Source: Radicibacter daui
GTDB lineage: Bacteria > Pseudomonadota > Alphaproteobacteria > Radicibacterales > Radicibacteraceae
Length of the DNA: 64,000 nucleotides
Reading direction: 5' to 3'
NCBI GenBank assembly: GCA_030657355.1
Contig: CP131056.1
Location: 885,001-949,000 of the forward strand
Made by a program: the position numbers and the translations under genes. The notes beneath the pieces are model-generated. The model was not told the DNA's origin and searched no databases. It worked only from the letters and a program-made list of their open reading frames with translations. How positions within the stretch are numbered: the first letter of the stretch is position 1; each line of letters begins with the position of its first letter. Positions 1-64,000 of the stretch are shown in pieces.

Positions 1-1
1 G

Positions 2-340
2 GGCATCAAGGTCATGCGCGTGAAGGTCATCTGCTTCACGCTGCTGGGCCTCATGTCCGGTCTTGCCGCGATCTTTCTTGTCTCCGAAGTCACCTATTTC
101 TGGCCCACCACCGGTGACGGCTTTCTGTTGCCGGCGCTGGCTGCCGTCTTTATCGGCGGCACCCCGGTCTTCGGCGGGCGCGGGTCGATGTATGGCACCG
201 TCATCGGCGTGCTCATCATCGGCTCGCTGGAAGCCGGTGTGGTGGCGATGGGTATCGAAGGGTTCTATACCCAGCTCATCTACGGCCTGCTCATCACCAT
301 CGCCGTCACCGTCTATGCCGTGATCATGAGGCGCAAGTGA
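2..340 (+). CDS. Sugar ABC transporter permease, C-terminal part (RbsC/XylH/GguB family)
   Basis: Only the last ~112 residues lie in the window; the gene begins upstream. The visible part is very hydrophobic, with about four membrane segments, and carries the conserved AAVFIGGT and FGGRGS motifs of inner-membrane permeases of ribose/xylose/multiple-sugar ABC importers. Its stop codon overlaps the start of the downstream dehydrogenase (TGATG), and an oxidative pentose pathway follows. Xylose or a related aldose is therefore the likely cargo (inference). The ATPase and binding protein should lie upstream, outside the window. The substrate cannot be read from the sequence. Confidence 0.85.
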   Translation, partial: GIKVMRVKVICFTLLGLMSGLAAIFLVSEVTYFWPTTGDGFLLPALAAVFIGGTPVFGGRGSMYGTVIGVLIIGSLEAGVVAMGIEGFYTQLIYGLLITIAVTVYAVIMRRK

Positions 341-1113
341 TGGCCGATGCCTTCAAGTTTGCCAGTTATCCCAGCCTTGCCGGCCGCACGGTGTTCGTCA
401 GCGGCGGGGCAACCGGTATCGGCGAGGCGCTGGTGCGCGCCTTTGCTGGGCAGGGAGCGAAGGTCGGTTTTGTCGATATCAATGCCGAAGCCGGCCAGAA
501 ACTTGCGGCTGAACTTGCCGGGAGCGGCGCCAGTGTGCGCTTTGCCGCCTGCGACATCACCGATACCGCAGCCTATCAGGCCGAGATCAGGGCTTGCGGC
601 GAGACGCTTGGCCCCATTCGCGCGCTCGTCAACAATGCCGCCAGCGATACGCGGCATGACTGGCGCGAGGTAACGCCCGACTATTGGGACGGGCGCATGG
701 CGGTCAATTTCAAGCAGGTGTTCTTTGCCATCCAGGCGGCGGCGCCGGGCATGATCGCGGCCGGTGGCGGCTCCATCATCAATTTCGGCTCGGTGTCGTG
801 GATGCTGATGCACAGCTCGCTTGCCGGTTACGCCTCGGCCAAGGCCGGCCTGCACGGGCTCACCCGTACCATGGCGCGCGATCTTGGCCCCCACCGCATC
901 CGCGTTAATACGCTGGTGCCGGGCTGGATCATGACGCAGCGTCAGCTCGACCTCTGGGTGGATGAAGTGGCGGAGCGACAGATCGCCGAAGGGCAATGTC
1001 TGAAGGACAAGGTCTATCCTGACGATGTTGCCCGCATGGCGCTGTTTCTCGCCGCAGATGACAGCAAGATGTGTTCGGCACAGGAATTCATCGTCGATGG
1101 CGGCTGGGTCTGA
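340..1113 (+). CDS. xylB: SDR-family D-xylose (aldose) 1-dehydrogenase
   Basis: A 257-residue classical short-chain dehydrogenase that should oxidise D-xylose (or L-arabinose/galactose) to the sugar lactone with NAD(P)+. The Rossmann glycine motif SGGATGIG is near residue 22, the NNA motif near 98, the catalytic Ser in NFGSVSW and the YASAK Tyr-Lys pair follow, and the C-terminus ends in VDGGWV. The tail (QCLKDKV, LFLAADDS, MCSAQEF) resembles the Caulobacter xylose dehydrogenase, there called XylB (not xylulokinase). I chose the ATG at 340, which overlaps the upstream stop and has GAGG just before it; a GTG one codon earlier is possible. It is translationally coupled to the permease and followed by xylonate dehydratase. 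Exact sugar specificity is inferred. Confidence 0.85.
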   Translation: MADAFKFASYPSLAGRTVFVSGGATGIGEALVRAFAGQGAKVGFVDINAEAGQKLAAELAGSGASVRFAACDITDTAAYQAEIRACGETLGPIRALVNNAASDTRHDWREVTPDYWDGRMAVNFKQVFFAIQAAAPGMIAAGGGSIINFGSVSWMLMHSSLAGYASAKAGLHGLTRTMARDLGPHRIRVNTLVPGWIMTQRQLDLWVDEVAERQIAEGQCLKDKVYPDDVARMALFLAADDSKMCSAQEFIVDGGWV

Positions 1114-1150
1114 AGAGGCCAGCCGGCATCGTGAAACGGAGTGGGTTTAA

Positions 1151-2944
1151 ATGGTAAAGCTCAGATCGCAGCTCTGGTTCGACAATCCGGATAATCCGGA
1201 CATGACCGCGCTCTATATCGAGCGCTACATGAACTGGGGCATCAGCCGGCACGAGCTGCAGTCCGGCAAGCCGATCATCGGCATTGCCCAGTCGGGCTCG
1301 GACCTCTCGCCCTGCAATCGCCAGCACATCATTCTGGCAGAGCGTATCCGCGAGGGCATTCGCGAGGCGGGCGGCATCGCCTTCGAGTTTCCCGTCCATC
1401 CGATCCAGGAAACCGGCAAGCGCCCGACGGCGACGCTGGACCGCAACCTTGCTTATCTCGGGCTGGTCGAAATCCTCTTCGGCTACCCCATTGACGGCGT
1501 GGTGCTGACGACCGGCTGCGACAAGACCACCCCCTCCCAGCTCATGGCGGCGGCAACCGTCAATATCCCGGCCATCGCCCTCTCGGTCGGGCCCATGCTG
1601 AATGGCTGGTACAAGGGCGAGCGTACCGGCTCCGGCACCATCAAATGGCATGCCAAGAAGCTTCAGTCCAAGGGCGAGATCGGCTGGGCCGAATATGTCG
1701 ACCTGGTCGCTTCCGCCGCCCCGTCGCCGGGCTTCTGCAATACCATGGGCACGGCCACGACGATGAACTCGCTGGCCGAGGCGTTGGGCATGATGCTGCC
1801 CGGCTCGGCCGTCATTCCCGCCGTCCATCGTGATCGTGCCGAGATGGCCTATAAAACCGGCCTGCGCATCGTCGAGATGGTGAAGGAGAATCTCAAACCC
1901 TCCGACATCATGACCCGCGCGGCGTTCGAGAATGCCATTGCCGTCTGCTCGGCCATCGGCGGCTCCACAAATGCGCCGATCCATCTCAACGCCATCGCCC
2001 GGCATCTCGGCCTTGAGCTCACCAATGACGATTGGGAGCGTATCGGCCACCACATCCCGCTGCTGGTCGACCTGCAGCCGGCCGGCCGTTTCCTCGGAGA
2101 GGATTTTTTCCGCGCCGGCGGCGTGCCGGCCGTTGTGGCGGAATTGCTGGCTGCCGGCGCCCTGCCGCGTCCGGAGGCGATCACCGTCAACGGTCGCAGC
2201 ATGGGCGAGAATTGTACCGGTGCCTTTACCGGCGACCGGGAGGTGGTACGGCCCTTCGATCAGCCGATGGTGGCCGATGCCGGCTTCCTCAATCTGAAGG
2301 GCAATTTGTTTGACAGCGCTATCATGAAGACGAGCGTGATCTCCGACGAGTTCCGCCAGCGCTACCTCTCGAATCCGGCCGATCCGGAAGCTTTTGAAGG
2401 CCGGGCCATCGTGTTTGACGGGCGGGAGGATTATCACACCCGCATCAACGACCCCGCCCTCGCTATCGACGAGCACTGCATCCTCGTCATCCGCGGTACC
2501 GGCCCCATCGGTTATCCGGGCGGGGCGGAGGTGGTGAACATGCAGCCACCCGATGCCCTGCTGAAACGCGGCATCAACGAGCTGCCCTGCATCGGCGACG
2601 GGCGCCAGTCCGGCACATCGGGCTCGCCCTCCATCCTCAACGCCGCGCCGGAAGCGGCGGCGGGCGGCGGTCTTGCCCTGCTGCGCACGGGCGACACCAT
2701 CCGCATCGATCTTAACAAACGCAGCGCCAACCTGCTGCTGCCGGAAGCAGAACTGGCGGCGCGCCGGGCGGAGGTGCAGCACCAGATGGCCAATGGCGGC
2801 TTGCCTTACGTGCCGGAAAGCCAGACGCCCTGGCAGGAGATTCAGCGCGACATCACCGCCCAGTTCGACGAGGGCATGGTGCTGAAGCCGGCCACCAAGT
2901 ACCGCGACGTCGCGCACAAATTCATCCCGCTCGACAATCACTGA
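1151..2944 (+). CDS. xylD: D-xylonate (aldonate) dehydratase, IlvD/Edd family
   Basis: A 597-residue Fe-S dehydratase that converts D-xylonate to 2-keto-3-deoxy-D-xylonate. Three cysteines expected to hold the cluster are in place: C55 (SPCNR), C123 (TTGCDK) and C196 (GFCNTMG). They are offset by a constant five residues from those I recall for Caulobacter XylD. Other family marks are [17 protein letters not shown], the MQPPD segment and [17 protein letters not shown]. Length fits the pentonate dehydratase branch rather than IlvD (dihydroxyacid). It sits between the sugar dehydrogenase and an FAH-family dehydratase, as expected for the Weimberg route. L-arabonate is an alternative substrate. 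Confidence 0.92.
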
Positions 2945-2966
2945 CGGGATTTGACCCGACACTTCC

Positions 2967-2999
2967 GGGCGGCAGCGGGAGCTGAACCCGCTGCCGCCC
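2967..2999 (+). other. Strong intercistronic hairpin between the xylonate dehydratase and the FAH gene
   Basis: A perfect 13-bp GC-rich stem (2967-2979 pairs with 2987-2999) closes a 7-nt loop. No T-run follows, so a classical intrinsic terminator is unlikely. It may protect the 3' end of the upstream transcript or partly attenuate the next gene (inference). Confidence 0.6.
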
Positions 3000-3060
3000 C
3001 GGGGCGTTCCATCACTCAGAAAGGCCGGGAAAACCGGCATCCGTAAAAGGGCAGGAAACG

Positions 3061-4059
3061 ATGCGTCTCATCCAGTTTGTCGGCCGTGATGGCCAGCGTG
3101 GTGTCGGAGCGATCACCGGTACGTCCGCGCCGCGTCAGGTCAAGGCGGCGACAAGCGTACATGCGCTGGCACTGGAAGCGCACCGGGCCGGTCGCGGCCT
3201 GACTGAAACCGTCGAGGCTCACGGCCTCGGCGCCGAGGTCGATTATGACGCGCTGTTTGCCGAGCATCGTATCCTGCCGCCGCTCGATAATCCGCACGAG
3301 CCGGCGCGCACCGTGGTGGCGCTGACGGGGCTTACCCATCTGGGCAGTGCCCAGTCGCGCGATGCCATGCATGCCAGGTTGCAGGCCGACGAGGCCGATC
3401 TCACCGACAGCATGAAGATGTTCAAGATCGGCATGGAAGGGGGCCGGCCGCTCGCCGGCGCCATCGGCGCCCAGCCGGAATGGGGCTGGAAGGGCGATGG
3501 CAGCTGGATCGTTGCACCCGGCGCTCCGCTGGAGCTGCCCGGTTATGCGGGCGATGCCGGGGAGGAGGCGGAGATCACCGGCCTTTACATCATCGGCGAT
3601 GGCGGTGAGGTGCTGCGGGTGGGTTATGCCCTCGGCAATGAGTGCTCCGACCATGTGATGGAGCGACGCAATTATCTCTATCTCGCCCATTCCAAGCTGC
3701 GCGCCAGCTCCTTCGGGCCGGAGCTGCTGGTGGGCGAGCTGCCGCCGGAAGTAACCGGCACCGCGCGCATCCTGCGCGGCGGGCAGGAAGTGTGGCGCGG
3801 GCAGATGATCTCCGGCGATGCCAACATGTGCCACTCCATCGCCAATCTGGAGCAGCATCACTTCAAATATGAGCGCTTCCGCCGGCCGGGCGACGTGCAC
3901 ATCTATTATTTCGGGGCAAGCGCCCTCAGCTGCACGGCTGGCATCACGGCGGAACCGGGCGATGTGTTCGAGATCGAATCACCGCTTTTCGGGCGTGCCC
4001 TTATCAATCCGCTGAAGGCCGGCAAACCGGATGAACTGGTGACGGTGACGGCGCTTTGA
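3061..4059 (+). CDS. FAH-family 2-keto-3-deoxy-pentonate dehydratase (AraD1/GguC-like)
   Basis: A 332-residue fumarylacetoacetate-hydrolase-fold protein of the AraD1/GguC group. It probably dehydrates 2-keto-3-deoxy-xylonate or -arabonate to alpha-ketoglutarate semialdehyde. Metal-site acidic residues are recognisable in EEAEITGLYI and the GYALGNECSDH segment, and the core motifs KMFKIGMEGG and ISGDANMCHSIANLE are present. It is the last gene of the pentose operon and follows a strong hairpin. GguC genes typically neighbour sugar ABC transporters, matching the permease at the window start. The semialdehyde dehydrogenase needed to finish the route is not in the window. Substrate assignment is from context. 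Confidence 0.8.
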   Translation: MRLIQFVGRDGQRGVGAITGTSAPRQVKAATSVHALALEAHRAGRGLTETVEAHGLGAEVDYDALFAEHRILPPLDNPHEPARTVVALTGLTHLGSAQSRDAMHARLQADEADLTDSMKMFKIGMEGGRPLAGAIGAQPEWGWKGDGSWIVAPGAPLELPGYAGDAGEEAEITGLYIIGDGGEVLRVGYALGNECSDHVMERRNYLYLAHSKLRASSFGPELLVGELPPEVTGTARILRGGQEVWRGQMISGDANMCHSIANLEQHHFKYERFRRPGDVHIYYFGASALSCTAGITAEPGDVFEIESPLFGRALINPLKAGKPDELVTVTAL

Positions 4060-4232
4060 TGCCCCGGCGGGGGCGGCAGGGCAGGTTTCAGGCTTTTTCT
4101 ATGGCGGCGAAGCAGATTTGGGGCCGGGTTTGACCTGCCTCAATCGGTGCGCGTCGTCCTGCGGGTAGCTTCAGGGGGCCGGTTTGCGCATAGGGCGCAG
4201 CCGACGGCTCCAGCGGAAGTCCTCCCCCCAAG

Positions 4233-5933
4233 ATGAAGCTGCCTGATTTTCTCGCTCGCCCCTCCATCAACCAGCGCCTCGCCATGATCGTGGTGCTGTC
4301 GGTGCTCGGCATTGCCTGCCTCGCCGGCCTCAACGGCCTGTCGATGAGTCGCCAGCTTTACGCCGACCGCCAGCAGCAGACGGAAAATGCGGTGGCGCTG
4401 GCAACGAGCGTGCTGGCCGACTATCAGGCACGTGCGGCGGCGGGCGAGGTTCCGGAAGCGGAGGCGCGCCAGGCGGCGCTGAAGGTGCTGAGCACCCTGC
4501 GCAGCGAAGATGGCGAATATGTCTTCGTCATCACCGGCGACGCCCGCATGCTGATGCACCCGATCAAGCCGGCTCTTGATGGTCAGGATGTTTCCACCAT
4601 CCGTGACCCTTCCGGCTTTGCCCTGTTCAGCGAGATGGCTTCCCTTGCCAATGCGGCGCCGGAAGGCGGCGTCATCCGCTATGAGTGGCCCAAGACTGCC
4701 GGCGGCAAGCCCCAGCCCAAAATCTCCTTCGTGCGGACCTTCAAGCCCTGGGGCATGGTCGTCGGCTCCGGCGCCTATGTGGACGATATCGAGCAACAGG
4801 TGCGCCGGGCCTTTCTGGTAGAAGCGCTGGCCGCAGGTCTTATCGCTCTCGTCGTCTTCATCTCCGCCAGCCTTGCCGCCCGCGCCCTGTCGCGCCGGCT
4901 TGGCACGGTTACCCAGACCATGAGCACTCTTGCCGCCGGCGATACCGGCCTTGTCATTCCCGGGCTTGATGACCCGCACGAGATCGGCGCCATGGCCCGC
5001 GCGGTGGATGTCTTCCGCAAGGGCATGATCGAGCGGCGCGCGCTGGAAGCGCAGCAGGCTGAAGAACATCGCCAGCAGCTTGAACGTGCCCGCCATATGG
5101 ACCGGATGATCGCCACTTTCGATGGCGAGATGGCGGGCCTGCTGGCGAGCGTGGCAACCGCCGGCACCCAGCTCGACCAAGCCTCCCGCACCATGGCGAG
5201 CGTGGCCGAGGTGACGAGCCGCGAGGCGCAGACCGCAGCCTCCGCGACCGAACAGACTTCCGCCAATGTGCAGATGGTGGCAGCGGCAACAGAGGAGCTC
5301 AGCAGCTCCATCAGCGAGATTTCCCGTCAAGTGGGCGACAGCGCCCGCGTCGCCAGCACCGCCCTTTCCGCAGCCACCGGCACGCAGGCGAAGGTCCGCG
5401 GCCTGGGCGAGGCGGCAAGCCGGATTGGCGAGGTCATTACTCTTATCGATGCCATTGCGGCCCAGACCAATCTGCTGGCGCTCAACGCCACCATCGAGGC
5501 GGCGCGGGCCGGCGAGGCCGGACGAGGCTTTGCTGTGGTGGCCGGAGAGGTCAAGAACCTCGCTGCCCAGACGGCCAGTGCGACCGGAGAAATCGGCGCG
5601 CATATCATGGCCATGCAGAAGGCGACCGACGAGGTCATCGTGGCTATCGATGAAATCGGCGGCACCGTGCAGCAGGCGAGCGAAATCGCCTCCAGCATCT
5701 CGGGTGCGGTCGAGCAGCAGAATTCTGCCACCCGCCAGATCGCCCAGAGCGTGAGCGAGGCTGCCGCTGGCACCGAGCAGGTGTCGGTCACCGTGGAGCA
5801 GGTGAGTGCGGCGGCGGGTGATGCCGATACCGCCAGTGCCGCTGTAACCTCTGCCGCTGGCGAACTCACCCGCCTGTCCGGTGTGATGCGGCAGGATATC
5901 GAGCGCTTCCTTGCCGAGGTGCGCGCCGCCTGA
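4233..5933 (+). CDS. Methyl-accepting chemotaxis protein with periplasmic Cache domain
   Basis: A 566-residue transmembrane chemoreceptor. TM1 lies at about residues 15-37. It is followed by a periplasmic single-Cache domain ([21 protein letters not shown], then [14 protein letters not shown]), TM2 near 192-215, a HAMP linker with [13 protein letters not shown], and a cytoplasmic signalling coiled coil. The conserved hairpin tip is readable as [20 protein letters not shown] and [12 protein letters not shown]. Such receptors control CheA/CheW at the cell pole. No che genes are near, so it is an orphan receptor. Its position downstream of the pentose operon hints at sugar or organic-acid sensing, but no ligand can be assigned. 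Confidence 0.93.
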
Positions 5934-5946
5934 CGGCGCGCACCTC
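5916..5946. terminator. Hairpin spanning the chemoreceptor stop, between convergent genes
   Basis: A perfect 13-bp stem (5916-5928 with 5934-5946) and 5-nt loop that includes the TGA stop. The convergent SDR gene ends at 5965. There is no T-tract on either side. A role as a bidirectional transcript end is inferred from position and stem strength. Confidence 0.5.
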
Positions 5947-5964
5947 CCTTGGCTCAGGCGGGCT

Positions 5965-6771
5965 TCATGCAATGGCCTTGAGGCCGTATCGGCCTGCCGG
6001 CCGCGCGAGGGAAAGGTTCGGCATCAACTTCTGCCGGGCGCCTTCGTAGGAGCCCCAGTCTGCCGCGTCGGGCAGGGAGGGGATGGTCACCAGTTCGCCC
6101 ATGTCCAGCCCGGCGAGTGCGGCATCCACCATGTCGGGGGCGCTCATCACGATTGCCTCCGGCAGGTTGCTGACCGGGTTGCCCGCAATGTCCCAGAATT
6201 CGGTCGAAGTGGCGCCCGGCAGCACCGCCTGCACGGTTACACCCTTGTCCGCCAGTTCGTGATGCAGCGACTGGGTGAAGGCGAGCACGAAGGCTTTGCT
6301 GCCGCCATAGACGCCATTCAGGATCTCGGGGCCGACAGCGACGATGGAAGAGATGTTGATGATCGTGCCCTTGCCCCGGGCAATGAAGCCCGGCACGGCG
6401 GCGTAGGTCAGGCGCATCAGCGCCGTGACATTGAGGTCGATCATCGCTTCCATCTGGTCGACATCAGACGCGACGAGCGGCATCACCCCGCCGATGCCGG
6501 CATTGTTGACGAGCGTGGTGATGCTGGCATCGTCCTTCAGGACCGCCTCGATCCTGCGCACATCCTCGCCCTTGCCGAGATCCGCGACGATCACTTCTAC
6601 CGAACGTCCGGTTTCATCGCTGAGGCGCTTTGCCAGCGTATCCAGCCGGGCCCGGTTGCGCGCCACCAGAATGAGGTCGTAGCCGCGCCGGGCAAGGCGG
6701 TCGGCATAGATCGCGCCGATGCCGCTGGAAGCGCCGGTGATGAGGGCGGTGCCCTGATGCTGGATGGTCAT
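5965..6771 (-). CDS. SDR-family oxidoreductase
   Basis: A 268-residue short-chain dehydrogenase/reductase. It has the TGASSGIG cofactor loop at about residues 11-18, NNAG near 90, Ser in NISSIV and the YGGSK catalytic pair. The length and C-terminal tail (LPDAADWGSYEGARQKL) fit COG0300-type DltE-like oxidoreductases of unknown substrate. I chose the ATG at 6771, which has an AGAAGGAA ribosome site 7 nt upstream; a longer reading to 6846 has none. It diverges from a GlxA-type regulator across a region with three copies of a TCAGGAC repeat, so that regulator probably controls it. Confidence 0.85.
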   Translation of the reverse strand: MTIQHQGTALITGASSGIGAIYADRLARRGYDLILVARNRARLDTLAKRLSDETGRSVEVIVADLGKGEDVRRIEAVLKDDASITTLVNNAGIGGVMPLVASDVDQMEAMIDLNVTALMRLTYAAVPGFIARGKGTIINISSIVAVGPEILNGVYGGSKAFVLAFTQSLHHELADKGVTVQAVLPGATSTEFWDIAGNPVSNLPEAIVMSAPDMVDAALAGLDMGELVTIPSLPDAADWGSYEGARQKLMPNLSLARPAGRYGLKAIA

Positions 6772-6853
6772 GGTGAAGGTTCCTTCTTCAAGGCTCCGGG
6801 CCGGCCGGGTGCCGGTGGATGCCGTCTGAAGAGAGACTAGGATCATTGCCTCT

Positions 6854-6904
6854 TGTCCTGAATGTCGTATATGCCATCTTTCAGGACATGCCGCCTGTCA
6901 GGAC
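6854..6904. promoter_or_regulatory. Probable operator of the GlxA/AraC-type regulator
   Basis: A 9-bp inverted repeat, TGTCCTGAA (6854-6862) and TTCAGGACA (6880-6888), is followed by a third TCAGGAC copy at 6898-6904, 17 nt after the second. The cluster lies in the divergent region between the SDR and regulator genes. Function is inferred from repetition and place. Confidence 0.6.
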
Positions 6905-6927
6905 GGTTTTTGAAAGAGGGTGACCCC

Positions 6928-7863
6928 ATGCAGCGGATCGGCTTTGTCGTTTATCCCGATTTCCAGGTCATCGGCCTTGCCGCCGCCACGGTGTTCGAGA
7001 TCGCCAATCTGGTGGCGGAGCGCCCGGTCTATGAGGTGCACACCCTGTCGGAAGCGGGCGGGCAGGTTGCTGCTTCCTTCGGCGTTACGGTGGAAAGCGA
7101 GCCTTTTGCCGGCGGGCACTGGGATACGCTGCTGCTGTGCGGCGGCACCGACCTGCCGGTCGCGTCATCGGGGCTGGTGGGGTATCTGCAGGGGCAGGTC
7201 GGTATCGTGCGCCGCATCGCATCCATCTGTACCGGTGCCTTCATCCTCGCCCAGGCCGGCCTGCTCGACGGGCGCCGGGCAACCACCCACTGGCTTACGG
7301 CGCGGGAGCTGAAGGATCGGTATCCCGCGATCACGGTGGAGGAGGACCGCATCTTCATCACTGATGGCCCGATCTGGACCTCTGCCGGCATGACGGCGGG
7401 CATCGACCTTGCCCTTGCCATGGTGGAGAAGGATCTGGGCGCCGGGATAAGCCGCGACGTCGCCCGCAAGCTGGTGCTGTATCACCGCCGCTCCGGTGGC
7501 CAGTCGCAGCACTCCACCCTGCTGGAGCTTGAGCCAAAATCCGACCGTATCCAGATGGCGCTCGACCATGCGCGCCGGAACCTGACGGCGGAATTATCGG
7601 TGGAAGAGCTGGCAGAGGCCGCACGTCTCAGCCCGCGTCAGTTCAGCCGGGTTTTCCGTGCTGAAACCGGCCAGTCTCCAGCCAAGGCAGTCGAGCATCT
7701 GCGGGTAGAGGCGGCGCGGCTGATGCTGGAACAAACGGCCCATCCCATCGAGATCATTGCCCGCGAGACCGGCTTTGCCGACCGCGAGCGCATGCGTAAG
7801 GCCTTTCTGCGCGCTTTCGGCCAGCCTCCGCAGGCGCTCCGGCGCAGCGTTCAGGCCGCCTAA
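6928..7863 (+). CDS. GlxA-family transcriptional regulator (DJ-1/PfpI + AraC HTH)
   Basis: A 311-residue two-domain regulator. Residues ~1-165 form a DJ-1/PfpI (glutamine-amidotransferase-like) sensor domain, with the nucleophile-elbow-like SICTGAFILAQAGLL and the TTHW motif. Residues ~215-310 are an AraC-type double helix-turn-helix (LSPRQFSRVFRAETGQSPAKAVE, then IIARETGFADRERMRKAFLRAFG). The chosen ATG at 6928 has GAAAGAGGG upstream; an earlier start at 6862 lacks one. The gene is divergent from an SDR, a common arrangement in which this family activates its neighbour. The ligand is unknown. Confidence 0.9.
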   Translation: MQRIGFVVYPDFQVIGLAAATVFEIANLVAERPVYEVHTLSEAGGQVAASFGVTVESEPFAGGHWDTLLLCGGTDLPVASSGLVGYLQGQVGIVRRIASICTGAFILAQAGLLDGRRATTHWLTARELKDRYPAITVEEDRIFITDGPIWTSAGMTAGIDLALAMVEKDLGAGISRDVARKLVLYHRRSGGQSQHSTLLELEPKSDRIQMALDHARRNLTAELSVEELAEAARLSPRQFSRVFRAETGQSPAKAVEHLRVEAARLMLEQTAHPIEIIARETGFADRERMRKAFLRAFGQPPQALRRSVQAA

Positions 7864-8016
7864 GCGACCTGTGGTCGACACGGTGGAATTTTAATACATT
7901 TTGTATTTGTTATTTTTGATGTGAAATTCGTCGCCATAAAACATGTTGACGATGTTCTTTTGTCATGGTGAATGAACCTCAACGCACAGGGATGTGTATA
8001 AAAAGGGGTGTCCATC
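7864..8016 (+). promoter_or_regulatory. AT-rich promoter region of the sulfate transporter operon
   Basis: This gap is far more AT-rich than its surroundings. It holds an inverted repeat, AATACA-ttt-TGTATT (7893-7907), and a TTGACG -35-like hexamer at 7946-7951 with a weak TGAATG -10 (7969-7974) 17 nt later. A LysR-type (CysB/Cbl-like) activator would be expected for sulfate uptake genes, but I cannot assign a site to it. Confidence 0.45.
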
Positions 8017-9027
8017 ATGCGCAAGCTGGCTATCGCCGGTGTTCTTCTTGCCGCGTCGCTCGCCGCTCCGGTGACCGCGGCTCATGCGGAAACCGACAAG
8101 CTTCTGAACGTTTCCTACGACATTGCCCGCGAGCTTTATGCCGCGCTCAACCCTGCTTTCATTGCGGACTGGAAGGCCAAAACCGGCCACGATCTGACCA
8201 TCGACCAGTCGCATGCCGGCTCCACCAAGCAGGCCAACGCCATCATTGAAGGCCTGCAGGCCGATGTGGTGACCTTCAACCAGGTGACGGACGTTCAGGT
8301 GCTGCATGATCGCGGCAACCTCATCCCTGCCAACTGGCAGCAGCGCCTGCCAAACAACAGCTCTCCCTATTATTCGCTGCCCGCCTTCCTGGTGCGCGCC
8401 GGCAATCCCAAGGGCATCCATAACTGGGGCGATCTGGTGAAGGATGGGGTCGAGGTGATCTTCCCGAACCCCAAGACCTCCGGCAACGCCCGCTATACCT
8501 ATCTCGCCGCCACCGCCTGGGCACGGGAAGAGTACAAGGGCGACGAGACCAAGGTTGAAAATTACATCAAGGCGCTGTTCGACCATGTGCCGGTGTTCGA
8601 TACCGGCGGCCGCGGTGCGACCACCACCTTCGTCGAGCGTGAAATCGGCGACGTGCTGATCACCTTCGAGGCCGAGGTCAACACCACCCGCGACCTTTAT
8701 GGTGCCGACAAGTTCGAGGTTGTCGTGCCGCCCGTCAGCCTGCTGGCCGAGTTCCCGGTCACGGTGGTGGATAGTGTGGTCGACAAGCGCGGCAGCCGTG
8801 CGGAAGCCGAGGCGTACCTTAATTTCCTCTATTCCGACCCGGCGCAGGAAATCCTCGCCAAATTCTACAACCGCGTGCACAGCCCCGCTGTGGTCGAGGA
8901 GCACAAGGACCAGTTCCCGCCCGTGCGCCTCGTGACGGTTGAAGACACCTTCGGTGGCTGGGATCAGGCGACCAAGGACCATTTCGCCAAGGGCGCGCTG
9001 CTCGACCAGCTGTTCGGCAACCGCTAA
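8017..9027 (+). CDS. sbp: Sulfate ABC transporter, periplasmic substrate-binding protein
   Basis: A 336-residue exported protein that captures sulfate or thiosulfate for the CysTWA importer. The N-terminal signal peptide MRKLAIAGVLLAAS ends near AHA. Family motifs are LLNVSYDIARELY, DQSHAGSTKQA, IFPNPKTSGNARY, FDTGGRGATTTFV and a DVLITFEAE segment. I chose the ATG at 8017; the alternative GTG at 8008 overlaps the AAAAGGGG ribosome site and is unlikely. It is first in an operon with both permeases and the ATPase. A double hairpin follows it, which commonly lets the binding protein be made in excess. Confidence 0.93.
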   Translation: MRKLAIAGVLLAASLAAPVTAAHAETDKLLNVSYDIARELYAALNPAFIADWKAKTGHDLTIDQSHAGSTKQANAIIEGLQADVVTFNQVTDVQVLHDRGNLIPANWQQRLPNNSSPYYSLPAFLVRAGNPKGIHNWGDLVKDGVEVIFPNPKTSGNARYTYLAATAWAREEYKGDETKVENYIKALFDHVPVFDTGGRGATTTFVEREIGDVLITFEAEVNTTRDLYGADKFEVVVPPVSLLAEFPVTVVDSVVDKRGSRAEAEAYLNFLYSDPAQEILAKFYNRVHSPAVVEEHKDQFPPVRLVTVEDTFGGWDQATKDHFAKGALLDQLFGNR

Positions 9028-9038
9028 AAGACCCCTGT

Positions 9039-9102
9039 CCCGCAAGCCGTTGCGGGGCAACGCAGCCGGCGGATGGCCCTCTGGTCCGTCCGCCGGCTGC
9101 GT
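9039..9102 (+). other. Two consecutive hairpins between sbp and cysT
   Basis: The first is CCCGCAA/TTGCGGG (9039-9045 with 9050-9056). The second is a perfect 14-bp stem (9060-9073 with 9089-9102). No T-run follows. Position after the binding-protein gene suggests mRNA protection or attenuation before the permease genes (inference). Confidence 0.6.
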
Positions 9103-9135
9103 CCATTTGCATCTGTTTTGAAAAGGGAGGGTTCC

Positions 9136-9957
9136 ATGCGGCGACGGGTTTTGCCGGGCTTCGGCCTCTCCCTCGGCGTCACGCTGCTCTATCTCGGCCT
9201 TATCGTGCTGCTGCCCATTGCGGCGCTGCTGATCAAGACTGCCAGCCTGTCGCCGGCCGAGTTCTGGGCGACCGTCAGTTCTTCCCGCGCTGTCGCGACC
9301 TACAAGGTCACGCTTTCCTCCGCCGCCTGGGCCACGCTCTTCAATGGCGTGTGGGGTTTCCTCATGGCCTGGGTGCTGGTGCGTTATGAATTTCCCGGCA
9401 AGCGCCTTGTCGATGCGCTGATCGACCTGCCTTTCGCCCTGCCCACGGCCGTTGCCGGCATCGCCCTGACCGGGCTTTTTGTGCGCAAGGGCCTTTATGG
9501 CAGCCTGCTGCTGCCGATGGGTATCAAGGTCGCCTACGCGCCGGCGGGTATTGCCGTCGCCATGGCCTTTACTTCCATCCCCTTTGTCGTGCGCACGTTG
9601 CAGCCGGTGTTGCAGGATCTGGAGCCGGAGCTGGAGGAGGCGGCCCGTACGCTGGGTGCCCGCGACGGGCAGATCTTCCGCCGGGTGATCTTTCCGGTGC
9701 TGATGCCGGCTTTCCTGAGTGGTTGTGCGCTTGCCTTCGCGCGCTCGCTGGGCGAGTTCGGCGCCGTTGTCTTTATCGCCGGCAACCTGCCGAACAAGAC
9801 GGAGATCACCGCGCTCCTCACCTATATCCGCCTGCAGGAATATGACTATGGCGGCGCTGCCGCCATCGCCACCGTCATTCTGGCGTCCTCTTTCCTGCTG
9901 TTGCTTGCCGTCAATGCGCTCGAGGCATGGTCTACCCGCCATGCCGAGCCGCGCTAG
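9136..9957 (+). CDS. cysT: Sulfate ABC transporter permease CysT
   Basis: A 273-residue inner-membrane permease with about six membrane helices. It has the binding-protein-dependent transport loop EEAARTLGARDGQIFRRVIFP, which contacts the ATPase, and the CysT hallmark LPFALPTAVAGIALTGLF. The chosen ATG at 9136 follows a strong AAAGGGAGG ribosome site; an upstream ATG at 9073 would add a non-hydrophobic stretch lying in the hairpin. It pairs with CysW to form the channel of the sulfate/thiosulfate importer. Confidence 0.92.
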   Translation: MRRRVLPGFGLSLGVTLLYLGLIVLLPIAALLIKTASLSPAEFWATVSSSRAVATYKVTLSSAAWATLFNGVWGFLMAWVLVRYEFPGKRLVDALIDLPFALPTAVAGIALTGLFVRKGLYGSLLLPMGIKVAYAPAGIAVAMAFTSIPFVVRTLQPVLQDLEPELEEAARTLGARDGQIFRRVIFPVLMPAFLSGCALAFARSLGEFGAVVFIAGNLPNKTEITALLTYIRLQEYDYGGAAAIATVILASSFLLLLAVNALEAWSTRHAEPR

Positions 9958-9974
9958 GGCGGAGGGGTTCGATC

Positions 9975-10892
9975 ATGGCTGGTCCTGTCTCCAACGCCCT
10001 CAACCGTAGCCCCGCCGCACCCGTTAGCCCCAACCGCCGCCGGGTGGGGGAAGGGCCGCTGCTGCGTGCCTTCCTCATCCTGCTGGCGCTGGCCGGCACC
10101 TTCTTTCTGCTGGTGGTGCCGCTGGGCGTCATCTTCACCGAAGCGTTCCGGGCGGGTTTTGCCCACTATGCCGGCAGCATCCTCGAAGCGGAGACGCTGC
10201 ACGCCATCTACCTGACGGTGCTGACGGCGCTGGTGGTGGTGCCGATCAATCTCTTCTTCGGCATTGCGGCCGCCTGGGCCATCACGCGCTTTGCCTTTCC
10301 GGGCAAGAAGCTGCTGCTGACGGCCATCGAGCTGCCCTTCTCGGTCTCGCCGGTGGTGGCCGGCGTTACCTATCTCTTCCTCTATGGCGCGCAGGGGCTG
10401 CTCGGGCCGATGCTAGGCGCCCTGGACGTGCAGGTGATGTTCACCGTGCCGGCGATCTTTCTCGTCAGCCTGTTCGTGACCTGCCCCTATGTCGCCCGCT
10501 CGCTGATCCCGCTGATGCAGGCGCAGGGCGCGGATGAGGAGGAAGCGGCACTGTCGCTCGGCGCCAGCGGCTTCATCATGTTCCTGCGGGTCACGCTGCC
10601 CAATATCAAATGGGCGCTGCTTTACGGTGTCATCCTCACCAATGCCCGCGTCATGGGCGAGTTCGGCGCCGTCTCGGTCGTCTCCGGCAATATCCGGGGC
10701 CAGACCAATACGCTGCCCTTGCAGATCGAGCTTCTTTTCAACGACCAGAACGTGGCCGGCGCCTTTGCTGCCGCCTCGTCGCTGGCAGTGCTTGCGCTTG
10801 TCACCCTCATTGCCCGCATCGCCGTTGAAAGGCTGGCGGCGCGGGAGGTGAAGGCGCCGCGCAAGGCTGCTTCGGTGGGAGTTTCCGGATGA
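9975..10892 (+). CDS. cysW: Sulfate ABC transporter permease CysW
   Basis: A 305-residue permease paralogous to CysT. A cytoplasmic N-terminal tail of ~35 residues is followed by about six membrane helices. Characteristic segments are [19 protein letters not shown], the EAA loop [22 protein letters not shown], and [23 protein letters not shown]. The ATG at 9975 follows GGAGGGG. It begins 17 nt after cysT and overlaps cysA by four bases (ATGA), so the three are translated together. Confidence 0.93.
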
Positions 10893-11932
10893 GCATCTCC
10901 GTTCGCAACATCACCAAGAATTTCGGTGACTTCACTGCCCTCAAGGGGGTGAGCCTCGATATTCCCGATGGTGATCTGGCAGCCCTGCTCGGCCCCTCCG
11001 GCTCGGGTAAGACCACGCTGCTGCGTCTGATTGCCGGCCTTGAATTTCCCGATGACGGCGAAGTGCATTTTGACGGGCAGGACACGACCGCCCTTGATGT
11101 GCGGGACCGCCGCGTGGGCTTCGTATTCCAGCATTACGCGCTCTTCCGCCATATGAGTGTCTATGAAAACGTCGCTTTTGGCCTGCGGGTGCTGCCGCGC
11201 AAGGAGCGGCCTGCCGAGGCGGAGATCAGGAAGCGCGTGATGCGCCTTCTGGAACTGGTGCAGCTCGACTGGCTGGCGGACCGGTTCCCCTCCCAGCTTT
11301 CCGGCGGCCAGCGCCAGCGCATCGCCCTTGCCCGCGCCCTTGCCATTGAGCCGCGCGTATTGTTGCTGGATGAGCCCTTCGGCGCGCTCGATGCCCAGGT
11401 GCGCAAGGACCTGCGCCGCTGGCTGCGCCAGCTGCATGACGAAATCCATGTCACCTCCGTTTTCGTGACGCATGACCAGGAAGAGGCGCTGGAAGTAGCC
11501 GACCGGGTAGTGGTGATGGATCACGGCCATATCGTGCAGGTGGGCAGCCCCATCGAGGTGCATGACCATCCGGCAACGCCTTTCGTCTGCGAGTTTCTTG
11601 GCAGCGCGGTGCGCTTTGATGGCGTGGTCGAGGGCGGGCAACTGCGCATCGGCAACTGGCATCGCGCCAGCACCCATGCCGCCGGCGCGGTGCGTGCCTA
11701 TGTGCGCCCGCACGAGATGGCGGTTCTGCCGGGTATCGTGCCGGAGGCGGCGGCCAGTTTTGCCATCCGCCATATCGTGGCGCGCGGCGGCCTTGCCCGG
11801 CTGGAGCTGTCGGCGGAGGGCGGCGCCATCGTCGAGGCCGAGATGCCGCGCCACAAGCTGGAAGCGGCGGGCCTTGCCGTCGGCAGCCCCGTTTCGCTCT
11901 GCCCCGACGTGGTGCATGTCTTCCCCGCCTGA
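10889..11932 (+). CDS. cysA: Sulfate/thiosulfate ABC transporter ATP-binding protein CysA
   Basis: A 347-residue ATPase that powers the CysTW importer. It has Walker [11 protein letters not shown]-loop FQHYALF, signature LSGGQRQR, Walker [13 protein letters not shown] and switch His in VTHD. The C-terminal ~110 residues form the short TOBE-type regulatory extension usual in CysA. The start codon overlaps the cysW stop by four bases. It is the last gene of the sbp-cysTWA unit; the copper chaperone downstream begins after a further 89 bp. Confidence 0.94.
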
Positions 11933-12021
11933 GACCGATTGTCCGGTTGCGCCCTGTGCCCCGGCCGATAGGGTGACCGGTCAGTCGCCGTCATCCGGAT
12001 AAAAAGACAAGGAAACCGCCC

Positions 12022-12561
12022 ATGACCCGCCGCCTTTCCTCTGCCCGCCGTCTGCTGGCTGCATCTGCGCTTGCCGTCGGGCTGTCTGCCGCCCTACCTG
12101 CTACCCGGCCGGCTTTCGCCGATGCCGTGCCGGCCGGCACCGTTGTGGCCGGGCCGCTGACCGTCGTGGGGCCGTGGACGCGGGCCACAGCAGGGGCCGG
12201 GCGTACGTCCGCCGTCTATTTCTCGATTGTGAATACCGGCCCTGCCGACACTCTGCTGTCGGCAACCGGTGATGATTTCGCCATGGGTGAGGTACATGAG
12301 CACGTCAATGACGGCGGCATCATGCGCATGCGCCCCGTGGAAGGCGGCTTGCCGGTCCCGGCGGGCACGACCGAGCTCAAGCCCGGCGGTTATCACCTGA
12401 TGCTGGTAGGCCTCAAGGCGGCGCTGAAGCCCGGCGAGACGCTGCCGGTGATCCTTCATTTCGAGAAGGAGGGCGATGTGCCGGTCATGGTCTCCATCAC
12501 CGCCATGGGGGCCACCGGAGCGCCGATGGTCACGCCGACTGAAGGTGGCAAGGCTAACTGA
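12022..12561 (+). CDS. Periplasmic copper chaperone, PCu(A)C family
   Basis: A 179-residue secreted protein with an N-terminal signal peptide (cleavage probably after AFA near residue 33) and a single PCu(A)C domain. The copper-binding His/Met pattern is visible: EVHEHV, then GIMRMRPV, and later GGYHLMLVGL. In other bacteria this family carries Cu(I) to the CuA site of cytochrome c oxidase. No Sco or oxidase gene is adjacent, so its partner here is unknown. It follows the sulfate transporter at some distance and is probably expressed separately. Confidence 0.9.
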   Translation: MTRRLSSARRLLAASALAVGLSAALPATRPAFADAVPAGTVVAGPLTVVGPWTRATAGAGRTSAVYFSIVNTGPADTLLSATGDDFAMGEVHEHVNDGGIMRMRPVEGGLPVPAGTTELKPGGYHLMLVGLKAALKPGETLPVILHFEKEGDVPVMVSITAMGATGAPMVTPTEGGKAN

Positions 12562-12800
12562 ACAACAGTGATCTGGCGGGCTTCGCAGGCCTATTGATTA
12601 GATATGAAAGTATTTCTTTCTTCTCCGGCTTGACGGGGTGCGTGCCAATCCGTCACACAAGAAGGCGGAACGATGGGCCGCCACCAGGGTGAGCCATGCC
12701 GGCGCCAGGGTAAGAACAATCACAGCGCGCCGGCTGTCCCGGGCGGCCACCAGGCCGAAACCGGGCTGGAGCTGATATTTCGAGGGAGGCCGGAGGGGCC

Positions 12801-14450
12801 ATGGAACGCGAGTCGATGGAATTCGACGTGGTGATCGTCGGTGCTGGCCCGGCCGGGCTCGGCGCCGCCATTCGCCTCAAGCAGCGTGCGGCGGAAGCCG
12901 GGCGTGAGATCAGCGTCTGTGTGCTGGAAAAGGGCTCCGAGGTCGGGGCCCACATCCTCTCCGGCGCCGTTATGCAGCCCGACGCGATCAACGAGCTGTT
13001 CCCTGACTGGAAGGAACGCGGCGCGCCGCTGAACACGCCCGTCACGCAGGATGAATTTCATCTGCTGACCCAGAAGGGCAAGGTCGAGGTGCCGCATTTC
13101 CTGCTGCCCTCCTACTTGCATAATGCCGGCAACTACATCATCAGCCTTGGCAACCTCTGCCGCTGGCTCGCCGAGCAGGCCGAGGCGCTGGGCGTTGAGG
13201 TTTATCCCGGCTTTGCCGCCGCCGAAGTGCTCTATGACGACAAGGGCAAGGTGCGTGGTGTTGCGACCGGCGACATGGGTGTGGCGCGCGATGGCAGCCA
13301 CAAGGACAGCTACCAGCCGGGCATGGAACTGCATGCCCGCTACACGCTGATTGCCGAAGGCGTGCGCGGCTCGCTCGCCAAGCAGATCATCTCCCGCTAC
13401 GAACTCGCCCGAGAAAGCCAGCCGCAGACCTACGGTCTCGGCATCAAGGAGCTGTGGGAGGTCGATCCGGCCAAACATCAGCCCGGCAAGGTCATGCATT
13501 GCTTCGGCTGGCCGATGGATCTCGGCACCTATGGCGGCGGCTTCATCTATCACCTGGAAGATAACCAGGTCGCCATCGGCTATGTCGTCGGGCTCGACTA
13601 CAAGAACCCCTATCTCTCCCCGTTCGAGGAGATGCAACGCTTCAAGACCCATCCGTCGATTGCGCCGCTCTTCGAAGGGGCCCGCCGCCTTGCCTATGGC
13701 GCCCGCGCCATCAATGAGGGCGGGCTGCAGTCCATTCCCAAGCTGACCTTCCCCGGTGGCGCGCTCATCGGCTGCTCGGCGGGTTTCGTCAACGTGCCCA
13801 AGATCAAGGGCAGCCACAACGCCATGAAAACCGGCATGCTGGCCGCCGATGCCGCCTTCGAGGCGCTGGCCGCAGCCGGTGACGATGGCGTGGTGCCGGA
13901 CGAACTGACGGCCTATCCGGAGGCTTTCCGCAAGTCGTGGGTGTGGAAGGAACTCAATGCCGTGCGCAACTGCCGCCCGGCTTTCCGCTGGGGCCTCGTG
14001 CCCGGCCTGCTGATGAGCGGCATCGAGCTCTGGCTCAAGGGCCGCACGCCCTGGACCCTCAGGAATCATCGCGATAACGAGACGCTGATGGCCAAGGAAA
14101 AGGCCATGCCGATCGACTATCCCAAGCCCGATGGCAAGCTGACCTTCGACCGGCTTTCCTCCGTCTTCCTCTCCAACACCAATCATGAGGAAGACCAGCC
14201 GGTCCATCTGCGCCTTGCCGACCCGGCCATCGCGGTCAACCACAACCTGCGCCTCTATGGCGGCCCCGAGCAGCGTTACTGCCCGGCCGGTGTCTATGAG
14301 TTCGTCGAGGCGGATGGGGGCGGCCAGCGCCTGCAGATCAACGCGCAGAACTGCGTGCACTGCAAGACCTGCGACATCAAGGACCCGATGCAGAACATCA
14401 CCTGGACCGTGCCCGAAGGCGGCGGCGGGCCGAATTACCCGAACATGTAA
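12801..14450 (+). CDS. Electron transfer flavoprotein-ubiquinone oxidoreductase (ETF-QO)
   Basis: A 549-residue membrane-associated flavoprotein that passes electrons from reduced ETF to ubiquinone. The N-terminal FAD site VIVGAGPAGLGAAIRLKQRA is followed by the conserved GAHILSGAVM. The C-terminal [4Fe-4S] ferredoxin-like region holds a PAGVYEF cysteine just before it and CVHCKTCDIKDP, ending PNYPNM as in the human enzyme. The ATG at 12801 follows a purine-rich GGAGGCCGGAGGGG. The electron-donor genes etfBA lie at 18.6-20.3 kb. The two together link acyl-CoA and branched-chain amino acid oxidation to respiration. Confidence 0.95.
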   Translation: MERESMEFDVVIVGAGPAGLGAAIRLKQRAAEAGREISVCVLEKGSEVGAHILSGAVMQPDAINELFPDWKERGAPLNTPVTQDEFHLLTQKGKVEVPHFLLPSYLHNAGNYIISLGNLCRWLAEQAEALGVEVYPGFAAAEVLYDDKGKVRGVATGDMGVARDGSHKDSYQPGMELHARYTLIAEGVRGSLAKQIISRYELARESQPQTYGLGIKELWEVDPAKHQPGKVMHCFGWPMDLGTYGGGFIYHLEDNQVAIGYVVGLDYKNPYLSPFEEMQRFKTHPSIAPLFEGARRLAYGARAINEGGLQSIPKLTFPGGALIGCSAGFVNVPKIKGSHNAMKTGMLAADAAFEALAAAGDDGVVPDELTAYPEAFRKSWVWKELNAVRNCRPAFRWGLVPGLLMSGIELWLKGRTPWTLRNHRDNETLMAKEKAMPIDYPKPDGKLTFDRLSSVFLSNTNHEEDQPVHLRLADPAIAVNHNLRLYGGPEQRYCPAGVYEFVEADGGGQRLQINAQNCVHCKTCDIKDPMQNITWTVPEGGGGPNYPNM

Positions 14451-14463
14451 GGGTGCCGATAAC

Positions 14464-14498
14464 AAAAAACCTCCCCGCCAGAAGCGGGGAGGTTTTTT
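14464..14498. terminator. Bidirectional intrinsic terminator
   Basis: A stem of A6-CCTCCCCGC pairs with GCGGGGAGG-T6 around a 5-nt loop (14479-14483). The flanking A- and T-runs make it functional for both the ETF-QO gene and the convergent cpdB gene. Confidence 0.92.
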
Positions 14499-14521
14499 GT
14501 CTGCTTGTCCTCGGCCGCCTC

Positions 14522-16513
14522 TTAAGCGCTGAGGGTCAGCGCATAACGCGCAAAGCCGTTTTCGCCCGGGCCGACATAGGTGACGTTCTTCAGGGAGGCG
14601 GCATAGGCCTGTGCATTGGGCGAGCTGTCGAAGAGCGCCTTCGTCACGCCGGCCACCGGAGCGAAGCTCCAGTTGTTGTCGGCGGACGGGTTGATGGTGC
14701 CCTTGTCGTGGATGTAGCGGATCAGCACGTCGCGGTTGGCGTCCGGTGCCTCGATCACGATCTTGTCCGGGCCCACGCCGGGGAAATTGCCGCCGCCGCC
14801 GGCACGGTAGTTGTTGGTGGCAACGATGAATTTCTGCGCCGGGTCGATCGGCTTGCCCTGGAACTGAAGGTCCACGATGCGGTGGGCATCCGGCGCCGCC
14901 AGCTTGCCATCCTTGTCGTAACGGTTGGGCTGGCTGAGGTCGATCTTGTAAGTCACGCCGTCGATGACGTCGAAATTGTAGGAGGGGAAATCGTTGTTCA
15001 CGAGTTCCTGCTCCGCCTTGCCCGGCGTCAGCTGGTTGAACATGCCGGCCGAGCGCTCCAGCCATTCCTTGACGGTGGCGCCATCCACCAGCACCGCGCG
15101 CACGGTGTTGGGGTAGAGGTAAAGGTCGGCCACGTTCTTGATGGCGACGGGGCCCTTGGGCACGTCGGTATAATAATCCGGGCCGCCACGGCCGCCGGCC
15201 TTGAACGGGGCGGCGGCGGAAAGCACCGGCAGGGCGGCATTGGCCGTGCCCTTGATGAGCTCGGAGATGTACCAGGTCTGTGCCTGACTGACGATCTGCA
15301 CCGAGGGGTCGTCATAAACCAGAGAGAAGAAGCTGTTGATCGGCGCGGAGGTCTCGCCCACCGGGCGGCGCACATAGGCGAGCGTGCCCTCATGGCCCTC
15401 GCGCGCGGCATCTTCCACATCCATGCGCGGGTCGATCAGCGGCACGATGTTCTTGCCGTCGCGCTTGTAGATCGGGCGTGCCTCGCTCTTGTGGTCCACC
15501 ACCTTCCACTTGGCCCCATCCTTCTGCAGCATGAGGTCGATGATGCCGAGATGGCTGCCCCAGAAGCCGGCCATTACAGCCGGAACGCCGTGCAGCGTGC
15601 CCTTCTCGGCATCCACTCCGTCAACGGCGGCATAATCCGGGCCCGGCAGCACCTTGTGCTGGTGGCCGGTGAGGATGGCGTCGATGCCGGGCACTGTGGC
15701 GAGGTAGAGCGCGCTGTCTTCCGCTCCCTCGGTCGGCTGGCCACCATTGATGCCGGAATGGCAGAGCGCGATCACGATCTCGGCGCCGGCCTCGCGCATC
15801 TGCGGCACGTAGGCCTTCGCGGTCTCGACGATGTCACGCGTCATGACATTGCCGGCCAGCCACTTGTTATCCCAGTTCATGATCTGCGGCGGTACGAAGC
15901 CGATCAGGCCGATCTTGACCTTGTGCTCCTTCCCGGTGCCGTCCTTCAGCGTGCGCTCGATAATCATGTAGGGCTTGAGGAAGGTCTTGTCCGCCGTCGG
16001 GCTGCCGGCGAGGGAACCATTGGCAAGGTTGGCCAGCACGAAGGGGAAGTTGGCGCCGGCCAGCGCCTTGTTGAGGAAGTCGAGGCCGTAATTGAATTCG
16101 TGGTTGCCAAGCGTGGCGGCGTCGTAACCCAGCAGGTTCATGGCCTTCATCACGGGATGGACGTTGGTGCCGTCCAGCCCGCGCTCATAGGCCATGAAGT
16201 CGCCCATCGGGTTGCCCTGCAGGAAGTCACCATTATCCAGCAGCAGCGAGTTCGGGGCCTCGGCACGCGCGCCGTTCAGCAGCGCTGCGGTGCGGGCAAG
16301 GCCGACCGTATTGTCCTCGCGGTCGCGATAATAATCGTAGGGGAAGATGTTGACGTGGACGTCGGTGGTTTCAATGAGGCGCAGATGCACCATGTCCTCG
16401 GCAAAGGCCATGTTGCCGAACGGGCTGATGATGAGCCCTGCACCCACACCGGCAAGGGCGGTGGTGGTCAGAAAACGGCGGCGGCTCAGCGGCGCCAGAA
16501 GAAACTTCGACAT
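14522..16513 (-). CDS. cpdB: 2',3'-cyclic-nucleotide 2'-phosphodiesterase/3'-nucleotidase (periplasmic)
   Basis: A 663-residue secreted metallophosphatase that frees phosphate from 2',3'-cyclic nucleotides and 3'-nucleotides. The twin-arginine signal SRRRFLTTTALAGVGAG is at residues 10-26. The catalytic calcineurin-like domain carries ETTDVHVN, LLDNGDFLQGNP, TLGNHEFNYG, CHSG and LTGHQHKV. The C-terminal 5'-nucleotidase domain has NNYRAGGGGNFPG for base stacking. A near-perfect Pho box lies 122 bp upstream, so phosphate starvation should induce it. It ends at a shared terminator with ETF-QO. Confidence 0.95.
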   Translation of the reverse strand: MSKFLLAPLSRRRFLTTTALAGVGAGLIISPFGNMAFAEDMVHLRLIETTDVHVNIFPYDYYRDREDNTVGLARTAALLNGARAEAPNSLLLDNGDFLQGNPMGDFMAYERGLDGTNVHPVMKAMNLLGYDAATLGNHEFNYGLDFLNKALAGANFPFVLANLANGSLAGSPTADKTFLKPYMIIERTLKDGTGKEHKVKIGLIGFVPPQIMNWDNKWLAGNVMTRDIVETAKAYVPQMREAGAEIVIALCHSGINGGQPTEGAEDSALYLATVPGIDAILTGHQHKVLPGPDYAAVDGVDAEKGTLHGVPAVMAGFWGSHLGIIDLMLQKDGAKWKVVDHKSEARPIYKRDGKNIVPLIDPRMDVEDAAREGHEGTLAYVRRPVGETSAPINSFFSLVYDDPSVQIVSQAQTWYISELIKGTANAALPVLSAAAPFKAGGRGGPDYYTDVPKGPVAIKNVADLYLYPNTVRAVLVDGATVKEWLERSAGMFNQLTPGKAEQELVNNDFPSYNFDVIDGVTYKIDLSQPNRYDKDGKLAAPDAHRIVDLQFQGKPIDPAQKFIVATNNYRAGGGGNFPGVGPDKIVIEAPDANRDVLIRYIHDKGTINPSADNNWSFAPVAGVTKALFDSSPNAQAYAASLKNVTYVGPGENGFARYALTLSA

Positions 16514-16634
16514 GTCCTGATCGTCCCCCTCATGAATGGGCGGGCTCCCCTCTGGAGCCCGCGAAGGCCTCTCCCCAAGGCCATCTTCTAAGCCTGATTA
16601 GCAGAGCCGCTGTTGCGGCCTTGCGCAAGCTTTG

Positions 16635-16652
16635 ATGACAGTTTTGTGACGG
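16635..16652 (-). promoter_or_regulatory. Pho box (PhoB binding site) upstream of cpdB
   Basis: Read on the minus strand the site is CCGTCACAAAACTGTCAT: two 7-bp repeats separated by four A, the 11-bp periodicity of PhoB sites. It lies upstream of the phosphate-scavenging cpdB and faces it. Confidence 0.85.
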
Positions 16653-16709
16653 ATATTTTGTCGCCTGGGAGAGACTGTTCTTCTGACGTGCGGGGCAGTC
16701 ATTCGGCGG

Positions 16710-17882
16710 TCATTCGGCCGGCGAGATCAGGGGCCGGTTTGGCGCCGGATGAGCGAGGGCGCCGACGATGGTATCGGTACCCACACCCGGCAGTTCAGCG
16801 GGCTGCCAGCGCGGCATGCGATCCTTGTCGATCAGCACGGCGCGGATGCCTTCATAGAACTCGTCGCCCTCCATGCACCAGACCATGGTGCGGTATTCCT
16901 GGTCGAGCGCGCCGGCCAGATCGGCCTTTTCCGCCGCCTGCTGGGTGGCAAGGGCAAGCTTGAGACCTGTGGGGCTCATGCTGCGCAGAAGTGCGAGCTG
17001 CTCTGCCGCCCAGTCATTGGCCTCGGCCGCCAGCGCCGCCTCAATCTCTTCCACCGTGCTGCCGCCGAAGCAGCGCTCGATGGTGGGGAGGTGCTGCGCC
17101 AGAATCCCGGCACCGGCCGGCCTGCTGCGGGCCGTCAGCACGCGGTCGATTTCCGCATGGGCGCCGGCGAACCCTGCCGCCGCCCGACCGGCGAGGGTGA
17201 GGGCCAGCTCTTCTTCAAGGCCTTCAAGCTGCGCACGGGGGGCGTAGTGGGTGGCAAGGCCGCTTGCCAGCATGTCGCCCGCCTGCAGCCGTGCACCCGT
17301 CAACCCCAGCCAGCGCCCGGCATGGTTTGGCAGGCGGGAGAGGAAGTGGCTTGCACCGACATCCGGAAAAATCCCGATGGCGGTCTCCGGCATGGCAAAC
17401 AGCGTGGCTTCTGTCGCCACGCGGTGGGTGCCGTGGATGGAGAGTCCGGCCCCGCCTCCCATGGTGATGCCGTCGATGAGCGCGATCCAGGGTTTGGGGA
17501 AGGTGGCGATGCGGTGATTGAGGCTGTATTCGGCGTGGAAATAGGCCGCGATCAGCGTGCTTATTTCTTCTGCCCGGGCTGTGCCTTCGGCCGTACCGGC
17601 GCCCCTTGCCGCCTTGCGCTCCCGGCCCGCCGCCCAGACCTCCCGGACATCTCCGCCGGCACAGAAGGCCTTGCCCCCGGCGCCGCGGATGAGGATGGCC
17701 CGGATGGCGTCATCCGCCTCCCATTCATCCAGTGCCGGATTGATGAGGCAGATCATTTCGGCGCTGAGGGCGTTCAATGCCTTTGGGCGGTTGAGCGTGA
17801 TGATGCCGAGTGGCCCCAGCCGGCTTAGCAGAACGGGGGCTTCGGGGACTGGTTGCGGGGAGGCGGGGGCAAAATCGCTCAT
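16710..17882 (-). CDS. 3-hydroxyisobutyryl-CoA hydrolase / enoyl-CoA hydratase family
   Basis: A 390-residue crotonase-fold enzyme of the HIBCH type, which hydrolyses 3-hydroxyisobutyryl-CoA in valine breakdown. The oxyanion-hole region is KAFCAGGDVREVW and the second motif is DGITMGGGAGLSIHG. The long C-terminal half (RSMSPTGLKLALATQQ, DQEYRTM, DFYEGIRAVLIDKD-like segment) separates HIBCH from ~260-residue enoyl-CoA hydratases. I chose the ATG at 17882; an upstream reading to 17945 lacks conserved sequence. The neighbouring etfBA and ETF-QO fit a branched-chain amino acid oxidation theme. Confidence 0.88.
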   Translation of the reverse strand: MSDFAPASPQPVPEAPVLLSRLGPLGIITLNRPKALNALSAEMICLINPALDEWEADDAIRAILIRGAGGKAFCAGGDVREVWAAGRERKAARGAGTAEGTARAEEISTLIAAYFHAEYSLNHRIATFPKPWIALIDGITMGGGAGLSIHGTHRVATEATLFAMPETAIGIFPDVGASHFLSRLPNHAGRWLGLTGARLQAGDMLASGLATHYAPRAQLEGLEEELALTLAGRAAAGFAGAHAEIDRVLTARSRPAGAGILAQHLPTIERCFGGSTVEEIEAALAAEANDWAAEQLALLRSMSPTGLKLALATQQAAEKADLAGALDQEYRTMVWCMEGDEFYEGIRAVLIDKDRMPRWQPAELPGVGTDTIVGALAHPAPNRPLISPAE

Positions 17883-18013
17883 ATCGGCTCTGGCTTGAAA
17901 GGGGCGGGGAAGCTGGCGGCGCCTGGGGCAGAAATAACGGATCAATAATGGAAACAGGTAAAGAGAGAAGTAAGGTGTAAGTAGTAAGATAGTTAGCGGA
18001 CAAGGAGAGCGTC

Positions 18014-18424
18014 ATGGCCTTTCGCGGCAGCTGTCTGTGTGGAGCAGTGCAGTACGAGATCGACGGTCTCGACATGCCGATCGGCCATTGCCACTGCCGC
18101 ACTTGCCGCAAGGCCCATGCTGCGGCCTACACCACCACGGCCGGTGTGATGCGGGAGCATTTCCGCTGGCTGACCGGGGAAGACAAGATCACCGCCTATC
18201 AGTCCTCGCCGGGCAAGTTCCGCCATTTCTGCTCCGTCTGCGGCTCGCAGCTGATTGCCGAACGCCCGGCCCAGCCGCATGTCATCCTGCGGGTTGCGAC
18301 GCTGGATGATGATCCGGGAGTGCGCCCGGCACGGCACATATGGTTTGAGGATGAAGTCAAATGGCTGGCGGACGATTTCAGGCACCCGGCTGCCCGCTAT
18401 GCAAAGTGGCCACCCGGCCGCTGA
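18014..18424 (+). CDS. GFA (glutathione-dependent formaldehyde-activating-like) zinc protein
   Basis: A 136-residue protein of the GFA/CENP-V family. The zinc-binding cysteines are CLCGAV near the N-terminus, CHCRTC at about residues 32-37, and FCSVCGSQL near 77. An AAGGAG ribosome site precedes the ATG. Members bind zinc, and some act on glutathione adducts of formaldehyde, but most have no proven reaction. None is proposed here. It stands alone between the convergently or divergently placed HIBCH and etf genes. Confidence 0.85.
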   Translation: MAFRGSCLCGAVQYEIDGLDMPIGHCHCRTCRKAHAAAYTTTAGVMREHFRWLTGEDKITAYQSSPGKFRHFCSVCGSQLIAERPAQPHVILRVATLDDDPGVRPARHIWFEDEVKWLADDFRHPAARYAKWPPGR

Positions 18425-18482
18425 GGTCAGCACCGCTTGAGGTGGTCCCGGTGGCCGGTACTGGAGCGTTTTGAACTCCAGA

Positions 18483-18511
18483 TTGACGTTTACGTAAACG
18501 GAAATTACCAT
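18483..18511 (+). promoter_or_regulatory. LiuR-like operator overlapping the etfBA promoter
   Basis: A perfect 14-bp palindrome, CGTTTACGTAAACG (18487-18500), matches the TTTACGTAAA core known for LiuR (MerR-family) sites that control branched-chain amino acid and ETF genes in proteobacteria. It overlaps a TTGACG -35 (18483-18488) and the 17-nt spacer before a TACCAT -10 (18506-18511), a repressing position. The regulator gene is not in the window. Confidence 0.7.
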
Positions 18512-18647
18512 CCCGCATATAAACAAGGCAAGGCGCCCACATGCCCTTCCTCTGTCTTCCGGGCCGGAAAGGGGTCGCCTCCTGCCGCCGGATGGTCTAA
18601 TGCAGGAGGCCTGATTTGGGACGTCGCAGCGTAACGAGGAGCGCGCC

Positions 18648-19397
18648 ATGAAGGTGTTGGTGCCCGTCAAGCGGGTGGTCGATTATAACGTCAAGATCCG
18701 CGTCAAGGCCGATGGGTCGGGTGTGGAACTCGCCAACGTGAAGATGTCGATGAACCCCTTCGACGAAATCGCCGTCGAGGAGGCCGTGCGCCTGAAGGAA
18801 AAGGGCATCGCCACCGAAGTCATCGCTGTCTCCATCGGTGCCACCCAGGCGCAGGAAACCCTGCGCACCGCGCTCGCCATGGGCGCCGACCGCGCCATCC
18901 TCATCCCCGTCGAGGGCGATGTGGAGCCGCTGGCCGTTGCCAAGCTGCTGAAGGCCATCGTTGCCAAAGAAGCGCCGGAACTGGTGCTGCTCGGCAAGCA
19001 GGCCATCGATGATGACTGCAACCAGACCGGCCAGATGCTGGCCGCCCTGCTCGACTGGCCGCAGGCGACTTTCGCCTCCAGGGTAGAGATTGCAGGCGGC
19101 AAGGCCACGGTGACGCGGGAGGTCGATGGCGGCCTCGAGACACTGGCGCTTTCCCTGCCAGCCATCGTTACCACCGATCTTCGCCTTAATGAGCCGCGTT
19201 ACGCTTCGCTACCCAACATCATGAAGGCGAAGAAGAAGCCGCTCGATACCCTGACCGCCGCCGATCTCGGCGTCGATGTCGCGCCCCGCCTCAAGGTGCT
19301 GAAGGTGGCCGAGCCCGCCAAGCGCCAGGGCGGCATCAAGGTGCCCGACATCGCGACCCTGGTCGACAAGCTCAAGAACGAAGCGCGCGTGATCTGA
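18648..19397 (+). CDS. etfB: Electron transfer flavoprotein beta subunit
   Basis: A 249-residue subunit that binds AMP and docks acyl-CoA dehydrogenases. It starts [20 protein letters not shown] and shows [21 protein letters not shown] and [17 protein letters not shown]. The docking loop [21 protein letters not shown] holds the conserved recognition Leu. Eighteen nucleotides separate it from etfA. A LiuR-like palindrome overlaps its promoter, so it is probably induced together with branched-chain or acyl-CoA catabolism. Confidence 0.96.
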
Positions 19398-19414
19398 AGG
19401 GCGGAGAAGCAGTC

Positions 19415-20335
19415 ATGACCATTCTCGTAGTTGCTGAAATCTTCGAAGGCGCGCTGCGTCCCTCCACCCTGAGCACGGTGACGGCGGCTGCAGCCATCGG
19501 CGGCGATATCCATGTGCTGGTCGCCGGCAAGGGTGCGGACAGCGCCGCTGCGGCGAAGATCGCCGGTGTGGCCAAGGTACTGGTGGCGGATGACGCCGCC
19601 TATGAGCACGGCCTTGCCGAGAACATTGCCCCGCTCGTCGTCTCGCTGGCCTCCGGCTACAGCCATGTGCTGGCCCCGGCTTCCAGCTTCGGCAAGAACC
19701 TGATGCCGCGTGTGGCCGCCCTGCTCGATGTGCAGCAGGTGAGCGACATCACCAAGGTTGAAAGCGCCGATACCTTCGTGCGCCCGATCTATGCCGGTAA
19801 TGCGCTTGCCACCGTACAGTCCACCGATGCCATCATGGTGGTGACGGTGCGCCCGACCGCGTTCGAGGCGGCAGCCACCACCGGTTCGGCTGCGGTTGAG
19901 GCGGTCTCGGCCACGTCTGCCAGCGGCAAGATCAGCTTTGTCGGGCAGGAGCTTTCCAAGTCCGACCGTCCGGAACTCACCGCTGCCCGCATCGTCATCT
20001 CCGGCGGTCGTGGCATGGGCTCTGGCGAGAACTTCGCCCTGCTGGAAAAGGTGGCGGACAAGCTGGGTGCTGCCGTTGGCGCCAGCCGCGCTGCCGTCGA
20101 TGCCGGTTTCGTGCCCAACGACTACCAGGTCGGCCAGACCGGCAAGGTGGTTGCGCCCGATCTCTACATCGCTGTCGGTATCTCCGGTGCCATCCAGCAT
20201 CTGGCTGGCATGAAGGACAGCAAGGTCATCGTTGCCATCAACAAGGACGAGGAAGCGCCGATCTTCCAGGTCGCCGATTACGGCGTCGTGGGTGATCTCT
20301 TCGAGCTCGTGCCCCAGCTGGAAAAGGCGCTTTGA
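19415..20335 (+). CDS. etfA: Electron transfer flavoprotein alpha subunit
   Basis: A 306-residue FAD-binding partner of EtfB. The C-terminal FAD domain is clear: [65 protein letters not shown]-type sequence, and [21 protein letters not shown]. The heterodimer accepts electrons from several dehydrogenases and hands them to ETF-QO, encoded at 12.8 kb. A repeat-rich hairpin element follows the gene and may end the transcript. Confidence 0.96.
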
Positions 20336-20343
20336 TCTGATTT

Positions 20344-20491
20344 CCTCCCCCACTTTTGGGTGGGGGAGGTGCCCGCAAAGCGGGCGGAGGGGATGTGGGC
20401 AGTGCCGCTTATCGCGGCAGGCGCTTGTTGGATAAGCCCACACCCCCATCCGGCCTTCGGCCACCTTCCCCCCGCTGCCGCGCGGGGAAGG
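20344..20491. repeat. Composite palindromic element after etfA
   Basis: Several nested hairpins occupy nearly the whole gap. CCTCCCCCAC/GTGGGGGAGG is at 20344-20353 and 20360-20369, followed by GCCCGC/GCGGGC, TGCCGC/GCGGCA inside an outer TGTGGGC/GCCCACA pair, GGCC-ttc-GGCC, and CCTTCCCC/GGGGAAGG ending at 20491. The structure is that of dispersed intergenic palindromic repeats common in alphaproteobacteria. It could serve as the transcript end for both convergent neighbours. Copy number cannot be judged from one window. Confidence 0.65.
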
Positions 20492-20493
20492 AT

Positions 20494-21066
20494 CTAAGAA
20501 AGTGCCAGCCGCATGATCGGCCGGTTGGGGGAGCGCCGCTCGACTTCCGTGAACCCGGCACGCTTGAAGGCGCCGGGCGTGCCGACATAAAGCTCGCCGG
20601 ACATCAGCTTGCGCTGGGCATCCAGCGGATAGCCTTCCACCATCTCCGCGCCCATCCGGCGGGCATAATCGACGGCGCCGGCCAGCAGCACATCCATCAG
20701 TCCCTGCCGGCGATGGCCCTTGCGCACCACAAAACAGGTGATCGACCAGACCGGCGTGTCATCCACCGCCGAGAGCACGGTCGGCCTTTGCAGCCGGTCA
20801 TAATCCTGGCGGGGGGCGATGCCGCACCAGCCCACCGGCTCCTCGCCCCTGATGGCCACGATCCCCGTCGGCGCATTGTTTTTAAGCCGCAGCTCCAGCA
20901 GGTCCCTGTTGCTGCCGGTCACGCAGCCTTGCTTGAACTCGCTCCGGCTGAGGAACCAGTAGGCGCACCAGCAGCGCCGGGCATCGCCGGTATCGGCAAA
21001 CAGCTCTTCCACCGCCGGCCAGCTTGCGGCATCGGCCGTCACGATCCTGATGTCTTCCTCCGGCAC
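20494..21066 (-). CDS. GNAT-family N-acetyltransferase
   Basis: A 190-residue GNAT-fold protein. The acetyl-CoA-binding core is SITCFVVRKGHRRQGLMDVLLAGAVDYARRMGA (the R-x2-G-x-A-like loop reads RRQGLM), followed by a C-terminal GAFKRAGFTEVERR segment. The N-terminal part has RRCWCAYWFLSRSEF, typical of a small group of uncharacterised acetyltransferases. No substrate can be named. It is probably monocistronic, between etfA and the FtsX-type permease. Confidence 0.8.
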   Translation of the reverse strand: MPEEDIRIVTADAASWPAVEELFADTGDARRCWCAYWFLSRSEFKQGCVTGSNRDLLELRLKNNAPTGIVAIRGEEPVGWCGIAPRQDYDRLQRPTVLSAVDDTPVWSITCFVVRKGHRRQGLMDVLLAGAVDYARRMGAEMVEGYPLDAQRKLMSGELYVGTPGAFKRAGFTEVERRSPNRPIMRLALS

Positions 21067-21116
21067 CTTGCCCCTCCCGTTCGCCCAAATCCCGGAGAGA
21101 GCCTAGCGCAGGCCAG

Positions 21117-22454
21117 TCAGTCGCGCAGCGCCCGTGTCACCGGCTCGCGATAGATGAGGAAGGCCGGCACTGTTGCCAGGATCAGCCCGACAAGGATGAT
21201 GATGCCGGCAAGCGAGAGTTCCGGCAGGCCGAGTGAGACTGTCATGGCCATGTCGGTCTTGCCGGAGACGAGGCGGGAGAGCCCTGCCGCCGCGCCGTAC
21301 CCGAGGCCGAGGCCCGCCAGCGCGCCGCCAGCCACCAGCAGCGCTACCTCGCACCAGATCAGGCTGAAGATATAGGCCCGGGTGGCCCCCATCGCGCGCA
21401 GCACGCCGAAGGTCCGCCGCCGCCGCACCGTCAAGGCCAGTACCGCGACCAGCACCGCTCCAATGACAAGCGCCTGCGTCATGATCGAGAGCCCGGCGAG
21501 AATATCGCGCACATTGCCCAATAGCCCATAAAGCTGCACCAGCACTTCTGCCGGAAACACGGCGATGCTCTCGGCGCTGCGATAATCGGCACGCAGCCCG
21601 TAGGCAGCGGAGAAGCTAACGGGCTTCACCACAATGGCGGGGACGCCCGACAACAGCTTTTCGTCCCAGGGCGGGCCGACGGGAATGCCGTCCGGATCGG
21701 GATGGTCAATGTCGGTTGCAGCCGCATCCAGCGGATGGCCGACGGGAAGCCCGTGTACCCACCATGTCGCCTCGATAGGCACCAGAATGGCCTGATCCCA
21801 CGGCCCGCCGGTCGGGGCGAGGCGGCCGACGATGTTTACTTCGGCGTGATGATGATGTTCCTCGCCCGCAGGCTCGCCGTCTTCATGCTCGTGGTCATGA
21901 TCGTCCGCATCATGGCCGTCCCCGTCATGATCATCGTTGCCGAGAGCTACGGCCTCAGCCTCGGCGGAAGCGAACTGGCCGTGCGTCGGCAGGAAGTGCT
22001 CGCCCACCTGCAGCGGTACGCGTGCGCCGACGACGGCCTCGCCGATATGGCCGAACATCCGGCCCTCGGGCAGCGTGCCGGCGAGGCTCGCAATAAAGTC
22101 GGCGCTGGTGCCGACGATGCTGTGGCCGTGCCAGCTGTCGCCGAAGCCGATAGGCGCGGCGAATTTAACCCGCTCGTCCGTTGCCAGTCTTGCGAGGAGG
22201 CCGGCCGGCATCAGTTCCAGTGAAGCCGGCTGCAAAAAGACGGTGCTCAGAACCAGCTGCGTTTCGCTGCCCGGCGCGCCGACGACGATGTCGAAGGGGC
22301 GGGCGGCGGCTGCGCTGCCGGCGCGCAGGGCGCGGTCCTGCGCCGAGACGGCAACACCGAGTGCGGCGGCAAGGGCGATCAGCGCCGCGAGCGCCAGGCT
22401 GCTGACAGGGCTTTGCTTCAGATGCGCACGCACCAGCGGCAGCGGATTGAACAT
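21117..22454 (-). CDS. FtsX-like (MacB/LolE-type) ABC permease with histidine-rich loop
   Basis: A 445-residue permease with one N-terminal membrane helix (~17-38), a long periplasmic domain and three C-terminal helices, the FtsX/MacB topology. Residues ~173-205 form a striking Asp/His-rich stretch (clusters such as HDADDHDHEHE and EEHHHH), likely to bind zinc or another divalent metal. Just upstream on the same strand are a DUF3299-like protein and phoA, and a suitable ATPase diverges from phoA. This gene set resembles the Pseudomonas aeruginosa PA4063-PA4066 cluster, linked in the literature to zinc limitation (from memory). Cargo is unknown; metal homeostasis or delivery to exported metalloenzymes is inferred. 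Confidence 0.85.
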   Translation of the reverse strand: MFNPLPLVRAHLKQSPVSSLALAALIALAAALGVAVSAQDRALRAGSAAAARPFDIVVGAPGSETQLVLSTVFLQPASLELMPAGLLARLATDERVKFAAPIGFGDSWHGHSIVGTSADFIASLAGTLPEGRMFGHIGEAVVGARVPLQVGEHFLPTHGQFASAEAEAVALGNDDHDGDGHDADDHDHEHEDGEPAGEEHHHHAEVNIVGRLAPTGGPWDQAILVPIEATWWVHGLPVGHPLDAAATDIDHPDPDGIPVGPPWDEKLLSGVPAIVVKPVSFSAAYGLRADYRSAESIAVFPAEVLVQLYGLLGNVRDILAGLSIMTQALVIGAVLVAVLALTVRRRRTFGVLRAMGATRAYIFSLIWCEVALLVAGGALAGLGLGYGAAAGLSRLVSGKTDMAMTVSLGLPELSLAGIIILVGLILATVPAFLIYREPVTRALRD

Positions 22455-22504
22455 CGCTCGGGTTCTCTTGGCTCGGTTCGGGTCGGCGGAAGGGCGGGCG
22501 AGTT

Positions 22505-22954
22505 TCAGAGGGTGCGGGCTTCGGCCTTCACCAGCCGCACTTCGCTGACAAAGCCGGTCTCGTCATCCACCTCGGTGCCCAGCTCCAGCACGCCGGTCAC
22601 CTTGATCGGCACGTTGAAATAGACCCAGTCGATGTCGTCGCGGGTCTTGATCAGCACGATGTCGCGCGGCCAGTCGGCAGTGCTGTCACAGAAGGGGCAG
22701 ATCGCCATCGGCATGCGCGTCAGCACAAAGAATTTCACGTCCGGCTTCAGCGGCGGCGCCATGAAACCGGCAAGGGTGATCTCCTTGCCCGTCAGCGCCT
22801 TTGCCTGATCGGAAAAGGCCATGCGCGCGCCGTAAAGATCGGGGATGCGCAGATCCGGCGGCGCAGCCAGCACGGGGCGCGGACGGTAGGCCGTGAACAG
22901 CGCTGCAGCGGCGATCACGTTCAGGGTCTGGCGGCGATCCAGGCGGGCGGTCAT
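22505..22954 (-). CDS. Exported DUF3299-like protein
   Basis: A 149-residue protein with an N-terminal export signal (MTARLDRRQTLNVIAAAALFT, cleavage probably near VLA). A compact domain of the DUF3299 type follows: LTGKEITLAGFMAPP, VKFFVLTRMPMAICPFCDS (a CxxC pair that could bind metal or be redox-active), and VYFNVPIKVTGVLELGTEVD. It lies 50 bp before the FtsX-like permease and 122 bp after phoA on the same strand. The family has no proven activity. Its repeated association with MacB-like transporters suggests a periplasmic accessory role (inference). The start was chosen because the signal peptide begins there. Confidence 0.72.
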   Translation of the reverse strand: MTARLDRRQTLNVIAAAALFTAYRPRPVLAAPPDLRIPDLYGARMAFSDQAKALTGKEITLAGFMAPPLKPDVKFFVLTRMPMAICPFCDSTADWPRDIVLIKTRDDIDWVYFNVPIKVTGVLELGTEVDDETGFVSEVRLVKAEARTL

Positions 22955-23076
22955 GACAGGTATCTTCCCTTGAAAAACAGGAGATGCAAGGTCGTGTCCT
23001 GAAAGCCGAAGGGGCGGGGCGAGCCTCCTCATCGGAAGGATCGCCCCGCCCCCGGGAACTTCCGGGGCCTTGCGGC

Positions 23077-24597
23077 TTACATGGAAGCGGCCTGCTCGCT
23101 GATCTTCGACGCGTAATCCATCACGTGGAAGATGTACTGCTGGCCGACGGTGCCCTGGAACAGGTGCGCCCACGGGCCGACGGCGAAGATGCCGACATCG
23201 TCACCTGCATGGGTTTCGCTGCTCATCGGGATCAGCGACTGCTGCAGGAAGTCCGGGGCGGTGGTGTCGACATTGGTCAGGTCGGCGCGGGCGCCGTCCT
23301 TGGCCGCACCCGGGCCGTTCATGTAGCCGAGGATGGTGTAGGGCTTGTCGTCATCGCCCTTCAGCACCTTGCCGCCTTCGGTGGCGAGACCGAGGATGTT
23401 GGTGCCGCGGTCGGCATAACCGCTGATCGAGAAGGTGTGGCTGTGGTCAGCCGTCACGATGATCAGCGTCTCGTCGAGGTTCACCTTGGCCATGGCAGCC
23501 TTCACGGCCTGGCTCAGTTCGACGGTGTCTTCCAGTGCACGGTAGGCGTTGCCTTCGTGGTGCGCATGGTCGATACGGCCGGCCTCGACCATCAGGAAGA
23601 AGCCCTTCGGGTTCTTCGACAGCAGCTCGATGCTCTTGGTGGTCATCGCCGCGAGATCCGGCTCGCCGGCCTTGTCGTTGGCGATGTCGGCTTCATATTC
23701 CATGTGCGAGCGGTTGAAGAGGCCGAGCAGATGGTCGGTCTTCGACACGTCGATGGCGTCGAATTCCTTCTTGTTCCACACATAGGCGGAGTTCGGCGCC
23801 TTCTTGACCCACTCGGCGGTCAGGTCGCGGCCATCCTTGCGCACGCCCTTCTTGCCGGCATCTTCCGGGTCATCCATCGTCGCCGGGATGAAGTTGGTGC
23901 GGCCGCCGCCCATGGCGACTTCAAGGCCGTTGCCGTAGGGCGATTCGATCAGCTGGCGGGCGATGTCCTTGCAGCCGGCGGCAGCGGCATCATCCGGCAG
24001 GTTCTTGTCGGCTTCCCAGTCGCGGTGAGCGGTGTGGGCGTAGGTGGCGGCCGGAGTCGCATGCGTCAGGCGGGCAGTGGTGATGACGCCGGTGGAAAGA
24101 CCGGCGGTCTCGGCCATCTCCAGCATCGTCGGCACGGAATGCTCGAGGCCGGCTTTGCAATCACCCTGCTTGACGGCAGAGGTCACACCGATGGTGCCGT
24201 TCGGCGACTTGATGCCGGTCATCATGGCAGCGGCGGTCGGCGCGCTGTCGGCGATCATGCCGTCGGAGGTGTAGGTCTCGGACAGGGCGGAGTACGGGAA
24301 CTTCTCGAAGCTCAGCAGATTGGTCTCGGCCTTGTCGCCCATGCCGTTCTTCTGGCCTTCGAAGATGCGTGCGGCGGTCACCGTCGGCAGGCTCATGCCG
24401 TCACCGACGAAGAGGATGATGTTCTTGGCCTTGCCGGTGTTGGTCTTCTGCTCCATCACGCGCTTCAGCGTGGCCTGGCCTTCGGCGAAATACGGGTCGG
24501 CCGACTGGGTCAGCGTGGCCTTGTCGGCGGCGTAGGCGGAGCCGGCCAGAAGCGCGGCGGCAGCTGCGCCGGCGGCGAGCTTGAGGGTGAAAGTCAT
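23077..24597 (-). CDS. phoA: Alkaline phosphatase (periplasmic)
   Basis: A 506-residue zinc/magnesium phosphomonoesterase. The signal peptide spans residues 1-23 (ends AYA). Metal ligand D66 is in FVGDGMS and nucleophile S119 in ADSAPTAAAMMTG. Further metal-site motifs are MVEAGRIDHAHHEGN, VTADHSHTFS and SETHAGDDVGIFAVGPWAHLF. The ATG at 24597 gives a clean signal peptide. It leads a probable operand with the DUF3299 protein and FtsX-like permease. A minus-strand Pho box at 24737-24754 faces it, so phosphate starvation should induce it. Confidence 0.95.
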   Translation of the reverse strand: MTFTLKLAAGAAAAALLAGSAYAADKATLTQSADPYFAEGQATLKRVMEQKTNTGKAKNIILFVGDGMSLPTVTAARIFEGQKNGMGDKAETNLLSFEKFPYSALSETYTSDGMIADSAPTAAAMMTGIKSPNGTIGVTSAVKQGDCKAGLEHSVPTMLEMAETAGLSTGVITTARLTHATPAATYAHTAHRDWEADKNLPDDAAAAGCKDIARQLIESPYGNGLEVAMGGGRTNFIPATMDDPEDAGKKGVRKDGRDLTAEWVKKAPNSAYVWNKKEFDAIDVSKTDHLLGLFNRSHMEYEADIANDKAGEPDLAAMTTKSIELLSKNPKGFFLMVEAGRIDHAHHEGNAYRALEDTVELSQAVKAAMAKVNLDETLIIVTADHSHTFSISGYADRGTNILGLATEGGKVLKGDDDKPYTILGYMNGPGAAKDGARADLTNVDTTAPDFLQQSLIPMSSETHAGDDVGIFAVGPWAHLFQGTVGQQYIFHVMDYASKISEQAASM

Positions 24598-24736
24598 CGC
24601 TTGTGTTTCCCTGCCTTGAAGGGGGGGCATCATCGATCCCCCGGATGGGCCCCTGTGCGGGCGGCGCCCCGGCCTGCGACATATTGGCCGGAGACGTTAT
24701 GCCGCACTGGCGTAACACCCGCTCCGTTACGGGCCG

Positions 24737-24754
24737 ATGACGGGTACGTGACGT
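24737..24754 (-). promoter_or_regulatory. Pho-box-like site facing phoA
   Basis: Read on the minus strand: ACGTCAC-GTAC-CCGTCAT, two repeats with the 11-bp period of PhoB sites. A weaker third unit, CCGTAAC, follows in the same register. It lies 140 bp upstream of phoA. Confidence 0.7.
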
Positions 24755-24770
24755 TTGCGAAGCAGTTGCA

Positions 24771-24788
24771 CTGTCACCGAACTTTCAC
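24771..24788 (+). promoter_or_regulatory. Pho-box-like site facing the ABC ATPase gene
   Basis: Plus strand CTGTCAC-CGAA-CTTTCAC: both repeats fit the PhoB consensus with 11-bp periodicity. It lies 67 bp before the ATPase start, which suggests that the transporter and phoA are induced together. Confidence 0.7.
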
Positions 24789-24854
24789 TCGACGTGCTGC
24801 CGGCCTGCGGGTGACTAGTGGCAGGCTGCACCCAACTCGCGGACTCCGCCTGCC

Positions 24855-25532
24855 ATGCCCGACCTGATTGCCGAAAATCTCCTGCTCAGCTTTCCCGGTC
24901 AGGGCAAGGAAGCGCCGGTGCTCGATCTCGCCCGGCTGGAGGTGGCCGCCGGCACGCATCTGGCCATCACCGGCCCCTCGGGTGCGGGCAAGAGCACGCT
25001 GCTTTATGTGCTGACGGGTATCGAGAAGCCGGATGGCGGCAGCGTGCGCTGGGGGGCGGAAGACTTGACGGCGATGCCGGAAGCCGCGCGTGACCGCTGG
25101 CGGCGCCGGCATGTCGGTTTTGTCTTTCAGGATTTCCACCTCATCCCCGGTCTGGATGCGCTGGAAAATGTCCTTCTGCCGCTCAGTTTTTCCAATCTTT
25201 CCGTCTCCGGCGAGCAGCGCGCCCGTGGCCGCGACCTGCTGGGCCGCATGGGGCTGACTGCCGCCGGAACGCCGGCCAGCCGCCTGTCGCGCGGGGAGCA
25301 GCAGCGCGTGGCGCTCGCCCGGGCGCTCATCCAGTCTCCCGCCATCATCGTGGCGGACGAGCCGACGGCAAGCCTCGATGCCGCCAGCGCCGACAAGGTG
25401 ATGGATCTGCTGATGGAAGCGGCGGGCGAACTGGGCGCGACGCTGATTGCGGTGACGCACGATCCGATGGTGCAGCAGCGCCTCGGCCGGGAGCTCAACC
25501 TTTCCCATGGCCGGCTGATGCAGGCCGCCTGA
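24855..25532 (+). CDS. ABC transporter ATP-binding protein (LolD/MacB type)
   Basis: A 225-residue ATPase: Walker A GPSGAGKST at residues 39-47, Q-loop FVFQDFHLIPGLDALENVLLPL (the LolD/MacB X-loop style), signature LSRGEQQR, Walker B IIVADEPTASLD and switch His in VTHD. No permease follows it. The only matching one in the window is the histidine-rich FtsX-like permease encoded divergently beyond phoA, its probable partner. A plus-strand Pho box precedes it. The start is the ATG beginning MPDLIAENLLLSF. Confidence 0.88.
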   Translation: MPDLIAENLLLSFPGQGKEAPVLDLARLEVAAGTHLAITGPSGAGKSTLLYVLTGIEKPDGGSVRWGAEDLTAMPEAARDRWRRRHVGFVFQDFHLIPGLDALENVLLPLSFSNLSVSGEQRARGRDLLGRMGLTAAGTPASRLSRGEQQRVALARALIQSPAIIVADEPTASLDAASADKVMDLLMEAAGELGATLIAVTHDPMVQQRLGRELNLSHGRLMQAA

Positions 25533-25563
25533 GCTTTCCTTCCGGCTTTTCAGGGCAGGCCTG

Positions 25564-25592
25564 CCGCCCCTCATTATTGACAAAAGGGGCGG
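25564..25592 (+). terminator. Hairpin after the ABC ATPase gene
   Basis: An 8-bp stem (25564-25571 with 25585-25592) encloses a 13-nt loop and ends in a short TTT. The loop contains TTGACA (25577-25582), which could instead be the -35 of an rplY promoter, although no convincing -10 follows. Assignment is weak. Confidence 0.35.
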
Positions 25593-25737
25593 TTTGGCGC
25601 AGAAACCGCCCGCGCCTTTCAGGGCCAGCGCTTCGGCGGCGGCACTGGAGGGGACGCATCGTCGGCGAACAGACCGGACTGGCACCCCTGGAGGCCAGCC
25701 CTGCCTTTCGTCTTTTTTGATTTCAGGAGTTAGTACC

Positions 25738-26343
25738 ATGGCAAAGACTGTTGCGCTGAGCGCACAGCTCCGCGAGGCGGCCGGCAAGGGGGCAGCGCGT
25801 CGCGAGCGTCGTGAGGGGCGTATCCCCGCCGTTATCTATGGCGACAAGCAGGAGCCGGTTTCGATCAGCTTCGAGCGCGTCGAGTTCGAGCGCAAGCTGG
25901 ACAGCCATTTCTTCACGCATCTCTTCGAGATCACCGTCGGCGAGACCGTGCACACCGTTGTTGCGCGCGACCTGCAGATGGATCCGGTGCGTGACTTCCC
26001 GATCCATGTCGACCTGCTGCGCGTCACCGGCGATGCCGTCGTGACCATCAACGTGCCGGTCGAGTTCCTCAACGCCGACAAGGCCCCGGGCCTGAAGCGC
26101 GGCGGCGTGCTGAACATCGTGCGTCATGAAGTCGAGATGAAGGCCCTCTGGAATAACATTCCGGAGAAGGTCACCGTCGACCTCACCGGTGCCAATGTCG
26201 GCGACAGCATCCACTTCAGCGCCGTTGTGGTGCCGCGTGGCGTGACCCCGACCATCACCGATCGCGATTTCACCATCGCCACCATCGCTGCTCCTTCCGC
26301 TCTCAAGTCGGAAGAGAACGCCGAGGGCGGCGAGGCCGCCTGA
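25738..26343 (+). CDS. rplY: 50S ribosomal protein L25 (Ctc/TL5 form)
   Basis: A 201-residue 5S-rRNA-binding ribosomal protein with the N-terminal L25 barrel ([25 protein letters not shown]) and the extra C-terminal TL5/Ctc domain, ending in an acidic, Glu/Gly-rich tail. The ATG at 25738 follows TCAGGAG. It precedes pth and ychF, a conserved rplY-pth-ychF order in alphaproteobacteria. A strong intrinsic terminator right after the gene probably separates most rplY transcription from pth. Confidence 0.96.
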
Positions 26344-26370
26344 TAAAGGCGCCTTCGCGGATGGAAAAGA

Positions 26371-26405
26371 ACCCCGCCCGCCTTGCCGGGTGGGGTTTTT
26401 TATTG
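26371..26405 (+). terminator. Intrinsic terminator after rplY
   Basis: The stem ACCCCGCCCG (26371-26380) pairs with CGGGTGGGGT (26387-26396) with one G-U pair, a 6-nt loop and a T6 run. It lies 27 bp after the rplY stop. Confidence 0.92.
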
Positions 26406-26486
26406 CGGCCCTTCGCCTTTCTGTGGCGTCTTGCCGGCAACCGGCCGGCAGGTGCCGGCCAGCCTTCAGCAGACGAAGCCGGTTCG

Positions 26487-27152
26487 ATGTATATCTTTGC
26501 AGGCCTCGGCAATCCGGGGCGCGACTATGCGGGCAACCGCCACAATATCGGCTTCATGGCGGTTGACGAAATCGCCCGCCGCCATAGCTTCGGCCCGTGG
26601 CGCAGCCGGTTTTCGGGCGAGATCGCCGAAGGGCGCATCGGCAACCAGAAGGTCATGCTGTTAAAGCCGATGACCTACATGAACCGCTCCGGCCAGTCGG
26701 TCGGCGAGGCGATGCGCTTTTACAAGCTGACCCCGGCCGACGTCATCGTGCTGCATGACGAGCTGGATATCCTGCCCGGCCGCGTGCGCATCAAGAAGGG
26801 TGGCGGCCACGGCGGCCACAATGGCCTGCGCGATATCGACGACCATATCGGCAAGGATTACCAGCGCGTGCGCCTCGGCATCGGCCATCCCGGCGACAAG
26901 GACCGGGTGACGGGCTATGTGCTGGCCGATTTCGCCAAGGCCGAGCAGGCCTGGCTTGAGCCCATGCTGGACATGGTGGCGCGCTGCGCCGGCCATCTTT
27001 TCAGCGAAAAGGGCCAGTCCCAGTTCATGAATGAGGTGGCAAAGGCCGTCGCCCCCGTTCTAAAACCGCCGGTAACGAAGGGGCCGCGCGAGCCATCGCC
27101 GCAGCCTGCTTCTTCCCAGACTTCCACTGATACATCCACGGGCGATCGATAA
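26487..27152 (+). CDS. pth: Peptidyl-tRNA hydrolase
   Basis: A 221-residue enzyme that releases peptides from prematurely dissociated peptidyl-tRNA. It has [22 protein letters not shown] (active-site His in RHNIG), [12 protein letters not shown], the catalytic Asp in [20 protein letters not shown] and the Arg-rich [10 protein letters not shown]. It carries an extra ~25-residue Pro/Ser/Thr-rich C-terminal tail. The MYIFAGLG start at 26487 is the family's usual beginning. Its stop directly abuts the ychF start. Confidence 0.96.
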
Positions 27153-28259
27153 ATGGGTTTCAACTGCGGCATCGTCGGCCTGCCTAATGTCGGCAAGTCG
27201 ACCCTGTTCAACGCGCTCACCAGCACCCAGGCGGCAGAAGCGGCGAACTTTCCCTTCTGCACCATCGAGCCGAACACCGGCCGTGTCGGTGTGCCCGATC
27301 CGCGCCTGACGAAGGTCGCCGATATTGCCAAGTCGGCACAGATCATCCCGACCCAGCTGGAGTTCGTGGATATCGCCGGCCTCGTGCGCGGCGCCAGCAA
27401 GGGCGAAGGGCTTGGCAACCAGTTCCTCGCCAATATCCGCGAAACCGACGCCATCGTCATGGTGCTGCGCTGCTTCGAGGATGACAACATCACCCATGTG
27501 GAAGGCTCGGTCGACCCGATCCGCGATGCCGAAGTCATCACCACCGAGCTGATGATCGCCGACCTCGAATCGCTGGAAAAGCGCGAGCAGGCGCTGATCA
27601 AGCGCGTGCGCGGCAATGATATCGAAGCCAAGGAAACGCTGGCGCTGGTCGCACGCGTGCTGCCGCTGCTGCGCGACGGCAAGCCGGCCCGTGTGCTGCT
27701 GCCGGAGCTTTCGCCGGATGAGCGCGAGCGCTTCCGCCAGCTTCAGCTGCTCACCTCCAAGCCGCAGCTCTATGTCGCCAATGTGGATGAGGACAACGCC
27801 GCTACCGGCAATGCCCTCTCCGCCAAGGTGGCCGAGCTGGCAAAGGCTGAAGGTGCGGTGTCCGTTATCATCTCCGCCGCCATCGAGAGCGAGGTCGCCC
27901 AGCTCGATGATCCGGAAGAGAAGAAGGAATTCCTTGCCGGTCTCGGCCTTGATGAGCCCGGCCTCAACAAGGTGATCCGCGCCGGCTACGAGTTGCTCGG
28001 CCTGCTCACCTTCTTCACCGTCGGCCCCAAGGAAGCCCGTGCCTGGACCGTGCGCAAGGGCGCCACGGCGCCGGAAGCCGCCGGCGCCATCCACACCGAT
28101 TTCCAGCGCGGTTTCATCAAGGCCGAAACCATCGCCTACGACGACTATGTCGCCCTCGGCGGCGAATCCGGCGCCCGCGATGGCGGCAAGCTGCGGCAGG
28201 AAGGCAAGGAATACATCGTCAAGGATGGCGATATTTTCCATTTCCGCTTCAACGTCTGA
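27153..28259 (+). CDS. ychF: Redox-regulated ATPase YchF (OLA1 family)
   Basis: A 368-residue Obg-like P-loop protein that prefers ATP and binds ribosomes. G1 is [15 protein letters not shown]3 [20 protein letters not shown], and the altered G4 reads YVANVDED in place of NKxD. It has the central coiled coil and a C-terminal TGS domain ([20 protein letters not shown]...[10 protein letters not shown]). The gene starts immediately after the pth stop with no gap, so the two are coupled. It ends convergently with the zorya operon. Confidence 0.97.
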
Positions 28260-28283
28260 TCTCTCGCCACTTTCACAGGCGAC

Positions 28284-28328
28284 CCCAAGGCCTGCCCGCC
28301 TCGCATTGTCTGTCAGGTAGGCCTTGGG
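28284..28328. terminator. Hairpin between convergent ychF and zorD
   Basis: The perfect arms CCCAAGGCCT (28284-28293) and AGGCCTTGGG (28319-28328) enclose a 25-nt loop. No long T-run is present. Placement between two converging stop codons suggests a shared transcript end. Confidence 0.5.
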
Positions 28329-28332
28329 CTCC

Positions 28333-31300
28333 TCAAGCCACGACCTCGTCGTAAAGAACCTGCTCCTGCAGCGCGGCGTCGAACTCGTGATTCGTGACAG
28401 GGTGCCTCCCCAACATCTCCTCAAGATGCTCGCGAATGACCAGCTCGACCTGGTTGGCGACGGCCTGTTCTCGCGCTCCTGATGTGAAGCGCTGATTCGT
28501 CACGGCGACCCGACGGAAGCGAGTGCCGCTAAACCTTTCCCGGTACTTCGCTGCGCCGGCGGTCACTTCCTTGATGGCATCCCATCCCACATCGGCAGCC
28601 TTGGAGCTTTTGCATTGAAGAAGCTCACTTTCCTGTCCCTTGAGGGCGACAATGTCGATTCCTCCGTCGCCACCGCGCTTCCGGGTAACCGTTGCCTGGA
28701 AGCCTTTCTTGTCCCAAAGCAATTTGCAGAACACTTCAAAACTGTCCCCGTCCATGCGATCGACATCGTCCATCGTCAGGTATCGTTTCGGGAGCGCCTC
28801 ACCGTCCTCGCTCCCCCCGACTAGCTCGGTGAATGTCGCGTCCTTGCCTGAGCCGTTGAGCATTGCCGTCAACGCTGCGGATAAACCATCGACGTCCAAC
28901 GTAGAGCCAGCCAACCCCGCCTTGCGCTTCATGAGTTGGTCGAGCCGGACTTCGAAAGTGTGGAAGTCGTCTGTCACCACGGTGGGACAGTAGACAAAAA
29001 CGTCCCGTTTTTGGCCGATACGGAAAGCTCGGTCGGTGGCCTGTGCTTCCTTGGAAGGGTTCCAGGCACGAGTGAAGTGGAAGACATGGTTCGCGGCGGT
29101 GACGTTGAGCCCGGCACCTGCGGCGAGTGTCGATAGGATGATGACGTCGAAGCCTGGCTTTGCGGAGAATTTGTCTATGTACCCCTGACGCCCCTGAGAG
29201 TCGCCGTTGATGATGAACGGGCGCAGGCCGAACGTTTCCTTCAGGAAGTAGTACAGCGCGGCCTGGACCTCCCGCAGCTCGGTGAACACGATGGCCTTTT
29301 CGCCAGAGCGCTGAACCTCAGACAGCTGGGTCAGCAGCCAATCCAGTTTGGGCGAGTTCGAGAGGTGTGGCTTACGTCCGGCCTTATCGACCATGAACTT
29401 CGTACCCGGCAGGCAGTACGGTTCAGCACAGACAGCCTTCATCAGGTGAAGTGCGCCGAACGAAAGCTGAACACGCTTTCGGCCATTCAGCTCACGGGCC
29501 GCTTCCTGAAGTTTTTTCAGCCCGCCCTTGTAGAGAAGGCGCTGATGCTCCGTCAGCGAAATTTCAAGCAGTTCGTCATCGCCAAGAACAGGTTTGAAGC
29601 GCACCCCCGGTTCTGCGGCCTTCTTGTGCGCGAAGAATTTCTTCGGCAGGTCTGCCGCGATGTCGGCCTTTGTCCGGCGAAGCGTTTGCGGAGCAATCGC
29701 TGCCTGCAAACGCTGTAGCGCCGTTACCTGCTCGTCAGTTTGGCATTCGATAGGGCGGCGATAGGTCTTCCCGAATTCCTCAAGGGCGCCAAGCAGGCCC
29801 GGTTGCACCAGGTCAAAAAGGCTCCACAGGTCCGCGAGCGAGTTCTCGACGGGTGTCCCCGTACAAGCGATGCGGAAGTCCGCCTTCAGCTTCTTTGCGG
29901 CCAACGTCACCAAAGTGCCTGGTGTCTTGAGGCGTTGTGCCTCATCGCAAATGAGGAACGCGAACGGTTGTCTGGCCAGTGAGAACTCGTATGAGGTGAG
30001 CACCTCGTAGGTGGTGACGACGATCTTCGCGGTCCCGACCCAGTCGGGCTTCAGGAGTTCGACGATGCCCTTGTTGCGTAACTGGCTGTCGATAAGGCCG
30101 AGCGGTTGTTTGCGAACCCTCAGGTTGTCGCCATAGAGGGGGAAAACTTCAGGAAAAGAGTCGTTGAAGAATTTGCGCGCCTCGTTGGCCCAGTTCTCCA
30201 GCAAGCTCTTTGGAGCAAAGACGATAGAGGGCGCGGCATTAGGGTTCTTCTCATAGTACCAGCCGAGCAACGACAGCAGCTGCAGGGTCTTGCCCAATCC
30301 CATGTCATCGGCGAGCAAAGCTCCTCGGCACTCTGCCGGCGCTTTGGAGACCAAGTGCTGAAACCACGCTATGCCGTGAAGCTGATGCTTTTTTACCTCA
30401 ACGGATGGTCTTAGCGAGCGTGGGAGTTGAGCTCCCCAGCCCTCAGGTAACGCCAGTGACGCGCGCCGCTCTTCGAGGTAGTCGATTCCGTGGAAGTTGG
30501 TTTTGACCAGCAGGGTCTCCCGCCGGCTTTTTTCTTCCTTCGGTTTCGATTTTCCATCGACTTTTACCCGGTCTTGGCCACCGAGCATCGCCTTGAATCC
30601 CTCGGCGAGGGTGCGCGCCTGCCCGGTCTCAAGGGGGGTGGGAAGGCTGGCATTCGTGACCTGGCTGGCCCCGTCCCGCTCCGCATCGCTGACTTGCTCG
30701 TCAAAGCCCTTGACCCATTCCTGGGTCAGGGGGATCAGCACCTGGCCTTCATGGCCCCGAAGAGTCACCTTGACCATTGGTGTCAAGTCCGTGGGCAACC
30801 AGCCGGATTCATCTTCGTCCTGCTTCTTGTCACGCTGAAAGACGGGCACGTAGATAGGCTTGGCCGCGCCAATTCCTTCAATGCGCTCGCTATAACCATT
30901 GAGCTGATAGACATCCTCCAGGCTGATGTGCTGGGCCGGTTGCATGCGCCAAAACTGTGCCAGCTCTATGCCTTGCCCAAGCTGTTCCGGGGATGCGGCG
31001 TCAACGGTCAGGTCGTACTCATCCCAGGGAAAGTGCTCCCGATCCTGCTCAATGGCTGATTTCAGGGCGCTGAGAAACGCGTCGAGATCGTCGGCGGTTT
31101 TGAAAATCTTTTTGTCTGTGCGCGCTGTGCCATCGCCGAAGTGTTCGTTAACCAGCAGATCGACCGAGTTGATACGTCCATGTTCGATCCGGCCAACGAT
31201 GCTGAAGGCTGCCGAAACGGCTCCTGCTTTCGCCCGGTCCGCTTCAAACTCTGCTTCGTTCAGGACCTGGTGCGCTGTGTCTCCCAAGAAGGCGAAAGGG

Positions 31301-32214
31301 TTGTGGATGAATTTCTCCGCCTTGGCGCCAGCTACCTTACGGTTCGGCATCTCTCGTTTGATGACGGCGAGCACCCTGCGAACGGGTTCGGAAATCACCA
31401 CGCGAATACGACCGGTCCCCCGGGTGAGGTCGTAGTGCGGTTGCACCGAATTGAAGCCGTCGAAGGCGGCCAACCATCCGTCTGGCGCGCCATCGAAGGT
31501 TGGAGAGACCGTTAGCACGCGGCCGAATGGTGTCTCCTCTTTTGCCAGAGGGAGGCGCAGGCTGTCTGGCGTCAACACCAACGTCGTTTCGAGGTATGGG
31601 CTGGCATATATCGCTCCGGCGCGGTCGGCATGACTGCGAATCCGTCCCCATGCCAGCTCCTGGGCGTGTTGCGTGCGCTCCTGCGGGAGGCGTGACTGAA
31701 GTGCGGCAATCTCAGACAGCGCAGCCCATGCCGCAGCGGTTAACAACTGGGCGCCGCCGCCCACAGTGGCCACAGCCCCGTCCAGCCGGTCTACGCGAAC
31801 CTGTTGCACTCCATCTGTCCAACCAGACACCTCTATCGAGAAGTCGTCTGAAGACAGTGTTCCTGAGCCGTCGATAATGGGCCGGAGCGGACTCAATGGT
31901 GGGAGTGCCAGCAGCTTCAGGGCGCCTGTATGCTCGGCGGAGCCCCAAAGCTCATAGATATCCGCCCACGGAATGGTGACACCGCACACATCGACCAGGC
32001 ATCGTGACTCAGATGCTAATTGCGCCAGATAGGCACCGAGCACTGAATCTGCTGCTCCGGCCTGATGAATGGCCTCGAGCAGCCCTTCAGGTGTTGTCTC
32101 CGCGATGTCGCTATTGAACTCGACACGCACACCCTCGGCGCGCCACGTCGTGGTGAGAGCCGGCTCATGCTGCTTGGATGTTGCGGCACGCTTGAGAAAA
32201 TCGAACAAGCCCAT
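28333..32214 (-). CDS. zorD: Zorya type I protein ZorD: SNF2-family helicase with C-terminal Mrr-like nuclease
   Basis: A 1293-residue effector of the Zorya anti-phage system. The N-terminal ~560 residues match nothing I recognise. A SNF2 ATPase core follows: Walker A DDMGLGKT (K642), DEAQ box (D757/E758), TGTPVENSLADLWSL, and motifs V-VI AGAGLNVTAANHV and QATDRAFRIGQKRDV. The last ~130 residues are a restriction-endonuclease-like (Mrr_cat) domain with GGDGGID (D1187) and QCK (Q1200, K1202), a complete PD-(D/E)xK-type site. In Zorya, ZorD is thought to degrade invading DNA once the ZorAB motor senses infection. The start overlaps the zorC stop by one base (TGATG); a longer reading to 32331 runs into zorC. 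Confidence 0.92.
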   Translation of the reverse strand: MGLFDFLKRAATSKQHEPALTTTWRAEGVRVEFNSDIAETTPEGLLEAIHQAGAADSVLGAYLAQLASESRCLVDVCGVTIPWADIYELWGSAEHTGALKLLALPPLSPLRPIIDGSGTLSSDDFSIEVSGWTDGVQQVRVDRLDGAVATVGGGAQLLTAAAWAALSEIAALQSRLPQERTQHAQELAWGRIRSHADRAGAIYASPYLETTLVLTPDSLRLPLAKEETPFGRVLTVSPTFDGAPDGWLAAFDGFNSVQPHYDLTRGTGRIRVVISEPVRRVLAVIKREMPNRKVAGAKAEKFIHNPFAFLGDTAHQVLNEAEFEADRAKAGAVSAAFSIVGRIEHGRINSVDLLVNEHFGDGTARTDKKIFKTADDLDAFLSALKSAIEQDREHFPWDEYDLTVDAASPEQLGQGIELAQFWRMQPAQHISLEDVYQLNGYSERIEGIGAAKPIYVPVFQRDKKQDEDESGWLPTDLTPMVKVTLRGHEGQVLIPLTQEWVKGFDEQVSDAERDGASQVTNASLPTPLETGQARTLAEGFKAMLGGQDRVKVDGKSKPKEEKSRRETLLVKTNFHGIDYLEERRASLALPEGWGAQLPRSLRPSVEVKKHQLHGIAWFQHLVSKAPAECRGALLADDMGLGKTLQLLSLLGWYYEKNPNAAPSIVFAPKSLLENWANEARKFFNDSFPEVFPLYGDNLRVRKQPLGLIDSQLRNKGIVELLKPDWVGTAKIVVTTYEVLTSYEFSLARQPFAFLICDEAQRLKTPGTLVTLAAKKLKADFRIACTGTPVENSLADLWSLFDLVQPGLLGALEEFGKTYRRPIECQTDEQVTALQRLQAAIAPQTLRRTKADIAADLPKKFFAHKKAAEPGVRFKPVLGDDELLEISLTEHQRLLYKGGLKKLQEAARELNGRKRVQLSFGALHLMKAVCAEPYCLPGTKFMVDKAGRKPHLSNSPKLDWLLTQLSEVQRSGEKAIVFTELREVQAALYYFLKETFGLRPFIINGDSQGRQGYIDKFSAKPGFDVIILSTLAAGAGLNVTAANHVFHFTRAWNPSKEAQATDRAFRIGQKRDVFVYCPTVVTDDFHTFEVRLDQLMKRKAGLAGSTLDVDGLSAALTAMLNGSGKDATFTELVGGSEDGEALPKRYLTMDDVDRMDGDSFEVFCKLLWDKKGFQATVTRKRGGDGGIDIVALKGQESELLQCKSSKAADVGWDAIKEVTAGAAKYRERFSGTRFRRVAVTNQRFTSGAREQAVANQVELVIREHLEEMLGRHPVTNHEFDAALQEQVLYDEVVA

Positions 32215-33914
32215 CAGTTCCCCGGGAAATACCAAGCTTGGCGACGATCCGCCCACCTGAAGCCCAGCGCCTTCAGTTCTGCGGCCAGCTGCTCGTGTTG
32301 ACGCGGGTCCTCCACCCACAGCCGGCCCCATAAGGTGCTGCGCTTGTCATCAATGTACGCGCCCCCAAACCGCGAAATGAGCGAGTTCAGCTCTGCCATG
32401 TCAGGACCGGATGTCACCGTCTTCGGGCGCTCGTCGGTGCGGCCGGTACTTATTGTTGCGGCGGTGTCAGTCGGCGGCTCGCGTCTCGTGCCTGCCAGGT
32501 CCGGCTGGATGCCCAGTCGCCGGAGATCTTTCTCGGCTTCGACAGCCCATCCGGCCCGGTGGACAATCCGCAAAGCACAACCATCCCGGAAACCAACTCC
32601 AAGGTCGGTTGTCCCTCCTTCGTATTTGAGCGAGTAGGGCTCGAAAGGCAGTTGGTCCGCCTCGTAAACGTAACAAGCGTTTGGTTTCTTGCTAAACTCA
32701 ATGATGACGTAAGAGCCTAGCTGCATCATGAACGCGTCGACCTCAGGTTTGCTCGTAAGTTGAGCGTAGGCCCCCTCTTCCCGCGCGATGAGCTCCCGTA
32801 CGCCAGAGTTGGTGCGTTTCAGCGCCATCGTGTCGGCACCGAACACCAGCCGGGTCCAGGAAATCTGCTTGAGGTATTTTGACCAGAAGGCCAGCCTGCC
32901 CTCATCCGCGTTGTTTCGCGCGGCAAGAATGTCGAAAAAGTCCTTGAGGTTGCCCTCATTCACCCAACCCAGCACCATTTGCCATACAGGGTCTGGCACC
33001 CGGTTCCAGGCTGTCGCAATCCCTGCGGTTTTGAGTTTTGGGTTCTTCCAAACCGCCGGCTGACAGATAAAATTGCGCAGTTGCTCATCCGGGGGCGCTC
33101 CCTTGCAGTCATGGTAGCGGTTCAGGATGATCTCGACGGCCTCATCGCGGAAGCCGGGTTTTGTCTGGATCAATGTGATCAGTTGGGGAATCAGCCTGCG
33201 GAATTCGGCGTCATCCTCTCTTGCGGCACAACGTACGGCTTCACGCACCAGAGCGTGCCAGAACCAGCTTGATGGCGGTATGCCAAGATCCGCTCCCAGA
33301 CGGTCCGTGGGCTCGGTGTCGCCGCGAAGATAGGCTCTTGAATACTTTTCGGCAGGCTCTGCCTTGAGGATGTCAGCTTCTTGACGGAGCACCTTCATCC
33401 AGTCCGGAACCAGATCCTGACCGGCCTGCCGATCCATAGCCGGCCAGGTCCGCTCGAGGAAGGACCCGAGGGCCTTCCATCCTTCGAGAGTGGCCGTGTC
33501 TTTCCCGGCTTCAATGTTAAAATTGAAGTAGGAATAGAGGAGGCCATGCCATGTCAGCCGCCACAACTCCCCGCGAACGGCTTCATCCTCGTAGGTTTTG
33601 AGCAACGCCGGGAAACGTGTTGACGCAAGCGCCAGTGCGCCCGATTGCTCACGGATAGGCTCGGCCACTGCCGACGCCACCAGATCGCGTTGCCAGGCAT
33701 CGAGCGGTTGTCCCCGAGCGAAGGCAAGAGCGGCGGCGTAGGCGTCTTCCTTGCGGGGCTTTCCCTTTGTGTACCCTTGGAACAGCTGTTCTGCTTCTTT
33801 TGCGGGCTTTTCCACCAGGTCCGGCTTTCCGAATTCCCCGGCGTGCAGCCTCATGGACTCCAGCGACGCCGCCAGGTCGCTGGCCAGACGTTGCAATGCG
33901 GAAGTGGCTAGCAC
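32214..33914 (-). CDS. zorC: Zorya type I protein ZorC (EH_Signature family)
   Basis: A 566-residue, mostly alpha-helical cytoplasmic protein matching the length and position of ZorC. The N-terminal half is a helical array. The centre contains the segment around LVFGADTMALKRTNSGVRELIAR and the FMMQLGSYVIIEFSKKPNACYVY core typical of the EH_Signature family. The C-terminal ~50 residues (LWGRLWVEDPRQHEQLA, FRWADRRQAWYFPG) form a small separate domain. It probably binds DNA and links the motor signal to ZorD (known for the family in outline only). It starts at a GTG seven bases inside zorB. Confidence 0.88.
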   Translation of the reverse strand: MLATSALQRLASDLAASLESMRLHAGEFGKPDLVEKPAKEAEQLFQGYTKGKPRKEDAYAAALAFARGQPLDAWQRDLVASAVAEPIREQSGALALASTRFPALLKTYEDEAVRGELWRLTWHGLLYSYFNFNIEAGKDTATLEGWKALGSFLERTWPAMDRQAGQDLVPDWMKVLRQEADILKAEPAEKYSRAYLRGDTEPTDRLGADLGIPPSSWFWHALVREAVRCAAREDDAEFRRLIPQLITLIQTKPGFRDEAVEIILNRYHDCKGAPPDEQLRNFICQPAVWKNPKLKTAGIATAWNRVPDPVWQMVLGWVNEGNLKDFFDILAARNNADEGRLAFWSKYLKQISWTRLVFGADTMALKRTNSGVRELIAREEGAYAQLTSKPEVDAFMMQLGSYVIIEFSKKPNACYVYEADQLPFEPYSLKYEGGTTDLGVGFRDGCALRIVHRAGWAVEAEKDLRRLGIQPDLAGTRREPPTDTAATISTGRTDERPKTVTSGPDMAELNSLISRFGGAYIDDKRSTLWGRLWVEDPRQHEQLAAELKALGFRWADRRQAWYFPGN

Positions 33915-34612
33915 CGGCCAAATTCCTTGCCGTTCAGCACGTCGCTGGCTTCCGGAACCCGCTCGTCCAATCCCCAGAAATCAACCTTGAACTCCACGCG
34001 GCGGCTTTCGGCCTTGTCTTTCTTGATGGAGTTGAACGAGTAACCACCGACAAGGAACAGCTCTTGAACCTTGCGTAGCTGTTCTGGCGTCAGCGCGTCC
34101 GTCGCGTCGCTGGTCTGGAAGAGCGAGCAGACGACGCTGCGACTGCGGTCGAGGCTGAGCTGAAGATTGTAGAGGTATGTTCCATCCTCATCCGTAAAGC
34201 CCTCGATGACGATGCTTCGTATCCATCGGCTTCCATCCTCGGACTCTTTTGCTCGCAACAGGACCGGGATGTAATTTCGAAGAAACTGGCCAGCTGCCGT
34301 GCTGATGGCGTAGCTGCCGCTATCGAAGCGCACCTCCTTGCCCAAGTCGATGCGGAAGTTCTGCTGATCGACTCCGACGCCGGCACTCTTCGGGTCCTGC
34401 GCAATCATTTGCATGACCCGATTGATGGCAGCGCTTCGCTCTATGGTCGCTCGGGTGGCGGCGTCGATGCTCTGTGTCACCGACACCAACGTTACCGCCA
34501 TCACAACGAGGAACAGTACCATCAGTGCCGACATCAGGTCGGAGAAAGAAATCCAGAACGGACTTTCCCCTTCATGTTTGGCGCTGCGCTTGAGAACAAG
34601 TCGTGCGAGCAC
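33908..34612 (-). CDS. zorB: Zorya protein ZorB (MotB/OmpA-like stator subunit)
   Basis: A 234-residue inner-membrane protein. One membrane helix at about residues 19-45 carries the predicted ion-binding Asp (D25 in ISFSDLMSAL), as in MotB and ZorB. A short linker leads to an OmpA-like peptidoglycan-binding domain (IVIEGFTDEDGTYLYNLQLSLDRSRSV near 137-165). With ZorA it should form a proton- or sodium-driven motor anchored to the cell wall. The start is a GTG two bases after the zorA stop, with AAGAGGG ahead of it. Confidence 0.93.
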   Translation of the reverse strand: MLARLVLKRSAKHEGESPFWISFSDLMSALMVLFLVVMAVTLVSVTQSIDAATRATIERSAAINRVMQMIAQDPKSAGVGVDQQNFRIDLGKEVRFDSGSYAISTAAGQFLRNYIPVLLRAKESEDGSRWIRSIVIEGFTDEDGTYLYNLQLSLDRSRSVVCSLFQTSDATDALTPEQLRKVQELFLVGGYSFNSIKKDKAESRRVEFKVDFWGLDERVPEASDVLNGKEFGRC

Positions 34613-34613
34613 G

Positions 34614-36623
34614 TTAGGCCCTCTTCATGCGCTGGACTGCATTGGCGAGTTCCTGCACCACGCCGGTGAGGTGGCCTGTCCCTTGGGCAAGGTGCCGGTC
34701 AGTCTCGGCGATGGTCGATTTGACCTGGCTCACCAGTGAGTTTCCGAAGTCGCTGAAGGCCTTCACCAGAGCGGCATTCACCTGGTCGAGATGCTCACGC
34801 GCTTCCATCTCGGACTGACGCATCGCCTCGGCGCTGGTCTTGATGCTGTTAACCAGTTCCTGAGAAATGCCAGCCTCTTTCTTCGCGGACTCGATGAGAC
34901 CTGTCAGCGCAGCCACCTGCATGTCCACCGTTTTGCGCGTTGAATCATACTGTTCGAATCCGCGCTGAACGGCAGTCGATGCAGCCTGTAGGGACGCCGC
35001 TGCCGAGGTCAGCGTCTCAGCCACTGTTGTCGAGCGCTCAAACACGCCTGTGACGGCTATGCCGGCTGTCTCGAAGCGCTGCGCCGCCGACCCCATGGTC
35101 ACAGCCCCATGGCTCATGCCGTCAATCGCGCGAAGCGATACATCTGTCAGCGCGTCGATGTTGCGCTGGGTCTTGTTAACCTGGTCCGAGACGGTGCTGA
35201 GCAAGGTTTCAACCTGAGACGTCAGGCCACCAACCATCTGGTTCGTCTGTGAGGTTAGCTTGGTGTTCCGGTCAGCCTCTTCGGCGGCGGAGTTCTTGCG
35301 GATACCCTCCAGCCCTTCCATGGCCGTTGTCACCTCCGCGAGGACCTTCATCACGGCTTCGTTCATGGCGTGCTTGGACTTGTTCTGCTCCTCGGTGATC
35401 AGACTGCGGAAGTCCTGTACGAACTCGCGCATCTGATCGGTCAGCACCTGCTGGTTGTCCGACGCTTTCTTCATGGCCTCTTCAAGTGTTCCACTCATCT
35501 GCGAGGCGGCATGTTCGTTGGTGCTCTTGATGTCGGAAAGGAGCCCCTGCAGTGACGCCTGGACTGCCGCCATTGAATCCATCGACCGCTGCATCTGCTC
35601 GTTGATGCCGCGCATCTGCCCGCCGAAGGTGTCCTCCAGCTTCGCCATGAACCCGGTCAGCAAGGTTTCGAGCATGGAATTCACCTGCTCGCCATTGCCA
35701 CGGGAAGTGACTTCCATGGCCTCGCTAACCCGCTTCATCGGCTCAGTAATTGCCGTCGAGATCGCCTCGCTGACATGTTTGCCGATGGCGAGTGACGAAG
35801 CCTCCTGTGCAGCTATCTGCCGATCGACCAGATTGCTCATCATCTTGTGGAGATCCTCCACAAGCGCATCCTTTAGCTGCGCGGTACTGGCGGCACCCTG
35901 CTCCGAAGATTTGACTAGTCGGGCAAGATATTCCTCACCGGCGCCGGTTCGGTACAAGCTGTCGATGCCGTTCGTCAGATGTTCGACGAGGCGATAAAAG
36001 TACGCGAGGATAAGTCGGCTGATGAGGACCACGCTCATCGCGCAGCCGATAGCCGCGCCGGAGGCCAAGAACGCGTGTTGCACGCCTTCTAGCAAGGGCC
36101 CCAAACCGTTGACCGTATTTTGGATTTTTTCGGGGTCAACCTTGAACGTCCCCAGACCGCTCAATAGGCCAGCGAACGTACCGATAATCCCCAACCCGGT
36201 GAGTATACCGGGAAGATGTCTTATAAATTCGTCGAACAGACGTGCATCGACCAGCACTTCTTTGGTGAACATGGCCTCCGCTGGAACCGTGGCTCGGAAC
36301 TCGCTGAGCGTTGCTTCTCCGGAGCCGGCTTTTTTCAACTCATGGAGTGTGTCGGCATACTCAGCCCACAGATGCTTCAGCGGCTCGCCTCGGAAAGCAG
36401 TTTCAACCTCTTCCGGGTCGGGAGCCGGGCCTGCTTTACGAAGACGACGAACAGCCTTTAGTGAGGAGCTGAGCTGCCCCCAAACCCGCAGTCCCTGGAT
36501 GAGGTAGATAATCAGGAAGACAATGGTAAGTGCTGCGACAAGAAGGAATATAAAGAGGGGCACGCCATTGAGGTTGGCGAGGGTCGGGTGTAAAAGCCCT
36601 AAATAATTTGATATTTCTTTCAA
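34614..36623 (-). CDS. zorA: Zorya protein ZorA (MotA/ExbB-like motor subunit with long coiled tail)
   Basis: A 669-residue membrane protein. Membrane helices lie at ~21-43, 138-160 (LPGILTGLGIIGTFAGLLSG) and 184-210 (AFLASGAAIGCAMSVVLISRLI); the last two are the MotA/ExbB core. From ~230 to the end is an almost unbroken heptad-rich helix (repeated M/L/V spacing, many Gln, Ser, Glu), the long intracellular tail characteristic of ZorA. Start choice: a TTG at 36623 with GGAGA 7 nt upstream; no better ATG fits the N-terminus. It is first in zorABCD and has its own AT-rich promoter. Confidence 0.93.
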   Translation of the reverse strand: MKEISNYLGLLHPTLANLNGVPLFIFLLVAALTIVFLIIYLIQGLRVWGQLSSSLKAVRRLRKAGPAPDPEEVETAFRGEPLKHLWAEYADTLHELKKAGSGEATLSEFRATVPAEAMFTKEVLVDARLFDEFIRHLPGILTGLGIIGTFAGLLSGLGTFKVDPEKIQNTVNGLGPLLEGVQHAFLASGAAIGCAMSVVLISRLILAYFYRLVEHLTNGIDSLYRTGAGEEYLARLVKSSEQGAASTAQLKDALVEDLHKMMSNLVDRQIAAQEASSLAIGKHVSEAISTAITEPMKRVSEAMEVTSRGNGEQVNSMLETLLTGFMAKLEDTFGGQMRGINEQMQRSMDSMAAVQASLQGLLSDIKSTNEHAASQMSGTLEEAMKKASDNQQVLTDQMREFVQDFRSLITEEQNKSKHAMNEAVMKVLAEVTTAMEGLEGIRKNSAAEEADRNTKLTSQTNQMVGGLTSQVETLLSTVSDQVNKTQRNIDALTDVSLRAIDGMSHGAVTMGSAAQRFETAGIAVTGVFERSTTVAETLTSAAASLQAASTAVQRGFEQYDSTRKTVDMQVAALTGLIESAKKEAGISQELVNSIKTSAEAMRQSEMEAREHLDQVNAALVKAFSDFGNSLVSQVKSTIAETDRHLAQGTGHLTGVVQELANAVQRMKRA

Positions 36624-36676
36624 CTAAAAATCTCCTGTGATTTTTATTTATTTTGACGTTAACGGCTTATTTTCTG

Positions 36677-36704
36677 ATTATCTCGCGTGTGTAGGTGTTG
36701 TTAA
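36677..36704 (-). promoter_or_regulatory. Predicted sigma-70 promoter of the zorya operon
   Basis: Read on the minus strand, TTAACA (36699-36704) is followed after 16 nt by GATAAT (36677-36682), each one base from consensus. It lies 54 bp before the zorA TTG. An 8-bp palindrome, CGTTAACG (36657-36664), sits between promoter and gene. The whole 36.6-36.9 kb gap is strikingly AT-rich for this genome. Confidence 0.55.
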
Positions 36705-36891
36705 ACGCAACTTAAACCGCGTTGGCCGATCCCGCTGCCCGTTTTCGGTGGCAACTGCCGCGAAAGTAACTTAGAGAGCTGTGATTGAAATTGGAATGCG
36801 TGGAGCCCTTTTCGCGAGCGGATGAGAGTCACTTTTTATATGAAGTGAATCGTAAACAATCCGTCATCAGAGGACCGTCGGGAGTGCTGAT

Positions 36892-36919
36892 TTGCCGGCT
36901 AAGCGAATTTCCCTATAAT
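36892..36919 (+). promoter_or_regulatory. Predicted sigma-70 promoter upstream of a small hypothetical gene
   Basis: TTGCCG (36892-36897), a 16-nt spacer and a perfect TATAAT (36914-36919), 36 bp before the ATG at 36955. The rest of the 331-bp gap 36624-36954 holds the zorya promoter and no further gene that I can support. Confidence 0.65.
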
Positions 36920-36954
36920 CAGGACATAACGTTTCCTGGGGAGGGGCGGAAGGC

Positions 36955-37302
36955 ATGGCGGTCGAGGTCTATTGCGCGCGGGCCGGGCAATCGCTCAAGC
37001 AGGGTGAGATGTCCACCCTGCCTTACCTTTCCAGCAAGGAAGAGGCGCGATCGGATGCCGAGGCGCGCTGCCGGCGCGATCCCACCATCGCCAAGGTTGC
37101 CTATTACACCATCGCCGAGAGCGGCGATTTTCGCCTCTATTTCACCTACACGAACCCGCGCCCCGTCGTGGCCAGCACCAAACCGCGGGCGGCGGCCAGC
37201 GCCCGGGGCGGGGGAGATTTTGTCGGTGGCAAGCCGGCCTCGCGGCCCCAGGCCGCGCCGCAGGGGCTGTGGAGCCGGCTGAAGGCGCTGTTTGGCGGTT
37301 GA
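36955..37302 (+). CDS. Hypothetical protein, 115 residues
   Basis: A small, basic, soluble protein that I do not recognise. Residues 1-70 form a folded-looking region (SSKEEARSDAEARCRRDPTIAKVAYYTIAESGDF, LYFTYTNPRP). An Ala/Arg/Gly-rich linker follows, ending in a short amphipathic tail GLWSRLKALFGG. GGGGAGGGG lies just before the ATG, and a consensus-like promoter is at 36892-36919, which supports a real gene. It is the first non-Zorya gene on this side of the defence locus. Confidence 0.65.
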   Translation: MAVEVYCARAGQSLKQGEMSTLPYLSSKEEARSDAEARCRRDPTIAKVAYYTIAESGDFRLYFTYTNPRPVVASTKPRAAASARGGGDFVGGKPASRPQAAPQGLWSRLKALFGG

Positions 37303-37473
37303 GGGCGTTTTTCATCACAGCAAAGAGTGAACCAAAGCGCACTCCATGCGCTTTCTCCCTTGACGGTTCATTCGTATAGCCATCACCCTGCTGACTGGAG
37401 ACGGTGTCCGACTTGTGGCTCCATGAGTGTCAGCCCCTTTGTTGTCGCACCGCCTTTTCCGATGGAGAGCGCC

Positions 37474-37590
37474 ATGCAGATTGCCACCATGATCATCGAA
37501 GTCGCCTTTGCCCTGACGGGTGCCGGTTTCATGTTCGTCATGGCGAACCGGGCGCTGAACACCGAGAAGGTGAAAGCCCGCAGAAAATGA
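37474..37590 (+). CDS. 38-residue predicted membrane peptide
   Basis: The peptide MQIATMIIEVAFALTGAGFM...KVKARRK has one hydrophobic segment (residues ~3-25) and a basic tail, so it probably spans the inner membrane once with the C-terminus inside. GGAG sits 7 nt before the ATG at 37474. A longer reading from 37327 has no ribosome site. Its stop overlaps the start of the XRE regulator by four bases (ATGA), implying coupled translation. Function is unknown. Confidence 0.6.
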   Translation: MQIATMIIEVAFALTGAGFMFVMANRALNTEKVKARRK

Positions 37591-37964
37591 CCCCTGGCGG
37601 ATTGAAGCGCTGGCGCAAGTCCCTCGATCTTTCGCAGAAGGACGCAGCGCACGCGCTGGGCCTGAAGCGACGAGTCATCCAGTATTACGAGAAAGGTGAG
37701 CGGGACGGCGACAAGCTGGAGATCCCGCTCTATGTCAGGCTTGCCTGTTACGCCCTGACGGCCGGCGTGCGGGACTATTCCGGTCCGGAAGAGCAGGGCC
37801 GCCGCAAGGAAGCCCGCCAGCCGGAGGTGTCTCCTGTGGCAGAGCCTGCCGCTGAGGCCGAAACTCCGGTGGCTGCCGTGGAAGCGGCGCCAAAAAAACC
37901 GGCGCGCAAGAGCGCCGCCAAATCCCCTGCAAAGAAGGCTGCTCCGGTAGCTGCCGAAGTCTGA
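37587..37964 (+). CDS. XRE-family regulator with histone-H1-like tail
   Basis: A 125-residue protein. Residues ~5-40 are a Cro/CI-type helix-turn-helix (LKRWRKSLDLSQKDAAHALGLKRRVIQYYEKG). Residues ~80-125 form an Ala/Pro/Lys-rich tail with KKPARKS and KSPAKKAAP repeats, like histone H1 or AlgP-type tails that bind DNA without sequence specificity. It is translationally coupled to a 38-residue membrane peptide. Targets are unknown. It is not obviously related to the Zorya operon 1 kb away. Confidence 0.82.
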   Translation: MTPGGLKRWRKSLDLSQKDAAHALGLKRRVIQYYEKGERDGDKLEIPLYVRLACYALTAGVRDYSGPEEQGRRKEARQPEVSPVAEPAAEAETPVAAVEAAPKKPARKSAAKSPAKKAAPVAAEV

Positions 37965-37983
37965 AGACGGCTCCGTCCGACGG

Positions 37984-38427
37984 CTACATCGTGATTTCGT
38001 AGATGATCCAGTCGCGTTCGCTTGCGACTGATCTATAGAGCTGGCGTGCCGTGTCGTTGTCGGCATGGGTACGCCAGTAAAACCGCTTGATGTTCCGCTC
38101 GGCGGCAAGGTCGCGCGAGGCGCCTATCAGGGCTCGGCCTGCGCCGAGCCCACGGGCTTTTTTAGCCACAAACAGATCTTCCAGATAACACATCCCTTCT
38201 ATCGACCAGGTGTTGGGATGAAAGACCAGATGGGCGAAACCGAGGACACCGTCCTCGGCGGTTTCCGCCACAAGCCCAATCATGTCGTCGCGTTCGCGGG
38301 CCGTAAGGCGAGTAAAACAGGTGTCGGTAATCTCGGGTGCTACGCTGGCGTCGCAAAAATCGAGATAACCCTGCCACAGGGGCGCCCAGGCTTGACGGTC
38401 GCGGGCGAGAAGCTGGCGGATGATCAT
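37984..38427 (-). CDS. GNAT-family N-acetyltransferase
   Basis: A 147-residue compact GNAT enzyme that opens MIIRQLLARDRQAW. It has the acetyl-CoA loop LFVAKKARGLGAGRALI (R-G-L-G-A-G) and a C-terminal RFYWRTHADNDTARQLYRSV motif, with the usual Tyr general-acid region. Family members of this type acetylate small amines or polyamines; the substrate here is unknown. It begins 14 bp after the TauE/SafE gene with a GAAGGAG ribosome site inside the gap, so the two share a transcript. Confidence 0.88.
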   Translation of the reverse strand: MIIRQLLARDRQAWAPLWQGYLDFCDASVAPEITDTCFTRLTARERDDMIGLVAETAEDGVLGFAHLVFHPNTWSIEGMCYLEDLFVAKKARGLGAGRALIGASRDLAAERNIKRFYWRTHADNDTARQLYRSVASERDWIIYEITM

Positions 38428-38441
38428 GGACAGGGGCTCCT

Positions 38442-39212
38442 TCAGCCGATGAGCGCGTCGTAGATCAGCTTCACGCCGGCCACGAAGATGCAGGCATAAA
38501 CGACGATATAGAACAGACGTTCCGGCACGCGCTTGTGCAGCCAGATGCCCAGCAGCACGCCCACCGGCGCGATGGGCAGCAGCACCAGCGCCGTCTCCAG
38601 ATTGACGACATTGAGCTGGCCGAGCAGCGCGTAGGGCACCAGCTTCACATAGTTGACGATGGCGAAGAACACAGTGGAGGTGCCGACGAACAGCGTCTTG
38701 TTGAGCCGCTGCGGTGCCAGATAGATGGTCACCGGCACATTGCCGGCATGGGCCAGAAAGCTGGTGAAGCCGGCAACCGTGCCCCAGAACAGGCCAGAGG
38801 GCGTGCCCGGTATCCGCGCCTCCGCCACCTCGCCGCGCTTCAGCCAGCGATAGAGCGTAAACAGCACGGCGATGAGGCCGAGCAGCAGCTTCACCATCTC
38901 CTCGCTCAGATAGCCGGAACTGAGCGCGCCGATGATGATGCCCACAATCGCGGCCGGCGCGAGGATCCACATGCTGCGCCGGTCCCAGCTGTGCCGATAG
39001 CTCCACAGGCCGAACAAATCCATGATGCAGAGCGCCGGCAGCGTGACGGCCGCCGCCGTGGCCGGAGAGACGGTCAGCGACATCAGCGGTACGCCCAGCA
39101 GGCCGAAGCCGCCGCCAAAGCCGCCCTTGCTGATGCCGATGATGAGAAGGGCGATGACAGCGGTCACATAGAACCACGGGTCCGTCATGAGGCCGGGCAG
39201 CAGGTCAGTCAC
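38442..39212 (-). CDS. TauE/SafE-family sulfite/organosulfonate exporter-like permease
   Basis: A 256-residue inner-membrane protein with about eight helices in two internally similar halves. It has the family motif GISKGGFGGGFGLLGVPLMSL near residue 26 and its counterpart SFLAHAGNVPVTIYL. Members export sulfite, sulfoacetate or related anions, but many remain unassigned. The start is a GTG at 39212; an ATG eight codons further in (39188) is possible, and neither has a clear ribosome site. It is co-transcribed with the acetyltransferase. Confidence 0.88.
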   Translation of the reverse strand: MTDLLPGLMTDPWFYVTAVIALLIIGISKGGFGGGFGLLGVPLMSLTVSPATAAAVTLPALCIMDLFGLWSYRHSWDRRSMWILAPAAIVGIIIGALSSGYLSEEMVKLLLGLIAVLFTLYRWLKRGEVAEARIPGTPSGLFWGTVAGFTSFLAHAGNVPVTIYLAPQRLNKTLFVGTSTVFFAIVNYVKLVPYALLGQLNVVNLETALVLLPIAPVGVLLGIWLHKRVPERLFYIVVYACIFVAGVKLIYDALIG

Positions 39213-39274
39213 GTCGGGAATGTCCGGAAAAAGCGCCCTGGGGCGAGGCGGAAAGCGGGGGAGTCAGCCGAAGC

Positions 39275-40042
39275 TCAGCCCATATTGGCGCTTTTGCCAT
39301 AGCTGGCAATGGCTTGCGTGCGCTCCAGCTGCCTTTGCGCTTCCAGCGCCGTCAGGCCGCGTCCGGCGGCTGCGGCAGAAAGCCGGTCTTCCATCGAGGT
39401 GGCGCCGGCCATGCTGCTGGCGCTGTAGAGTGCTGCCAGCGCCGAGGCCTGCTGGGCCCCGCTGGCACCTGCCGTGGAGAGGTTCACGTGACCGGAGACG
39501 GCATAGAATGCACCGTCCGGCCCCAGCGCATAATCATACTGGATCGGGCCGGCATAGGCGCCGGCGAGGGCCTGGTGGGATTCTTCCTCGCTGCGTACGG
39601 CGGCATCGCGTGCGCTGAGCGTGTCGATTGCCTGCTGCTCGGCGCTGCTGGCTGCAGTGTCCGTGTTGGTGCGGCCGCCTGATGCGGATTCGGCACTCTC
39701 CGGGCCGTCCGTTCCGACCTTCCTGTCCGCAGGCGCGCTGCCGGCGGAAATCTGCCCTTCTTTCCTGGTCTGGGTGCCGGGGACCTCCTGCGGAGAGAGT
39801 TGCTGCAACACGGTGATGGTCTGCCGTGCCAGGAGCCCGCCGGGCAGGTGATCGCGTCCTTCGCCCTCGCGGCCGCTTTCGCCGCCGCCTTGGGGCAGGA
39901 CCTGATAGGTCACCTCCGCCTGCACCTGCCCGTTATTTTCCGCCGTGCCCGATTGCGGCAGGGCCCGCACGGAAAGCACCTGGCCGGTAGCACCATTGCC
40001 CCGGCTTCCCGGTATCGTCCCTATGCCGCCGATATCCGCCAT
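39275..40042 (-). CDS. SprA-like / putative metalloprotease-family protein
   Basis: A 255-residue protein with a low-complexity, Gly/Ser/Gln-rich N-terminal two thirds. The conserved-looking C-terminal part reads AYAGPIQYDYALGPDGAFYAVSGHVNL, followed by a helical Ala/Gln-rich tail. That motif resembles the SprA/CJM1_0395 family, annotated as putative metalloproteases. In other members an HxxxH-type motif is usual, and here I see only an altered ESHQALAG stretch before it. Enzymatic activity is therefore doubtful. The gene is divergent from the helical-repeat exported protein. Confidence 0.6.
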   Translation of the reverse strand: MADIGGIGTIPGSRGNGATGQVLSVRALPQSGTAENNGQVQAEVTYQVLPQGGGESGREGEGRDHLPGGLLARQTITVLQQLSPQEVPGTQTRKEGQISAGSAPADRKVGTDGPESAESASGGRTNTDTAASSAEQQAIDTLSARDAAVRSEEESHQALAGAYAGPIQYDYALGPDGAFYAVSGHVNLSTAGASGAQQASALAALYSASSMAGATSMEDRLSAAAAGRGLTALEAQRQLERTQAIASYGKSANMG

Positions 40043-40189
40043 GATGGGCTTATGGTAACGCGCCGGCGCCCGGTCGGGAAACCTGCTTCCGGCACTACCG
40101 CAGCTATGGGTGCAGGCTGGAGGTTGCCCCCTGTCGCGCTGGCGCCTTATGGTGTTGAAATAACTGCATGCTCGGGCGGGGAGGCGCGG

Positions 40190-41677
40190 GTGAAGAGGCT
40201 CAAGGCTTGGCGCGCGCCTGCGGGTGCATTGCTGCTGGTGGCGGTTTCTATCGCCGCCGGACTGCCGCTGCTCGCCTTTTCGCCCCCGGCACAGGCGCAG
40301 AATGAGGATGTGTCGGTACCGCCGCGTGTCCTCCAGGATGTCACCGACGCCATGGTGGCCGATCCGCCGGATTTTGACCGGTTCGGTGCCCTGCTCAAGG
40401 AAGCGCCGCGCGCCTCGGGCGAGCTGGTCTCCCGTGCCATGCTGGTCAGGCCGCAGATGGTCGGGCAGATCACCGATGCCGCCGTCAGAGCCGTGCCGGA
40501 CCAGCTGGACACCGTGCTGCGCCGCCTCGTGCAGGCCGCACCGGACAAGGCCGCCGTCATTGCCCAGGCTGCCGTCAAGGCCTCTCCCTCTTCTGCGACG
40601 CAGGTCTCTGACATCATCGCCAGCATTGATCCCACCGCTGCCATCGGGCTGAAGCGGGTGATCCAGGGTTCTGGAGGCCATACCGGCGGAGGGGCAATGC
40701 CGGGAATGGTTGCGGGCGGTGCAGCCGCTGCCGGTCCGGTCCAGTCGGCGGTGCCGGCCCTCGTCTATGCCGAAGCCCGCGCCGGCGGAGAGCCGCGCGA
40801 GCAGGCCCGCCGCATCGGCGACGGTGTTTCCGCCATCATCGCCGCCAGCGTGCACGAGCAGCCGCAGCTTGCCGACAACATCATCTCGCTGGGGCTTGAG
40901 GCGCTGGTAAGTTCCGCCCGCTCGCTGGAGCCGCGTACCGGTTCGCTGGTACTGGGGCAGGTGCCGGTGCTGGTTGCCTATCGCATCATCGGCAGCCGGG
41001 CGCAGGCCACGCCGCAGAGCGCCACCAGCGCCGGGGTTGTCGCCGGCGCCATCGTGCGCGCCTTGCCGGATGCCCTGCCCACGCTGGTGCAGGCCTCGGT
41101 CGAGGCGAGTGCCGAAGGGTTGCTGCAGTCGGTCGCCGATACTGCCACCTATCGCAACCTCCTGAGCCGGTCGATGGTCGATATCGCCGGCGAGGTATCG
41201 CTCTACCAGCCCACCCGCGGGGCGACACTGGCGCAGATCATGTTGCAGTCCGCGCAGATGGCAACGCTGCGCAGCCGGCCCGCCGCGACCCAGGGGTTGG
41301 TCGAGGTGCTTGCCCCGCCGCTAGCGGTGGCACTGGTCAGCAGTGCATCGCAGGTGCCGGGCGCGGGCGACCCGGCCCGCATGGCCGGTGACGTGATGGC
41401 CGCTATTGCCCGCCTCTCGCCGGCCAGTGCCACGCAGGTCACCGCGTCCCTGCTGGCCAAGGTGCCGACAGCCGGGCCGCAGGGGCAGGCGCTTGCTCGC
41501 GCCATGGCCGGGGCTCTGGTGGCGTCCGCCGGCGCGGTGGATCCCAAACTCGTCGGGCCGGTCACCACGGCGGCTCGCCAGCAGGTGCCGCATTTCGACA
41601 GCCCCGATGCGCGGTATGTCGCCACACCCTATTCCACTGGCGAACTTTCCCGGCCTGATTTCGGACCGGGCAATTGA
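40190..41677 (+). CDS. Exported alpha-helical repeat protein, function unknown
   Basis: A 495-residue protein with a signal peptide (KRLKAWRAPAGALLLVAVS..., cleavage near AQA at ~36). Mature residues consist of many ~30-40-residue helical units rich in Ala, Val, Ser and Gln, with recurring patterns such as LVQAAPDKAAVIAQAAVKASP and ATQVSDIIASI, suggesting a HEAT-like solenoid. I do not recognise the family. The start is a GTG at 40190 placed 5 nt after GGGGAGGC; earlier in-frame starts would lack an N-terminal signal. It ends in a four-base overlap with an alternative start of the SPOR protein, so both probably work in the cell envelope. Confidence 0.72.
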   Translation: MKRLKAWRAPAGALLLVAVSIAAGLPLLAFSPPAQAQNEDVSVPPRVLQDVTDAMVADPPDFDRFGALLKEAPRASGELVSRAMLVRPQMVGQITDAAVRAVPDQLDTVLRRLVQAAPDKAAVIAQAAVKASPSSATQVSDIIASIDPTAAIGLKRVIQGSGGHTGGGAMPGMVAGGAAAAGPVQSAVPALVYAEARAGGEPREQARRIGDGVSAIIAASVHEQPQLADNIISLGLEALVSSARSLEPRTGSLVLGQVPVLVAYRIIGSRAQATPQSATSAGVVAGAIVRALPDALPTLVQASVEASAEGLLQSVADTATYRNLLSRSMVDIAGEVSLYQPTRGATLAQIMLQSAQMATLRSRPAATQGLVEVLAPPLAVALVSSASQVPGAGDPARMAGDVMAAIARLSPASATQVTASLLAKVPTAGPQGQALARAMAGALVASAGAVDPKLVGPVTTAARQQVPHFDSPDARYVATPYSTGELSRPDFGPGN

Positions 41678-41742
41678 TGGCAGCGCCGGCATCCGGCACC
41701 ATCGGCCCCGCCGGAAACGAGCCAGAGACGCGGAACGGATCC

Positions 41743-42963
41743 ATGTTGTCAAAGCGGTTCACGATTGTTGCGCTTGCCCTGCTGGGGCTGGCGGCGGTGC
41801 TGCCTGCCGCCGCACGGGCAGCGGGGCAGGCGATCACCGGCACCTCGCCGCCGGAAATCGCCTCGGTGCTGGCGCCGCGCCCGGCCGGCGAGAATATCCG
41901 CCTGTTTGATTTTTTTGCCGCCAACGCCGTGGCCTGGGTGCCGTTCAACGGAACCGATCTGCAACTGCTGCAGGGGGGCTCCGCCGATGTGGCCGTAGGC
42001 CGGATGCTGGCGCGGGAGCCGCTGCCTGACCGTGCCGGTCTCAATGCCGGTGTGCGCGCCCGGCTGCGCCGGCTCGATGCCGGCATGCTGCAGGGCAAGC
42101 CGGTCCGTATCACCATCCGCGCCATGGCCGACCCGAAGAACCCGGCGCAGGCCTTTGCCGTCTCGCTCGCCAACGCGGAGGCCGAGACGCCCTGGACCAG
42201 CTTTTCTCCGGGTCCGGAGATGCGCGACTTTTCCTACACCGTGACCTTTCCCGACGAGCAGCTCTTTACCCGCATCGCTTCGGTCGGCATCTGGCCGGAT
42301 GTCGACGGGCGCGGGCATGGCATTCTGGTGGATTATGTAACAGTCGAGCCGGCAGAGGAGGGGGCGCCAACTGCCGAAGCTTCTCCGGTGCCGGCGGCGC
42401 CTGTTGCGCTGCCGGAGCCTCCGGCACCGGCAATGCCGGCCCCCCCGCCCACTCCCGGGCCTGAGGTTGCTGCCGCCGAGCCGCCGCCGTCACCCGCTCC
42501 GGAACCGGCACCCGCCGCGAAACCGGTAACCGTTCTGGCCCCGGCCCCTGTCCCTGCCCTAGCCCCGGCCCCTGTAGCCAAGGCCGTGCCGAAAACCCCG
42601 GCTCCAGCAGCTGCGCCGGCTCCGGCCGCACCGGCGCGCCAGGACATAGAACCGGAGACGGTCTACATCCCGCCGCGCCCGGCAGATGCCGGGCAGTGGG
42701 TGGCGCATCTGGCCTCCTATCTGGAGCCGCAGCGAGCCCTTGTCGGGTGGAAGGAGATTGTCGGCCGTGCTCCCTCGGCCTTTGCCGGCCATCAGCCGTT
42801 CCTCAGCAGCGTCGTCATTGCCGGCGGCAAGCAACGGATCAGGCTCTCTGCCGCACCCTTTGCCGATCAGGCCGCCGTCGATGCCTTCTGCCAGCGCCTT
42901 GCCAAGGCCTGGCCCTCCTGCGAAGCACTGCTGGTGCCGCCGCAGGATGTCGTGAAACCGTAA
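41743..42963 (+). CDS. Exported SPOR-domain protein
   Basis: A 406-residue envelope protein. Residues 1-28 are a signal peptide (MLSKRFTIVALALLGLAAV, ends ARA). Residues ~30-200 are an unrecognised globular domain. About 205-305 is a Pro/Ala-rich spacer, and ~315-400 a SPOR-like domain (VAHLASYLEPQRALVGWKEIVGRAPSAF, then AAPFADQAAVDAFCQRLAKAWPSCEALL). SPOR domains bind denuded glycan strands at division sites. A start at 41677, overlapping the previous stop, would hide the signal peptide behind 22 residues; coupling may still occur there. The partner is the helical repeat protein upstream. Confidence 0.78.
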   Translation: MLSKRFTIVALALLGLAAVLPAAARAAGQAITGTSPPEIASVLAPRPAGENIRLFDFFAANAVAWVPFNGTDLQLLQGGSADVAVGRMLAREPLPDRAGLNAGVRARLRRLDAGMLQGKPVRITIRAMADPKNPAQAFAVSLANAEAETPWTSFSPGPEMRDFSYTVTFPDEQLFTRIASVGIWPDVDGRGHGILVDYVTVEPAEEGAPTAEASPVPAAPVALPEPPAPAMPAPPPTPGPEVAAAEPPPSPAPEPAPAAKPVTVLAPAPVPALAPAPVAKAVPKTPAPAAAPAPAAPARQDIEPETVYIPPRPADAGQWVAHLASYLEPQRALVGWKEIVGRAPSAFAGHQPFLSSVVIAGGKQRIRLSAAPFADQAAVDAFCQRLAKAWPSCEALLVPPQDVVKP

Positions 42964-42967
42964 GAGC

Positions 42968-43954
42968 CTAGATCCCGGCGCGGGCCAGAAGGGCGTCGAA
43001 ACCGGCCAGCACGTCAGCCCGGATGGCGTCCTTTTCCATCAACAGTTCGTGCTCACCGGGGTGGTGACTAAGCCCGGCCTTGAGCAGCGCGGCGAGAGCC
43101 GTGTGGGTGCCGGCGGGGACGACCCTGTCCGCCGGTGCGCTGAAGATATGGAGGGGAAGGCGCGGGGCCTCGGGCGCCCTTTTTCGTACCGCCGCCATGG
43201 AACGGAAGGCCGCCTCCAGCCAGCCCCATGTCACGCCGCCCGTCCGCAGCGCCGTATGGGCAAGCAGCAGGCTCCGGGCCCGCTCGTACCGGTCCCGGTC
43301 GCTGGTCACCACGTTTGCATCAAAAGCATCGGCCGCCGGATCGCTGTCATGCTGGCCGGGGGCATAGGCCTCGGCAAAACCGAGCCGGCAGGCGAGGCTG
43401 GCAAACATGGCGGCAAGGCCTTGCGGCAAAGGGCCGACATTGATGCCGCTCATCGGGCTCACCAGACCCGCCGCCGCAACTTCCAACCGGGTTTCGCCCA
43501 ACCAGCGCAGTGCGATGTTGCCGCCCATCGAGTGAGCCAGCACCACCCTTGGAACCGCCACAGCGGCAAGGCGTGGCTCCAGTGTGCGCATCACCGCCAC
43601 GCATTCGCCGATGTCGTTCAGGTGTCCGCGCTGCGGGTGCGTCGCGGCGACGGGGGTAGAAAGGGCCTGGCCGGGCCAGTCCGGGGCCAGGACGTAAAAG
43701 CCGCGCGCCGTCAGCTCCGACGCCACTTCGGCATATTTCTCTACGAACTCCGCGCGCCCCTGAAACAGCAGGCAAACTCCGCGCGCGGAGTTTCCATCAC
43801 CCTCCTGCGGCGCCCAGCAGGCAAGGCGTACTCGCCGGCCTGCGGATTGGTCGAGCCAGCAGGCGCGGGCAGCCGGAAAGATATCCGGCGCCAGATAGGG
43901 CGCAGCCGGGAGAGTAGTAAGTCCAAGGGATTGCTCGAAGATTGTCTCTGGCAT
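42968..43954 (-). CDS. Alpha/beta hydrolase, lysophospholipase (PldB) type
   Basis: A 328-residue serine hydrolase. The oxyanion-strand region is GVCLLFQGRAEFVEKY, the nucleophile elbow VLAHSMGGNIALRW (Ser in HSMGG), and the late Asp/His region HIFSAPADRVVPAGTH with GEHELLMEKD near the end. These are the marks of the PldB/monoacylglycerol-lipase group, which releases fatty acids from lysophospholipids or monoglycerides. No signal peptide is seen, so it should act in the cytoplasm. It converges with the SPOR gene and diverges from a response regulator. Confidence 0.9.
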   Translation of the reverse strand: MPETIFEQSLGLTTLPAAPYLAPDIFPAARACWLDQSAGRRVRLACWAPQEGDGNSARGVCLLFQGRAEFVEKYAEVASELTARGFYVLAPDWPGQALSTPVAATHPQRGHLNDIGECVAVMRTLEPRLAAVAVPRVVLAHSMGGNIALRWLGETRLEVAAAGLVSPMSGINVGPLPQGLAAMFASLACRLGFAEAYAPGQHDSDPAADAFDANVVTSDRDRYERARSLLLAHTALRTGGVTWGWLEAAFRSMAAVRKRAPEAPRLPLHIFSAPADRVVPAGTHTALAALLKAGLSHHPGEHELLMEKDAIRADVLAGFDALLARAGI

Positions 43955-44032
43955 CGCGTACCGCGGTCATGGCGTTGCGCATGCAAACATGATAGCTCTA
44001 TTTCCGGGTGAGGTATCAAGCGGGGCAAGACA

Positions 44033-44698
44033 ATGCGCGTGTTACTGGCCGACGATCACGATCTCGTTCGTGATGCCCTCAAGGATTATGTCGAGCGGCT
44101 CGATCCGAGCATTACCGTTATGACCTGCAGTTCTCTTGGCGAGGCGATGGAGCGCGTCAACGATCTGGGAACCGGCGTCGATGTCGATCTCGATCTTGTC
44201 CTGCTCGATCTCAACATGCCGGGGATGGACGGGCTCACGGGGCTTGAGCGGATGATCGACCGCCTGCCCGATACGCCGGTCTGTCTCATCTCGGGCAGCA
44301 TGTCGCGCAAGGACGTGATGCGGGCGCTCGATCTGGGTGCCGCCGGCTTCCTGCCCAAGACGCTCTCCGGCAAGGCGCTGCTCAATGCGCTGCGCCTCAT
44401 TATCAGCGGCGAGGTTTTTGTTCCGGCCACGGTGGTGGCGGGCGGCGTGGAAGGCACGCGGGCCGACATCCCGACCGACGAGATCGTCCCGGCACCGGAG
44501 ACGCTGGCACTGACTCCGCGCGAGCGTGAGGTGCTGTCGCATCTGGCCAAGGGCTGGTCCAACAAGGAAATTGCCCGGGCGCTCGATCTGCAGGAAGTGA
44601 CGATCAAGCTTCATGTCCGCGGCGTTTTCCGCAAGCTCGAGGTGCGCAACCGCACCCAGGCCGCCCGCAAGGCGGCCGATCTTGGACTTGTCGACTGA
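44033..44698 (+). CDS. NarL/LuxR-type response regulator
   Basis: A 221-residue two-domain regulator. The receiver domain (1-125) has acidic D7/D8, phospho-acceptor D59 (VLLDLNMPG), a Ser in LISGS and the invariant Lys in FLPKTLSG. The output is a LuxR helix-turn-helix, LTPREREVLSHLAKGWSNKEIARALDLQEVTIKLHVRGVFRKL. A hybrid histidine kinase follows 66 bp downstream on the same strand and is its likely partner, but that kinase has its own receiver, so the flow could be more complex. Target genes are unknown. Confidence 0.93.
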   Translation: MRVLLADDHDLVRDALKDYVERLDPSITVMTCSSLGEAMERVNDLGTGVDVDLDLVLLDLNMPGMDGLTGLERMIDRLPDTPVCLISGSMSRKDVMRALDLGAAGFLPKTLSGKALLNALRLIISGEVFVPATVVAGGVEGTRADIPTDEIVPAPETLALTPREREVLSHLAKGWSNKEIARALDLQEVTIKLHVRGVFRKLEVRNRTQAARKAADLGLVD

Positions 44699-44764
44699 CG
44701 GCGCACCCGTCCTGAGGGCCGGCCGGGACTTCCGGCCGGTCGCCTGCTGGCCGGAATCACGGCG

Positions 44765-46813
44765 ATGAGTATTCCCGGCGACCCGCATGAGCGCGACGTC
44801 CGCACGGCGGAAAGCCGCTTTATCACCCTCTTCGAGCAGGCGCCCATCGGCGTGTCGATCGAGGATATGGGCGGGCGCTATCTGCGCACCAATCCCGAAT
44901 TGCAGAAGATGCTCGGCTACAGCGAGGCCGAGCTTGACGGTCTCAGCCGCTTCGAGCTGACACCGGTAGAGGGGCTCGCGCTCTATCTGCCGCAGATCGC
45001 CGAGATGATGGGCGGCATGCGCGAGCGGGTGGATGTGGTGCTCCAGCAGCGCTGCAAGGCCGGCAACTCAATCTGGACGCGCCTGTGCGCAGCGCCGCTG
45101 ACACTGGAAGCGGAAGAGACCGGCGAGGCGCAGATCATCTGCATGGCGATGGATGTGACGCCGCTTGTCGAGGCCCGCGACAGCCTTGCCCGGCGCCAGC
45201 AGGCCATCGCGGAAGCCCAGGACGGTATCGCCATCTGCGATGAGCGTGCCTGCTTTACCTTTACCAACCGGGCCTTTGCCGATCTGTTCGGTGGCGGTCC
45301 CGCGATCGCCCTAGTCGGGCGTTCCTGGTACGACCTTTATGGCGATCTGGCCGACGATGTCCGGCTCATGGTTGTTCGCGGCGTGGCCAAGGGCGGTACC
45401 TGGCAGGGTGAGCTGGAGCCGGTGCTGGACGGGCAGAAGCGGGTGCACGAACTCTCCGTCACCGGCATGCCCGATGGCGGGCTGGTCATCGTGGCGCGCG
45501 ATGTCACCGAGCGCCGCCGGGTGGAGGAGGAGCGGGCGCGGCTGCGCGAGCAGATTTTGCAGACGCAGAAGCTCGATGCGGTGGGGCGTATGGCAAGCGG
45601 CGTGGCGCACGATTTCAACAACCTCATCGCCGCCATCAACAATTACTCGGAAATGGTGCTGGAGGATCTGCCGCCGGATCATCCCAGCCGTAATTATGTC
45701 GAGCGTATCCGCCTTGCCGGGCGCAAGGGGCAGGGGCTGGTGCGGCAGATTCTCGGCCTCAGCCGCCAGCAGCCGGGCGAACGCACGCCGGTGGCGATTG
45801 CCGATCTGATGTCCGACGCGGTGGCGACAGCCGAGGCATCGCTTGGCGATGGCGTCCGGTTCGAACAGCAGGGGCCGGAGGCGGGGGCGGTTGTGCTGGG
45901 CAGTGCCCTGCAGCTTGAGCAGGTGGTGGTGAACCTGCTCGTCAACGCCGTCCATGCCAGCGAAAAAACCAGGGCGGACGGGGCGGCGACGATCCGCGTA
46001 GACTTACGGGCCGGCTTTTTCGATGAAGCGGCGCTGGCGCAGCTGGGCGCTCCTTTCGGACTCGATGCTGCCGATCGCCACATTCTCCAGCCGTCCCCGG
46101 GCCGTACCGAGCTCTGGCTTGGCAAGCTGGCACCGGCAACCTCCTATGTCGCCGTTACCGTCGCCGACAGCGGCAGCGGTATGCCGCGCGATGTGGTCGA
46201 GCGCATGTTCGATCCGTTCTTTTCCACCAAGGCGGTCGGCAAGGGGTCGGGCATCGGCCTCGCCTCGGTGCTGGGCATCATCCTCGCCCATGAAGGCGGG
46301 TTGCATGTGGCAACCGAGCCCGGCGTCGGCACCAGTATCGATGTTTTCCTGCCACTGGAAGGCGGCGGAGCGGGGGGCAGCAGCGCGCAGCCGGCTGCTG
46401 CCGATGTCGTACCGGAAGTTGCTGCCGGGCCGCGCGAGTGCATTCTTGTCGTGGATGACGATCCCGATGTCGGCAAGGCCACCTGCACCATTTTGAGCAA
46501 GCTTTCCTATGGCGCCGAGCATCTGGCGTCGCCCGAGGAGGCGCTGGAGGCGCTCGCCGCCACGCCGGGACGCTGGGAGCTGGTGATTACCGACGAGGCG
46601 ATGCCGGGCCTCAGCGGCATCGAGTTTGCGCGAGCGCTCAAGGCGCGCGGCGTTACCATCCCCGTCATTCTGTGCAGCGGTCATGCGCTGGCGATCAATA
46701 CGGCGGAGGCCTACGAGGCCGGCATTGCCGCGATGATCGACAAGCCTTTGGTGCCGCGCAAGCTGGCGCGTGTCGTGCGCCGGGCGCTGGATGAGGCAAC
46801 GCGCAGCGCCTAA
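44765..46813 (+). CDS. PAS-domain hybrid histidine kinase
   Basis: A 682-residue cytosolic sensor kinase with no membrane helix. Two PAS domains (about 15-135 and 140-260) are followed by HisKA with the HDFNN phospho-His motif (GVAHDFNNLIAAINNYSEMVL). The ATPase domain has N-box LLVNAVHAS, G1 VADSGSGMP and F-box FDPFFSTKAVGKGSGIGL. A C-terminal receiver (ILVVDDDPDVG, acceptor Asp in LVITDEAMPG, Lys in IDKPL) completes it. The layout is the FixL/NtrB-related hybrid class. No haem- or flavin-binding residues are obvious in the PAS domains, so the signal is unknown. Confidence 0.93.
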   Translation: MSIPGDPHERDVRTAESRFITLFEQAPIGVSIEDMGGRYLRTNPELQKMLGYSEAELDGLSRFELTPVEGLALYLPQIAEMMGGMRERVDVVLQQRCKAGNSIWTRLCAAPLTLEAEETGEAQIICMAMDVTPLVEARDSLARRQQAIAEAQDGIAICDERACFTFTNRAFADLFGGGPAIALVGRSWYDLYGDLADDVRLMVVRGVAKGGTWQGELEPVLDGQKRVHELSVTGMPDGGLVIVARDVTERRRVEEERARLREQILQTQKLDAVGRMASGVAHDFNNLIAAINNYSEMVLEDLPPDHPSRNYVERIRLAGRKGQGLVRQILGLSRQQPGERTPVAIADLMSDAVATAEASLGDGVRFEQQGPEAGAVVLGSALQLEQVVVNLLVNAVHASEKTRADGAATIRVDLRAGFFDEAALAQLGAPFGLDAADRHILQPSPGRTELWLGKLAPATSYVAVTVADSGSGMPRDVVERMFDPFFSTKAVGKGSGIGLASVLGIILAHEGGLHVATEPGVGTSIDVFLPLEGGGAGGSSAQPAAADVVPEVAAGPRECILVVDDDPDVGKATCTILSKLSYGAEHLASPEEALEALAATPGRWELVITDEAMPGLSGIEFARALKARGVTIPVILCSGHALAINTAEAYEAGIAAMIDKPLVPRKLARVVRRALDEATRSA

Positions 46814-47227
46814 CCCGGTGAGGCGGCAGGTTTTTCTTCCCGACTCGGCGTTTCCCGGAGAGGCTGGCGCGGCGTCGCAACCTCGCTCCGCGGTCATTGC
46901 GTTGCAGCAGGAGAGAGGGCACGAACTGCCTTGCCTCACCTTATCCGTCGCCGGCTTTTGCGAATCCCACCCCATGTTGCCGGAGGGTGACAGGCGGGCC
47001 AGCTGCGTAGGGATGGCGAGGTGGCTTTTACGTCAAGGGCTTGTTGCCCGGGGATAAAGTGATTTTTCAGCAAGCGCGGCAGTATAGCTATCCATCAACG
47101 CCTTAGGTTGCGCCGCACTAAACCCCTATAATTGCCGTTATGGGGCGGTCTCATGAGGCCGCGGCGGGAACCGGATGCGACACCCAGAGCGTTGATATCA
47201 TCCGGACGGGTGCAGGTAGTGTGTGGC
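46814..47227. other. Intergenic region between the hybrid kinase and the outer-membrane-like gene
   Basis: A gap of about 414 bp. It holds a perfect TATAAT at 47127-47132 about 95 bp before the next ATG, with only a poor -35 (TTAGGT at 47103, 18-nt spacing). I see no gene, terminator or RNA structure that I could defend in the remainder. Confidence 0.4.
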
Positions 47228-47884
47228 ATGGGCCGGTTTAAGCTTTTCCTTCTGGCGGGTGTTTTGTCCGTGGCGCCGTTTTCGGCAGCCTGGGCCGATC
47301 CTGCGTCTATTGGTGGCTACGCCCTTGGCGGCGCCGCGCTGGCGCCTGTTGCCTCCGGTAATTTCACTGCCGATGCGTCCACCGCCGGCGAAACTGCCGA
47401 CTGGCAGGCCGGCGCCCTGGTCACGCAGCCGTCCGCATCCCACGGGGCCAGCGTGGGTGGCTACGCGCTCTGGCATATCGACGAGGCCAGCGACCTTGCT
47501 GCGGCCATCGTGCAGGGGCCGGGTGCCAGCCTTGCCGCACCGGGTGCCGACCTTTCCATGAGCACGCCGCCCACCTCGGCGGACACCATCGCGCTCGGCT
47601 TCAGCTACGGTGCGCGTCTGGCTCCGGATGTCTCGATGTCGCTCACGCCGAGCGTCAGCTGGTCCAATCCTGAATTCTCGCCGGATCTCGGCGGCGCCGG
47701 CGCGGCCCAGCAGTTCGGCCTGCATCTCGGCATGTCCTGGCAGATCAATGATTATATGGGTCTCAGCGGTGGCGCCGGCGCGGTGCGCAGCCTGTCGATG
47801 AGCCCGCAGCAAGCCGGTACGGCCGACGGTTCGGGCTCAAGCCTGCGCCTTTATACCGGCGTGGCGCTCGGCTTTGATTTCTGA
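47228..47884 (+). CDS. Exported, probably outer-membrane beta-barrel protein
   Basis: A 218-residue protein with signal peptide MGRFKLFLLAGVLSVAPFSAAWA. The rest is rich in Gly, Ala, Ser and Tyr with alternating hydrophobic patterns (SIGGYALGGAAL, SVGGYALWHIDE, IALGFSYGARL, FGLHLGMSWQIN, LRLYTGVALGFDF). It ends in an aromatic Phe, the usual C-terminal signature of outer-membrane barrels. Two GGYAL repeats are visible. The family is not recognised. It converges with the FNR-type regulator gene. Confidence 0.72.
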   Translation: MGRFKLFLLAGVLSVAPFSAAWADPASIGGYALGGAALAPVASGNFTADASTAGETADWQAGALVTQPSASHGASVGGYALWHIDEASDLAAAIVQGPGASLAAPGADLSMSTPPTSADTIALGFSYGARLAPDVSMSLTPSVSWSNPEFSPDLGGAGAAQQFGLHLGMSWQINDYMGLSGGAGAVRSLSMSPQQAGTADGSGSSLRLYTGVALGFDF

Positions 47885-47917
47885 GCCGGGCGGGCGCCGG
47901 ATTTTCCTGCGCTTTTC

Positions 47918-48640
47918 TCAGGCCCCTTCCGCGAGCAGCTGCAGCTCTCCCACATCCTTGATCTGGAACCGGTGTCCTTCCAGCAGCCTGATGGCGCCGG
48001 AGGTCTTGAGCTGGGTAACCGTGCGGCTCACCGTCTCGGTGGTGAGGCCCAGATAATCGGCGATGTCCGATCGGCTCATCGGCACATAGAGCGGATTGCC
48101 ATCCTCCCCGCGCTGGATTGCACGTTCGCGCAGCGAGAGCAGGAAGCTTGCCACCTTCTCCTTCGCGCTCTTGCGGCCCAGCAGCAGCATCTGGTCCTGC
48201 GCCGTTGCCAGTTCGCGCGAGGCGAGGGTGAAAAGCCGCCGGTGCAGGTGCGGATAGCTTTCCAGCATGCGTTCCAGCTTGGTGCGCGGGAAACGGCATA
48301 CCGTCACCTCGCTTAGCGTTTCCGCCGAATAGACGTAGGTGTCCGAAACGGCAAAGCCGATGAAGTCGCCGGGAAACAGGAAGCCGGTCATCTGCCGGCG
48401 ACCATCCGGCAGCAGCTTGTAGATTTTCACCGCACCGCTGGTGAGATTGTAGAGATAGTCCCCGGTCTCTCCCTCATTGAAGAGGGCTTCACCCTCCGCC
48501 AGCGTGACCGTCTGCATGATCGAGGCGAACTGTTCCAGCTCCGCCGGCGCCAGGGCCGAGCAGATCGCCCGCGCGCGTACGGGGCAATCCGGGCAGACGC
48601 CGCTCTGCTGCTTGTGGGCGCAGCTCTCAGCCAGAAACAT
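47918..48640 (-). CDS. Oxygen-sensing FNR/CRP-family transcriptional regulator
   Basis: A 240-residue FNR-type regulator. The N-terminal cluster ligands are C7, C16, C19 and C27 (C-x2-C-x7-C, the FnrL/FnrN pattern), plus C115 in EVTVCRF, enough for an O2-labile [4Fe-4S] cluster. A cyclic-nucleotide-like beta roll (EGETGDYLYNLTSGAVKIYK), dimer helix and HTH (SRSDIADYLGLTTETVSRTVTQL) follow. The ETVSR helix is the one that reads TTGAT-N4-ATCAA. The ATG at 48640 follows AAGGAT. An FNR box lies at 48771-48784 upstream, so self-regulation is plausible. Confidence 0.92.
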   Translation of the reverse strand: MFLAESCAHKQQSGVCPDCPVRARAICSALAPAELEQFASIMQTVTLAEGEALFNEGETGDYLYNLTSGAVKIYKLLPDGRRQMTGFLFPGDFIGFAVSDTYVYSAETLSEVTVCRFPRTKLERMLESYPHLHRRLFTLASRELATAQDQMLLLGRKSAKEKVASFLLSLRERAIQRGEDGNPLYVPMSRSDIADYLGLTTETVSRTVTQLKTSGAIRLLEGHRFQIKDVGELQLLAEGA

Positions 48641-48770
48641 TGTCCATATCCTTGCCGGGGGCGGATGGGGGCCTGGGCCGGCCGCTCCGGCAAGCGGCGG
48701 GCCTGATCCTTGCGGGCCCCCCTTCGGGGGGCGTTGCGCCGGATCGTACCCGAGTGCGGGCGCAAAGGTT

Positions 48771-48784
48771 TTGATGCAGATCAT
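48771..48784. promoter_or_regulatory. FNR box in the divergent region next to the FNR-type gene
   Basis: TTGATGCAGATCAT matches the FNR consensus TTGAT-N4-ATCAA at nine of ten defined positions. It lies 131 bp before the regulator's start and 99 bp before the plus-strand gene at 48883, so it could serve either. Confidence 0.6.
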
Positions 48785-48882
48785 GGTTTGCCGGGCAGGC
48801 ACCGCCGGATGATGGTGGCAAAGAGCCCTTCCGGCATGGACCCGCGGAAGGGCCGCACTCGCAAAGCCCCGGACACGCTGCC

Positions 48883-49428
48883 ATGTCGATTGAACAGATC
48901 AGCCCGTCAGACTATCTGCCTGGCCACCCGACCACCCACCCCGATGCAACGGCCGGTTATTACGCTGTCGACCGCCTCGGTGTTGCCGAGGCGCTGATCG
49001 CGCTGCCGCTTTGCCAGAGTTTCTATCCGCAGGTTGGCCGGCAGCAATGGCAGCGCTTTGTCAGCGAACAGGAGACGCGCGAGGCCGGCGTGCTGGTCGC
49101 GCGTGATCCCTTTGGCATTATCCACGGCCTTTTGTGTTACCGCGCCGTACCCGATCTCACCGAAGGCAAGGTGATGATCATCGACAAGATCGCCGTTGCC
49201 GGCCCGGTCGATCGCAAGGTGGCGCTGACGGCGCTGCTCTCGGCCGTGAATGCACTCGCCGCCCACTTCAATTGCGCACGGTTAAATGCCATAATACCGG
49301 AATGGCGCACCGCCGGCGCTTCCTACCGCATCTGGTTGTCGGAAGCGCTGCGGGAATCGGGATTGCAGGTTACGGCCGCCATCCTGACCTGCGAGGTTGC
49401 GCCGATGGGCACCGGCATTACCGATTGA
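48883..49428 (+). CDS. Hypothetical protein, 181 residues, GNAT-like fold possible
   Basis: I do not recognise a family with certainty. The central part alternates strands and helices as in acetyltransferases (REAGVLVARDPFGIIHGLLCYRAVPD, KVMIIDKIAVAGPVDRKVALTALLSAV). A clear acetyl-CoA loop is missing. The ribosome site is poor. Codon use is like its neighbours. An FNR box lies 99 bp upstream, so it could respond to oxygen through the divergent regulator (inference). Confidence 0.65.
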   Translation: MSIEQISPSDYLPGHPTTHPDATAGYYAVDRLGVAEALIALPLCQSFYPQVGRQQWQRFVSEQETREAGVLVARDPFGIIHGLLCYRAVPDLTEGKVMIIDKIAVAGPVDRKVALTALLSAVNALAAHFNCARLNAIIPEWRTAGASYRIWLSEALRESGLQVTAAILTCEVAPMGTGITD

Positions 49429-49535
49429 AACCGGAAGCGAGAAAGCCGCCTTTCCTCCGGTCGGTCTGAAGTCGCAAGCGGCGGCAACCCGTCTGGCCGG
49501 TCTTTGCAGACCGGGCCGGACACGGAGGAAGTGCC

Positions 49536-49745
49536 ATGAACACGCTTTACGACATCGAAGCCGAAATCGCGCGTGTGCGCGGTCAGCTGGATGACGAGAC
49601 GGCCCCGGCCAAGCGCGAGGCGCTGATGCGCGTGCTCGCCAAGCTGCGCCTGTCGCGCGCCTCGCTGGTCGAACAGGCGGCGCACCCCACCCGCGACTAT
49701 GTTGCGGGCGAGGAAGAGACGCCCTTCGGCCACATCTACCGCTAG
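49536..49745 (+). CDS. Small conserved-looking hypothetical protein, 69 residues
   Basis: A short, charged, mostly helical protein (IEAEIARVRGQLDDETAPAKREALMRVLAKLR) with a C-terminal stretch DYVAGEEETPFGHIYR. A strong GGAGGAAG ribosome site sits 6 nt before the ATG, which supports translation. No family is recognised. It converges with the EVE-domain gene. Confidence 0.65.
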   Translation: MNTLYDIEAEIARVRGQLDDETAPAKREALMRVLAKLRLSRASLVEQAAHPTRDYVAGEEETPFGHIYR

Positions 49746-49761
49746 GGCGTCCTGCCCGGCG

Positions 49762-50178
49762 TCAGCTGGCGGAAATGCCCGCCAGCTCGCACAGATGCGC
49801 CCATTCCGCGTCCGACACCGGGCAGACGGAAAGGCGTGACTGGCGCACCAGCGCCATACCCTGCAGCTTCGGATCGGCCTTGATCTCAGCCAGCGTTACC
49901 GGCCTTTTCACCGGGAACAGCGCCTTGAGGTCGACCATGCCGAACCGGCCCGTCGGGTCGGTATGATCGGGGTAATATTCCTTCACCACCTCGACGACGC
50001 CGACGATCCGCTTCTCTTCCACCGAATGATAGAAGAAGCCGCGATCACCGATTTTCATCGCCTTCATGTTGGCGGCGGCCTGGTAGTTGCGCACCCCGTC
50101 CCAGAACTGCACGCCCTTGGCCAGATGCATGTCCCACGACCAAGTGTTGGGTTCGGACTTGTAGAGCCAGTAAGCCAT
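49762..50178 (-). CDS. EVE (PUA-like) domain protein
   Basis: A 138-residue single-domain protein of the EVE/Thy28 family: YWLYKSEPNTWSWDMH, WDGVRNYQAAANMKAMKIGDRGFFYHS, GVVEVVKEYYPDHTDPTG, and the C-terminal LVRQSRLSVCPVSDAEW. EVE domains bind modified bases in DNA or RNA. In bacteria some belong to restriction-related systems, but stand-alone copies like this are usually housekeeping. It is followed by a YciI-like gene upstream on the same strand. Confidence 0.93.
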   Translation of the reverse strand: MAYWLYKSEPNTWSWDMHLAKGVQFWDGVRNYQAAANMKAMKIGDRGFFYHSVEEKRIVGVVEVVKEYYPDHTDPTGRFGMVDLKALFPVKRPVTLAEIKADPKLQGMALVRQSRLSVCPVSDAEWAHLCELAGISAS

Positions 50179-50203
50179 CTCTTGTCTCTTTCCTGTCGGT
50201 GCT

Positions 50204-50491
50204 TCAGGCGGCGGGCTTGGGGTAGACCTTGCTGGTCGCCTTGATGGTCACGCTCTGGAACAGGCCTGCCTGCGCGTAGGGATCGGCCTCGGCAAAGGCT
50301 GTGGCGTCGGCAAGATCGGTTGCCTCGACGATCAGCAGGCTACCCAGCGCCTTGCCATCGTCGCCCAGCAGCGGTCCGCCATAGACGAGGCGGTCATTGT
50401 GCCGGTCGAGATAGTCGATATGCGTCGGCCGGGTGACCATGCGCAGATCAAGCGCGTTCGCCTTGTCGAGGCAGTAGATCGTAAACAGCAT
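50204..50491 (-). CDS. YciI-like protein
   Basis: A 95-residue ferredoxin-like-fold protein of the YciI/YCII family. It has the conserved His-Asp pair (RPTHIDYLDRHNDRLVYGGPLL) and ADPYAQAGLFQSVTI. Related proteins bind small ligands or act as dehydrochlorinase-like enzymes. The true reaction is unknown. It lies 25 bp before the EVE gene on the same strand, a pairing common in alphaproteobacteria. Confidence 0.9.
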   Translation of the reverse strand: MLFTIYCLDKANALDLRMVTRPTHIDYLDRHNDRLVYGGPLLGDDGKALGSLLIVEATDLADATAFAEADPYAQAGLFQSVTIKATSKVYPKPAA

Positions 50492-50691
50492 GGGAGCAGA
50501 CCATCAGGCGGGTTGGATTGGCCTGCGACGGTAGCGATGCCTCCGGCTGGCGGCAAGGCACTGGCTGCTTTCTGTTTGAGCGCGCCGGTGGTGGTGCTCC
50601 CAAAAAAGAAAGCACCGGAGCTTGGCGGTGGGGCCGCGGGGCTGCCGGTGCAGGGAGGAGTTCGAACAGGGAGGGCGGAGCCGGGGTTCCT

Positions 50692-52218
50692 TCAGTCGCT
50701 GTCCAGCGCCTCATTGTTGACGGCGGCCGGGCGGATGAAACGGCCGATGAAGAGCGGCAGGACAAAGCCCAGGATCGCGCAGGTCCAGATGGCGATGGAG
50801 AGCGGGCTGTCGAGCAGGGCCCCCCAGTTGCCGTCCGAGATCGTCAATTCGCGCCGCAGGTTGGTTTCCATCAGCTTGCCAAGCAGCACGCCAAGGATCA
50901 CCGGCACCAGCGGAATGTCCATCTTGCGAAAGAGCCAGCCCATGATGCCGAAGCCGACCATCACCAGAAGGTCGAAGCTGGAGCCGGAGATACCGTAGAT
51001 GCCGACGAACGAGACCATCGCCACCGTCGGCATCAGATAACGCGAGGGTACCTGCAGCACCCGCACGAAAATCTTCACCAGCGGTAGGTTGAGTGCCAGC
51101 AGCATGATGTTGGCGATGAAGAGCGCGGCGATCAGGCCCCAGACCACGTCGGGGTGCTTCTGGAACAAAAGTGGCCCCGGCGTGATGTTGAGCGCGAGCA
51201 GCAGCGACAGCAGCACGGCGGTTGTCCCGGACCCCGGCACGCCAAGGGCCAGCATCGGTACAAGGGCACCGCCGGCGGCAGCGTTGTTGCCGGCTTCCGG
51301 TGCGGCAACGCCGCGCGGATCGCCGGCGCCGAAGGTGCCCTTGCGGCCGGAGACCTTCTTTTCCAGCATATAGGCGAGGAAGGAGCCGAGCGAGGCGCCG
51401 GCCCCCGGCAAGACGCCGGCAAGAAAGCCGACGATGGTGCCACGTGTCACCGCCGGGGTGACATGCCCCAGCATCTTCGCCGATGGCATCGAGCGGCCGA
51501 GCGGCACCTTGGTAGCATCGACGCCGCCGCCGGCGCGATGCTCGAGGAAGACGAACACTTCCGACAGGGCAAACAGGCCGACGATGGCAACGAGAAAATC
51601 GATGCCGTCATAGAGGTGGATGTTGTTGAAGGAAAAACGCGCCACCCCCGTTTGCAGGTCGACGCCGACCATGGCGATCAGCAGGCCGATGCCGGTGGCA
51701 AAGGCAGCCTTGATCTGGTTGCGCGCGGCCACGCCGCCGATGGTGGCAAAGGCGAGTGCAAAGAGGGCGAAATATTCTGCCGGGCCGAACAGCAGCGCCA
51801 CCTTGACGAGCTGCGGCGCCAGAAACACAAGGCCCCAGGTCGCAAAGAAGGCTCCGACGAAAGAAGCGATACCGGAGATCGCCAGCGCTTCGCCGGCCTT
51901 GCCTGCCTGGGCCATCGGGTAACCGTCAAGGCAGGTCATCATCGCCGGCTCGTCGCCGGGAATGTTGATGAGGATAGAGCTGATGCGGCCGCCATACATG
52001 GCGCCGTAATAGACCGAGGTCAGCAGGATGAGAGCCGGCGTCGCCGGCAGGCCGAGCGAGAAGGCGAGCGGAATGAGAATGGCAACGCCGTTCGAGGGGC
52101 CGAGGCCCGGCAGGGCTCCGATGATGGTGCCGAGAAAGCAGCCAAGGGCGGCGAGCGCCAGATTCTGGAAGCTGAGTGCCACCAGGAACCCGTCGCCAAG
52201 TGCGTGAAGTGTATCCAT
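50692..52218 (-). CDS. tctA: Tripartite tricarboxylate transporter, large permease TctA
   Basis: A 508-residue integral membrane protein with about 12 helices in two inverted halves. The TctA signatures are LPGLGPSNGVAILIPL near residue 35 and GVLPGAGASLGSFLAYMLEKKVS with GVAAPEAGNNAAAGGALVPMLALGVPGSGTTAVLL in the second half. It moves the carboxylate delivered by TctC, driven by an ion gradient. An AGGAGG site precedes the ATG. It is the last gene of the unit starting at the CoA-transferase. Confidence 0.95.
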   Translation of the reverse strand: MDTLHALGDGFLVALSFQNLALAALGCFLGTIIGALPGLGPSNGVAILIPLAFSLGLPATPALILLTSVYYGAMYGGRISSILINIPGDEPAMMTCLDGYPMAQAGKAGEALAISGIASFVGAFFATWGLVFLAPQLVKVALLFGPAEYFALFALAFATIGGVAARNQIKAAFATGIGLLIAMVGVDLQTGVARFSFNNIHLYDGIDFLVAIVGLFALSEVFVFLEHRAGGGVDATKVPLGRSMPSAKMLGHVTPAVTRGTIVGFLAGVLPGAGASLGSFLAYMLEKKVSGRKGTFGAGDPRGVAAPEAGNNAAAGGALVPMLALGVPGSGTTAVLLSLLLALNITPGPLLFQKHPDVVWGLIAALFIANIMLLALNLPLVKIFVRVLQVPSRYLMPTVAMVSFVGIYGISGSSFDLLVMVGFGIMGWLFRKMDIPLVPVILGVLLGKLMETNLRRELTISDGNWGALLDSPLSIAIWTCAILGFVLPLFIGRFIRPAAVNNEALDSD

Positions 52219-52227
52219 GGCGGCCTC

Positions 52228-52665
52228 CTAGAACCCCAGCGGCCCACGGGCGAGATTGAGCCCGAGAGCAAGATGGAACACGACGAAGATCCCGAGCGAT
52301 ATGGCAAGCCCGGCAAGGGCGGCCTTGGGCAGCGTGGCCCCCAGTCGCCAGGCGAGATAACCGGCGGCAAAAACGGTGGCGATCACGAATCCCAGCAGGG
52401 GCAGAAGCTCGGCATAGGCGACGAACACCGCCGTGCCGGCACCGATTTCAAGCAGGGTGGCGAGCGCCGGCCATTGCGGTTCGGGGTCCGGCTTCAGGAT
52501 GAGGCCGAGACCTGTCAGCCCGACAAGCACACAGATGATGATGGGAAACACCCGGGGGCCGACCGGATCGGAAATGAACGGCTCTTCGATCAGCGTTGCG
52601 CGCCAGATGAAGAAGGCGGCAATACCGAGGGCAATCACCCCGAGGATGCGGTCCGTGATCTTCAT
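52228..52665 (-). CDS. tctB: Tripartite tricarboxylate transporter, small membrane subunit TctB
   Basis: A 145-residue protein with four hydrophobic helices and the TctB N-terminus (ILGVIALGIAAFFIWRATLI, then SDPVGPRVFPIIICVLVGLTGLGLIL). It partners TctA; its precise role in transport is not settled. GGGAG precedes the ATG. Nine bases separate it from tctA and 53 from tctC. Confidence 0.93.
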   Translation of the reverse strand: MKITDRILGVIALGIAAFFIWRATLIEEPFISDPVGPRVFPIIICVLVGLTGLGLILKPDPEPQWPALATLLEIGAGTAVFVAYAELLPLLGFVIATVFAAGYLAWRLGATLPKAALAGLAISLGIFVVFHLALGLNLARGPLGF

Positions 52666-52718
52666 GTTGTTCTCCCGCAGGCGGGGGAACGGCCGGTGGC
52701 CGGCCGCCCCCGCAGCGA

Positions 52719-53702
52719 CTATTTGATCAGGCCGATTTCACGCGACAGCCCCTGGATGTCGGTGATCGAGTCCTTCACGAAGGCTTCGAACTTGGCGCCC
52801 TGAAGGTCGAGCGGAGCGAGGCCGTTGGTCTCCATCACCTTCTTCCATTCCGGCGAGTTGTAGAGTTTGGCGATGCTCTCTTCCCAGAACTTGTAGGCTT
52901 CATCGCTCATGCCGCCCGGGCCGTAGAAGCCGCGCCAGTTGGCGCCAATGGCATCAATGCCCTGCTCGCGTGCTGTCGGGAATTTGGCAAAATCGCCCGG
53001 CATGCGTTCCGGCGCCAGTACGGCGAGCACCTTGATATCGCCTGAATCGACAAAGCCCTTGGCTTCGGAGGCATCGCCGCTGAAGGCCTGCACCGAGCCG
53101 GCCAGTAGCTGGGTGATAGCCTCGCCGCCGCCCTCGAAAGCCACGTACTTCACCTTGCGCACGTCCTTGAAGCCGGCCTTGCGGGCAGCGATCAGCACCT
53201 TGAGATGATCCCACCCGCCCACGGCCGAACCGCCGGCGAAAGCGATCGAGCCGGGGTCCGCCTTGATCTTGTCGAACAGCTCCGGAAGCGTGCTGATCGG
53301 CGAGTTCTTGGAGACGGCGATCACGCCATAATCGGCGCCGACCGAAGCGATCCAGCGCACCTGGTCCATGTTGGCGCCCGGGAAGGCGCCCTGGGCGAGG
53401 CGAGTGGAGGTGGCGGAGGAGGCGGCAACAATCAGGTTATTGTCCTTGTTGCGCTTGCCCGTCACCTCGGCATAGGCAACGCCGCCCGAGCCGCCGGTAA
53501 GGTTCGTTACCTGCATCGTGCCCGAGATCAGGCCCAGATCCTGCAGCGTCTTGCCCACCTGGCGGCAGGTGAAGTCCCAGCCGCCACCGGGATTGGCCGG
53601 CGCGATACATTCGGTCGAGCCAGGGTCGAAGGCATGGGCGGTGCCGGGCAGCGCCAGCAGCGCGCAGGCGAGGGCCGCCTTGCAGAAGGTTGAGAATTTC
53701 AT
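52719..53702 (-). CDS. tctC: Tripartite tricarboxylate transporter, periplasmic binding protein TctC
   Basis: A 327-residue secreted binding protein. The signal peptide is KFSTFCKAALACALLALPG, with cleavage near AHA. TctC/Bug-family features are CIAPANPGGGWDFTCRQVG (ligand-carboxylate loop), NLTGGSGGVAYAEV and AGGSAVGGWDHL. The ATG overlaps the stop of the lyase gene by four bases, so uptake and metabolism are tightly coupled. The GGGWD loop differs from typical Bug proteins and is common in citrate/tricarboxylate binders. The exact ligand is unknown. Confidence 0.93.
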   Translation of the reverse strand: MKFSTFCKAALACALLALPGTAHAFDPGSTECIAPANPGGGWDFTCRQVGKTLQDLGLISGTMQVTNLTGGSGGVAYAEVTGKRNKDNNLIVAASSATSTRLAQGAFPGANMDQVRWIASVGADYGVIAVSKNSPISTLPELFDKIKADPGSIAFAGGSAVGGWDHLKVLIAARKAGFKDVRKVKYVAFEGGGEAITQLLAGSVQAFSGDASEAKGFVDSGDIKVLAVLAPERMPGDFAKFPTAREQGIDAIGANWRGFYGPGGMSDEAYKFWEESIAKLYNSPEWKKVMETNGLAPLDLQGAKFEAFVKDSITDIQGLSREIGLIK

Positions 53703-54541
53703 TGAATTTCCTCCGGTTTTTCTTGTGCCAGTGAAGCGGGCGCCGGTCCCTCGTAGGTGTAAAGGAAGCGGGGCGGGACCGGGCCCTTGTTCCTGCCGCC
53801 CTGCTGGGTCTGTTCCCAGGCGTGGGCGAGTATTCCAACCGAGCGGGAAAGGCAAAAAAGCCCGCGCGCCAGCGGCGGCGCACAGCCCAGCTCGGCAAAG
53901 ATCACGGCGGTGGCGCCGTCGATATTCATCGGCACCGGGCGGTCGCGACCTTTTGAGAGGGTGGCTTCGACGGCGCTGCCGATATCGGCGAAGCGGCCGG
54001 AAACCGCGCCGCGTCCGGCAGCCTCGCGCACCAGCGCCAGCAGGCGGGGTGCGCGGGGATCGCCATCCTTGTGGAAGCGGTGGCCGAAGCCGGGGATAAA
54101 TTTGGATCGGGTCGCTTGCCAGCCGGCAATTGCCGCGGCGGCGGCCTCCTCAAGGCTCTCGCCAGCCTCAAGGCACCGGTCAATCTCGTAATAGAGCTCC
54201 AGCGTCTGCTGGCCGGCCCCGCCATGCACATCGCCCAGCATATTGACGGCGCTGCCGATGGCGTTGTTGAGCGGCAGGCCGCAGGTAACGGCCATGCGCG
54301 CGGCGGCGATGGAGGGGGCCTGCGGCCCGTGGTCCACGGCGGCGACCAGTGCGGCTTCCAGCAGGTGCGCTTCATCCGCGCTCGGCAGCCGCCCGGCGAC
54401 CATCAGCCAGATCATTGCCGGGAAGCTCACAGTGCCGGCCAGTTCCTCGATCGGGTAACCGCGAAAGCGGATAGTTCCCGGCCGCATCTCGATGATCGAG
54501 GTGCGCCACCAGTCGCGCACCTCGGTCCGGTCGTCGCTCAT
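53699..54541 (-). CDS. Short citrate-synthase-fold protein, probable citryl-/citramalyl-CoA lyase
   Basis: A 280-residue protein of the citrate synthase superfamily, about 150 residues shorter than true citrate synthase. All three catalytic residues can be matched: H106 (GDVHGGAG), H154 (FIPGFGHRF) and D208 (MNIDG). This form is known as citryl-CoA lyase, which cleaves citryl-CoA to acetyl-CoA and oxaloacetate. It overlaps tctC and the CoA-transferase by four bases at each end. A pathway of uptake, CoA transfer and cleavage of citrate, citramalate or a related acid follows (inference). It might also run as a synthase. Confidence 0.82.
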   Translation of the reverse strand: MSDDRTEVRDWWRTSIIEMRPGTIRFRGYPIEELAGTVSFPAMIWLMVAGRLPSADEAHLLEAALVAAVDHGPQAPSIAAARMAVTCGLPLNNAIGSAVNMLGDVHGGAGQQTLELYYEIDRCLEAGESLEEAAAAAIAGWQATRSKFIPGFGHRFHKDGDPRAPRLLALVREAAGRGAVSGRFADIGSAVEATLSKGRDRPVPMNIDGATAVIFAELGCAPPLARGLFCLSRSVGILAHAWEQTQQGGRNKGPVPPRFLYTYEGPAPASLAQEKPEEIQ

Positions 54542-55731
54542 ATCTCACTCCTGTCGCGCATCGTGCTGATCTGGTCCGGGCTAAAGCCGAGGGAGGCCAG
54601 GATGTCGTCGTTGTCCGCCCCCAGCGCCGGTGGTGGTGCTGCTACCGCCGGGGCGATGCCATCGATCTTGATGCCGGTGCGCAGTACCGAGATCGGGCGG
54701 TCCACGCCCGGCGCAGCCGAGAAGCGGGCAATCATGCCGCGCTCGCGGATCACCTCGTGTTCCAGGACTTCCGGCAGCTCCAGCACCGCCCCGGCCGGTA
54801 CGCCGAGCTGGTTGAGTTCGCGTGCCCAGTCACGGGCACTGCGCCCGGCCAGGGACTTCTCGATCTCGGCCTTCAGCGCGGCGCGGTTGCGCTTGCGCTC
54901 TTCGCGGGTGGCAAATTCCGGCCGCTCCAGCAGGTCTTCGCGTCCGATGTGCCGGGCCAGCAGGCGCCATTGCTCATCCTTGTTGGCGGCGATGTTGAGC
55001 GGGCCGGTTCCGGTCATGAAGGTGCCGGACGGGGCGGACGTCAGGTTTTCATTGCCATTGGGGGTGGGCCGCTGGCCGGCGATGAGCCAGTTGGAGACCG
55101 CCCAGCCCATGGTGGCGATCAGCGATTCCAGCATCGACACATCGATGAAGCCGCCGCGCTCGGGGGCGTTGAGGGCAGCGGCAATGGCAAAGGCGGCCGT
55201 CAGCCCGCCAACCGTATCCGCCACCGGATATCCGACACGCAGCGGGGCGCTGCCGGCATCGCCGGTAATCGCCATCACGCCCGAGGTGCCCTGGATGATC
55301 TGGTCATAGGCCGGGCGGTGGGTCCACGGGCCGGTCTGGCCGAAGCCGGAGATGGCGCAATAGATCAGGTTCGGGCGCACCTCTTTCAGCGCCTCATAAC
55401 CAAGGCCAAGGCGGTTCATCACGCCCGGCCGGTAGTTTTCCACCAGCACGTCCGCCGTCGCCACCAGCCGCCGCAGCACCTCGCGCCCGGCCTCGGTCTT
55501 GAGGTTGGCGGTCACGGATTTTTTGCCGGCATTCTGGGCCAGGAACGAGACGCCCATGCCGGCGGCGTTAAGCTCGGGGTCGGCGCCAAGCTGGCGGGCG
55601 AGGTCGCCGGTTTTCGGCACCTCCACCTTGATCACTTCCGCGCCCAGATGCGCCAGCTGATGGCAGCAGAACGGGCCTGCCAGCACGTTGGTCAGGTCGA
55701 GGACGCGGATGCCGTCAAGCGGGCTTTTCAT
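54538..55731 (-). CDS. Class III (CaiB/BaiF) CoA-transferase
   Basis: A 397-residue family III acyl-CoA transferase: PLDGIRVLDLTNVLAGPFCCHQLAHLGAEVIKVE at the start, NAGKKSVTANLKTEAG, ENYRPGVMNRLGLGY, and the catalytic Asp in PAYDQIIQGTSG. It should form a CoA thioester of the organic acid imported by TctABC, for cleavage by the next gene's lyase. The start could be 55731 (AAGAG 8 nt upstream) or six codons earlier at 55749; neither has a strong site. It is first in the operon, divergent from an IclR regulator and its tandem operators. Confidence 0.9.
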   Translation of the reverse strand: MKSPLDGIRVLDLTNVLAGPFCCHQLAHLGAEVIKVEVPKTGDLARQLGADPELNAAGMGVSFLAQNAGKKSVTANLKTEAGREVLRRLVATADVLVENYRPGVMNRLGLGYEALKEVRPNLIYCAISGFGQTGPWTHRPAYDQIIQGTSGVMAITGDAGSAPLRVGYPVADTVGGLTAAFAIAAALNAPERGGFIDVSMLESLIATMGWAVSNWLIAGQRPTPNGNENLTSAPSGTFMTGTGPLNIAANKDEQWRLLARHIGREDLLERPEFATREERKRNRAALKAEIEKSLAGRSARDWARELNQLGVPAGAVLELPEVLEHEVIRERGMIARFSAAPGVDRPISVLRTGIKIDGIAPAVAAPPPALGADNDDILASLGFSPDQISTMRDRSEI

Positions 55732-56121
55732 CTCAAGGCTCTTGTTCATCGGGGCGGAAGGAACGGGTGCGGACGATGCTTGCGGGCAAAGGCCGGGTGT
55801 TCGGCCCCGCCGGTGGGCGGCGTGGCCGTTGAAAGAAAGTTCGTCTGTCGGGAGAGGGCTGATGGGGCGGCGCCAGGCCTGCGGGCGGATTGCTGCGCAA
55901 ACCTGTTGAAACATCCCGGCGAACAGTGTCCTCAATTTCACCTGAAGACGGGGCGGGGATATTCCGGCGGCCGCAGGCGCTCAGGCGCCCTGTGGCTGCA
56001 TCGTGGGTTTCCTCCGTTCGGTTCTTTATGGCGTTCTATCTAACAGAACGACGTTTTATCTAATGAAACGTGATGATATAGATCGGCGGAATTGTCAATG
56101 ACCGTGCCTGAAGGGGGCAGC
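55732..56121. other. Divergent control region between the CoA-transferase and iclR-type genes
   Basis: About 390 bp. The regulator-proximal end is AT-rich and carries two tandem operator-like palindromes at 56032-56070. The CoA-transferase-proximal ~280 bp show no gene or motif that I can support; it may be a long untranslated leader. Confidence 0.4.
56032..56070. promoter_or_regulatory. Tandem IclR-type operators
   Basis: Two 19-bp imperfect palindromes, CGTTCTATCTAACAGAACG (56032-56050) and CGTTTTATCTAATGAAACG (56052-56070), repeat with a 20-bp period (two helical turns) and share CGTTnTATCTAAnnnAACG. They lie 51 bp before the IclR-type gene and upstream of the divergent catabolic operon. 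Confidence 0.75.
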
Positions 56122-56805
56122 ATGTCGGATGCCAAGGGCGTCGAAGCCGTTGAGCGCGCGCTGCAAATCATGGATTGCTTCAGCCCGGGAACGCCGGAGC
56201 TGGGATTGGCGGATATCGCCCGGCAGACCGGCCAGTACAAAAGCACCATCCTGCGCCTTGCCGTTTCACTGGAGCGATTCGGCTATCTGATCCGCATTGA
56301 GGGGGGGCGTTACCGGCTCGGGCCGGCGATCTGGCGGCTGGGCTCCACCTACCGTCAGGGCTTCGATCTTTCGGACATCATGCGCCCGGAGTTGAAGCTG
56401 CTGTCGGACGCCACCAACGAAACGGCGTCCTACTATGTGCGGGAAGGGAACACCCGGACCTGCCTGTTCCGCAGCGAACCCACACGCTCGATCCGCCATT
56501 CGATCGCCGAAGGGGTCAACATGCCTCTTGGGCGCGGGGCAACGGGCAAGATTTTGATGGCCTATTCAGTGCCGCTCGACCCGGCTTATGAGGACATCCG
56601 GGCTGCCGGTTATGCGGTGTCGCTCGGGGAGCGTGATCCGGAGGTCGCGGCCATGGCGGTGCCGATCGCAACGCCGGATGGCCGTCTTCTCGGCGCTATC
56701 GGGGTCTCGGGCCTGATCACGCGCTTCGGACCTGATCGCCATCCGCAGCTTCTGGCCGCGTTGCGCGATTGCCAGAAGCGTCTGACGGACCAGATTACCG
56801 GCTGA
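56122..56805 (+). CDS. IclR-family transcriptional regulator
   Basis: A 227-residue regulator. The N-terminal winged helix-turn-helix is at ~8-65 (AVERALQIMDCF, LGLADIARQTGQYKSTILRLAVSLERFGYL). A C-terminal effector domain (90-225) has the ASYYVREGNTRTCLFRSE, MPLGRGATGKILMAYS and AMAVPIATPDGRLLGAIGVSG motifs. I chose the ATG at 56122 because AAGGGGG precedes it; starts at 56092/56098 are weaker. It is divergent from the CoA-transferase-lyase-tctCBA operon, its likely target. Its stop codon directly abuts that of gpsA. Confidence 0.93.
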   Translation: MSDAKGVEAVERALQIMDCFSPGTPELGLADIARQTGQYKSTILRLAVSLERFGYLIRIEGGRYRLGPAIWRLGSTYRQGFDLSDIMRPELKLLSDATNETASYYVREGNTRTCLFRSEPTRSIRHSIAEGVNMPLGRGATGKILMAYSVPLDPAYEDIRAAGYAVSLGERDPEVAAMAVPIATPDGRLLGAIGVSGLITRFGPDRHPQLLAALRDCQKRLTDQITG

Positions 56806-57804
56806 TCAGTTGCTTTCCGCGCGGAAGGGGCGGGAGAGCAGGGCTTCCAGAATGGAGGCCGGACTTGCCCCGTCTTCCAGAATGGCGCGTACCCCGCCGC
56901 AGATCGGCATGTCGACGCCATGGCGGGCCGCCAGCGCTGCCAGCGGGCCGGCGGTGCTGGCGCCTTCTGCAACGCTCACGCGGGTGGCGAGAATCTCATC
57001 CAGCGTCTTGCCCTCTCCCAGCGCAACGCCGAGCGACATGTTGCGCGACTGGGGGGAGTTGCAGGTGAGCGTCAGGTCGCCAAGGCCGGAAAGCCCCATC
57101 AGCGTTTCCCGCTCGCCGCCCAATGCCAGGCTTAGCCGCCCGATCTCGGCAAGGCCGCGCGTTACCAGTGCGGCGCGGGCGTTATCCCCGAGCTTCATAC
57201 CGAGGGTAATACCACAGGCAATGGCGAGCACGTTCTTGACCGCGCCGCCCACCTCGGCGCCGACCACGTCGTGCGACCAGTAGGGACGCAGGCTGCGCGT
57301 GCCGATCATCTCGACAAGGCGCCAGCCGGTCTCCTTATTTGCGCAGGCGAGCGTCACCGCCGTTGGCAGGCCGCGAGCCACTTCGGCCGCGAAGGTCGGG
57401 CCGGAGAGCACGGCCACTTCATGGCCGGGCAGGCACTCGCGGGCAACTTCGCTCATCAACGCGCCGGTGCCGGCTTCGATGCCTTTGGCGCAGAGTAGCA
57501 AAGGCGCGCCCGGGGCCAGATGGGCGGCAAGGGCAGTGCCCCACTGGCGCAGATGCTGGGCCGGTACGACCAGAATGGCGGCATCCGCCTCCTCTGCTGC
57601 CGTCAGGCTGGCGGTCGGCTGGATGGCCTCTGCCAGTGGCACGCCCGGCAGGTAGCGGCTGTTTTCGCGGGCGGTTGCCATGGCAAGGGCGGCTTCCGGC
57701 GAACGCATCCACAGATGCACATCGTTGCCGGCACCGGCGGTAGCCTGCGCCAGCGCCGTGCCCCAGGCGCCGGCCCCGAGGATGAAGAGGCGCGCACCGC
57801 TCAT
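56806..57804 (-). CDS. gpsA: Glycerol-3-phosphate dehydrogenase [NAD(P)+]
   Basis: A 332-residue cytosolic enzyme that makes sn-glycerol-3-phosphate from dihydroxyacetone phosphate for phospholipid synthesis. Cofactor motif [14 protein letters not shown], then [35 protein letters not shown], the catalytic Lys in [14 protein letters not shown], and [18 protein letters not shown]. It overlaps tsaD by four bases and follows it. The two genes abut in many alphaproteobacteria. Confidence 0.97.
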
Positions 57805-58901
57805 GCCTTTACTCCCGCGCCCGGTTTGGGTTCGGCATCGGGATCGAGCGGCCAGCGCGGGCGCGGCGCAAAATCGAGCCCGCTGGTCTCGCCGCGGCGG
57901 AAATGCTCAAGGCCGGCCCAGGCGATCATGGCGGCATTATCGGTGCAAAGCCCGATGGGCGGTGCCACGAAATCGAGCCCGTTTTCCCCGGCAAGCGCGG
58001 TCAGGCGCGCGCGCAGGTATTTGTTGGCGGCAACGCCGCCCGCGACCACAAGGCTCTGCCCTTCGGGATGGCGCTGGCGGAACAGCCGGATGGCCCGGCG
58101 CGTACGGTCGACGAGCGAGTCGCCCACCGACTTCTGGAAGGCTGCCGAGAGATCGGCAATGTCCTGTTCCGTCGGATTTTCCAGCTTCTCCAGTTCGCGT
58201 CTCACCGCGGTCTTGAGGCCGGAGAAGGAAAAGTCGCAGTCATCGCGGCCAATCATCGGTCGCGGCAGCGCAAAGCGGCTGGCATCGCCTTTGGCAGCGG
58301 CGGCCTCGAGCCGCGGGCCGCCGGGATAACTAAGGCCCATCAGCTTGGCCGATTTGTCGAAAGCCTCGCCCACCGCATCGTCGATGGTGGTGCCAAGGCG
58401 GGTATAATCGCCGGGCCCGGAGACGATCAGCAACTGGCAATGCCCGCCGGAGACGAGCAGCAGCAGGTAGGGAAAAGCCACATCGTCGGTAAGGCGCGGC
58501 GTCAGCGCATGGCCTTCAAGATGGTTGACGGCAAGGAAAGGCAGGCCGCGGGCGGCGGCAAGGCCCTTGGCCATCATCACGCCCACGATCACCCCGCCAA
58601 TGAGGCCCGGGCCGCCGGTGGCGGCCACGGCGTCGATGTCCTCCCAGTCACAGCCGGATTTTTCCAGCGCCTGCGCCACCAGACCCGGCAGATGCGCAAG
58701 ATGCGCTCGGGCAGCAACCTCCGGCACCACGCCGCCATAGGGGGCGTGGTCGTCCAGCTGGCTCAGCACGACATTGGCCAGAATATTGCGCTCGCCATCC
58801 ACCACGGCAGCGGCGGTCTCGTCGCAGCTGGTCTCGATACCCAGCACGATGGGGCCTTTTGCCGGGGCGGCAGGATCAAGCTTGGGGTTGCTGTTCGTCA
58901 T
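57801..58901 (-). CDS. tsaD: tRNA N6-adenosine threonylcarbamoyltransferase TsaD
   Basis: A 366-residue ASKHA-fold enzyme of the t6A tRNA modification complex (with TsaB, TsaE, TsaC). It starts with [18 protein letters not shown]. The iron-binding HLEGH motif is in [15 protein letters not shown], the phosphate loop is [11 protein letters not shown], and [12 protein letters not shown] and [12 protein letters not shown] follow. It is divergent from hemC with only 24 bp between the start codons, so each promoter must overlap the other's leader or coding region. Confidence 0.97.
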
Positions 58902-58925
58902 AAGCCCTCATAAACATCGTCCCTC

Positions 58926-59855
58926 ATGAAGGCTCAACTGAAAATCGGCACCCGTGGCAGTCCGCTGGCTCTTGTCCAGGCCGAAGCGACGCGCGACCTG
59001 CTGGCCGCCGCCCATCCCGAGCTTGCCGCTCCGGGGGTGATCGAGATCGTCGTCTTCCGCACCAGCGGAGATCGTCTCTTCGATCGGTCGCTGGCCGATG
59101 CCGGTGGAAAAGGCCTGTTTACCAAGGAGATCGAGGAAGCGCTGCTGGCCGGCGACATCGATCTTGCCGTCCATTGCATGAAGGATGTGGCAACCCGCCT
59201 GCCGGCCGGTCTCAGCATCCCCTGTTATCTTCCGCGCGAAGATACGCGCGATGCATGGCTTTCCCGTGACGGAAAGCTGCTGGACGACTTGCCGGCGGGC
59301 AGCCTTGTTGGCACCGCGGGGCTGCGCCGTCAGGCCCAGATTCTTCTGCGCCGGCCCGATTTGCGCGTCGGCATCCTGCGCGGCAGCGTCGATACCCGCA
59401 TCGCCAAGCTGAAGGCGGGAGAGTGCGACGCTACGCTGCTGGCCATCGCAGGGCTTAACCGTCTCGGCAAGGCGCATCTGGCAACCGCCATCTTTGAGCC
59501 GGCGGAGATGTTGCCGGCGGTGGCGCAGGGCGCGCTCGGTCTCCAGATCCGGGAGAGTGACGAGCGTGCCGCAGCGTTGATAGCCCCGCTCAACTGTTCC
59601 GAGACGGCAACCCGCGTGATCGCAGAGCGGGCCTTCCTTGCCGCGCTCGACGGTTCCTGCCGCACGCCGATTGCCGCGCTGGCGGTGCTGGAGGGCGAGA
59701 CGCTCAGCCTTGAAGGGTTTGCCGCCCGCATCGATGGACGCGATCCCCGGCGCATCAGCCGTAAGGGCCCGGCAGCTGATGCCGCACGTCTCGGCTTCGA
59801 GGCCGGCGCCGAGGTCAAGGCCGGCCTTCCCGCCGATTTCTTTTCCGGTCCCTGA
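58926..59855 (+). CDS. hemC: Porphobilinogen deaminase (hydroxymethylbilane synthase)
   Basis: A 309-residue enzyme that joins four porphobilinogens into hydroxymethylbilane. It has IGTRGSPLALVQA, the catalytic-Asp segment GGKGLFTKEIEEALLAGDIDLAVHCMKDV, TAGLRRQAQILLRRPDL, RGSVDTRIAKL and the dipyrromethane-cofactor cysteine C245 in LDGSCRTPIAAL. It is the first gene of hemC-hemD-Mic60-hemY and shares one base with the hemD start (TGATG). Confidence 0.97.
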   Translation: MKAQLKIGTRGSPLALVQAEATRDLLAAAHPELAAPGVIEIVVFRTSGDRLFDRSLADAGGKGLFTKEIEEALLAGDIDLAVHCMKDVATRLPAGLSIPCYLPREDTRDAWLSRDGKLLDDLPAGSLVGTAGLRRQAQILLRRPDLRVGILRGSVDTRIAKLKAGECDATLLAIAGLNRLGKAHLATAIFEPAEMLPAVAQGALGLQIRESDERAAALIAPLNCSETATRVIAERAFLAALDGSCRTPIAALAVLEGETLSLEGFAARIDGRDPRRISRKGPAADAARLGFEAGAEVKAGLPADFFSGP

Positions 59856-60571
59856 TGGCCCGGGTGCTCGTCACCCGGCCGCTTGAGGATGCGGCGCCGC
59901 TGGCCGCCTGGCTTGAGGCGGCGGGGCACGAGGCCGTGCTGGCCCCCTTGCTTGAAATCCGTCCCCTTGCCGACGCCACTATCGATCTGGCGGGCGTGCA
60001 GGCGGTGCTGGTCACCAGCGCCAACGGCATCCGTGCACTGGCGGCACTCACGGACCGGCGGGACCTGCCGGTGCTTGCCGTCGGGGCCGGCAGCGCGGCG
60101 GAAGCTACCGGCCTCGGCTTCGGCGCGGTGGAGAGCGCCGGCGGCGATGTCAGCGCCCTGGCGGCGCTGGTGCAGCAGCGTCTCGACCCGACGGCAGGCG
60201 CGCTCTTTCATCCTGCCGCTTCCGTACGGGCGGGGGATCTTGCGGCGCTGCTCGAGCCGCGAGGCTTCCAGATGCGCCGTCAGGTGCTGTACGAGGCAGT
60301 ACAGGCAACGCGCTTTCCGGAGGTGGTTCTGGAAGATTTGCGTACGAAAAGGCTGGATGCTGCGACGTTTTTTTCTCCCCGTACGGCCCAAAGCTTTGTA
60401 CGCTTGACCGAGTTGTACCGGATTGAGGACTGCTGCCGCGCGTTGACGGCCTATTGCCTGAGCCCTGCGGTGGCCGCCGCCTTGCGGGGGCTGGGCTGGG
60501 CAGGCGTCGTTACGGCAGCGCAGCCTGATCTGCCTGCGCTTCAGCAGGTGCTGGCTGCGGGTCTGGCCTGA
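59855..60571 (+). CDS. hemD: Uroporphyrinogen-III synthase
   Basis: A 238-residue enzyme that closes hydroxymethylbilane with ring-D inversion. The sequence is weakly conserved, as usual for HemD. The N-terminal VLVTRPLEDAAPLAAWLEAAGHEAVLAPLLEIRPL, the VQAVLVTSANGIRALA strand-loop, and the C-terminal TFFSPRTAQSFVRL and ALRGLGWAGVVTAAQPDLPALQQVL segments identify it. Translation is coupled to hemC by the one-base overlap. Confidence 0.93.
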   Translation: MARVLVTRPLEDAAPLAAWLEAAGHEAVLAPLLEIRPLADATIDLAGVQAVLVTSANGIRALAALTDRRDLPVLAVGAGSAAEATGLGFGAVESAGGDVSALAALVQQRLDPTAGALFHPAASVRAGDLAALLEPRGFQMRRQVLYEAVQATRFPEVVLEDLRTKRLDAATFFSPRTAQSFVRLTELYRIEDCCRALTAYCLSPAVAAALRGLGWAGVVTAAQPDLPALQQVLAAGLA

Positions 60572-60628
60572 GCCGGGCAAGGACATAACGGCCCGGAGGC
60601 CGGCAGAAGGGAGCGGGGAGCAGGAGCG

Positions 60629-62224
60629 ATGCAGGATCATTCCGCCGGCACGGCTTCGGGCGACGGCCAGCGTGCCGCCACCACCGAAGCGATCATCGAG
60701 GCCTTCGGCGGCATTCGCCCGATGGCCAAGAAGCTCGGCGCTCCGGTGACCACCATCCAGTACTGGAAGAAGGCTGGCCGCATTCCGGTGGTGCGCCATG
60801 GCGACATTCTCGCCGCCGCTGCCGCCAACGGCATCACCGGCGTCGACGCCGCCCTACTGGCGAAGACCGACGGCGATATGCCTGCGGGTGAGGAGAAACC
60901 CGCCATCGCACTGCCCGCCGGGCCGGTCAGGACGACGCCGGTAGATACGACGAAGGAAAAGGACCCCGGTTCCCCCGAGATGAAGACCAGTCAGGAAAGC
61001 GCGAACCCGCCGAAGCCGGCTCCCGAAAAGGCCGCCGCCGAAAAGCCGGTGGAAAAGCCAGCGCCGGCTCCGGCAAAGACAAACTCCTCTGCCAGTGATT
61101 CTGCAGCGACTGCCGCTGCCGCTCCGGCCCGGGGTGGCAGTGCTTTCCCGGGTGTCGTCGCTGTTCTGGCACTTGTGGTGGCCGTGATCGCGCTTGCCTT
61201 GCCGCATCTGCGGGGACCCGTTGGCGCCGCCATCGGGTCCGGCCCGGCGGAAAAGCTGCTGGGGCCCGATCCTTCCGCCCGCATCAGGGCGCTGGAGGGC
61301 GAGGTGGCGACCCTCAAGGCCAGTGCCGATCCGGCCGCCCTCGGTGTGCTCTCCGGCAAGGTCAGCGATCTGGCCTCCTCGCTCCAGCAGATCGGGGGCG
61401 AGCTCAAGCTGGCGCAGGAGAGCGCAGCCTCGTTGCCGGCCGATACCGCCACGCGCCTTCAGGCGATGGAAGGCCGTCTGGCCGCTGCCGAGCGCAGCCT
61501 GCAGGAATTTACCGCCGCCCTTGGCAAGGTGGATATCGAGAGCGTGACCAAGCTCACCGCCACGGTCGCCAGCATGCAGGACATGCAGGGCCGTCAGGGC
61601 AAGGATATCAGCGACCTCGACGAAGGAATGCGCCGGGTGAGCGAGCGGCTTGGCGTTGCGGAGCAGCAGCTGGCAGACCAGTTGCACGACAACCTCGCCA
61701 ACGAGGCGGTGCTCTATGCCGCGCTCAAGGTGGGCCAGTCGCTGGAAACGGCCGATCCTTACGACAAGGCGCTCGCCAATATGGCGGCGCTGGTGGGAGA
61801 GGATGCGGATTTCACCGCCCCGCTGGAGACGCTTCAGGCTTATGCCGAAAGCGGCGTGCCCACGCTGGATGACCTGCGGGACGGCTTCCGCGCCACCATC
61901 CCGGCCATCATCGCGGCAACGGCCGGCGATGACCGCCCGTGGTGGCAGAAGACGCTCGATACCGTCTCTGGCCTCGTCTCCATCCGGCTTGAGCCGGGCG
62001 AGGATCATGGCGAGAGCGTGCGCGGCGTGATCGCGCGGACGGAGTCGCGCCTCAACGCGGCCGATCTTGCCGGTGCCGTCTCTGCGCTGCAGGAGCTCTC
62101 CGGACCGCCGGCAGAGGCAGCGGCCGGGTGGCTCAAGACCGCGCAGGACCGTCTCGCCGTCGATGCCGCGCAGCGCACGATGTCTGACATCGCGCTGTCG
62201 CGCCTTACCGGCGCAGCTGACTGA
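60629..62224 (+). CDS. Alphaproteobacterial Mic60/mitofilin-family protein with N-terminal HTH-like domain
   Basis: A 531-residue inner-membrane protein. Residues ~17-55 resemble a small Cro-like helix-turn-helix (IIEAFGGIRPMAKKLGAPVTTIQYWKKAGRIP, the carph-isopro type). An Ala/Pro/Lys-rich linker follows, then one membrane helix at ~171-190, a periplasmic coiled coil (~215-380), and a C-terminal mitofilin domain. Mic60 shapes cristae in mitochondria, and its alphaproteobacterial relatives shape intracytoplasmic membranes. The position between hemCD and hemY is typical. The HTH-like domain on the cytoplasmic side is the odd part. GGAGCAGGAG precedes the ATG. Confidence 0.85.
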   Translation: MQDHSAGTASGDGQRAATTEAIIEAFGGIRPMAKKLGAPVTTIQYWKKAGRIPVVRHGDILAAAAANGITGVDAALLAKTDGDMPAGEEKPAIALPAGPVRTTPVDTTKEKDPGSPEMKTSQESANPPKPAPEKAAAEKPVEKPAPAPAKTNSSASDSAATAAAAPARGGSAFPGVVAVLALVVAVIALALPHLRGPVGAAIGSGPAEKLLGPDPSARIRALEGEVATLKASADPAALGVLSGKVSDLASSLQQIGGELKLAQESAASLPADTATRLQAMEGRLAAAERSLQEFTAALGKVDIESVTKLTATVASMQDMQGRQGKDISDLDEGMRRVSERLGVAEQQLADQLHDNLANEAVLYAALKVGQSLETADPYDKALANMAALVGEDADFTAPLETLQAYAESGVPTLDDLRDGFRATIPAIIAATAGDDRPWWQKTLDTVSGLVSIRLEPGEDHGESVRGVIARTESRLNAADLAGAVSALQELSGPPAEAAAGWLKTAQDRLAVDAAQRTMSDIALSRLTGAAD

Positions 62225-62283
62225 TCAACCCGGCGGGCTCCCCGAACGCGGGCGCAAGTAAAGACAAGGGGCAGGACACGGCA

Positions 62284-63522
62284 ATGCTACGCAGGTCAGT
62301 CTGGTTCTTCATCAAGGTGGCGGTGCTTATCGCCATCGTGCTGTGGCTGGTGGACCACCCCGGCAGCGTCGAGGTGCACTGGGGCGGCTACATCGTCGGC
62401 TTCCCGCTGCTGCTGGGGGCCGTGGTGGCGGTTGTCGTCATTGCTGTTGCCGCCATTCTTTACCGCTGGTGGCGCGAGCTTCTGGACCTGCCCGGCATCT
62501 TCGGCCGCCGCCGCACCACGCGGCGCCAGCGCAAGGGTTTCGAGGCGGTCAATCAGGGGCTGGTTGCGGTTGCCGCCGGCGACGTGGAGCAGGCGCGCCA
62601 TTATGCCCGCCGCGCCAATTCCGCCATTCCGGGCGAGCCGCTGAGCCTGCTTTTGCAGGCGCAGACGGCCCAGCTCGCCGGTGACGAGGAAAGCGCCGCC
62701 ACCTTCTTCGAGCGTATGGCGGAGAAGGAAGATACCGCCTTCCTCGGTGTGCGCGGCCTCATGCAGCAGGCCCTGCGGGCTGGCGATACCAACCGCGCCA
62801 TCAGCCTTGCCGTGCGGGCACGCGATCTTCAGCCCAAGGCGGGTTGGGCGCATCGCTCGCTGTTTGATCTTCAGGTCCGTACCGGCGATTTCATCGGCGC
62901 GGAAGCCACCATGCGCCGTGCGATGGACAACAACGCCATCGGCAAGGCCGAAGGTCAGGAGCAGTTGGCCCGCGTGCTGATGACGCGCGCGCGCCTTGCC
63001 GCCGAGGCGCATGACCGCAAGCGGGCACATGAACTGCTGCGCGAAGCGTATGAGATCGCACGCACCTTTGGCCCTGCGGTGGCGGCCTATGCGCGGTCGC
63101 TGGCGTCGGAGGGCAACCTCAAGCAGGCGAACAAGGTCATCGAGCTTGCCTGGCGCAAGAAGCCCGCACCGGAACTGGCAGAGGCTTTTGCCTCCCTGTC
63201 GCCGGGGGAGACGGAGGCAGAAAAGCTGGCGCGCTTCCGCCGGCTGGCGGGCATCAATTCCGGATCGGTGGAGAGCGATTTTGCTGTCGGTGAAGCGGCG
63301 CTGTCGGCTGAAGACTGGGCGGCGGCACGTCGACATCTGGAGCGTGCAGTGGCGAGTACGCCGGGGCCGCGCAGCTACAGGCTGATGGCCGCGCTGGAGC
63401 GCGCAGAAAAAGGCGATGCCGCCCGGGCGCGGGACTGGGAGCTGAAGGCGGAGGAGGCTGAGGCCGTACACCAGCCGCTGGCGGAATTTCTGGCTCCGGA
63501 GGGGGCCGTCAAAACCGCGTAA
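62284..63522 (+). CDS. hemY: HemY-type TPR membrane protein
   Basis: A 412-residue protein with two N-terminal membrane helices (about 6-22 and 40-62, FIKVAVLIAIVLWLV and PLLLGAVVAVVVIAVAAILYRW). The HemY_N motif RRQRKGFEAVNQGLVAVAAGD follows, then tetratricopeptide repeats (HYARRANSAIPGEPLSLLLQAQTAQLAGD and AKRAHELLREAYEI-like units). This is the proteobacterial HemY of unknown function in haem metabolism, not Bacillus protoporphyrinogen oxidase. It ends the hem cluster. Confidence 0.93.
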   Translation: MLRRSVWFFIKVAVLIAIVLWLVDHPGSVEVHWGGYIVGFPLLLGAVVAVVVIAVAAILYRWWRELLDLPGIFGRRRTTRRQRKGFEAVNQGLVAVAAGDVEQARHYARRANSAIPGEPLSLLLQAQTAQLAGDEESAATFFERMAEKEDTAFLGVRGLMQQALRAGDTNRAISLAVRARDLQPKAGWAHRSLFDLQVRTGDFIGAEATMRRAMDNNAIGKAEGQEQLARVLMTRARLAAEAHDRKRAHELLREAYEIARTFGPAVAAYARSLASEGNLKQANKVIELAWRKKPAPELAEAFASLSPGETEAEKLARFRRLAGINSGSVESDFAVGEAALSAEDWAAARRHLERAVASTPGPRSYRLMAALERAEKGDAARARDWELKAEEAEAVHQPLAEFLAPEGAVKTA

Positions 63523-63618
63523 CTTACCTCAAGGGCCGTTCCCGCAAGCCCGCAGGGGCCGGGACAGCCTTGGGTCAGGTCAGGACAATCTCAGGCCTGC
63601 GTGCCCCTGCCGGTCTTG

Positions 63619-63978
63619 TCAGACCAGCGTGGCCGGCACGAAGTTGTCGACACCGGGCGGGTCGAGATCATCGTAAAAAAGTTGCGCTTCCAGGGCCGGG
63701 CCGCGCCGTTCGGGAATGCCGCTGACGCGGACGATGCGGATGTGGTTGCCTTGTACGAAGGTCAGAACCTGGCCGGGCCTTACCTGGTAATGCGCCTTGG
63801 TCACCACGACGCCGTCGATCCGGATCTTGCCGCTGTTGCACAGCTTGCTGGCAAGGGACCGGCTCTTGAAGAAGCGCGCGTGCCAGAGCCACTTGTCGAG
63901 GCGATCGCTCGGGCGCTGGCCCGACAGTGGAGAGATGGAAGTAGTGCGGTCGAAATCGAACGCTGTGTGGTGGGTCAA
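63619..63978 (-). CDS. S4-domain RNA-binding protein (Hsp15-like)
   Basis: A 119-residue protein with an S4 RNA-binding domain at ~25-70 (SDRLDKWLWHARFFKSRSLASKLCNSGKIRIDGVVV) and a basic-acidic C-terminal tail. Hsp15 in E. coli binds stalled 50S subunits carrying peptidyl-tRNA; the same role is possible. The start is a TTG at 63978, chosen because a perfect AAGGAGG lies 8 nt upstream and no ATG fits. The TAG inside that leader may be the stop of an upstream gene, perhaps a helicase, beyond the window. Confidence 0.88.
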   Translation of the reverse strand: MTHHTAFDFDRTTSISPLSGQRPSDRLDKWLWHARFFKSRSLASKLCNSGKIRIDGVVVTKAHYQVRPGQVLTFVQGNHIRIVRVSGIPERRGPALEAQLFYDDLDPPGVDNFVPATLV

Positions 63979-64000
63979 GGGCTACACCTCCTTGGAGTTC

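What the first reader, a model, noticed from the sequence alone, without database searches (positions are those of the whole stretch)
21117..25532. phoA-DUF3299-FtsX permease with a divergent ABC ATPase: possible metal-supply module for exported phosphatase
The permease has a dense His/Asp loop (~173-205) and the DUF3299-like protein a CxxC pair. An ATPase-FtsX-DUF3299 set resembles the P. aeruginosa PA4063-PA4066 zinc-limitation cluster. Here it surrounds zinc-dependent alkaline phosphatase and shares predicted Pho control. A role in zinc handling for PhoA is a testable new idea.
Basis: inference. Interest (0 to 1): 0.62.

Follow-up and report, generated by a model that had tools for sequence, protein, structure and literature searches.

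The report
Alkaline phosphatase with companion ABC transporter
A zinc-dependent phosphatase that bacteria export when phosphate runs short is repeatedly found next to its own small membrane machine, related to systems that bacteria switch on when zinc runs short, which may help supply or load the enzyme's metal.

Summary
At 21117-25532 lie an FtsX/MacB-type permease, a diverged DUF3299-superfamily protein ("D") with CxxC, a PhoA-family alkaline phosphatase with its zinc ligands, and a divergent LolD/MacB-type ATPase. A 13/14 Pho box precedes the ATPase; weaker 11/14 boxes face phoA.

D found without regard to neighbours has a PF00245 phosphatase in its cluster in 21 of 32 loci (Pseudomonadota, Bacillota, Chloroflexota), mostly phosphatase-D-ATPase-permease. 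Canonical DUF3299 regions have one in 0 of 41, but a Fur/Zur-like or ZnuA gene in 12 of 41, against 0 of 21 PhoA-linked D regions. The window's genome also carries a canonical set behind a weak Zur-like palindrome.

The long His/Asp loop is not conserved. What is conserved, in PhoA-linked and canonical permeases alike, is a periplasmic histidine set (H158 and H234 in 59 of 59, H201 in 56).

Best reading: a Pho-regulated, PhoA-dedicated branch of the ZrgBC/PA4064-4065 kind that helps metallate or mature the exported enzyme. Linkage is shown; zinc loading is inferred. Against: ten D genomes without any PF00245, 11 of 13 PhoA genomes without D, and a study proposing PA4064-4065 as pyochelin-cobalt exporter.

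The parts
21117..22454 (-). FtsX/MacB-type permease, 445 aa, with conserved periplasmic H158, H201, H234, D55, D106, D220 and a window-specific His/Asp-rich insertion between H158 and H201
   Evidence: PF02687; Foldseek best hits MacB 5GKO and a LolCDE chain, E 3e-11 and 5e-11 (model pLDDT 70.4, pTM 0.49); conserved positions in 59 permeases
22505..22954 (-). D: diverged DUF3299-superfamily exported protein, 149 aa, CPFC at residues 86-89, twin-arginine-type N terminus
23077..24597 (-). PhoA-family alkaline phosphatase, 506 aa, Sec-type signal (by eye); closest solved structures are animal alkaline phosphatases
   Evidence: PF00245 447.8 bits; phmmer 407 bits to 10TV against 122 bits to E. coli 1ALK; metal ligands
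24855..25532 (+). LolD/MacB-type ABC ATPase, 225 aa, divergent from phoA
   Evidence: PF00005, LolD best in NCBIfam but under its cut-off, motifs
24771..24788 (+). Pho-box-like direct repeat, 13/14, 66 bp before the ATPase start
24726..24754 (-). two overlapping weaker Pho-box-like repeats (11/14 each) about 130 bp before phoA

Best explanation
A phosphate-starvation-induced maturation module for exported alkaline phosphatase. PhoA is exported (Sec) as an apoenzyme. The ATPase and permease form a MacB-type (mechanotransmission) complex whose periplasmic domain carries a conserved histidine set; D, with a CxxC, works at the outer face of the inner membrane as its adaptor or metal carrier (twin-arginine signal in the window's class, lipoprotein in several Bacillota and Chloroflexota relatives). 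ATP-driven movement of the permease would pass zinc from the histidine site or D to apo-PhoA, or hold and release PhoA while it is metallated. Shown: the genes, the family relationships, the cross-phylum linkage, the conserved histidines, the Pho-type box before the ATPase. Inferred: that zinc is the cargo, that PhoA is the client, the direction of transfer, and that PhoB acts at the boxes.
For: PhoA in the cluster in 21 of 32 D loci against 0 of 41 canonical DUF3299 regions; order PHO-D-ATP-FTX in 18 of 20 scored loci. Two phosphatase subfamilies only 26-32% identical are both linked, and G146 pairs a phosphatase of the type seen in the gamma genomes with a permease of the alpha-type clade (G146's permease branch is long), so the pairing survived a change of phosphatase subtype. 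All six Zn ligands kept in 21 of 21. H158/H234 in 59 of 59 and H201 in 56 of 59 permeases. Relatives of the set are zinc-regulated genes in Vibrio and P. aeruginosa, and canonical sets here have Fur/Zur-like or ZnuA genes in 12 of 41 regions. One PhoA-less relative has DUF885 (PF05960) directly upstream of D, in PhoA's place (G098); one distant D lies beside ZnuA and NicO; PCuAC chaperone genes follow the permease in at least 2 of 9 Rhodobacterales-order loci (the only two scanned for it; one over Pfam's cut-off, one just under). Pho boxes of 12/14 or better upstream in 4 of 21 modules (window and Cricetibacter 13) against 0 of 30 canonical sets.
Against: No biochemical evidence of metal handling in this branch. 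Ten D genomes have no PF00245 at all (some are incomplete), and 11 of 13 PhoA genomes in a 162-genome draw of the window's class have no D; co-occurrence there is only borderline (2/13 v 3/149, Fisher p 0.052, taking the draw to be G000-G161 as its numbering suggests). PF00245 enzymes close to the window's (G115, G012) have no module gene within 1.5 kb. The histidine set is shared with canonical permeases, so it does not single out a PhoA role. In 15 of 21 modules the best Pho-box match upstream is no better than chance at p<=0.05. Zn content of PA4065 mutants was unchanged and PA4066 shows no evident Zn binding (PMC11481552); zrgD and zrgE knockouts alone had no phenotype (PMC9820375). A PQQ dehydrogenase (Ca/lanthanide-type, recalled) beside D in G364 does not fit a zinc-only role. 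G014 keeps PHO-ATP-FTX while D is reduced to a remnant, so D seems dispensable there.
Confidence: 0.45

Rival explanations
1. Secretion or release machine: the MacB-type complex moves PhoA (or a companion) off the inner membrane or across the outer membrane, as MacB and Lol complexes do with their substrates; metal plays no part.
For: Permease and ATPase are MacB/LolCDE-like; PhoA is the constant neighbour. In G1029 an RND-efflux-like gene (by eye) lies just upstream of phoA.
Against: No MacA/TolC-like gene was noticed beside the modules in the listings (not searched by profile). The module also occurs in Bacillota and Chloroflexota, some of them probably without an outer membrane (inferred, most genomes unnamed). 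The phosphatases looked at by eye start with Sec-type signals. The conserved histidines are unexplained.
Confidence: 0.2
2. Zinc scavenger under Pho control: the set imports or mobilises zinc for the cell, as ZrgABC is thought to, because PhoA synthesis drains zinc; PhoA is a neighbour by shared regulation only.
For: Family tie to ZrgABCDE/PA4063-4066; own genome has a second, canonical set with a weak Zur-like palindrome.
Against: No Fur/Zur-like or ZnuA gene in any of 21 PhoA-module regions; no ZrgA-type gene inside the block; adjacency to the enzyme is tighter than co-regulation needs (same order in 18 of 20).
Confidence: 0.17
3. Transporter for a phosphatase substrate or product, with D as a binding protein.
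For: Fits Pho-type control and linkage to a phosphatase.
Against: MacB-type complexes lack the usual importer architecture (recalled); canonical relatives are tied to zinc, not phosphate; histidines and CxxC unexplained.
Confidence: 0.1
4. Generic exporter (as proposed for PA4064-4065 with pyochelin-cobalt) that became linked to phoA by horizontal transfer of a fixed gene block.
For: PMC11481552; sparse, patchy distribution: 10/385, 2/369, 7/299 genomes; other neighbours in four relatives whose permeases lie inside the PhoA-linked clade.
Against: Linkage is found with two phosphatase subfamilies only 26-32% identical.
Confidence: 0.08

Closest known systems
ZrgABCDE of Vibrio (zrgB permease, zrgC ATPase, zrgE DUF3299)
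   Same: MacB-like permease with large periplasmic domain, separate ATPase, DUF3299 protein (PMC9820375 and PMC9817125, passages read); the canonical permeases sampled here share the histidine set
   Different: Zur-regulated there, Pho-type boxes here; no ZrgA (DUF2796) or ZrgD gene inside this block; no phosphatase in that operon; D strongly diverged, with CPFC
PA4063-PA4066 of Pseudomonas aeruginosa
   Same: MacB-type two-subunit transporter plus DUF3299 (PA4066 is the best structural match to D)
   Different: zinc/Zur control and proposed pyochelin-cobalt export (PMC11481552); no phosphatase in the operon
MacB / LolCDE / FtsEX (mechanotransmission ABC complexes)
   Same: fold and ATPase type
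   Different: the sequence matches lie in the C-terminal membrane part; here separate ATPase and permease genes linked to phosphatase and D
ZNT5-ZNT6 / ZNT7 activation of tissue-nonspecific alkaline phosphatase in vertebrates
   Same: functional analogy only: dedicated membrane transporters stabilise and metallate an exported alkaline phosphatase (PMC5666860, passages read); the window's enzyme is closest in PDB to that animal family
   Different: unrelated proteins, secretory pathway, not an ABC ATPase

Membership tests
DUF3299 (PF11736) | match to the Pfam model over its cut-off | tested here: not met
   no family listed at E<=10; the whole-genome search finds only the other locus
DUF3299 superfamily | profile and fold similarity to DUF3299 members | tested here: met
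   hhalign 96.7%; 4HSP best Foldseek hit, TM 0.53
ZrgBC/PA4064-4065-type transporter | MacB-like permease and separate ATPase next to a DUF3299-superfamily gene, with the conserved histidine set (my definition from the 59 permeases) | tested here: met
ZrgABCDE / PA4063-4066 operon | ZrgA/PA4063 (DUF2796) zinc protein in the operon | not tested
   no further gene lies inside the 21117-25532 block; the family was not searched for in the genome
ZrgABCDE / PA4063-4066 operon | Zur control | tested here: not met
   0 matches to a recalled Zur-type palindrome in the window at 3 mismatches; a consensus scan only
PhoA-type alkaline phosphatase (PF00245) | family match and both zinc sites | tested here: met
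Pho regulon | PhoB-binding boxes and induction by phosphate starvation | tested here: inconclusive
   13/14 box before the ATPase, 11/14 boxes toward phoA; induction not testable
Metallochaperone / metallation system | binds metal and transfers it to the enzyme | not testable with these tools
   none

The most novel reading that the evidence does not exclude
An ATP-driven metallation machine dedicated to one exported enzyme: under phosphate starvation bacteria of several phyla make PhoA together with its own zinc-loading ABC complex, a bacterial counterpart of the vertebrate ZNT5/6/7-alkaline phosphatase pathway. The same machine may have been re-used with other exported metalloenzymes (DUF885 upstream of D in G098; PQQ dehydrogenase next to D in G364).
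Probability: 0.35. Interest if true: 0.82.

Novelty: new variant of a known kind. Interest (0 to 1): 0.6.

Why it matters
How exported metalloenzymes get their metal outside the cytoplasm is poorly understood (recalled), and the listings I saw named no dedicated zinc supplier for bacterial PhoA (one search listed 12 of 38 papers, titles and abstracts only). The function of DUF3299 proteins and of ZrgBC-type MacB relatives is open or disputed. A tight link to an enzyme with a simple colour assay makes both questions directly testable. If right, it also bears on zinc-phosphorus co-limitation, since PhoA needs zinc (PMC5454538, abstract start in the listing).

Tried and rejected
Pfam and NCBIfam did not name D; settled by fold and profile comparison. 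A PDB sequence search with the D profile found nothing. The idea that the long His/Asp loop is the key element was dropped when the loop proved variable. A ZepA zinc-uptake paper (PMC10957091; abstract, outline and one find) was checked because of its title; the find gave no occurrence of permease, PA4063, operon, phosphatase or FtsX, so it was set aside. A general need of PhoA for D was rejected by the PF00245 surveys. Pho boxes before all modules: only 6 of 21 reach p<=0.05, so Pho control is not claimed for the whole set; the regions were set by stop-to-stop reading frames and may miss promoters, and the window's own best hit there is the ATPase-facing box. The permease model has pLDDT under 50 in the histidine loops (159-202, 235-268), and no coordinates were on hand, so clustering of the three histidines could not be measured. 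The 445-aa neighbour in G354 has no Pfam or NCBIfam match. In one search five of the 48 canonical places gave no single clear reading and L086 was ambiguous; they were left out, and L109 was kept in a wrong frame.
Full report
WHAT IS THERE. The window lies at C1:885001-949000 of a 5.06-Mb, two-contig genome, taken here to be an alphaproteobacterium (inferred; no tool names it). Permease, D and phoA run leftwards; the ATPase runs rightwards from a shared 257-bp gap.

D IS A DIVERGED DUF3299 PROTEIN. Pfam does not name it. Its model (pLDDT 77.7) has PA4066, PDB 4HSP, as best Foldseek hit in a library of 350,542 chains (E 7.3e-6, TM 0.53), and a profile of 14 D proteins aligns to 42 canonical DUF3299 sequences (96.7%, with the flaws told under Tried and rejected). 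D proteins share GFMAPPLK, FFVLT and CPFC blocks. CPFC, CPYC or CPHC occurs in 31 of 32; the exception reads CPFD. N termini: of 16 D proteins from the window's class draw and the Rhodobacterales-order draw the script flagged a twin-arginine pattern in 13, and by eye I add G782 and G364, so 15 of 16; gamma ones 0 of 5. The script also flagged Avacidaminococcus and 2 of 15 canonical rows, one of them convincing. A lipobox was flagged in G1308, G1228, G1357 and, loosely, in G1289, Cricetibacter, G902 and G772; by eye L008, G1318 and G1333 have one. Twin-arginine substrates are usually exported folded, often with a cofactor (recalled), which suits a metal carrier but proves nothing.

IS THE NEIGHBOURHOOD CONSERVED? 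The only genome-contig scan, with D alone as query, returned six loci: Puniceibacterium (Alphaproteobacteria), Cricetibacter, Limnobaculum and Budvicia (Gammaproteobacteria; Budvicia's placing recalled), Avacidaminococcus (Bacillota) and an Anaerolineaceae MAG (Chloroflexota) (lineages). In 6 of 6 the gene before D is a PF00245 phosphatase. Genome surveys with D profiles (A1 or A2) at E<=1e-10 gave 10 of 385 genomes in the window's class, 2 of 369 in Limnobaculum's class, 9 of 149 in Puniceibacterium's order, 2 of 197 in Cricetibacter's order and 7 of 299 in Avacidaminococcus's phylum. Each draw includes its centre. With the two loci not met again (L008, L011) that is 32 D loci; 21 have the phosphatase in the same cluster, or 20 of 31 without the window. 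By draw: 3/10, 2/2, 9/9, 2/2, 3/7, plus 2/2. Order is PHO-D-ATP-FTX in 18 of 20 scored; G1318 has PHO-ATP-FTX-D; the window has the ATPase turned round. L008 ends after D and was not scored.

CONTROL. PF11736 searches found canonical DUF3299 in 28 of 190 and 16 of 143 genomes, 50 places. I read 41 regions covering 42 of those 50 places, 4.4 to 15.5 kb each. By phmmer over 30 bits a phosphatase match occurs in 0 of 41, a permease match in 34, an ATPase match in 34, a Fur/Zur-like match in 11, ZnuA in 4, either of the last two in 12. The phosphatase references found 21 of 24 PF00245 loci and missed the three weakest, so a very diverged phosphatase could be overlooked. The reference called Zur is the Fur-family gene beside one canonical set (by eye), so read it as Fur-family. 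In D regions either occurs in 0 of the 21 with PhoA (one of these, L008, is only 3.5 kb) and in 1 of 32 overall (G055, ZnuA). Adjacency 21/32 against 0/41 has Fisher p 1e-10; loci are related by descent, so p is nominal.

THE ELEVEN D LOCI WITHOUT PhoA. Ten of these genomes have no PF00245 match anywhere (two of them only 84-88% complete); G1308 has one elsewhere (which covered 22 of the 32 D genomes; 11 of the 12 PF00245 matches found lie in the module). In G098 a DUF885 gene (PF05960, cut by the contig end) sits directly upstream of D; in G364 a PQQ alcohol dehydrogenase gene lies next to D in the same direction, with the permease 4 kb further and no ATPase match in view; in G354 a 445-aa protein without a family lies between permease and D; in G077 the 4.6-kb contig shows permease, D and a divergent ATPase as in the window; G055, G177 and G350 are distant D proteins without permease or ATPase beside them; the four Bacillota have ATPase-permease-D only. 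Permeases of G098, G077, G364 and G354 fall inside a 100/100-supported clade of 21 that holds 17 PhoA-linked ones, so PhoA was lost or replaced there, or gained more than once. The split of that side of the tree from the 31 canonical permeases is weak (84/56).

PhoA WITHOUT D. In a 162-genome draw of the class 13 genomes have PF00245; two (G000, G146) have D. G014, in G146's genus, keeps PHO, ATPase and permease with 214 bp and only a D-like remnant between. Enzymes close to the window's, in G115 and G012, have none of the module within 1.5 kb. So the module is an accessory.

PERMEASE. In 59 permeases (20 PhoA-linked, 8 other D-linked, 31 of the 34 canonical regions with a match; four D loci show no permease) D55, D106, H158, D220 and H234 are invariant and H201 is kept in 56. 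They lie between the first two membrane helices, in the periplasmic domain by analogy with MacB. The window's His/Asp stretch is an insertion between H158 and H201. Foldseek gives MacB and LolCDE as nearest folds on a mediocre model (pLDDT 70.4, pTM 0.49).

PHOSPHATASES. All 21 keep the nucleophile, both zinc sites and the Mg Glu/Thr; His180 is His in 11 and Asp in 10. The two types are 26-32% identical. G146 and G782 carry the type of the gamma genomes; G146's permease nonetheless groups with the alpha ones.

REGULATION. Scoring CTGTCAY-N4-CTGTCAY, two sites in 64 kb reach 13/14: 24771-24788(+) before the ATPase, and 16635-16652(-) before a 2',3'-cyclic nucleotide phosphodiesterase gene, the second a natural positive control. 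Four sites at up to 2 mismatches compare with 0.82 expected (3 of 100 shuffles reach four). Toward phoA the boxes are weaker (11/14). Upstream of the 21 phosphatases 6 reach p<=0.05 in 200 first-order shuffles each, and 4 reach 12/14 or better against 0 of 30 canonical sets. The canonical set of the same genome (L033) has TGTTACATTATATCG shortly before the ATPase (3 mismatches; 10 of 200 shuffles do as well), so two paralogous sets may answer to different starvation signals.

LITERATURE. Passages of PMC11481552: PA4064-4065 is MacB-type, proposed to export pyochelin-cobalt; Zn content unchanged in mutants, yet the operon is zinc-regulated and PA4065 loss worsens low-zinc growth in a strain without its main zinc importers; PA4066 tetrameric without evident zinc binding. 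PMC9820375: ZrgA binds zinc and is needed at low zinc; zrgD and zrgE knockouts had no effect. PMC9817125: zrgE is DUF3299, operon strongly induced without zinc. PMC5666860: vertebrate alkaline phosphatase is stabilised and metallated by ZNT complexes. Searches whose listings showed no description of the present module: 12 of 38 listed; open-licence PMC only.

VERDICT. Real, conserved and not described in the listings seen; a PhoA-linked branch of a known transporter kind. Zinc loading is the most economical mechanism but remains inference.

Noticed in passing
window 16635-16652(-) and 14522-16513(-): A 13/14 Pho box about 120 bp before a 2',3'-cyclic-nucleotide 2'-phosphodiesterase/3'-nucleotidase gene, probably a second Pho-regulon gene in the window.
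   Followed up: partly
L033:4689-7170 (G000:C1, about 2342.7-2345.2 kb): The same genome has a canonical ATPase-FtsX-DUF3299 set with a weak Zur-like palindrome near the start of the ATPase gene.
   Followed up: partly
L171 (G014): PhoA-ATPase-permease with D reduced to a remnant, in a genome of the same genus as G146, which has D.
   Followed up: partly
L053:10409-10897, L057:5541-6038: PCuAC-type copper chaperone gene directly after the permease in two Rhodobacterales-order genomes (the second just under Pfam's cut-off).
   Followed up: partly
L024:2389-3093(-): DUF885 protein with an HEGIPGHH stretch in the place PhoA has elsewhere.
   Followed up: partly
L027:6779-8113: 445-aa protein with a signal-like N terminus and no Pfam or NCBIfam match, between permease and D.
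   Followed up: partly
L088, L092, L094: Some canonical DUF3299 proteins also carry CPFC (CPFCLPGG), so the CxxC is not unique to the PhoA-linked branch.
   Followed up: no
L060:10357-13515: An RND-efflux-like gene (by eye) lies just upstream of the phoA module in G1029.
   Followed up: no
window 27153-28259; L059:11700-12809: A ychF-like GTPase gene (by eye) lies near the phoA module both in the window and in G850.
   Followed up: no
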